DNA from: a virus
DNA: 26,201 nucleotides
IMG/VR virus record: IMGVR_UViG_3300041407_000285
Coordinates: 1-26,201 of that record
Direction: 5' to 3' (one strand)
Within the stretch, counting starts at the first letter, position 1. Every line of letters starts with the position of its first letter. Of the stretch, positions 1 through 26,201 are shown in pieces. The notes under the pieces were generated by a model, which was not told where the DNA came from, did not search any database, and was given only the letters and a program-made list of their open reading frames with translations. The translations under genes were made by a program, and so were the position numbers.

Positions 1-180
1 GCCATGCTCTACGGCGCCATCCAGGATCTGGAGGCGGTGGAGAGCGGTCTTGTCGAAGCCGCACGTTTCCCGAAAAGCTGGGTGACCCAAGAGCCGAGCG
101 CCCGCTGGTTGAAGCTGCAGAGCGCCGCGTTGGCCGGCTTGCTGGAGCCGGATGCCTTCATCTACGCCAAGGTGGTGTGA
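1..180 (+). CDS. C-terminal end of a phage structural (head region) protein, partial
   Basis: The reading frame is open from the first base to a TGA at 178-180 and gives 59 residues, ending in the motif FIYAKVV. The start lies outside the window. It is followed one base later by the next gene, which makes it part of the same operon. Its place just before a head-tail joining gene suggests a capsid or head-completion protein, but I do not recognise the fragment and do not assign a function. The identity is inferred from context only. Confidence 0.6.
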   Translation, partial: AMLYGAIQDLEAVESGLVEAARFPKSWVTQEPSARWLKLQSAALAGLLEPDAFIYAKVV

Positions 181-181
181 C

Positions 182-406
182 ATGGCCAAAAAAGACGAAT
201 TCCTCGTAATCGACGGTTGCGTGCAGGATGGGCGCACGGTGGTCATGAAAGGCGAGCCGTACAACCCGCCGAGCAAGGAGGTGGCAGACGCGCTGCTCGC
301 CGAGGGGCGCATCGCCTCGATCAAGGATCCGCTCGCGCAACAGCTGCTGCGTCAAACTCAGGCCGTCACCGGTGATACCGACGACAGCTCTGACGACGGT
401 GCGTAA
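182..406 (+). CDS. small conserved phage protein of the head/neck operon, unknown function
   Basis: This is a 74-residue protein. I chose the ATG at 182, directly after the upstream TGA, rather than the earlier ATG at 152, which would overlap the preceding gene. The middle has an IDG-QDGRTVVMKGEPY stretch followed by an ADALLAEGRI helix, and the C-terminus is acidic (DTDDSSDDG). No signal peptide or membrane segment is visible. It sits between a head-region gene and the FII-like gene, where many Pseudomonas and lambda-like prophages carry a small head-associated protein. No enzymatic motif is seen and no function is claimed. Confidence 0.7.
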   Translation: MAKKDEFLVIDGCVQDGRTVVMKGEPYNPPSKEVADALLAEGRIASIKDPLAQQLLRQTQAVTGDTDDSSDDGA

Positions 407-408
407 CT

Positions 409-723
409 GTGCGCTTTCGGGAGTTGAGCGACGACATGGACGCCCTGGTGCTGGATGACCTGGGCGACATTGGGTTGGTCGACGGTCGCGAGATTGCCGG
501 CTTCTTTTCGGCGCCCTGGCTGCAGCCACGCATGGGGCGGATCAACACCGCCCTGCGGGAGCCGCAGTTCGAGATCCGCGTCAGTGATGCCGTGGGCATT
601 GAGCCGGGGCAGTTAGTGGTCATCGATTTGCCGGTACAGGATGGCGGTGGTGACTATGACCTGGTGAAACTGGAACCAGACGGCACCGGTTGGGTAGCGT
701 TGCTTTTGAGGGCCAAAGCATGA
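409..723 (+). CDS. phage head-tail joining protein, FII-like
   Basis: This 104-residue protein begins with GTG three bases after the previous stop. An ATG at 436, preceded by GGGAG, is a possible alternative start. The layout (helical N-terminus with an acidic LVLDDLGDIGLVDG segment, then beta-rich sequence with VSDAVGIEPGQLVVIDLP and a final WVALLLRAK) fits the small head-tail attachment proteins of the lambda FII type. Those proteins sit on the head connector and provide the docking surface for the tail. The length is a little under the lambda protein (about 117 residues). Neighbours on both sides are phage morphogenesis genes. The family call is by pattern and context. Confidence 0.6.
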   Translation: MRFRELSDDMDALVLDDLGDIGLVDGREIAGFFSAPWLQPRMGRINTALREPQFEIRVSDAVGIEPGQLVVIDLPVQDGGGDYDLVKLEPDGTGWVALLLRAKA

Positions 724-1376
724 GCGTTAAGAGCTACTTCAAACCCTCGGCCGGCGGCGGAATGATCTCCCTGCAAACCTCGGCGGCAGACCTGAAAGCC
801 TTTCAGGATTTCGCCGCCTTGGTGCCCAAGGCCGCTGCTGCTGCACAGCGGCGAGCCATCAACAAAACTCTGCGATGGCTCGCCACGCAAATTGCCCGCG
901 CCGTTGGCCGACAGGAGCGCATTGCGGTCGCTGCTGTGCGGCAGCGTCTGCGAGCTTACCCGGTCAGCGGTGGAGCGAACAGCGGCAAACTGTGGTTTGG
1001 TCTCAATGCCATCGAGGCGAGCCGGATCGGCAATCCTCGACAGGGCCAGTCCGGTGTATCGGTGGCGGGGCGCCGTTATCAAGGGGCCTTTTTCAAGAAG
1101 GTCTACGGCAACCGCGCGGACATCTGGATCCGCACGGCCAGCAAGCATTTCAATGCCGACGACTACCCAGACAGCAACGTCAGTGCACGAGGCGGGGCGA
1201 GTTCGGGCTGGATTGCCGAGCACGACAGCCGCTTTCCGCTGGCCAAGGCCAAGGTCTCGCTGGAGCAGGCCCGGCCGCATTTTGAAAGCTGGGTGCGCAA
1301 GGCCGATGCGCAGCTGCTGCACGTCCTGCAGCAGGAGCTCAACTTTGAACTGCAAAAGTACCTGAAGGGGAAATGA
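720..1376 (+). CDS. prophage minor tail / neck protein, GpZ-like
   Basis: This 218-residue protein starts at the ATG of an ATGA overlap with the upstream stop, which implies translational coupling. Recognisable features are an early LVPKAAAAAQRRAINKTL helix, a basic RQERIAVAAVRQRL segment, and a long beta-rich body with WFGLNAIEASRIG and GRRYQGAFFKKV. This matches the prophage minor tail protein Z family, in which the lambda protein completes the tail before joining to the head. Its C-terminus is a long amphipathic helix (QLLHVLQQELNFELQKYLKGK). It follows the FII-like gene and precedes a probable tail terminator, so it belongs to the neck module. Confidence 0.7.
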   Translation: MSVKSYFKPSAGGGMISLQTSAADLKAFQDFAALVPKAAAAAQRRAINKTLRWLATQIARAVGRQERIAVAAVRQRLRAYPVSGGANSGKLWFGLNAIEASRIGNPRQGQSGVSVAGRRYQGAFFKKVYGNRADIWIRTASKHFNADDYPDSNVSARGGASSGWIAEHDSRFPLAKAKVSLEQARPHFESWVRKADAQLLHVLQQELNFELQKYLKGK

Positions 1377-1377
1377 C

Positions 1378-1899
1378 GTGACGGATGAATCGGATGAACC
1401 GTTCAGCCTTGAGCAGTTGTACCAAGCCATCAAGCAACACATCCGGGCGCACTTGCCGGGCGTGCAGACGGTCGCGGTGTGGCCGAACATCGAAGACCGC
1501 GTTGCGTTGCCGGCGGTGTTTGTCGAGCTGGCGGAAATGGAACCGGGCCAAGACCCGGGCACCGGTGAAATGGGGCTGGCCTGCAAGTTCGAAGCGCGGG
1601 TGATCACCGATCCGATCCAATCGGATCATCACCAGCAGGCGGTATTCCTCGCGGGGCAGCTGGCGGTGTTGCTGCGAATGCAGAGCTGGGGCGTGGCGGT
1701 GGAGCCGTCTGAATTTGTCCAGGCCATGCAGGACTGGACCAAACCCGAACTGGATGGCTACACCGTCTGGGTGGTGGAGTGGACGCAGCAGATCTACCTC
1801 GGCGAAGCCCAGTGGCCATGGCCGGATCAGCCGCCGGGCACCCTGGTCCTGAACATTGAACCGGGTGACGGCGAGGTGCGGCCTGAGGAGGCGCAATGA
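1378..1899 (+). CDS. probable tail terminator / tail completion protein
   Basis: This 173-residue protein begins with GTG one base after the GpZ-like stop, preceded by a GGGGA Shine-Dalgarno. The N-terminus has an AIKQHIRAHLPGVQTVAVWPNIEDRVALPAVFVELAEME-like arrangement: helix, strand, then a strand containing a proline-rich turn. This is typical of small tail-terminator and completion proteins that cap the tail tube and contact the neck. The C-terminus is acidic. It lies between the neck genes and the baseplate spike gene and overlaps the latter by four bases. The function is inferred from position, size and secondary-structure pattern. I see no catalytic motif. Confidence 0.55.
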   Translation: MTDESDEPFSLEQLYQAIKQHIRAHLPGVQTVAVWPNIEDRVALPAVFVELAEMEPGQDPGTGEMGLACKFEARVITDPIQSDHHQQAVFLAGQLAVLLRMQSWGVAVEPSEFVQAMQDWTKPELDGYTVWVVEWTQQIYLGEAQWPWPDQPPGTLVLNIEPGDGEVRPEEAQ

Positions 1900-2477
1900 G
1901 TTATGCCAGCGCGCAGCACGACCGCATGCTCGCGGGTGTGGTCAAGGATTGTTACGTGGTGGCGGTGGACCTCGCCGCATCGCCACCGGTGTGCCGAGTC
2001 TCCGACGGGGAATGGGTCAGTGGCTGGGTGCGCTGGCACAGCGTCGCTGCCGGCAAGGCGCGGCATTGGCGGGCACCCAGCCTGAACGAGCAGGGCACCT
2101 TGATCAGTGCCAGCGGTGACGTGGCGCAAGGCACGTTCATTCCCGGGCTGTACGGCAACGGTGGTCCGCCCCCGGATAATCGCGACCATGTCGAAGTGTG
2201 GCGTTTCGACGATGGCGGTTCGCTGGTCTACGACTGGCAGGCCAAGAGCTACAGCATCAGCCTGCCCAGCGGCACGGTCACGATCAAGGTCGGGGCCACC
2301 CAGACCGAGGTGACGGACAGCGCCGTGACGGTAAAGTCCAGCACGATCAACCTGGAGGCGAGCGTGAACATCAAGGGGCCGGTGAACATCGACGGCCCGT
2401 TGCACGCGACGCAGAACATCAGCAGCGACGGGGCAATTCTCGACACCGCTGGCAACAGCAACCATCACTCGCACTAA
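1896..2477 (+). CDS. V: baseplate assembly / membrane-piercing spike protein V
   Basis: This 193-residue protein resembles P2 gpV, the trimeric spike at the centre of the contractile-tail baseplate that punctures the outer membrane. The N-terminal part is an OB-fold-like segment (VVAVDLAASPPVCRVSDGEWVSGWVRW; GEQGTL-like turn; FIPGLYGNGGPPPDNRDHVEVWRFDDG). The C-terminal half is a run of short alternating strands (VTIKVGATQTEVTDSAVTVKS) consistent with a triple-stranded beta helix. It ends in HHSH, an HxH arrangement that in P2-type spikes binds a metal ion at the tip. Length is close to P2 gpV (about 211). ATGA overlap with the upstream gene shows coupling. Confidence 0.88.
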   Translation: MSYASAQHDRMLAGVVKDCYVVAVDLAASPPVCRVSDGEWVSGWVRWHSVAAGKARHWRAPSLNEQGTLISASGDVAQGTFIPGLYGNGGPPPDNRDHVEVWRFDDGGSLVYDWQAKSYSISLPSGTVTIKVGATQTEVTDSAVTVKSSTINLEASVNIKGPVNIDGPLHATQNISSDGAILDTAGNSNHHSH

Positions 2478-2494
2478 CGACAACTTTTAACTCT

Positions 2495-2516
2495 GCCCGC
2501 CGCGCGCGGGCTTTTT
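2495..2516 (+). terminator. intra-operon hairpin with T run after V
   Basis: A perfect 6-bp GC stem (GCCCGC at 2495-2500, GCGGGC at 2506-2511) with a 5-nt loop is followed by five Ts. It lies in the only sizeable gap of this part of the operon. It has the form of an intrinsic terminator but stands within a morphogenesis operon, so it may attenuate or process the transcript rather than end it. Related hairpins occur before D and inside the endolysin gene. Confidence 0.7.
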
Positions 2517-2533
2517 CTTGCCCGGAGATTTTC

Positions 2534-2797
2534 ATGAGCAAGCCAAAATCTGATGCAGAAACGCTGGAGGAAGGATCGCCGGTACTAGGGCTGATCCCTA
2601 TTGCTCAGGGTTTCCCCGATACAGCACCCACAAGAACTACGACTTTTAGCGACACCCTTTACACCTCCCGCACATTGATCCTGCCGGATGATCGGACGCT
2701 GGCTGTGGTGAAGGGCGCTGTCTCGGTCAACACCTCGGATGACCTGGCGCTGAACTACCTCAAGACCCACGCCGAATTCGAGCTGCTCAAGGAGTAA
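2534..2797 (+). CDS. small phage protein between V and W, unknown function
   Basis: This 87-residue protein starts at the ATG at 2534, preceded by CGGAG. The first 40 residues look extended and low in secondary structure. The second half has strands (RTLILPDDRTLAVVKGAVSV) and a C-terminal helix (ALNYLKTHAEFELLKE). The RT-L-VVKG pattern is loosely reminiscent of the DGRTVVMKG stretch in the 74-residue gene at 182, which may be chance. P2 itself has no gene between V and W, so this is an addition seen in some Pseudomonas prophages. No function is assigned. Confidence 0.7.
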   Translation: MSKPKSDAETLEEGSPVLGLIPIAQGFPDTAPTRTTTFSDTLYTSRTLILPDDRTLAVVKGAVSVNTSDDLALNYLKTHAEFELLKE

Positions 2798-2802
2798 TCC
2801 CG

Positions 2803-3129
2803 ATGATCGGAATGGATCGCCACACCGGGCAGCCCATCTCCGGCATCGAGCATTTACGCCAGTCCGTTGAAGACATCCTCGGCACGCCGCTGCTGAGTCG
2901 GCGCGAGCGTCCGGAGTACGGCAGCAAGCTGCGGCGCATGGTCGATTTGCCTATCAACGAAGGTTGGAAAAGCGCCGCGCAGGCTGAAGCCGCTCGGGCC
3001 TTGGGCTTGTGGGAACCGCGTCTGAAACTGGAACGGTTGCGCGTGGTGTCCGTGCTGGGCGGGCAAATCAATATGCAGATCAGCGGCGAATACCTCGGTG
3101 TGCGCGGCACGTTGGAGGTTTGGGTATGA
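2803..3129 (+). CDS. W: baseplate wedge protein W (T4 gp25-like)
   Basis: This 108-residue protein belongs to the P2 gpW / T4 gp25 lysozyme-like baseplate family, whose members initiate sheath assembly on the baseplate. Visible signatures are GMDRHTGQPISGIEHLRQSVEDIL near the N-terminus, the family-typical TPLLSRRERPEYGSKL segment with its conserved EYGS-L core, and a C-terminal beta pair (INMQISGEYLGVRGTLEVWV). Length matches P2 gpW (about 115). It follows the preceding gene after five bases and overlaps J by four bases in an ATGA junction. Confidence 0.9.
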   Translation: MIGMDRHTGQPISGIEHLRQSVEDILGTPLLSRRERPEYGSKLRRMVDLPINEGWKSAAQAEAARALGLWEPRLKLERLRVVSVLGGQINMQISGEYLGVRGTLEVWV

Positions 3130-4010
3130 GTACCCTGGTGGACCTGTCGGAGTTGCCGGCACCGGAGGTGCTGGAGCCGCTGGACTTTGAAGTCGTGTAC
3201 GACGAAGCGCTGCAGGTGTTCCGTGGACACATGGGCGACAACTGGACGGCCTCACTGGAAAGCGACCCGGTCACCAAGCTGCTGGAGGTCGGCAGCTACA
3301 TCAAGCTGGGCAACCGGGCACGGGTCAACGACGCGGCCAAGGCTCAGATGCTGGCCTACGCCACGGGGGGCGATCTCGATCAGTTGGCGGCCAACGTCAA
3401 TCTCAAACGTCTGGTGATTCAGCCAGCGGATCCACTGACCGTCCCAGCTGTTGAGGCGGTGATGGAATCGCACGATGCACTGCGTGAACGGGTGCAGCTG
3501 GCCTATGAAGGGTTGACCACCGCCGGGCCACGCAACAGCTACATCCTGCACGCCCGCAATGCATCGGCGCTGGTCGCCGATGCCACGGCGGAAAGCCCGG
3601 CGCCGGCTTGTGTCGATGTGACCGTGTTGGGCCTGGAGGGTGACGGCGAGGCCAGTCCCGAGCTGCTGATGCTGGTCGCCGCCGCCGTAAATGATGACGA
3701 CGTGCGCCCGGTCGGTGACCGCGTGACGGTGCGGGGCGCCGAGATCCTGCGCTACCGCATCGATGCGGTGCTGCACATGAAAGGTGCCGGCCCGGAAAAC
3801 GATGCCGCGCTCGTCGAGGCGATCAAGCGTCTGGAGGCGTGGATCAATCCGCGTCGGCGGCTGGGGCTTGAGGTGGCCCGCTCCGGCGTCGATGCCCAGT
3901 TGCACGTCGCCGGTGTCGCCCGGGTGGAGCTTGCGGATTGGCAAGATCTGAAGCCGACCAAGGCGCAGGCGGCGTTCTGCACCGGATACAGCGTCGTGCT
4001 GGGAGGTTGA
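3126..4010 (+). CDS. J: baseplate assembly protein J
   Basis: This 294-residue protein is the P2 gpJ-like baseplate wedge component (close to the roughly 302 residues of P2). The start is the ATG at 3126 overlapping the W stop; a longer upstream reading frame is only an extension across W. The N-terminus VDLSELPAPEVLEPLDFEVVYDEAL and the following segment with YIKLGNRARVNDAAKAQMLAYATGGDLDQLAANVNLKRL are characteristic of the family. The C-terminal half has the alternating strand pattern that ends in ARVELADWQDLKPTKAQAAFCTGYSV. It acts in the wedge ring with W and I. Confidence 0.92.
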   Translation: MSTLVDLSELPAPEVLEPLDFEVVYDEALQVFRGHMGDNWTASLESDPVTKLLEVGSYIKLGNRARVNDAAKAQMLAYATGGDLDQLAANVNLKRLVIQPADPLTVPAVEAVMESHDALRERVQLAYEGLTTAGPRNSYILHARNASALVADATAESPAPACVDVTVLGLEGDGEASPELLMLVAAAVNDDDVRPVGDRVTVRGAEILRYRIDAVLHMKGAGPENDAALVEAIKRLEAWINPRRRLGLEVARSGVDAQLHVAGVARVELADWQDLKPTKAQAAFCTGYSVVLGG

Positions 4011-4011
4011 A

Positions 4012-4620
4012 ATGCGCAGTCTTTTACCGCTCAACAGCACGCCACTGGAGCGCGCCATCGAGGCGACGTTCGCTGAGCAGACCCTGATCCCGCTGCGCAC
4101 GTTGTACAACCCCGACACCTGTCCGGTTCACCTGCTGCCACACCTGGCCTGGGCCTGGTCGGTCGACCGCTGGGATCCCAACTGGTCGGAGCCGGTCAAG
4201 CGGGCTGCGATCAAGGCCTCGTTCTACATTCATGCGCACAAGGGCACCATCGGCGCGCTGCGCCGGGTGGTCGAGCCGCTGGGTTACCTGATCGAGATCG
4301 TCGAGTGGTTCAACACGGTGCCGCAAGGCGTACCGGGTACCTTCGCGTTGAAGGTTGGCGTTCTAGATACCGGGATTACCGAGGAAATGTATCAGGAGCT
4401 GGAGCGCCTGATCGACGACGCCAAGCCGGTCACCCGGCACCTGACCGGGCTGGCGATCAGCCTCGAAACCCAAGGCAATCTGAACATCAGTGTCGCCCTG
4501 TACGAAGGCGACGAAATCGACGTTTACCCGCCGGTGATGCGTGACATCGAGGTCACGGGCCGCTTTGGCGTGGTGGGGCGCGAACACTCCATAGACACCC
4601 TGGACGTTTACCATGATTGA
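4012..4620 (+). CDS. I: tail protein I (baseplate)
   Basis: This 202-residue protein is the P2 gpI family of baseplate proteins. It begins one base after the J stop with a strong GGAGG. Diagnostic stretches are the N-terminal LLPLNSTPLERAIEATF, then IPLRTLYNPDTCPVHLLPHLAWAWSVDRWDPNW, in which the HLAWAWSVD-WD core is the family hallmark, followed by KGTIGALRRVVEPLGY. It is somewhat longer than P2 gpI (about 176) because of a C-terminal beta extension. It overlaps the tail fibre gene by eight bases, consistent with coupled translation of the host-contacting part of the tail. Confidence 0.92.
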   Translation: MRSLLPLNSTPLERAIEATFAEQTLIPLRTLYNPDTCPVHLLPHLAWAWSVDRWDPNWSEPVKRAAIKASFYIHAHKGTIGALRRVVEPLGYLIEIVEWFNTVPQGVPGTFALKVGVLDTGITEEMYQELERLIDDAKPVTRHLTGLAISLETQGNLNISVALYEGDEIDVYPPVMRDIEVTGRFGVVGREHSIDTLDVYHD

Positions 4621-6214
4621 TGTGAATTCGCAGTTTTTCGCCATCCTCACGAACGTGGGCATGGCCAAGCAGGCGAACGCCGACGCGCTCGGCATTCCCT
4701 GGAAGATCACCGAAATGGGCGTGGGCGATGCCAACAACACCGACCCGATCCCCAATGCCGCGCAAACCACGCTGATCAACGAATGGCGGCGCCGGCCGCT
4801 GAATCAGCTCAAGATTGATCCGATCAACCCGGCGGTGCTGATCGCCGAGCAGATTATCCCGGCCGATGAGGGCGGTAAGTGGATTCGCGAAATCGGCCTG
4901 TACGACGCGGACGGCGATCTGGTGGCGGTGGCCAACTGTGCGCCGAGCTTCAAGCCGATCCTGTCGCAAGGCTCGGGCCGCACACAAATCGTGCGGATGA
5001 ACTTCATCGTCACCAGCACCGGCAACATCACCCTCAAGATCGATCCGGCGATTGTGTTGGCCTCGCGGGCCTACGTTGACGCGGCCATTCTGGAAGTGCT
5101 GCCGAAGAACAAGGCGTCCGGCGAATGGACCCGGGTCAAGACCAATGATCGGGGGCTTGTGGTATCGGGTGATAACCCGAGCACGTTGGCCGGGATGGGC
5201 ATCACGGACAGCTACACCAAGGCCCAAATCGAGGCGATGATTGCCCAGTCTTCGGCGTTGCCGGTGGGGGCCACCGTGGCGTTTCCACTGGATAAGGTCG
5301 CTCCCGGATTTCTGGAGCTGGACGGCAGCGTCAAGAGTATTGCGGCCTATCCGGATCTGGCGACGTTCCTCGGTACGGCCTTCAACAAGGGGGACGAAGG
5401 TGCCGGCAACTTCCGCCTGCCGGAATCGCGCGGCGAGTTCCTGCGTGGCTGGGATCATGGGCGCGGGGTTGATGCAGGCCGAGAGATTGGCAGCTATCAG
5501 CTAGACGCGTTGCAGAACATTACGGGCACCCTAACCGCGCGAGCAGCCAACGTCGGAGGGAGCGGCACGCTTATCGTAGGTGGTGCCACCGGAGGGTTTG
5601 CTGGTGCCGAAAAAACGGGCGCAGTGGCTGGCACTACTGCTCTCGCAACTACTGGTACGACGAACAATGCGAGTGATGTCTACACGTTTGACGCCTCGCG
5701 CGTAGCTCGGACATCGACCGAAACCCGTGGCCGAAACTTGGCGGTGATCTGGTGCATCAAGGCCTGGAACGCGCCGATCAATCAGGGAAACATCGACATA
5801 GCGGCGCTTGAGGCTCTGGCGACGCAAGCCACAGAAATAAAGCTGGGAACGGCCAAGATTGCGACGCAGGCACTGACCGATGCCGGCGCCGATGATGCCA
5901 CTATCGTGACACCGAAAAAGCTGCGCTGGGGTTTCCAGATCCTCAAGGGCTCTAATGGCTATGTGGTTTTTCCTAGCTGGCTGGGCGGCCTGATTATTCA
6001 GTGGGGGTCAATACTCGCCGCTAATGGAGCGAATACAACTGCAACATTCCCTATTGCCTTCCCAACAGCAAGCTTTCAGGCATTTGCAAACGCCAAGGAT
6101 ACGTTTGGCGGGAGCTACCGAGTAAGTGCTCACAGTTGGGGGTTGACTTCAATGTCAATTGCAAACACCTACTCGGGCGCAATTACCTCTTCATGGCTCG
6201 CCATCGGTTACTAA
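4613..6214 (+). CDS. tail fibre protein with N-terminal attachment and tail-collar domains
   Basis: This 533-residue protein is the probable receptor-binding fibre. Residues 1-160 match the tail-collar fibre N-terminal domain that docks to the baseplate (GIPWKITEMGVGDA; KWIREIGLYDADGDLVAVAN). Residues about 217-285 form a collar-type domain (LPVGATVAFPLDKVAPGFLELDGS, FRLPESRGEFLRGWDHG). A Gly/Ala/Thr-rich shaft follows. The tip starts near residue 456 with WLGGLIIQWGS, a common opening of gp37/gp53-like receptor-binding ends. The DNA encoding the tip is visibly AT-richer than the rest of the gene, consistent with exchange of host-range tips. It is smaller than P2 gpH and has a single downstream chaperone gene and no invertase. 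Confidence 0.9.
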   Translation: MIDVNSQFFAILTNVGMAKQANADALGIPWKITEMGVGDANNTDPIPNAAQTTLINEWRRRPLNQLKIDPINPAVLIAEQIIPADEGGKWIREIGLYDADGDLVAVANCAPSFKPILSQGSGRTQIVRMNFIVTSTGNITLKIDPAIVLASRAYVDAAILEVLPKNKASGEWTRVKTNDRGLVVSGDNPSTLAGMGITDSYTKAQIEAMIAQSSALPVGATVAFPLDKVAPGFLELDGSVKSIAAYPDLATFLGTAFNKGDEGAGNFRLPESRGEFLRGWDHGRGVDAGREIGSYQLDALQNITGTLTARAANVGGSGTLIVGGATGGFAGAEKTGAVAGTTALATTGTTNNASDVYTFDASRVARTSTETRGRNLAVIWCIKAWNAPINQGNIDIAALEALATQATEIKLGTAKIATQALTDAGADDATIVTPKKLRWGFQILKGSNGYVVFPSWLGGLIIQWGSILAANGANTTATFPIAFPTASFQAFANAKDTFGGSYRVSAHSWGLTSMSIANTYSGAITSSWLAIGY

Positions 6215-6225
6215 GGAGAATTTTT

Positions 6226-6651
6226 ATGTTCGCTTCAAAATCCACTCGCGGCTTTTACGATGTATCTATTCACGCTTCTATACCGGATGACGTGGTTGAA
6301 ATTCCTGTCGAGCGTCATCGCGAACTTCTGGCGGGCCAGTCGGAAGGCAAGGTTATTGTCTGGGGTGATGATGGCTTTCCGGGGCTGGTGGATCCGCCCC
6401 CGCCAAATGATGAAGAATTGGCCGCTGTCGAGCGGGCCTGGCGGGATAAGTGCCTATCTGAAACGGATGGTGTGGTATCGCGCCATCGCGACGAAGTGGA
6501 GGAAGGTATCGAGCCTACATTGACTCCTGGGCGGTACGCTGAACTTCAGGAATATCGCCGGGCCCTTCGCAACTGGCCGGAGGCGGGGGAGTTTCCACTG
6601 ATTGAGCATCGACCGTTGTCGCCTCACTGGCTGATGGACCAGATCGAATAA
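6226..6651 (+). CDS. tail fibre assembly chaperone
   Basis: This 141-residue protein starts at 6226 behind a clear AAGGAGA Shine-Dalgarno; the earlier in-frame ATG overlaps the fibre gene. The N-terminal part is a small beta segment (GFYDVSIHASIPDDVVEIPVERHRELLAGQSEGK). A Pro-rich linker (LVDPPPPNDEEL) and a helix with WRDKCLSETDGVVSRHRDEVEEG follow. The C-terminal part reads LTPGRYAELQEYRRALRNWPE. The last two blocks are the signature of phage tail-fibre assembly chaperones. These help the adjacent fibre trimerise and may stay on the tip. Its position directly after the fibre fits this role. The closing terminator hairpin overlaps the stop region. Confidence 0.85.
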   Translation: MFASKSTRGFYDVSIHASIPDDVVEIPVERHRELLAGQSEGKVIVWGDDGFPGLVDPPPPNDEELAAVERAWRDKCLSETDGVVSRHRDEVEEGIEPTLTPGRYAELQEYRRALRNWPEAGEFPLIEHRPLSPHWLMDQIE

Positions 6652-6652
6652 A

Positions 6653-6676
6653 CGCCCCGCACTGACGGGGCGTTTT
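6653..6676 (+). terminator. intrinsic terminator after the fibre/chaperone block
   Basis: A perfect 7-bp stem (CGCCCCG at 6653-6659 and CGGGGCG at 6666-6672) with a six-base loop is followed by TTTTC and a second T run. It separates the baseplate/fibre genes from the sheath/tube genes. A second, weaker hairpin (GCCTCGC...GCGGGGC, one G-U pair) lies near 6712-6729. Confidence 0.8.
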
Positions 6677-6755
6677 CTTTTCCGTTACGCGTCACACGAA
6701 CAGCCCTTACGGCCTCGCTTATGCGGGGCTTTGTCGTTTCTGGAGATAGAGCCTT

Positions 6756-7922
6756 ATGAGTTTCTTTCACGGCGTCACGACCACGTCGGTCGATACCGGC
6801 GCACGCACCATCTCGCTGCCGTCGTCGTCGATCATTGGACTGTGTGACACCTTCACCCCGGGCGTTCTCGGTGGCGGCACGGCCAAGGCCGGCGAGTTGA
6901 AGCTGATCACCACCGAACGCGAAGCCATTGCCGCCTTCGGCGCCGGTGCGGCCATCACCAAGGCTTGCCTGGCGATCTACACCAAAGCCAAGGCGGTGAT
7001 CGTGGCCATCGGCGTGCCCAAGCTGGAAGACGCCGCACTGCAGACCTCGGCGATCATCGGCGGGGTGTTGGCCTCGGGTCAGCGGACCGGCCTGCAGGCG
7101 TTGCTCGATGGCAAAAGCTTGTTCAACGCGCAGCCGCGGCTGCTGATCGCGCCGGGGCATTCGGCCACGCAGGCGGTGGCCACGGCGCTCGATGGCCTGG
7201 CGCAGAAGTTGCGGGCCATCGGCATCATCGACGGCCCCTGCACCACCGACGAGGCCGCCATGGCCTATGCCGACAACTTCGGCAGTCGCAACCTGTTCAT
7301 GGTCGACCCGGGCGTGCAGTTCTGGGACACCGGCACCAGTGCGACGGTCGATGCGCCGGGCTCGGCCTGGACGGCGGGCTTGTTCGCCTGGACCGACGCG
7401 ACCTATGGTTTTTGGGCCTCGCCATCGAACAAGGAGTTCGTCGGTATCACCGGTACCACCCGCGCCGTCGAGTACCTGGACGGCGACGAAACCTGCCGGG
7501 CCAACCTGCTCAACAACGCCAAGATCACCACGATCATTCGCGACGACGGTTACCGCTTGTGGGGCAACCGCACGCTGTCCAGCGATCCGAAGTGGGCCTT
7601 CGTTACCCGGGTGCGCACACTGTTCATCCTCATGGATGCGGTGCAGGCCGGTCACAAATGGGCGGTCGACCGCTCGATCACCAAGACCTACGTCAAGGAC
7701 GTCACCGACGGTCTGGAGGCGTTCATGCGCGACCTGAAGAACCAGGGCGCGGTGATCAACTTCGAGGTGTACGCCGACCATGAGTTGAACACGGCCAGCC
7801 AGATCGAGCAGGGCAAGGTGTATTGGCGCATCCGCTTCACCGACGTGCCGCCGGCCGAGAACCCGAATTTCCTTTTCGAAGTCACCAACGAATGGATGAC
7901 CGAAGTGCTTGAAGCCGCCTAA
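6756..7922 (+). CDS. FI: contractile tail sheath protein FI
   Basis: This 388-residue protein is the P2 FI-type tail sheath, very near the P2 length (396). It opens with FFHGVTTTSVDTGARTISLPSSSIIGL, the usual sheath N-terminal strand that links neighbouring subunits. The C-terminal domain holds TTIIRDDGYRLWGNRTLSSDPKWAFVTRVRT, where the GYRLWGNRT motif is the family hallmark, and ends with IRFTDVPPAENPNFLFEVTNEW. The sheath contracts to drive the tube and spike through the envelope. A terminator and about 100 bases precede it, so a new late promoter may lie there. The tube gene follows after 12 bases. Confidence 0.95.
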   Translation: MSFFHGVTTTSVDTGARTISLPSSSIIGLCDTFTPGVLGGGTAKAGELKLITTEREAIAAFGAGAAITKACLAIYTKAKAVIVAIGVPKLEDAALQTSAIIGGVLASGQRTGLQALLDGKSLFNAQPRLLIAPGHSATQAVATALDGLAQKLRAIGIIDGPCTTDEAAMAYADNFGSRNLFMVDPGVQFWDTGTSATVDAPGSAWTAGLFAWTDATYGFWASPSNKEFVGITGTTRAVEYLDGDETCRANLLNNAKITTIIRDDGYRLWGNRTLSSDPKWAFVTRVRTLFILMDAVQAGHKWAVDRSITKTYVKDVTDGLEAFMRDLKNQGAVINFEVYADHELNTASQIEQGKVYWRIRFTDVPPAENPNFLFEVTNEWMTEVLEAA

Positions 7923-7934
7923 GGAGGCCCCCTG

Positions 7935-8438
7935 ATGATTCCTGAAGTTCTGTCCAACTGCGCCGGGTTTATCGACGGCGTGAGTTTTGCCGGTGAGATG
8001 CCGAGTCTGACCCTACCTAAGGTGGTGCTGAAAACCGAAACCTACCGGGGCGGCGGCATGGCCGGCGAAATCGAGATCCCGACCGGCGTGGAAAAACTCG
8101 AAGCCGGGTTCACCACCAATGGCGTGCGTCGTGAGGCTTTGAAGTGGTTCGGCCTCTCGGATCGTACCGCGTGCAACGCGGTATTTCGCGCTTCATTCAA
8201 GGGCCTCAAGGGCAAGGTCACGCCGGTCATTGTCACCATGCGCGGCGGCCTGAAAGAGGTCGACATGGGCGACTGGAAGGCCGGCGAAAAGGCCGAGAGC
8301 AAACACAACATGGCGCTGACCTATTACAAGCTCGAAGTCGATGGCCGGTTGATTTACGAGATCGACATGGTCGGCATGGTGCTGGTGGTCGATGGCGTCG
8401 ATCAACTCGCCGAAGAACGTTCGGCCCTGGGCCTCTAA
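7935..8438 (+). CDS. FII: tail tube protein FII
   Basis: This 167-residue protein is the P2 FII-type major tail tube protein (P2 about 172). The first residues MIPEVLSNCAGFIDGVSFAGEMPSLTLPKV are highly typical. Later segments include ETYRGGGMAGEIEIPTGVEKLEAGFTTNGV and a C-terminal stretch around KHNMALTYYKLEVDGRLIYEIDM, which forms the tube-lining beta barrel. A strong AAGGAGG lies just after the sheath stop. The protein stacks as hexameric rings inside the sheath, with length set by the tape measure. Confidence 0.95.
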   Translation: MIPEVLSNCAGFIDGVSFAGEMPSLTLPKVVLKTETYRGGGMAGEIEIPTGVEKLEAGFTTNGVRREALKWFGLSDRTACNAVFRASFKGLKGKVTPVIVTMRGGLKEVDMGDWKAGEKAESKHNMALTYYKLEVDGRLIYEIDMVGMVLVVDGVDQLAEERSALGL

Positions 8439-8450
8439 GGAAAAATCCAC

Positions 8451-8762
8451 ATGACTCAAGCAACTCAAGAAAAGCCACTGCCCAAGTGGCTGCAACTCAC
8501 CGAAGACGGCTTTCGCATCACCCTCAGATACCCCACCGAACTTTCCGGTGTGCTGGTTGACAGCATGACCCTGCGCTCCCCCTGCGTGCGCGACATCCGG
8601 GCCGCGCAGGCTACTTGCAACGGGGATGAGGAGAAACGCGAAATGTCGCTGTTTGCCTCACTGACCCAGACCCCGGAGGCGGACCTGATGGCGCTCAAGC
8701 TGGTGGACTACATGCGCCTGCAGGCCGGTTATTTTCGTCTGGTCCAGGACGACGGCGTTTGA
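8451..8762 (+). CDS. E: tail assembly protein E (zero-frame product)
   Basis: This 103-residue protein occupies the place of P2 E, the first of two overlapping tail-assembly chaperone products made before the tape measure. It contains LTEDGFRITLRYPTELSGV and a VRDIRAAQA segment, followed by helical sequence ending in LQAGYFRLVQDDGV. It starts after a clear AAGGAAAA ribosome site. The frame closes with GTT TGA at 8757-8762, and an adjacent overlapping frame continues with E'-like sequence, so part of the ribosomes probably shift there. Confidence 0.85.
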   Translation: MTQATQEKPLPKWLQLTEDGFRITLRYPTELSGVLVDSMTLRSPCVRDIRAAQATCNGDEEKREMSLFASLTQTPEADLMALKLVDYMRLQAGYFRLVQDDGV

Positions 8763-8874
8763 TGCGACCGCATTGAAGGCGCTGGCCAAACGGGTGGCCA
8801 AAGAGACCGGGTTCTCGGCGGCCGAAATCGTGGCCATGCCCTTCAACGAGCTGGTGTGGTGGCTCACGGATTGA
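8689..8874 (+). CDS. E' extension, probably made by programmed frameshift from E
   Basis: The frame at +1 (equivalently -2) relative to E is open from 8689 to a TGA at 8872-8874 and has no good start of its own. After the E stop it reads FDATALKALAKRVAKETG, then FSAAEIVAMPFNELVWWLTD. The MPFNELVWW ending resembles the C-terminal MPLSEL-W pattern of P2 E'/GpE proteins. The fused product would serve as the long tail-assembly chaperone that binds the tape measure. The likely shift site is GTT TGA at 8757-8762. P2 itself uses a -1 shift at a T run, which is not present here, so the direction of shift is an inference. Confidence 0.6.
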   Translation, partial: WRSSWWTTCACRPVIFVWSRTTAFDATALKALAKRVAKETGFSAAEIVAMPFNELVWWLTD

Positions 8875-8910
8875 GCCACCTTCCATTTCTCCGACGCAGA
8901 GGGCACGCAC

Positions 8911-11406
8911 ATGGCGAACAAAATGGCGCTCGGCTTTGTCATTGGCGGCGCCGTCGATTCGACGGTGGGCAAAGCGTTCAAGGACGTCGAAAGCAAGATC
9001 AAACACCTGGACGCGGTGGGCAGCAAAGCCCGGGTGTTGCAGAACACCATCGGCGACACGATCCGCCTGCGCGAGGAATGGCGCAAGGCGCACATGGCCG
9101 GCGCCGAAGGTGCGGACAAGCTGCTGACCAAGCTCGAATCCAACCTCGAACTGCTAAAGAAACAAGGCATTGAGGTCGGCCGGCTCAACAAGGCTTACGC
9201 CGCGATGGGCCGGGTGGCGGCCGGGGCCGAATTGAAGGCGCTGGGGCACCGCCAACTGGAGGAGGGGCGGTCCGGCCTCAAGAGCAGTATCGGTCAGGCC
9301 GGAGCGCTGACGGCGGCGGTGGCCATTCCGACTAAGGTCAGCGCGGACTTCAGCGCGATCATCCGCGACATCTCGATCAAGGCCGGCATTGCCAACACCG
9401 CGCAAGAGCAGGACATGTCCCGCACGATCATCACGACGTCGCAGGACACGGGCATGGCGCGTAACCAGGTGGCCGAGGTGGTGAACGCCCTGGTCGGTGC
9501 CGGCATGGACCTGAGCAAGGCCCTGGAGTACGCGCCGAAGGCGGCCAAGTTCGTCGTCGGCCAAGGGGCCGACGGCACCGAAACCGCGAAGATGATCAAC
9601 GCCCTGGGACAGAACGCCAAGATCACCGATCCGGCGATGATGCAGAAGGCGCTGGAGGCGATTGCCTTTCAGGGCCAGGCGGGCAGTTTCGAATCGGCGG
9701 ACATGGCCCGCTGGTTCCCTGAACTGCTGGCCAACATGGGCAACCTGAAGATCTACGGCATGGATGCGGTGACCCAGCTGGGCTCGATGCTGCAGGTGCA
9801 GATGAAGACGGCCGGCGGCGCCGATGAGGCGGCCAACAACCTGAAGAACTGGATGGGCAAGATCGGTTCGGGCGACACGGTCGAGGCGTACAACAAAGCC
9901 GGCATCGATTACCAGGCGTCAATGACCACCGGTTTGCAGAACGGCATGTCGACGCTGGAGTCGAGCTTTGCATTGGCGCAGAAGTACATCGCCGCCACCG
10001 ACCCGAAGAAGGCCAAGGCGATGGCCGAGGCCACCGCCAAGATCAGTAAGGAGACCGATCCGGAAAAGGCCAAGGGCATGATCATCGCGCTCGAGGAGGC
10101 CCTGCGCACCGGTGACCTGTTTGCCGACATGCAGGTCAAGGCGGCCCTGACCGCATACATGCAGAACAAGGACCTGTACAACCAGCTGAAAAAGGATTCG
10201 GCGGACGCCACCGGCATTCTCGACAAGAATCTGGCCGAGCGCCGGCAGACGTCCTCGCAAAAATGGGCCGAGATGGCCCAGAGCATGGACGACGGCATGC
10301 GCAGCATTGGCGACGCAATACGGCCGGTCACCGATGCGGTGGCCGATGGCATCACCAGTGTCGCCCGACGCCTCACAGCGCTCTCCGACGAAACCCCGCG
10401 ACTGGTGACCGGCATTGGTACGGCCGTGGCCGGACTGATGGCCCTGAAGACGGCGGTCAGTGCATTCAAGATGGGCAAGGGGCTGATGAACCTCGGGCGT
10501 GGCACCCTGATGGGCAACCCGAACATTCCGCAGAAGGTGATTGTCACCAATCTGCCCGCCGGTGGCGGCGGACTGGATGGCGGGATGGACAGCGCAGGTA
10601 AGTCGGAGCGTTCGGGCAAGGCGGGCGCACGCGGCGGGCGCGGTGCCAAAGTCCTCAGCGGCATGAAAGGTCCAGCCGTACTTGCGGTAGCCGATGCTGG
10701 CTACAAGGCGTGGGACACCTACCAAAATGCGGAGACTCAGGACGAAAAGGCCGAGGGCTACGGACAAGCCGCCGGTGGACTGGCCGGCACGTTGGCCGGG
10801 GCAGCCGCCGGCGCCGCCATCGGCGCGGCGGTACCGATCATTGGCAACATCGTCGGCGGATTGATCGGCGGTTATCTCGGTTACATGGGCGGTGATGCCC
10901 TCGGTGGTTCCTTGGGCAAATCGATGTTCGGCACGGACGATTCGCTAAAGACCGTGCCCGCAGCCGGGCCGCTGATGATGGCCAACGCCGGGCAGAACCT
11001 GCCGCCGGTGATGGGCAACATTGCTCGCTCATTTGCGCCGGCGGCTGCCAGTGGCCCACGCAGTCCCGGTGCGCCGATGGCGCCAAAGCCCTCGGCCGGG
11101 CAAAGCCTGTTGCCGGAACGGGATACCGACGGTGCTGCATTGGGCGATGTGACGCGATCACTGACCGCTCCGGCGGCATCCAGTGTGCCGGCGCTGTTGG
11201 CCCCGGTGCCGGTTGCGACCAAGAGCGAACCGCCGAAGATCGAGCAGCGGGTCGAGATCCAGGCCCCGCTGAGCATCACCGTGCAGGGTGACGTGAAAGA
11301 TCCGGCGCAATTGGCGCGCGAGCTGCGGCCATTCATTGAACAGCAAATGCGCGACGCCACGCAGCAGCTGCAGAACCGCAAGCTGTACGACGAGCCGCAT
11401 GTCTAA
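8911..11406 (+). CDS. T: tail tape measure protein
   Basis: This 831-residue protein takes the place of P2 gpT (about 815). It starts with ALGFVIGGAVDSTVGKAFKDVESKI and has long helical, Ala/Lys/Glu-rich segments. A central part carries SADFSAIIRDISIKAGIANTAQEQ and MARNQVAEVVNALVGAGMDLSKAL, which is the conserved tape-measure core. Residues around 620-670 form a strongly hydrophobic Gly/Ala-rich stretch (GTLAGAAAGAAIGAAVPIIGNIVGGLIGG) suited to membrane insertion during DNA delivery. The C-terminus is Pro-rich and then helical. It sets tail length in the tube. The gene follows the E/E' pair as in all myophage tails. Confidence 0.95.
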   Translation: MANKMALGFVIGGAVDSTVGKAFKDVESKIKHLDAVGSKARVLQNTIGDTIRLREEWRKAHMAGAEGADKLLTKLESNLELLKKQGIEVGRLNKAYAAMGRVAAGAELKALGHRQLEEGRSGLKSSIGQAGALTAAVAIPTKVSADFSAIIRDISIKAGIANTAQEQDMSRTIITTSQDTGMARNQVAEVVNALVGAGMDLSKALEYAPKAAKFVVGQGADGTETAKMINALGQNAKITDPAMMQKALEAIAFQGQAGSFESADMARWFPELLANMGNLKIYGMDAVTQLGSMLQVQMKTAGGADEAANNLKNWMGKIGSGDTVEAYNKAGIDYQASMTTGLQNGMSTLESSFALAQKYIAATDPKKAKAMAEATAKISKETDPEKAKGMIIALEEALRTGDLFADMQVKAALTAYMQNKDLYNQLKKDSADATGILDKNLAERRQTSSQKWAEMAQSMDDGMRSIGDAIRPVTDAVADGITSVARRLTALSDETPRLVTGIGTAVAGLMALKTAVSAFKMGKGLMNLGRGTLMGNPNIPQKVIVTNLPAGGGGLDGGMDSAGKSERSGKAGARGGRGAKVLSGMKGPAVLAVADAGYKAWDTYQNAETQDEKAEGYGQAAGGLAGTLAGAAAGAAIGAAVPIIGNIVGGLIGGYLGYMGGDALGGSLGKSMFGTDDSLKTVPAAGPLMMANAGQNLPPVMGNIARSFAPAAASGPRSPGAPMAPKPSAGQSLLPERDTDGAALGDVTRSLTAPAASSVPALLAPVPVATKSEPPKIEQRVEIQAPLSITVQGDVKDPAQLARELRPFIEQQMRDATQQLQNRKLYDEPHV

Positions 11407-11418
11407 CGAGGAGGGCCT

Positions 11419-12264
11419 ATGGCCTACATGGAACAGCTGCAGGCGGGCCTGAAAAATCTGGCGGCGGCGGGGGAGACCGGGCGCCGTAGCCTGGACGGCA
11501 TGATGGGGCCGGTCAACGGCGCGATCAGTGAAATCAGCGGCGCGGCCTCGGAGCTGGAAGGCTTGCCAATCGTGGGCCCGGCGGTCAGTCAGAAACTGCA
11601 ACGGGTCATGCGCGGCGTGAATGCCGCTCAGGCCAAAGTGGGGCAGGTGGTGGCCACGTACAACAAGGCCACGCGGGCTGTGTCACAAATCGATGAGCGC
11701 ATGGGGCAGCTGAAAGAGCAGGCCGCCCGGGCGTCCTCCGCGATCAACAAGATCGCCGGCAAGGTCAGCCCCTCGCTGGCCAACATCGTGCCCACCGGTT
11801 CGTTGGCCGGCGATGCCACGCCGTTGCCGGAGGCGGTCACGCCGTTTCCGCACTTGCTGATCATCCAGCCGCAGGATCCGAAGGCGCAGCCGTACTACTT
11901 CAACCTGGACACCGCCGCCTTCGACGAACTGCGGCGCTCGACGGAGTTTCGCTGGGCATCCCAGGAACGCTTGAGCCGGCGACCGGCACAGCAAGCGGTG
12001 GGCATGGGCGAAGAGAAGATCACCCTCAAGGGCGCGATCTTTCCCGGGTTCAAGGGCGGGCTCAAACAACTGGATACCTTGCGCAGCCTCGGTGCCCAGT
12101 TGAAACCCCTGACCCTGACCACCGGTTATGGCGACGTGCTGGGCACCTGGTGCCTGAAGAACGTCGAAGAAGAACAGAGCGCGCTGCTGCAGGGCGGGAT
12201 CCCGCGCAAGCAGGCGTTCACCTTGGAGTTTGTGCGCTATGGCGACGACCTGCAGAACGTCTGA
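11419..12264 (+). CDS. U: tail protein U with long N-terminal extension
   Basis: This is a 281-residue protein. The C-terminal about 140 residues match P2 gpU (PHLLIIQPQDPKAQPYYFNLDTAAFDEL, then EEKITLKGAIFPGFKGG, then GYGDVLGTWCLKNVEEEQS, ending ARKQAFTLEFVRYGDD-like). P2 gpU is only about 159 residues, so the first about 140 residues are extra. That extension is helical and low in aromatic residues, with a KLQRVMRGVNAAQAKVGQVVATY coiled-coil-like run. GpU acts in tail completion or tube-end assembly. A GAGGAGG site precedes the start. The gene overlaps X by 26 bases. Confidence 0.9.
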   Translation: MAYMEQLQAGLKNLAAAGETGRRSLDGMMGPVNGAISEISGAASELEGLPIVGPAVSQKLQRVMRGVNAAQAKVGQVVATYNKATRAVSQIDERMGQLKEQAARASSAINKIAGKVSPSLANIVPTGSLAGDATPLPEAVTPFPHLLIIQPQDPKAQPYYFNLDTAAFDELRRSTEFRWASQERLSRRPAQQAVGMGEEKITLKGAIFPGFKGGLKQLDTLRSLGAQLKPLTLTTGYGDVLGTWCLKNVEEEQSALLQGGIPRKQAFTLEFVRYGDDLQNV

Positions 12265-12445
12265 CGGGGATCTGCTCGATACCCTGTGTTACCACGCTTA
12301 CGGCCACATCGGCGGTACCGTCGAGGCGGTGCTGGATGCCAATCAGGGGTTGGCCGATCAGCCGCAACCGTACCGGGCCGGTATTGTAATTGTGTTGCCG
12401 GATCTGCCGGCCCCCACCGATGAGGTGGTGATGTTGTGGGGGTAA
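12239..12445 (+). CDS. X: tail protein X (LysM-like, P2 gpX)
   Basis: This 68-residue protein closely fits P2 gpX (67 residues), a small LysM-like tail protein. It contains GDLLDTLCYHAYG near the start, then VEAVLDANQGLADQPQPYRAGIVIVLPDLPAPTDE, which is the family's complete pattern. I chose the ATG at 12239, inside the end of U. In P2 the X gene lies far from U, next to lysis genes; here it follows U, as in many Pseudomonas tailocins and prophages. A cassette without phage-core genes follows before D. Confidence 0.9.
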   Translation: MATTCRTSDGDLLDTLCYHAYGHIGGTVEAVLDANQGLADQPQPYRAGIVIVLPDLPAPTDEVVMLWG

Positions 12446-12512
12446 TGCTCACGACCATGCATCGCGCTGATGACATTTTTTTGGTTCTTCACGGATTGCC
12501 GGGGAAGTCGTT

Positions 12513-12525
12513 CTTGATCTTCAAG
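12513..12525. promoter_or_regulatory. small dyad in the leader of unit A
   Basis: The sequence CTTGATCTTCAAG is a 5-bp inverted repeat around TCT. It is conserved exactly in unit B at 13374-13386, although sequence a few bases downstream is not. It could be an operator or a structured RNA element. Conservation in only two copies is weak evidence. Confidence 0.3.
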
Positions 12526-12602
12526 CAACCACCGGCCCGCGACCCTTGCACCGACATAGAGCCTTACATGTTTTCCAGGGCATGCGTGTCGCAAAAAAGT
12601 AG

Positions 12603-12631
12603 TTGTGAGCGTTTGCAGATTGTGCTTTAAG
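12603..12631 (+). promoter_or_regulatory. sigma-70-like promoter of moron gene A
   Basis: TTGTGA at 12603 and TTTAAG at 12626 are separated by 17 bases. The same arrangement occurs in unit B (TTGCAA and TTTAAG). The start codon is about 104 bases further on, leaving a structured leader. The match to consensus is moderate, so the main support is conservation of spacing in both copies. Confidence 0.4.
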
Positions 12632-12665
12632 GGATGACCGCGAGCCGAAGGGTTTGTGGCGTGCT

Positions 12666-12703
12666 CCTGGAAGGTGCGCTGTTCGAGTGAGGCTGTCTCC
12701 AGG
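12666..12703 (+). promoter_or_regulatory. conserved leader stem in unit A
   Basis: CCTGGA at 12666-12671 pairs with TCCAGG at 12698-12703, and a short TTTTCGAAAA palindrome follows directly before the ribosome site AAAGGA. The block is almost unchanged in unit B (about 13526-13562), more so than the sequences around the promoter. This points to a role in RNA structure or translation control. The reading frame of the gene is also open through this block in both copies, so an N-terminally extended protein cannot be excluded. Confidence 0.4.
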
Positions 12704-12734
12704 TCTTTTCGAAAAAACTAAAAGGATTTTAGAT

Positions 12735-13286
12735 ATGACGTCTCTTCAAGACATAAAACCTGAGCAGATCGATGCGCTCAACAAGCAATCACAGGCTGCC
12801 TTTGACGCACAAATCAAGCGCCAGCAAGAGGTTGCCAGTGCGAAGCCGGCGCTAAAAGAGGTCCTCGATCAGAAGGTGCACCCGCAATCGTTGTGTGGAT
12901 GCGGATGCCAACAGACCATTTGCGGTTTCTTCACCTTCGAAGGTTGCGGTTGCGGTTGTTATCCTCAGTCCGAAACCATCCAGATTAGTTCGTCACTCGG
13001 CAATATCGAACCACAAGGAGTCGGAGTGAAGTTCGTCGGTCAGGTGACAGGTAGTGGTACCAACATTAACATTTCCCCCGGTGTCTACCTGCAGGGCATC
13101 GTGCCTGATGCTGAGAACCTCATCGGTATCCCGTTGACGCTGCAATTGTCGATTAATTCAGGTTCGCTCATCCTGTACCTTTTTGAAGGGCCGCGTCTGC
13201 TGACTGCGCTGGTTCCGCAATATGGCGCGAACATTAGCGGGGAGTTCTCCGGCAGTGGGACCGGCATATTCAACCTGGGGTTGTAG
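12735..13286 (+). CDS. Cys-cluster moron protein, copy A, unknown function
   Basis: This 183-residue protein is not one I recognise. Residues 1-50 are charged and probably helical, with an ALNKQSQAAFDAQIKRQQEV core. Residues 54-75 hold seven cysteines in a symmetric layout: CGCGC (54, 56, 58), a lone Cys63, then CGCGC (71, 73, 75). This could bind metal or form disulfides. The rest looks like short beta strands with Gly/Ser turns (VGQVTGSGTNINIS; ISGEFSGSGTGIF). There is no signal peptide, lipobox or membrane helix, and no catalytic motif. The ATG at 12735 has the site AAAGGA upstream. It lies between tail genes but is not part of the P2 tail set; a tail-decorating or host-altering moron role is inference. 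Confidence 0.8.
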   Translation: MTSLQDIKPEQIDALNKQSQAAFDAQIKRQQEVASAKPALKEVLDQKVHPQSLCGCGCQQTICGFFTFEGCGCGCYPQSETIQISSSLGNIEPQGVGVKFVGQVTGSGTNINISPGVYLQGIVPDAENLIGIPLTLQLSINSGSLILYLFEGPRLLTALVPQYGANISGEFSGSGTGIFNLGL

Positions 13287-13321
13287 TCGACCAGGAGTAA
13301 TCAGCTCGATGCCGGGCAAGA

Positions 13322-13348
13322 AAGCCCTAGCCTCAACTGCTAGGGCTT
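13322..13348 (+). terminator. terminator stem of unit A lacking its T tract
   Basis: A perfect 10-bp stem (AAGCCCTAGC and GCTAGGGCTT around CTCAACT) closes unit A, but it is followed by CTCACGG instead of Ts. The same stem in unit B has nine Ts. The duplication junction appears to have removed the tract, so transcripts of A may run into B. Confidence 0.65.
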
Positions 13349-13461
13349 CTCACGGATTGCCGGGAAAGTCGTTCTTGATCTTCAAGCACACACCGGGCCG
13401 TTAGCCTTGTACCGACATAGGGCCTGACATTTCCAAGGCATGAGTGCCACCATCAAAGTAG

Positions 13462-13490
13462 TTGCAAGCGTTTGCAGATTGTGTTTTAAG
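13462..13490 (+). promoter_or_regulatory. sigma-70-like promoter of moron gene B
   Basis: TTGCAA at 13462 and TTTAAG at 13485 are separated by 17 bases and correspond position by position to the promoter-like pair of unit A. Both boxes agree with consensus at four of six bases. The start codon lies about 104 bases downstream. Confidence 0.4.
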
Positions 13491-13593
13491 AGATAGCCGC
13501 GAGCCGAAGGGTTCGTGGTGTGCTCCTGGAAGGTGCGCTGTTCGAGTGAGGCTGTCTCCAGGTCTTTTCGAAAAAACAAAAAGGATTTTAGAC

Positions 13594-14157
13594 ATGACAT
13601 CTTTTCAAGATATAAAACCTGAGCAAGTCGATGCGCTCAAAAAGCAATCGCAAGCTGCCTTTGACGCACAAATCAAGCGCCAGCAAGAGGTTGCTAGTGC
13701 GAAGCCGGCGCTAAAAGAGGTCCTCGATCAGAAGGTGCACCCGCAATCGTTGTGTGGATGCGGATGCCAGCAGAACATTTGCGGCTACTTCTCGTTCGAA
13801 GGTTGCGGTTGCGGTTGCTATAATCAGACCGAAACCATCCAGATTAGTGCATCACCCGCCGATATCGGACCAAATGCTCCTCAGCAAGGAACCCGAGTGC
13901 GGTTTGTCGGCCAGGCGACAGGTACGGGTACCAATATCAATATTTCCAGTCTCTATCTACAGGGCACCGTCCCTGATGCTGAGAACCTCATCGGCGTCCC
14001 GTTGACGCTGCAATTGTCGATTAGTCCAGGTTCGCTCACTCTCTACCTTTTTGAAGGGCCGCGCCTGCTGGCCGCACTGGTCCATCCAGCGCAGTATGCC
14101 GGGAACATTAGTGGGCAGTTCTCCGGCAGTGGGACCGGCTATTTCCAGCCGGCGTGA
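13594..14157 (+). CDS. Cys-cluster moron protein, copy B, unknown function
   Basis: This 187-residue paralogue of copy A starts at ATG 13594 after AAAGGA. Over the first 85 residues I count eight differences from A, all mild, and all seven cysteines are kept. The following 100 residues differ more, with an inserted PNAPQQG-like turn and a changed C-terminus, but the ends of the strands (VRFVGQATGTGTNIN; NLIGVPLTLQLS; ISGQFSGSGTGYF) are conserved. The pattern, a fixed N-terminal/Cys module with a varying beta module, suggests that the first part docks or binds a cofactor and the second part faces a variable partner. That is inference. Its own complete terminator follows. Confidence 0.8.
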   Translation: MTSFQDIKPEQVDALKKQSQAAFDAQIKRQQEVASAKPALKEVLDQKVHPQSLCGCGCQQNICGYFSFEGCGCGCYNQTETIQISASPADIGPNAPQQGTRVRFVGQATGTGTNINISSLYLQGTVPDAENLIGVPLTLQLSISPGSLTLYLFEGPRLLAALVHPAQYAGNISGQFSGSGTGYFQPA

Positions 14158-14197
14158 TGTAGTCGACCAGAAGTAAACAGCCCGACGCCGGGCAAGA

Positions 14198-14231
14198 AAG
14201 CCCTAGCCTCAAATGCTAGGGCTTTTTTTTT
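14198..14231 (+). terminator. intrinsic terminator of unit B
   Basis: A 10-bp perfect stem (AAGCCCTAGC at 14198-14207 and GCTAGGGCTT at 14215-14224) with a seven-base loop runs into nine Ts. This is a strong rho-independent terminator. Confidence 0.9.
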
Positions 14232-14267
14232 GGTTCTTTCCCGATAGTCCGTGAAGAGCCTTTTTTT
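14232..14267 (+). terminator. second stacked hairpin after the cassette
   Basis: GGTTCTT at 14232 pairs with AAGAGCC at 14254-14260 (one G-U pair) and is followed by seven Ts. The half-sequence GGTTCTTCACGGA also occurs, preceded by Ts, at the left edge of the cassette. The stem is weaker than its neighbours. Confidence 0.4.
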
Positions 14268-14292
14268 GCCCGCCCTGTGCGGGCTTTCTTTT
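14268..14292 (+). terminator. GCCCGC/GCGGGC hairpin directly before D
   Basis: GCCCGC (14268-14273) and GCGGGC (14279-14284) form a six-bp stem with a five-base loop followed by TTTCTTTT. It has the same stem sequence as the hairpin after V. It lies only 11 bases before the D start, so it probably belongs to the original X-D junction rather than to the cassette. Confidence 0.65.
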
Positions 14293-14302
14293 GGACAGAA
14301 CA

Positions 14303-15352
14303 ATGACCCCAGCCTTTCGCATCGTCGCCGACGGTGCCGACATCACGACGCTGATCAATGATCGGCTGCTGCAACTGAAAACCACCGATAAGACGGGCAT
14401 GGAGTCCGACGAGTTCGAGCTGCGCATCGATGACCGCGACGGTGCCGTGGCATTGCCGCCGCGCGGGGCCGGCATCGAGATCTACATGGGTTACGCCGGA
14501 ACCTCATTGACCCGCATCGGGCGCTACGTCGTCGATGATGTGGATTTCTCCGGGCCGCCGGACACCCTGGTGATTACCGGCAAGGCCAGCGACATGCGTG
14601 GCAGCGGCAAGACCACCCGTAGCGGCAGCTGGGAAGACGTGCCCTTGTCGCGCATCGTCGCCGATGTCGCCGCGCGTAACGGTTGGCAAGCGGTGTGCCC
14701 AGTACAGACCAAGGTGCCCCGGGCCGATCAGCTCAACGAGTCGGATTTCAACTTTATCACCCGCCTGGCCAAGCAGTACGACTGCACGGCCAAGGTGGCC
14801 GATGGCAAATTGCTGGTGATGCCTCGGCAGGCCGGGCAGAGCGCCTCGGGCAAGGCCTTTGGCGTGTTTGTGCTTCATCGCCGTGACGTCAGCCGCTTTC
14901 GGTTCCGACTGGGTGATCGCAACAGCCACAAGGCGGTTTCGACCAAGCACCAGGACAAGAAAAACGGAAAGCTCGCCGTGGTCACCCTGGACAACGACGA
15001 TTCCCCCGACGGCCTGCCGCCGGTGCACACCGACCGTCACATCTACCCCAACAAGTCGGCGGCCGAACAAGCGGCCAAGGCGCGGCTGGCGGCCTTCAAC
15101 CGGTCGACGGCGGGTGTTCGTCTGGAAATGCCTGGGCGCACCGACCTGTTTGCCGAGCGAACGATCGATGCCCAGGGCTTCAAGGTCGGTTTCGATGGCG
15201 AGTACCTGGTGGACTCGGTGGAGCAGGTGTACACCCAGTCCGGCTGGAGCACGACTGTCGAGTGCAACGGCGGCAAGCAGGGCAAGGCGAAAGCCAAAGG
15301 CAAAAAGAAAAAGTCGGCGAAGGATCTGAAGGTCGTTCAGCTCAAGCAGTAG
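14303..15352 (+). CDS. D: late control / baseplate hub protein D
   Basis: This 349-residue protein is of the P2 gpD family, a baseplate hub subunit related to T4 gp27 and VgrG that holds the spike. The start at ATG 14303 follows GGACAG and gives the usual opening TPAFRIVADGADITTLINDRLLQLKTTDKTG. Further family segments are DEFELRIDDRDGAVALPPRGAGIEIYMGY, GRYVVDDVDFSGPPDTLVITGKASDM and DFNFITRLAKQYDCTAKV. The C-terminus is a Lys-rich tail (KGKAKAKGKKKKSAKDLK), which is an unusually basic end. P2 D is about 387 residues. The endolysin follows after 33 bases. Confidence 0.93.
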   Translation: MTPAFRIVADGADITTLINDRLLQLKTTDKTGMESDEFELRIDDRDGAVALPPRGAGIEIYMGYAGTSLTRIGRYVVDDVDFSGPPDTLVITGKASDMRGSGKTTRSGSWEDVPLSRIVADVAARNGWQAVCPVQTKVPRADQLNESDFNFITRLAKQYDCTAKVADGKLLVMPRQAGQSASGKAFGVFVLHRRDVSRFRFRLGDRNSHKAVSTKHQDKKNGKLAVVTLDNDDSPDGLPPVHTDRHIYPNKSAAEQAAKARLAAFNRSTAGVRLEMPGRTDLFAERTIDAQGFKVGFDGEYLVDSVEQVYTQSGWSTTVECNGGKQGKAKAKGKKKKSAKDLKVVQLKQ

Positions 15353-15385
15353 CGCCGTAACCCCCAACCCCCATGGAGACCCTCT

Positions 15386-15949
15386 ATGTCACTGACAGAG
15401 CCACAGCTACAACGCATCATGCCCAACGCCCGCCGCCAAGCGGGCGTTTTTGTATCCGCTCTAAACACCGCCATGGCGCACCGGCAGATCAACACGCCGA
15501 AGCGCCAAGCGGCTTTTCTGGCTCAAGTCGGGCATGAGTCCGGCCAATTGCAGTACGTCCGCGAACTGGGCGGCGACCAATACCTGAGCAAGTACGACAC
15601 CGGCAGTCTCGCGGCGAAGCTGGGCAATACCCCGGAGGCTGATGGTGATGGTCAGCGTTATCGCGGTCGCGGCCTGATCCAGATCTCTGGCCGCAACAAC
15701 TACCTGCGCTGCAGCCTGGCGCTGTTCGGCGATGAACGATTGCTGCGCACCCCGGAGCTGCTCGAGCTGCCGCAGTGGGCCGCCGAGTCGGCCGCCTGGT
15801 TCTGGTGGGGGCGTGAGCTGAACGCGCTGGCGGACCGGGATGAGTTCGAGGCGATCACCCGTAAGATCAACGGCGGCCTGAATGGCTTGGCAGATCGGTT
15901 GCATTTGTGGGAGCGGGCGAGGGCGGTGCTATGCGTGTCATCGACCTGA
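15386..15949 (+). CDS. GH19-type phage endolysin
   Basis: This 187-residue protein is a glycoside hydrolase family 19 (chitinase-like) lysozyme that cuts peptidoglycan at the end of the phage cycle. The N-terminal helix NARRQAGVFVSALNTAM is followed by RQAAFLAQVGHESGQLQYVRE, where Glu51 of GHES and probably Glu60 are the catalytic acids. RYRGRGLIQISGRNNY is the substrate-groove motif, and AAESAAWFWW and ITRKINGG complete the family pattern. There is no signal sequence or membrane segment, so release would need a holin, which is not in this window. The start has a GGAG site. The stop overlaps Rz by 19 bases. Confidence 0.92.
   Translation: MSLTEPQLQRIMPNARRQAGVFVSALNTAMAHRQINTPKRQAAFLAQVGHESGQLQYVRELGGDQYLSKYDTGSLAAKLGNTPEADGDGQRYRGRGLIQISGRNNYLRCSLALFGDERLLRTPELLELPQWAAESAAWFWWGRELNALADRDEFEAITRKINGGLNGLADRLHLWERARAVLCVSST
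15427..15451 (+). terminator. terminator-like hairpin inside the endolysin gene
   Basis: CGCCCGC (15427-15433) and GCGGGCG (15440-15446) form a perfect 7-bp stem with a six-base loop, followed by TTTTT. It lies about 40 bases into the coding sequence and encodes NARRQAGVF. If it acts, it would reduce lysis gene expression by early termination. Confidence 0.5.
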
Positions 15950-16473
15950 TCCCCGCGCCGTATCGGCTGCTGGCCAACGGTGTGCTGCTGATCGCATTGG
16001 CCGGTGGATCTGCCGCGTTAGCGTGGCAGGTGCAGGACTGGCGCTACGGTCGGCAGCTTGAACAACAAGCCCGCCTCCAGACTGAAACCCTTAACCAACT
16101 GACGCTGGCCGCTGTCGCGCAGCAACAGGCCGAGCAGGCCAAACGTCTGGCCCTGGAGCGGCGGCTTTCAGCCAGTGAGCAAACCCATTACCGAGCCCTA
16201 AGCGATGCCCAACGTGATCAAGGTCGCCTGCGCGACCGCCTTGCCACTGCTGATCTGCGCCTGTCAGTCCTACTCGACGCCACCGATGCAGCCAGTAGCC
16301 GCACAGTGTCAGCCACCACCTCAACCGGCGGCATGGTTCATGGCGCCACAAGAGCCCAACTTGACCCCGCGCATGCTCAACGAATTATCGGCATCACCGA
16401 TACCGGCGACCAAGGACTGATCGCCCTGGCAGCCTGTCAGGCCTATGCCAAAGAAGTCTCAACACCGAAGTGA
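15931..16473 (+). CDS. Rz: inner-membrane spanin Rz-like lysis protein
   Basis: This 180-residue protein starts at ATG 15931 inside the endolysin end. It has a single N-terminal membrane segment (about residues 14-33, LLANGVLLIALAGGSAALAW) and then a long periplasmic coiled coil rich in Gln, Ala and Arg (GRQLEQQARLQTETLNQLTL; RLALERRLSASEQTHYRAL). This is the layout of i-spanins, which with Rz1 join inner and outer membranes and fuse them in the last step of lysis. A nested Rz1 frame lies within its distal half. The C-terminal GITDTGDQGLIALAACQAYAKE motif is common in Pseudomonas prophage Rz proteins. Confidence 0.88.
   Translation: MRVIDLIPAPYRLLANGVLLIALAGGSAALAWQVQDWRYGRQLEQQARLQTETLNQLTLAAVAQQQAEQAKRLALERRLSASEQTHYRALSDAQRDQGRLRDRLATADLRLSVLLDATDAASSRTVSATTSTGGMVHGATRAQLDPAHAQRIIGITDTGDQGLIALAACQAYAKEVSTPK
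16205..16420 (+). CDS. Rz1: outer-membrane spanin lipoprotein Rz1, nested in Rz
   Basis: This 71-residue protein is encoded entirely within Rz in another frame. It has a short hydrophobic signal (VIKVACATALPLLICAC) with a lipobox ending at Cys20, followed by a Pro-rich mature part (STPPMQPVAAQCQPPPQPAAWFM), typical of o-spanins. The mature protein would be anchored to the outer membrane and bind the C-terminus of Rz. The small size, Pro content and full nesting make the call solid. Confidence 0.85.
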   Translation: MPNVIKVACATALPLLICACQSYSTPPMQPVAAQCQPPPQPAAWFMAPQEPNLTPRMLNELSASPIPATKD

Positions 16474-16589
16474 AAAAGAGCGACCGGAGTGGATGCGTCA
16501 ACATCCAATCCGGCCGCCGTCCCTGCAGATTGTCCCTGCAAGTCCAGCAAGGCTCTTACTCCGTGCACGAAGCGCGGCGAGCCTAGCAC

Positions 16590-16605
16590 CTGTTTATCCA
16601 TACAG
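16590..16605. promoter_or_regulatory. LexA (SOS) box without an adjacent gene
   Basis: CTGTTTATCCATACAG is a perfect CTGT-N8-ACAG palindrome, the gammaproteobacterial LexA operator pattern. It lies 117 bases after the Rz stop and 40 bases before the stop of the convergent REC-GGDEF-EAL gene. No plausible gene begins within the window on either strand that this box would control. It may be the remains of a lost SOS gene at the prophage edge. Confidence 0.65.
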
Positions 16606-16644
16606 TAAAGGTCTTGCTGTCAATATTCATTTTTGGGCCTCGGG

Positions 16645-18912
16645 TTAGGGTCTGGCAGTTTGACGGCTTCCGTCCAGTTCAATACTGCCAATCTGCAAGA
16701 GCTCGCTGGCTTGAAGGAGGCTAACGGCTTTACTGAAATAAAAGCCCTGCGCCGTGATAGGCGAGCCTGTAGAGATCAATGAGTCGCGTTGTTCTTGAGT
16801 TTCCACGCCTTCGGCGATCACCCCAATCCCCATTTCACCGGCGAAGTTGATGATCGCGCGTAGGGTTGTGGCGCTGGCCGGGTCGCGAATGGCGTCGTCG
16901 ATGAAGTTCTGGGCGATCTTGATGTGGTTGACCTTATAGGTCTTGAGGTAGTCGAATGACGAGTATTCGGTGCCGAAGTCGGCGATGGCGACTTTCACCC
17001 CCAGCGCGCACAAACGCGGCAGCACATCGTTGTGGCTCCACTTGGTCTGCGCCAGGGTCGCTTCGGTGACGTCGAACCGCAGATCCCAGGGACAAATGTT
17101 CCAGTGTACGGTGGTGCGCAGCACGTCATAAATGAGGTCCGGGCCGCTTTTGAGCTGGGCCAGGGACAGGTTGATCGCGATCACCGGCGGCGCCATGTCC
17201 CGGTCCCGCCACTGCCGCATCTGCTGGCAGGCCCGGTCCAGCAACCAATGCCCCAGGGCAATGATGGCGCCGGTTTTTTCCGCGGCGGGCAGGAAGGTGT
17301 CAGCATTCAGCAGCCCCCGCTGAGGGTGGTTCCAGCGCACTTGGGCCTCCATACCCAGAATCCTGCCTGAACTCAGGTCCACCTCGGGCAGGTAGTGCAA
17401 TTCGAGTTCGTTCCGCTCGATGGCCAATTTCAACTCGTTGGCGATAGTCAACCGGTCAAGCACTTCCTGATTGATCTCCTCGGAATGAAAGTTGTATTGG
17501 TTGCCGCCCTGATCCTTGGAGCGGTACAGCGCTATGTCGGCCTGGTCCAGCAGGCTGTCGGCACTGACGCTGCTGCTGGTATAGGTGCTAATGCCGATGC
17601 TGACCGAGTTGCGCAGGTTGTTGCCGTCGAGCGCATAGGGATGCACCAATGTCTCGCGAACCTTGGCGGCCAGGGTCGCCGCCTGGGTCGGGTCGCTGAC
17701 ATCGAGCTGAAGAATCGTGAATTCGTCACCGCCCATGCGTGCCACCACGTCGTTTTCTCGCACACAAGCCTTGATGCGTCGGGCAACCTCCTGCAGCAGC
17801 AAATCCCCCACTGTGTGGCCAAAGCTGTCGTTGATCCGTTTGAAGTGATCCAGGTCCAGAAAGATAACCGCAAACCCCGTCGCGCCACGGCGGGCGGCGG
17901 CGAAGGCTTGATGCAGACGCTCATTGAGTGTCGCGCGATTGGCCATTCCGGTCAGCGCGTCGGTGCGTGCCTGCTGGGTGATGTGCTCTTCGGCCTGCTT
18001 GCGTTCGGTGATGTCGATAATGATCCCTTCCACCTCGAGCAAACGCCCGTCGTCATCGCGTACCGGCACATAGCGATTTTCCACCCAGCGCCACAGGCCA
18101 TCACCGGTACGCAGGCGGAACTCGATGGAGGCGCCGACAGCATGCCGGTCCAGGACCTGGGCCATGGCGGCGTCGAGTTTTTCCAGGTCTTCGGGATGAA
18201 TCAGCTCCCGGGCCCAGTTGGCAGATGCCACCAGATTGGCCGCGACATGACCGAACTTGGTGATGTTGTGAGAGATATACGTCAAGGGGAACGACGGCTC
18301 CCCAAGCAGCCGATACAGAATGGTCGGGCTGTTCTGCACGATGATGTTAGCGTCGAAAAGTTCGCGGGTCCTTTCTTCGACAGCCTGTTCCAGCAGGTTC
18401 ATTTTAAGGGTGGCGTCTTCGGCTATTTGCCATTTGACCGTCAGCGCACAGGCCAGTTGACGGATCTCGATGGCATCGAAAGGCTTTTTCAGGATCAGCA
18501 GGCGATCACCCAGTTCCAGGCGTTCGGCGATGTTTTCCCAGGAGTGATCTGAATACGCGGTGCAGAGTACGACTTGCAACTTGGGGTCGACCTGCCAGAG
18601 CCGTTCGATGGTTTCCAGGCCGTCCCAGCCGGGGGGCATGCGCATGTCGATGAAGGCCATGGCATAGGGTAGATCCTTGACCAAAGCTGCTTCGACCTTG
18701 TCCAAGGCTTCGAGGCCCTGAAAGGCGGAGTCGAGTTCAAAGACTTGCACCGCAGCGGCTGGAGTGCTGCCAAACAGGGCTTCTTCAGCAGACGCCCAGC
18801 CATTTTCGGGACTCGCTGCCGGGCCGAGAGTCTTGCGGAAATCGTCATGAATTGACCGCATGTCGTCCACGATCAAGATGCGCCGATTGACGCAAGTTAC
18901 CAAGCTGCTCAT
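16645..18912 (-). CDS. REC-PAS-GGDEF-EAL cyclic-di-GMP signalling protein with degenerate EAL
   Basis: This 755-residue cytoplasmic protein has a receiver domain (1-160; acidic pocket at Asp16/Asp17, phospho-acceptor Asp89, Thr118, Lys143), a short coiled coil, a PAS domain (about 190-305) ending in DITERKQAEE, a GGDEF domain (about 315-475) and an EAL domain (490-745). GGDEF is intact at 394-398, with an RxxD inhibitory site at 385-388, so diguanylate cyclase activity is expected. In EAL the motif is EAQ (522-524), the DDFG motif is ADFG (644-647), and the KID Asp is Ala667. Glu617, Glu701 and Gln722 remain. Loss of two metal Asp residues suggests no phosphodiesterase activity. No sensor kinase is adjacent. 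Confidence 0.92.
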   Translation of the reverse strand: MSSLVTCVNRRILIVDDMRSIHDDFRKTLGPAASPENGWASAEEALFGSTPAAAVQVFELDSAFQGLEALDKVEAALVKDLPYAMAFIDMRMPPGWDGLETIERLWQVDPKLQVVLCTAYSDHSWENIAERLELGDRLLILKKPFDAIEIRQLACALTVKWQIAEDATLKMNLLEQAVEERTRELFDANIIVQNSPTILYRLLGEPSFPLTYISHNITKFGHVAANLVASANWARELIHPEDLEKLDAAMAQVLDRHAVGASIEFRLRTGDGLWRWVENRYVPVRDDDGRLLEVEGIIIDITERKQAEEHITQQARTDALTGMANRATLNERLHQAFAAARRGATGFAVIFLDLDHFKRINDSFGHTVGDLLLQEVARRIKACVRENDVVARMGGDEFTILQLDVSDPTQAATLAAKVRETLVHPYALDGNNLRNSVSIGISTYTSSSVSADSLLDQADIALYRSKDQGGNQYNFHSEEINQEVLDRLTIANELKLAIERNELELHYLPEVDLSSGRILGMEAQVRWNHPQRGLLNADTFLPAAEKTGAIIALGHWLLDRACQQMRQWRDRDMAPPVIAINLSLAQLKSGPDLIYDVLRTTVHWNICPWDLRFDVTEATLAQTKWSHNDVLPRLCALGVKVAIADFGTEYSSFDYLKTYKVNHIKIAQNFIDDAIRDPASATTLRAIINFAGEMGIGVIAEGVETQEQRDSLISTGSPITAQGFYFSKAVSLLQASELLQIGSIELDGSRQTARP

Positions 18913-19165
18913 TCGGCCACTCCAATTAAGTTCTGGATATAAAGAAATGAATACATACAGGTTCCATCCTTAGTGGCCATTAATCCCAACGTAAGCATAG
19001 CTCAACGAATTCACTTCGACGGCAAAGTAGTGACTATTGAGTAAAGAGCGAAGCAACTGGTAAATCCAATATTGAAGGCTAGATTCACATTTAAGTCAGA
19101 AGTGAGCATTGAATCTTGTGCACTTAACTAAACTCTCGGTGATTCATGGAGTGAGGGTGGTGCCG

Positions 19166-19300
19166 ATGCGGTTCGGGGTTTTGCAATCGGAAATCGTGAT
19201 CGTCGAGGGCAAAGCGCCACTGCTGAAGCCTTAGCGCTTGCGCCCGTTAAAAATTCATCGAGACGGTTCGGTATATAAATACTGGTTGGATGATCAGTAA
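19166..19300 (+). pseudogene. possible coding relic with one in-frame stop
   Basis: From the ATG at 19166 the frame reads 22 codons (start MRFGVLQSEIVIVEGKAPLL) to a TAG at 19232-19234. It then continues in the same frame for 21 more codons (RLRPLKIHRDGSVYKYWLDD core) to TAA at 19298. Both parts have protein-like composition. I do not recognise the family, and chance is quite possible. Confidence 0.25.
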
Positions 19301-19555
19301 TCGAGGCGCGAGTATTCTGGCGAGGGTAGTCGATGAGCTGCAGAGTTTGGGGAGAGGGCGAGCGAGGTGACGGTTCAGAAAAGCAGTATTCGCTGGATCA
19401 AGCTTTCCGTGCACTTTTGTTCAGGTCAACGCTCAAAATAGTTATGCGCATCACGTCCAGCGAAGCGGGAGGCGCATACGCCTTATAAGATGAACATCGA
19501 ACAATACTGCCTGCAATGCGACGTGGCCTCGTTGCTGGATGTGCCACCCCACTCC

Positions 19556-19654
19556 CTACACGAATTCCCACGTAATGTCGGGGGAGGCTATATACATCCG
19601 TACCGGATTATCCCATTTCTTGAAAATGATTTTTAGCATCCCACTCTCGTTCAT
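19556..19654 (-). pseudogene. internally deleted copy of the 78-aa gene next door
   Basis: This short frame encodes 32 residues. It begins MNESGMLKI, passes through PVRMYIASP and ends DITWEFV. The neighbour at 19748-19984 begins MSEYRMLKI, has PMELFIAAP and ends DVTWEFV. The middle 45 or so residues are missing, while start, stop and flanking sequence are retained. It is best read as a paralogue that lost its centre. Whether the 32-residue peptide is made is unknown. Confidence 0.55.
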
Positions 19655-19717
19655 CCTTGTGCCCCTTTGACTCACTGTCTGATATCACCAATGGCATGCA
19701 GCCTGGCATTCATGCAC

Positions 19718-19745
19718 CAGGCCCTCCGAACAAGGGCCCGTTTTG
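19718..19745 (+). terminator. weak terminator-like hairpin
   Basis: GGCCCT and AGGGCC form a six-bp stem around CCGAACA, followed by CGTTTTG. It has only four Ts and no obvious upstream + strand gene, so its role is doubtful. Confidence 0.3.
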
Positions 19746-19747
19746 CT

Positions 19748-19984
19748 CTATACGAATTCCCATGTGACGTCGGTTATACCTAACGCTGCCGCCTGCGGAC
19801 GCAGCTGGTCTGTCCCGATCGCTGTCAAATCAATGTCAACGTTCTTCTGGTTTTCATACTGTCTAAGAATATTGAATAGCGCAGCGTACTCATCTGGTCT
19901 CGAATACAACGGCGCGGCGATAAACAACTCCATCGGATAACCAAGCTCGTTATAGCTGATTTTTAACATCCTGTACTCGCTCAT
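19748..19984 (-). CDS. small conserved hypothetical protein, 78 aa
   Basis: The start is the ATG at 19984, behind AAAGAGG on the minus strand; the longer frame upstream is rejected because it has low-quality sequence and no ribosome site. The protein is a small alpha/beta unit: strand MLKISYNELGYPMELFIAAPLYS, helix EYAALFNILRQYENQK, then strand DIDLTAIGTDQLRPQAAALGITDVTWEFV. There is no signal peptide or membrane segment. I do not recognise a function. A deleted relative stands about 100 bases downstream, which shows local duplication. Confidence 0.65.
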   Translation of the reverse strand: MSEYRMLKISYNELGYPMELFIAAPLYSRPDEYAALFNILRQYENQKNVDIDLTAIGTDQLRPQAAALGITDVTWEFV

Positions 19985-20158
19985 TGCGATGCCTCTTTGG
20001 GGGGCTGTCCGATATAGAAAACCATAGCAGCTCGATCCAAATACTCCGCGTTGGAAAAAATAAACACTATGGAAATTACTTATGCCCTTACCACCTAGGG
20101 ACCTCACGTTTTTATTCGTGAGTGGACCAATCGGTGGGCGAAGCCTGTGCCCATGTAA

Positions 20159-20393
20159 GCGCAGACTCTGCTGGTGCATGAACATCGCCGATGTCCCAGT
20201 CGTGATCGATGCAGGTATAAAGCTGGTGATCACCGGCTATTCGCATAAGCCACGCATAGAGTGGCGCGGCGAACAGTTATATCTCAATCCCGGCAGCGCG
20301 GGACGGCGGCGCTTCAAGCTGCCGGTGACGCTGATTCTGCTTGAGGTGCTTGAGACCTCAATTGAGCCGCATCTGGTCTCGCTACTGGAATGA
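20159..20393 (+). pseudogene. 3' fragment of a YfcE-like metallophosphoesterase
   Basis: From about 20159 one frame reads AQTLLVHE; the next frame then reads IADVP, followed by GIKLVITGYSHKPRIEWRG and QLYLNPGSAGRRRFKLPV. This is the C-terminal third of the YfcE/MJ0936 phosphodiesterase family, ending with the family-typical NPGSAGRRRFKLP. A frameshift separates the two parts, the N-terminal metal sites are missing, and the GHSH metal motif reads GYSH. It cannot be an active enzyme. Its end overlaps the end of the LysR gene by 12 bases. Confidence 0.8.
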
Positions 20394-21299
20394 TCCTTCC
20401 CTGGACTGCTCGCGGGCCGAGCGGGCAAAGTCGATGAAGGCCTTGAGCGGCGCCGGTACATGGCGGCGGCTTGGATAGTACAGATGCAGGCCGGGGTAGT
20501 AGGGGCACCAGTTCGCCAGTACCTGGATCAGACGCCCGTCAGCCAGGTGCCCGGTGACCATGTCTTCGAACACGTAAGCCAGGCCCACGCCTTGCAGCGC
20601 CGGACCGACCATCAGGCTCACGTCGCCGAGGGTGAGTGGGCCGCTGACTTCGATTTCCTGGGTAATACCGCCGCGTTCGAACTCCCATCGGTACATCGAG
20701 CCGCTGGGGAACCGATGGCGGATACACGGCACGCCATGCAAATCCTCAGGTTTCTGTGGCGGAGCATGGCGCTCGAAGAATGACGGCGAGCCCACGACCA
20801 TCGAGCGCATGTTCGGCCCGATGGGTAGCGACACCATGTCCGCTTCCAAGCGATTGCCAAAGCGTACCCCCGCATCAAAACCGCCGGCCACTATATCGAG
20901 CAGTGCGTCGCTTTCGACGATCTCCAGGCTGATATCCGCATAGTCCTGCAAAAACTCGCTGGCAATCGGCAACAACACCAATTCGCACGCCTGCCGACCC
21001 GCGGTGATGCGCAGGTTGCCCGAGGGCTTGTCGCGAAAATTGTTGAGATCCTCCAGGGCGTCGTCGATGTCACGAAACGCCGGTTTCAGACGGGCATAGA
21101 GCCGTGCTCCGGCCTCGGTCAGCGCCACGCTGCGAGTGGTGCGGTTGAACAAACGCACGCCCAGGCGATTCTCCAGGGCGCGCAATGAATGGCTCAAGGC
21201 CGAGGGCGTGAGGCCAAGTTCCACAGCTGCACGGCTGAAATTCAGATGCTGAGCGATGCACAGGAAGATCGTTAGGTCGGAGGTGGATGGCGTTTTCAT
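20382..21299 (-). CDS. LysR-family transcriptional regulator
   Basis: This 305-residue protein has an N-terminal winged helix-turn-helix (residues about 4-62, with the family-typical FLCIAQHLNFSRAAVELGLTPSALSHSLRALENRLGVRLFNRTTRSVALTEAG). A two-lobed effector domain follows (GNLRITAGRQACELVLLPIASEFL, then PDVSLEIV-like and GFDAGVRFG). The GFDAGVRFG and LPIGPNMRSMVVGSP segments are typical of the group that controls nearby oxidoreductases. It is divergent from the short-chain dehydrogenase gene with a 129-base gap, so that gene is the likely target. The inducer is unknown. Confidence 0.93.
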   Translation of the reverse strand: MKTPSTSDLTIFLCIAQHLNFSRAAVELGLTPSALSHSLRALENRLGVRLFNRTTRSVALTEAGARLYARLKPAFRDIDDALEDLNNFRDKPSGNLRITAGRQACELVLLPIASEFLQDYADISLEIVESDALLDIVAGGFDAGVRFGNRLEADMVSLPIGPNMRSMVVGSPSFFERHAPPQKPEDLHGVPCIRHRFPSGSMYRWEFERGGITQEIEVSGPLTLGDVSLMVGPALQGVGLAYVFEDMVTGHLADGRLIQVLANWCPYYPGLHLYYPSRRHVPAPLKAFIDFARSAREQSREGSFQ

Positions 21300-21428
21300 T
21301 TATGAGTGTATTTCACAAAGTCATGCAAAATTAGTGGGATTATCACATGAGTATCACAACCTTAAAGTGGCATCAACTCATCGAGAAGGCCCTGCGTGTC
21401 GCACGGGTCGCCGACAGGAGGAGTTGAA
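21300..21428. promoter_or_regulatory. shared promoter region of the LysR/SDR divergent pair
   Basis: This 129-base gap lies between divergent start codons. The half next to the LysR gene is AT-rich and contains two close ATCACA repeats, which could be part of a LysR site. Clear -10/-35 boxes were not resolved. A strong AGGAGGAG ribosome site precedes the SDR start. Confidence 0.5.
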
Positions 21429-22259
21429 ATGCGTACTTGGTTCATTACTGGAGCTTCCCGTGGTTTTGGCACTCTGATCGCAGAACACGCCCTGCGTGCC
21501 GGCGACACCGTGATTGCCTCCGCGCGCAAACCTGAAGAGATCATCGCCAGACTGGGCGAGCATCCCAACCTCCTGGCCGTTCGTCTGGACGTTACCCGCG
21601 AGGAAGAAGCGCACCAGGCGGTGGCAGAAGGCATCAAGCGTTTCGGGCGTATCGACGTGCTGATCAACAATGCCGGTTTCGGTGTGTTGGGTGCGGTGGA
21701 AGAAACCAGTGCCAGCGAAACGGAACGGCTATTCGCCACCAACGTGTTCGGCGTACTCAACGTGACCCGCGCAGTGCTGCCGCATATGCGTCGCCAACGC
21801 AGCGGCCACGTCATCAACATCTCGTCCATCGGCGGTTATCAGGCCTATATGGGGTGGGGTGTCTACGGCTCCACCAAGTTTGCGGTGGAGGGCATTACCG
21901 AGGCCATGCATCAGGAGCTGGCGCCTCTGGGGATTCACGCAACGGTGGTCGAGCCAGGGTTCTTTCGCACCGACTTCCTAGACGAGCAGTCACTGATCAA
22001 GACCGCACTGGAGTTGCCGGACTACGAAGAAACGGTCGGTGTAATGCGTCGTTTTGCCGCTGCCGCCAATCACGCGCAGCCCGGCGATCCCGTGAAGTTT
22101 GCCGAGGCCATGTTGGCCTTGGTCAATACCCCGAAACCGCCACAGCGTCTGGCACTGGGCAGTGACACAGTAGCGCGTATCGAGGAGAAGAACCGCTTTG
22201 TCGCTGCGCAACTGGCTGAGTGGAAAGAGCTGGCTCTCTCCACTGACTTCAAAGTCTGA
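21429..22259 (+). CDS. short-chain dehydrogenase/reductase
   Basis: This 276-residue protein is a classical SDR using NAD(P)H on an unknown carbonyl or alcohol substrate. The start at ATG 21429 is fixed by AGGAGGAG. It has a cofactor motif TGASRGFG (7-14) and a structural NNAG (80-83). The active residues are Ser132 or Ser133 in NISSIGG, and Tyr146 and Lys150 in YGSTK. Arg11 after the Gly motif is compatible with NADP preference. The C-terminal half has the EPGFFRTDF loop seen in many SDRs of this group. It is probably controlled by the adjacent LysR regulator. Confidence 0.92.
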   Translation: MRTWFITGASRGFGTLIAEHALRAGDTVIASARKPEEIIARLGEHPNLLAVRLDVTREEEAHQAVAEGIKRFGRIDVLINNAGFGVLGAVEETSASETERLFATNVFGVLNVTRAVLPHMRRQRSGHVINISSIGGYQAYMGWGVYGSTKFAVEGITEAMHQELAPLGIHATVVEPGFFRTDFLDEQSLIKTALELPDYEETVGVMRRFAAAANHAQPGDPVKFAEAMLALVNTPKPPQRLALGSDTVARIEEKNRFVAAQLAEWKELALSTDFKV

Positions 22260-22765
22260 GGCGACCGCCGCAACGTTGGGTGTGAACCGCACCGATGGAA
22301 GGATCTCAGTGGTCCATAACTGGTACAGAAGAAATCTGGTAGTGCTGAGTGCCGTGGTTTAAAAAGGCTAAAGCTTCGGTAACTACAACCCATCATAAAG
22401 GTTGCCAGTTGCCACCGAACGACCTCAGCTCGATCACGTTCAGCTCTGCTAAATGGGAATGTTTTAGGGCAGATTCAGGGCCGCCATAGTCCGCAGTACG
22501 CTAAGAGCAGAGTAGAAATATACCGTGTTTGACGGTCTATAACGGTCCTTGGGGACGCTAGAAGGGGTTCGAATCCCTATCTTCGCTTTACTCGAAGGTC
22601 ATGCCAATGACCGATTCGACCCAAAGCGCAAGTAGCTGTATCCCGATAGCAGACGTTGAGAAGGCCTGTAGACTCGGCGGTGGCTAACGCGTCCGTGCTG
22701 GTGCTGGATCCTCTGTTTTCGCTAGACATTGAAGTCGGTGATTCCGCCTCTTTCAGGCGAGCCGC
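22260..22765. other. 506-bp intergenic stretch
   Basis: No gene was supported. The central part has a sequence like the 3' end of a tRNA (see next entry). The rest is mixed in composition and shows no clear hairpin or promoter. Confidence 0.5.
22561..22587 (+). other. possible tRNA 3'-end remnant / attachment site
   Basis: GGGGTTCGAATCCCT at 22564-22578 is a T-arm consensus (GTTCGAATC), followed by a possible acceptor strand TCTTCGC and a T. The five-bp stem has one G-U pair and one mismatch, and I found no matching 5' half upstream. Integrated elements often leave such partial tRNA ends, but chance cannot be excluded. Confidence 0.3.
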
Positions 22766-23278
22766 CTAGAGGGGCCAGTGTGTTCGTAGCCTGGCTAGCT
22801 CTCGCTCTAATGCACACAACTCTTTGTTGAACGCGGCCAACTCCGCAAGGCTGTATTCAAAGCATTGCTGCGCACCGGAGGGAAGTCCAATGACATTGAC
22901 GATCTTGTGACGGTGCGCCTCGACGCCCCATCGACCGTGGACCATCTGATTGCGCTGTACCCGAGCGGCATGCACACGCTCAATCCAGCGTTCATAGGCC
23001 GCACGGCGTTTGGAGCCGGCCGGTAAGCTCTCTGCGACTCGCGTCGAAAGCATTTCGAGTTTCGTATGGATGCTCTGCCCTTCGATCGAATTCGATAAGG
23101 TTTCCAATTTTATGCCCTTGTCTAACCACGCCAAACAGAGCCCTAAATTCACATCGACGCACGAGAACGCGAAGAGCATCTGTCCGAGCAACGATGCAGC
23201 CTCAGCTTGCATCGCCTCTCGACGTGCCCTTAGTTGTCCAGCCGTTTCGACCGGGTCAGGCGTTGAATTAGGTTCCAA
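22766..23278 (-). CDS. hypothetical protein with HEPN-like RNxxxH motif
   Basis: This 170-residue all-helical protein would start with TTG at 23278; an in-frame ATG at 23212 (residue 23) is the alternative. It contains RNQMVH (Arg109-His114), an Rx4H motif with Asn after Arg, as in HEPN ribonucleases and toxins, and it sits in a helix as in that family. Neighbouring helices (LLGQMLFAFSCVDVNLGLCLAWL; YERWIERVHAARVQ) suit a small HEPN bundle. No antitoxin or nucleotidyltransferase gene is visible next to it. The HEPN call rests on one motif. Confidence 0.55.
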   Translation of the reverse strand: MEPNSTPDPVETAGQLRARREAMQAEAASLLGQMLFAFSCVDVNLGLCLAWLDKGIKLETLSNSIEGQSIHTKLEMLSTRVAESLPAGSKRRAAYERWIERVHAARVQRNQMVHGRWGVEAHRHKIVNVIGLPSGAQQCFEYSLAELAAFNKELCALERELARLRTHWPL

Positions 23279-23456
23279 GGCTTTCTCGCATTTGTAGTCT
23301 GGGTGGTGCAGAGTTCAGCACATTATTTCGTAGGTCTGCTTCTGGGCCGATTGCTGCCTGTTGAGAGGGGCTGAATCGACCCAAAACTGCCATCGACGAC
23401 TCAGTTTTATGGCATATGTAGAATAGCGGTTTCCTCATTTTCAAAGGAATGATCCA

Positions 23457-23762
23457 GTGATCACTTGCCACGTCAGGTATGTAATCGATCCCTACCAGAT
23501 CCCTGCTTTCGAAAGCTATTCTCGTCATTGGATTCGTGTGGTGAACCGTATGGGAGGAAACCACCACGGCTACTTTCTACCAGCCGAAGGCGCCAACAAC
23601 ATCGCTTATTGTCTATTCAGCTTTTCCAGCCTGGCAGATTATGAGCAATACCGTAGGGAGGCCGGAGTAGATCCTGAGTGCGTTCAATTGGTGACGCAGG
23701 CTACCGAGCAAAAATTCATCCTGAGCTACGAGCGCAGTTTCCTTCGTCCCATTCTTGATTGA
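23457..23762 (+). CDS. NIPSNAP-family protein
   Basis: This 101-residue protein begins with GTG at 23457 behind AAGGA. The N-terminus ITCHVRYVIDPYQIPAFESYSRHWIRVVNRMGGNHHGYF is the NIPSNAP-type dimeric alpha/beta barrel opening, in which a strand with YxIDP is followed by the F-Y---W-------GG pattern. A second strand pair (NIAYCLFSFSSLADYEQYR) completes one ferredoxin-like unit. Bacterial members of this fold are small cytoplasmic proteins of unknown or varied role. It stands alone, on the opposite strand from both neighbours. Confidence 0.85.
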   Translation: MITCHVRYVIDPYQIPAFESYSRHWIRVVNRMGGNHHGYFLPAEGANNIAYCLFSFSSLADYEQYRREAGVDPECVQLVTQATEQKFILSYERSFLRPILD

Positions 23763-23900
23763 ACTGACGTGTTTTCGGCTGCGCGCGGGCGCGCCAAAGA
23801 GGCTGCTTTTGGCTGCTGATAGCTGCCTGCGAGGGAACCGGGCTCGTTCCCCCGAATCAACCTCGACATGACTGTCGACGGGTCTTGGGTATGCAATCGG

Positions 23901-24116
23901 TTAACCGATGTCCAATTTTTTCAATCGAGCCAAGCCTTGTTTGATATGGCCAGCGTTTTCAGCCATGGTCCACAGTGCGCCACGGACATTTCCGCCCACT
24001 TCCCGTGCCCCTTGCTCCTCAGCCAGCAGTGTCAACTCCATAATGGCCGCCTCCAATGCCTGCTGGTTTTCGTACAGCCTTTCCAGTACATCTGACAGTG
24101 AATAATCGCTTGGCAT
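23901..24116 (-). CDS. 71-aa helical hypothetical protein, copy 1
   Basis: The start is ATG at 24116 (MPSDYS), with AAAGGA upstream on the minus strand; the longer frame is an artefact. The protein is almost entirely helical: LSDVLERLYENQQALEAAIMELTLLAEEQG, then REVGGNVRGALWTMAENAGHI and KQGLARLKKLDIG. A nearly identical gene lies at 25731-25946, differing at 7 of 71 residues. No known domain, signal or membrane segment is seen. Duplication of the gene with about 30 bases of its 5' flank suggests a selected or mobile unit. The function is unknown. Confidence 0.7.
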   Translation of the reverse strand: MPSDYSLSDVLERLYENQQALEAAIMELTLLAEEQGAREVGGNVRGALWTMAENAGHIKQGLARLKKLDIG

Positions 24117-24492
24117 TGTGTCGATTCCTTTCGAGAAAGCCCAAGCATAGCAATGACAGTGACCGCTGTTGGAGCCTGGAAGAAGTTGTCGAGGCGAAAG
24201 AGTGTCCAGCTGATTTGGGAATGAGGGAGCAATGGTGAATGGGGCAAAAATGGGGCAAACCGTACGCCAAACCATGCCATTCAATGCCCACTATGCATTT
24301 GTGCAAGCAGGCAAGAATGCGCGTTATGGCCAACAAACACTGGCATCTCCCGCCAAAACCGCCACATACCCAAGCACAATCGGGGTGTGCGAGGCATTGT
24401 TGATAATTCTGTCTTGCCTAAATTTTTATATTCGAGTAAGGATTTACTAATTGAAAACTAGTTATCTCGTACTGCCTCAGGACTGACACTAC
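24117..24492. other. 376-bp intergenic stretch
   Basis: The first 40 bases are the 5' flank shared with the second 71-aa gene, including TTTCGAGAAA. The remainder becomes AT-richer toward the lipoprotein gene. No gene or RNA could be supported. Confidence 0.45.
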
Positions 24493-25341
24493 CTACTGGA
24501 CTAGTTTTGCTGCGTCGGCTGCCTTCTTCGCTGCCACCTTTGAGGCATCCAATGCTGCTTTTGCCTGCTCTGCAGCTTCTGCTGCTGCCGCATTCTTAGC
24601 ATTTGCCGCAGCTAAGTTGGCTGCATCGACCTTTATCATTGCTTGCTTTAACTCTTCATCTGCTTCTTTAGCGGCTAGTTCTGCAGCTTTCGCTACTTCA
24701 GTCTTCGACTTCGCAATGTCAGCCGGTGCTTTGGGATATTTTATTGCGTCTACAGGTGCTTCTTGTGCCGCGCCAGTGACACCAGCGGCCTCACACATTG
24801 AGGCAAGAGTGATGCTTGCATCTACTTTCGCCTGAGCGTTTTCCGCTCTAGCTGCGGATAAAATATTGGCTTTTAGTTCTCGCGCTACTTCCCTACGTTC
24901 CTGGAAATATGCTTCGTGGCTCAATGGGCTTTTATCAAAGTCTATCATCATTGAGTTAGTAACACCTGACAAACCTGACCACCCCGCAATTGCTGACTTC
25001 GCTGCTCCCCCAGCAGCCAATGATGGAGCAATTACTCCACCAGCTAGCGCGCCTATACTTCCAAGTCCCAATCTATTTTGAGCCGCTTGTCTTCCGTAAT
25101 ACTGACTGTTTTCCATTTTTTCATTACAGAACTTAACTGCGTCATAAAAATCTTGAGTCGCTGCAGCCATTAACTTGCTGTCGTCTTTCTCTGGCTTGTT
25201 ACGAGCTTTCAAATAGTTGTCGAACTTTGGGAAAATGACGGGCTCCTTGAAAATGAGATTTTTAACTGCCTTTAATTGAGGTTCGAAGATGGTGCAACCC
25301 TGCAAGACAAGAATCATAACCAAAATTAGTAACCGACTCAT
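24493..25341 (-). CDS. lipoprotein with Ala-rich C-terminal coiled coil
   Basis: This is a 282-residue protein. I chose the ATG at 25341 because GGAGG precedes it and the next residues form a type II signal: SRLLILVMILVLQGC, with the lipobox Cys at residue 16. The mature part begins TIFEPQLKAVKNLIFKEPV. The centre has a Gly/Ala stretch (SIGALAGGVIAPSLAAGGAA) that may touch membrane. The last about 75 residues are an Ala/Lys/Glu coiled coil (AELAAKEADEELKQAMIKVD; AKAALDASKVAAKKAADAAK), similar in style to TolA domain II or Lpp-like spacers. The gene is AT-richer than its surroundings. Its function is unknown, and its setting between two copies of the 71-aa gene suggests acquisition. Confidence 0.75.
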   Translation of the reverse strand: MSRLLILVMILVLQGCTIFEPQLKAVKNLIFKEPVIFPKFDNYLKARNKPEKDDSKLMAAATQDFYDAVKFCNEKMENSQYYGRQAAQNRLGLGSIGALAGGVIAPSLAAGGAAKSAIAGWSGLSGVTNSMMIDFDKSPLSHEAYFQERREVARELKANILSAARAENAQAKVDASITLASMCEAAGVTGAAQEAPVDAIKYPKAPADIAKSKTEVAKAAELAAKEADEELKQAMIKVDAANLAAANAKNAAAAEAAEQAKAALDASKVAAKKAADAAKLVQ

Positions 25342-25730
25342 TCTGAACCTCCATGTGCGAGAGTAGGCCATATGCCATCACTAAAGACCAGTTTCAGCTT
25401 TCTGGCAAGAATGTCGAAATGAAATATAAGGCGGTTGCAGGAGTTGGGTGCAAAGTAGGTGTTGGATTGAAGTGGGCAGCTCGTGCCGGTACCCATGGCC
25501 TTTTGCATCACCTCACTCATCATTTCGATCGGACATTGAAATCGAAGCGTTTACGGGGGCGATATTCGGTACCGGCCCGAAGCGACCGCAGTGGCAAACA
25601 GAACTAGCCATCGAGAACGGCAAATTCAGGCTTTTCCGTTTCTTAATTTTCCAATTCGAAACGTCCGCTCCTGGCTATAGCCGCCTGTGAAGTGGACAGA
25701 ACTGGTACCCAGAATTTACCCCGATATAAC
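25342..25730. other. 389-bp intergenic stretch
   Basis: It contains the promoter region of the lipoprotein gene. Its right end (about 25655-25715) has a CGTCCGCTCCTGGC...AGCCGCCTG phrase of the kind common in Pseudomonas intergenic DNA; a similar phrase precedes the first 71-aa copy near 23800. Open frames here lack protein-like features. Confidence 0.45.
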
Positions 25731-25946
25731 TTAACCGATATCCAATTTCTTCAATCGCGCCAGGCCCTGTTTGATATGGCCGGCGTTTTCACCCATGGTC
25801 CACAGTGCGCCACGGACATTTCCGCCCACTTCCTGCGCCCCTTGCTCCTCAACCAGGAGGGTCAACTCCATAATGGCTGCTTCCAGAGCCTGCTGATTTT
25901 CGAAGATTCTTTCCAGCACATCCGGCAGCGAATAATTGCTTGGCAT
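25731..25946 (-). CDS. 71-aa helical hypothetical protein, copy 2
   Basis: This paralogue of the gene at 23901-24116 is also 71 residues long and starts with MPSNYS at ATG 25946. The 64 of 71 identical residues include the whole ENQQALEAAIMELTLL and VRGALWTM cores and the last 19 residues. The changes are mild (Tyr to Phe, Ala to Val, Arg to Gln). The 5' flank with the ribosome site is also conserved, while sequence further out diverges. This fits a recent duplication with both copies kept intact. Copy 2 is the nearest intact gene to the right edge of the window. The function is unknown. Confidence 0.7.
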   Translation of the reverse strand: MPSNYSLPDVLERIFENQQALEAAIMELTLLVEEQGAQEVGGNVRGALWTMGENAGHIKQGLARLKKLDIG

Positions 25947-26201
25947 GGCGTCGACTCCTTTCGAGAAAAAATACAAGCATAGTACCGGCAGTGCCCGTGT
26001 CAGGCAGCAATTGCAGCTTGCTTAGAAATTGCTACAAAGCGATGAGCTTTCGGCGGATTAGCCAGTCTGGCTGGGGCGCTGGTGAACTACTACGCCCAAT
26101 CCATCATGGGGGCGACGGAGAAGCGGCGGGAGATCGGGGCGGGTGTGGCGGTGATTGGGGGCATTGGCGTTTCTGGAATGGGTGAGGCTGGGAGATGGGG
26201 A
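25947..26201. other. 255-bp end region
   Basis: After the shared 5' flank of the 71-aa gene the sequence becomes G-rich. From about 26045 one + strand frame reads FGGLASLAGALVNYYAQSIM and then runs off the end. It has no clear start and may be a piece of a larger gene or a relic. Nothing firm can be called. Confidence 0.35.

What the first reader, a model, noticed from the sequence alone, without database searches (positions are those of the whole stretch)
12446..14302. Tandem-duplicated Cys-cluster moron between tail genes X and D
The sequence shows two ~860-bp units, each with promoter-like boxes, a structured leader, one gene and a terminator stem, placed between two conserved tail genes. 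Morons in P2-like phages commonly change the host or protect it from other phages. The encoded protein matches no family I know. Duplication with both frames intact suggests that dose or variety matters.
Basis: partly seen in the sequence, partly recalled or inferred. Interest (0 to 1): 0.75.

Follow-up and report, generated by a model that had tools for sequence, protein, structure and literature searches.

The report
Transposon-end cassette carrying Vap-fold prophage gene
Between two tail genes of a Pseudomonas prophage sits a small gene cassette, present twice, whose outer ends match those of a common insertion sequence and whose protein is predicted to have a rare barrel shape known from Rhodococcus virulence proteins, which suggests how an extra gene can be slipped into a phage without harming it.

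Summary
Two diverged units (81% protein identity) lie between tail genes X and D, each with a promoter-like pair, a covarying leader RNA and an intact ORF. Only unit 2 keeps a full terminator. "Moron" is right: 65 relatives have an empty X-D gap, and 12 more carry other inserts there.

Two things were missed. (1) The insert (12483-14260) is bounded by inverted ends that match a 1308-bp ISL3-family insertion sequence of Pseudomonas. It sits between 7-nt T tracts just before the hairpin ahead of D, with no transposase: a mobile-insertion-cassette-like element. (2) The protein has no Pfam, PHROG or NCBIfam match, but two AlphaFold models match the Rhodococcus equi Vap barrel (Z 11.2 and 13.3; next rows 5.1 and 5.5) and share its glycine pattern. 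No sequence relationship to Vap was detectable.

Promoter, leader, gene and terminator form a rare cassette (about 2% of Pseudomonas genomes) at unrelated chromosomal sites and in a second phage type; the gene also occurs in Serratia and Burkholderia. Cysteines are lost in some members. Duplication against double insertion is unresolved. Function is inferred: a cytoplasmic, possibly lipid-touching moron protein.

The parts
12230..12445 (+). tail gene X (left neighbour)
   Evidence: PF05489 E 6.5e-19
12476..12482 (.). left T7 tract, putative target-site duplication
   Evidence: autonomous copies of the insertion sequence are flanked by T8 or A8
12483..12507 (+). left terminal inverted repeat, ISL3-type end (similarity continues to 12523)
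   Evidence: 41 nt at 90% to IS right end; 73/399 Pseudomonas genomes carry this end
12603..12631 (+). promoter-like TTGTGA-17-TTTAAG, unit 1
   Evidence: spacing conserved across copies at unrelated loci
12632..12734 (+). structured leader RNA, unit 1 (hairpins ~12637-12660 and ~12666-12703)
   Evidence: R1 match 118.2 bits; covariation
12735..13286 (+). unit 1 gene, 183 aa, Vap-like barrel with Cys clusters
13318..13348 (+). unit 1 terminator stem without T tract
13350..13384 (+). internal copy of the left IS end, start of unit 2
   Evidence: 91% to IS end
13462..13490 (+). promoter-like TTGCAA-17-TTTAAG, unit 2
13491..13593 (+). structured leader RNA, unit 2
   Evidence: R1 match 121.5 bits
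13594..14157 (+). unit 2 gene, 187 aa; helix 9-44, 8-strand barrel 59-186
14194..14228 (+). unit 2 intrinsic terminator with T tract
14236..14260 (-). right terminal inverted repeat, ISL3-type end
   Evidence: 22/25 to IS end; arms 20/25 complementary
14261..14267 (.). right T7 tract, putative target-site duplication
14268..14284 (+). terminator-like hairpin before D, recurring at the empty X-D junctions inspected
14303..15352 (+). tail gene D (right neighbour)
   Evidence: PF05954 E 1.2e-15

Best explanation
It is a phage moron that arrived as a mobile-insertion-cassette-like element. SHOWN: the cassette lies between ISL3-family transposon ends with no transposase, at a T-rich site just before the hairpin ahead of tail gene D. 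The site is empty in most related phages. Each unit carries a promoter-like pair, a covarying leader RNA found only with this gene family, and an open gene; unit 2 has a complete terminator. The barrel domain is predicted to have the Vap fold. INFERRED: an ISL3 transposase acting in trans moved the cassette into the T tract, which spared the flanking tail genes. The lysogen makes the protein from the cassette's own promoter while the phage is silent. The protein has no evident signal peptide, so it stays in the cytoplasm, where the glycine-rich face of the barrel touches lipid or the inner membrane and gives the lysogen an advantage (protection from other phages, predators or stress). Likelihoods: moron 0.95; ISL3-type arrival 0.85; Vap fold 0.9; lipid or membrane contact 0.35; the particular benefit unknown.
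For: X-D survey: 65 empty, 11 with another moron, 1 with a third insert, 2 single copy, 2 double (window, L005). IS ends: left end 41 nt at 90% and right end 26 nt at 88% to a 1308-bp element with DDE_Tnp_ISL3 (E 1.2e-67) and NF033550 ISL3 transposase; end matches 22-25 of 25 against mostly 13-16 in random 1-kb windows; the end is repeated in 73 of 399 Pseudomonas genomes. T7 tracts on both sides; complete IS copies sit in T8 or A8 tracts. Cassette logic: leader model R1 hits exactly the same 10 of 399 genomes as the gene, always directly upstream; 8 leader pairs have changes on both sides against 3.5 in shuffles. Fold: pLDDT 81 and pTM 0.80 for copy 2, VapD Z 11.2, rmsd 2.4 over 112 residues, next unrelated row 5.1; a second model from a Serratia homologue gives Z 13.3 against 5.5. 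The family keeps glycines on strand 3 (G106, G110, G112) and around strand 8 (G174, G178, G180, G182) followed by an aromatic residue; VapD clusters three invariant glycines on strand 3 and five on strand 8 (PMC4118825).
Against: Most chromosomal copies lack recognisable IS ends (L010 has only an 18/25 left end), so ISL3 movement is indicated only for the prophage lineage. The duplicated target is a homopolymer, so a duplication of exact length cannot be read. No sequence relationship to Vap proteins. A shared fold does not give a function. Some members lost most of the cysteines (L014-L017), so the clusters cannot be essential to the whole family.
Confidence: 0.7

Rival explanations
1. The two units are not a duplication. 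A second cassette inserted next to the first, probably at the T tract of a unit's terminator, and the right end of unit 1 was later lost.
For: Array order is end-unit 1-end-unit 2-end, with an internal IS end at 13350-13384. ISL3 copies sit in T or A tracts. Copy 1 is closer to chromosomal L009 (dS 0.195) than to copy 2 (dS 0.272).
Against: The AU test does not reject copy 1 and copy 2 plus L004 as one clade (p 0.31). Flanking 100-nt segments of both units are alike (85%). A 14-nt direct repeat TTTTTTTGGTTCTT at both ends could have made a duplication.
Confidence: 0.45
2. The protein protects the lysogen against other phages (superinfection exclusion or abortive defence).
For: It occurs as a moron in two unrelated prophage types: the P2-like X-D gap, and L006/L022 beside repressor-like and antitoxin-like genes with recombination genes further along. 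The B. vietnamiensis plasmid copy is near an AbiE toxin-antitoxin pair. Expression signals are self-contained.
Against: Most copies are solo chromosomal genes outside evident prophages. No defence gene is consistently adjacent. The PADLOC library was not searched.
Confidence: 0.3
3. It is directed at eukaryotes (amoebae, nematodes, insects or plants), working like Rhodococcus Vap proteins on host membranes.
For: Vap fold. Hosts are largely soil- and plant-associated Pseudomonas, with Serratia and Burkholderia.
Against: No evident signal peptide and no linked secretion gene seen. Vap-like proteins of other bacteria also lack signals and may be cytoplasmic (PMC4118825). No sequence relationship to Vap.
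Confidence: 0.15
4. It is a thiol- or metal-binding protein (CGCGC clusters, metallothionein-like).
For: LCGCGC and CGCGC motifs in most members.
Against: L014-L017, L012, L013 and L023 lost several or most cysteines while keeping the barrel. By the modelled strand order the two clusters precede strand 1 and fill the strand 1-2 turn, so they would sit at opposite ends of the barrel (inferred, coordinates not inspected).
Confidence: 0.12
5. It is a structural or assembly part of the tail.
For: Position between X and D.
Against: Absent in 65 close relatives with X and D present. The same cassette occurs outside phages. No PHROG tail family.
Confidence: 0.02

Closest known systems
Mobile insertion cassettes (MICs) and passenger-carrying ISL3 elements such as ISPpu12
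   Same: IS-type inverted ends around a passenger gene, transposase absent (MIC) and expected to be supplied in trans (PMC4133298); 8-bp target duplication listed for ISPpu12a in the same paper
   Different: Sits in a phage tail operon, at a T tract next to a terminator hairpin; the passenger is a Vap-fold gene with its own leader RNA; contains two units; transposition not shown
Rhodococcus equi Vap proteins (PF05526) and Vap-like proteins of other bacteria
   Same: Predicted eight-strand barrel with short helix between strands 4 and 5, glycine-rich strands 3 and 8, no evident signal peptide as in the non-rhodococcal Vap-like proteins, mostly single genes (PMC4118825)
   Different: No HMM or profile match; Phe instead of the terminal Trp; helical N-terminal region and Cys-Gly clusters instead of a disordered one; phage- and IS-end-borne
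Phage morons / lysogenic conversion genes
   Same: Independent promoter, inserted between phage genes, absent in relatives
   Different: The route of arrival, IS ends at a T tract, is visible

Membership tests
Mobile insertion cassette with ISL3-type ends | terminal inverted repeats matching an autonomous IS | tested here: met
   22-25 of 25 at both ends (window, L004, L005)
Mobile insertion cassette with ISL3-type ends | target-site duplication (8 bp for ISPpu12a) | tested here: inconclusive
   T7 on both sides, but homopolymer; other members imperfect
Mobile insertion cassette with ISL3-type ends | no transposase, passenger gene instead | tested here: met
   no transposase match; the two unit genes are the only plausible genes inside 12483-14260
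Mobile insertion cassette with ISL3-type ends | mobilised in trans by the cognate transposase | not testable with these tools
   needs a transposition assay
R. equi Vap family PF05526 | match to the family profile | tested here: not met
   no match of these proteins at E up to 10; hhalign to two Vap-like proteins probability 0.1
R. equi Vap family PF05526 | eight-strand barrel of Vap fold | tested here: met
   Z 11.2 and 13.3 over 112 of 113 residues, (predicted models)
R. equi Vap family PF05526 | glycine-rich C-terminal strand followed by Trp | tested here: not met
   glycines present, Phe184 in place of Trp; reference
R. equi Vap family PF05526 | membrane binding or permeabilising | not testable with these tools
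   experiment needed
Phage moron | inserted between genes that are adjacent in relatives | tested here: met
   65 empty junctions
Phage moron | own promoter and terminator | tested here: met
   conserved TTG-17-TTTAAR pair and terminator of unit 2; activity not measured
Phage moron | expressed in the lysogen | not testable with these tools
   needs RNA data
Known riboswitch or RNA family | match to Rfam | tested here: not met
   none in window or in the L011 leader

The most novel reading that the evidence does not exclude
ISL3-type mobile insertion cassettes that home to terminator T tracts are a general route by which bacterial genes become phage morons. Here they spread a previously unnamed phage- and chromosome-borne branch of the Vap fold, with its own covarying leader RNA, whose members act on membranes.
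Probability: 0.2. Interest if true: 0.8.

Novelty: new variant of a known kind. Interest (0 to 1): 0.58.

Why it matters
How morons enter phage late operons without breaking them is usually invisible; here the IS ends, the T-tract site and the empty junction are all readable. The Vap barrel was described as a novel topology, and the function of Vap-like proteins outside Rhodococcus was undetermined in 2014; a small, mobile version without an evident signal peptide in Pseudomonas would allow its basic activity to be studied away from a pathogen. The leader RNA, which tracks the gene one to one, is a new cis-element to test.

Tried and rejected
Pfam, PHROGs, NCBIfam and PDB sequence searches gave no family; a weak hit to a phage decorating protein (E 0.029) was not among the fold matches listed and was dropped. 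No protein relative in 50,697 phage records, one in plasmids. Rfam: none. Sequence proof of kinship to Vap failed: hhalign, global hhalign with column-shuffled controls (real 4.98, 17 of 100 shuffles as high), shuffled pairwise scores z -0.1 to 2.8. A scan for phage-borne PF05526-like proteins found none. Foldseek against viral models: no match at E 0.001. The other X-D occupants printed show no obvious copy of the IS end by eye. An RsmA-type reading of the leader was considered; the hairpin GGA lacks the preceding A(N), so it was not pursued.

Full report
What is there. The window is a 26,201-base IMG/VR record that holds part of a P2-like prophage: head-tail protein, spike V, J, I, fibre, sheath, tube, tape measure, U, X, D, GH19 endolysin and Rz, followed by GGDEF/EAL and LysR genes on the other strand. 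Between X (ends 12445) and D (starts 14303) are two head-to-tail units, each with one open gene (183 and 187 aa, 81% identical). Two other metagenome contigs hold the same pair.

A moron site. In the relatives fetched by gpU, plus one phage record and the earlier loci, X and D are 43-102 bp apart in 65. They are 471-506 bp apart in 11, which carry a different ~107-aa protein with a hydrophobic stretch and two Cys pairs, and 595 bp apart in one with a minus-strand ORF. The gap is about 1,000 bp in two (one copy of this gene) and about 1,860 bp in the window and L005 (two copies). A GCCCGCC..GCGGGC-type hairpin with a T tail stands before D in the empty junctions printed, and the insert lies just before it.

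The ends. The insert is bounded by GGTTCTTCACGGATTGCCGGGGAAG (12483-12507) and CTTTCCCGATAGTCCGTGAAGAGCC (14236-14260), 20 of 25 complementary, with TTTTTTT directly outside on both sides. A search of 399 Pseudomonas genomes with the left flank found its first ~48 bases, or part of them, in 73, often more than once. In L143, L146 and L147 this sequence is the end of a 1308-bp element in T8 or A8 tracts. Its 406-aa protein is an ISL3-family transposase (PF01610 E 1.2e-67; NF033550 331.8 bits against a cut-off of 180). Both cassette ends resemble the right end of that element. In 300 random 1-kb windows the best end match was mostly 13-16 of 25; a few at 20-25 come from a pool that includes loci holding the element. 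The insert has no transposase. It therefore has the anatomy of a mobile insertion cassette (term and trans-activation: PMC4133298). The 8-bp duplication of ISL3 elements is listed for ISPpu12a in the same paper, and an ISL3-associated move of other DNA with 8-bp duplication is in PMC11702846. In this sequence the duplication is a T tract, so its exact length is uncertain. Relative L050 reads GATGACACTTACTTTGCCCGCC where the window reads GATGACATTTTTTT-insert-TTTTTTTGCCCGCC.

The cassette elsewhere. Homologues occur in Pseudomonas, Serratia and Burkholderia and in a different phage type beside repressor-like genes (L006/L022). It is rare: 10 of 399 Pseudomonas genomes, 1 of 369 from the Serratia class. 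The chromosomal places are mostly unrelated to one another (for example rpoS-cassette-fdxA in L010, my reading of the neighbours' sequences; L014-L017 share one place). Terminator-side similarity extends to L009, L010, L012 and L013, but IS ends are not recognisable there except for a degenerate one in L010 directly after the T tract of the preceding terminator. So ISL3-type arrival is indicated for the prophage lineage only.

The leader. The 5' regions of Pseudomonas copies at unrelated sites share a TTGnnn-17-TTTAAR pair and about 100 nt with two hairpins. Eight pairs have changes on both sides (shuffled mean 3.5), and 87.7% of cells pair against 35-52% in slid controls. A covariance model finds the leader in the same 10 genomes as the gene and nowhere else in those 399, and directly before both window genes. 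It is not in Rfam and was not found in the Serratia and Burkholderia loci. It is a private 5' UTR of this gene, of unknown action.

The protein. No family matches. An AlphaFold model of copy 2 has an N-terminal helix (9-44) and a barrel (59-186), mean pLDDT 81, pTM 0.80. VIA-align places four R. equi Vap structures first (Z 9.8-11.2, rmsd 2.1-2.4 over 105-112 residues); the next row is Z 5.1. A second model, from the Serratia homologue at 66% identity, gives Z 11.7-13.3 against 5.5, though at lower confidence (pLDDT 74.9, pTM 0.65). Eight strands, the short helix between strands 4 and 5 and the glycines on strands 3 and 8 agree with the published VapD description. Sequence kinship could not be shown, so the claim is 'Vap fold', not 'Vap family member'. 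By the modelled strand order the Cys-Gly clusters precede strand 1 and fill the strand 1-2 turn; several relatives have lost most of them.

Duplicate or double insertion. Copy-1 genes of three contigs form one group and copy-2 genes plus the single copy of L004 another. dS between copies is 0.27, and copy 1 to chromosomal L009 is 0.195. The AU test leaves sister copies possible. Both lines show omega below 1.

How it most likely works. Steps shown: IS-type ends, T-tract site, empty sites in relatives, conserved expression signals, intact genes with omega below 1, predicted Vap fold. Steps inferred: movement by an ISL3 transposase in trans, expression in the quiet lysogen, cytoplasmic location (no hydrophobic leader), contact of the glycine-rich face with lipid, and a benefit to the lysogen. 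The benefit itself is open; protection against other phages is my first guess at about 0.3.

Noticed in passing
L059, L065, L081, L078, L062 and others, X-D gap: A second moron, ~107 aa with a hydrophobic stretch and two Cys pairs (zinc-ribbon-like), occupies the same X-D site in 11 relatives.
   Followed up: partly
L117 X-D gap: A third kind of insert: a 147-aa minus-strand ORF with a signal-like start.
   Followed up: no
L143 234-1541, L147 234-1541, L146 1508-2815: A 1308-bp ISL3-family insertion sequence lying in T8/A8 tracts, its end found whole or in part in about 18% of sampled Pseudomonas genomes.
   Followed up: partly
L138 713-1541: An 829-bp derivative with both ISL3 ends and only part of the transposase, a possible step toward cassettes.
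   Followed up: no
L008 7995-8567 (B. vietnamiensis plasmid): A homologue on a 225-kb plasmid close to an AbiE-type toxin-antitoxin pair and an integrase.
   Followed up: no
L134 and L135: Two gammaproteobacterial proteins over the PF05526 cut-off, without evident signal peptides; Vap-like proteins exist outside Rhodococcus as PMC4118825 reports.
   Followed up: partly
L007 6011-6883 (OQ658366.1): A gene in the position of gpU is annotated as an XRE family regulator, probably a misannotation.
   Followed up: no
window 16648-25371: Right third of the window holds host-like genes on the minus strand (PAS-GGDEF-EAL, LysR), so the prophage edge probably lies near 16.5 kb; no tRNA was found in the window.
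   Followed up: partly
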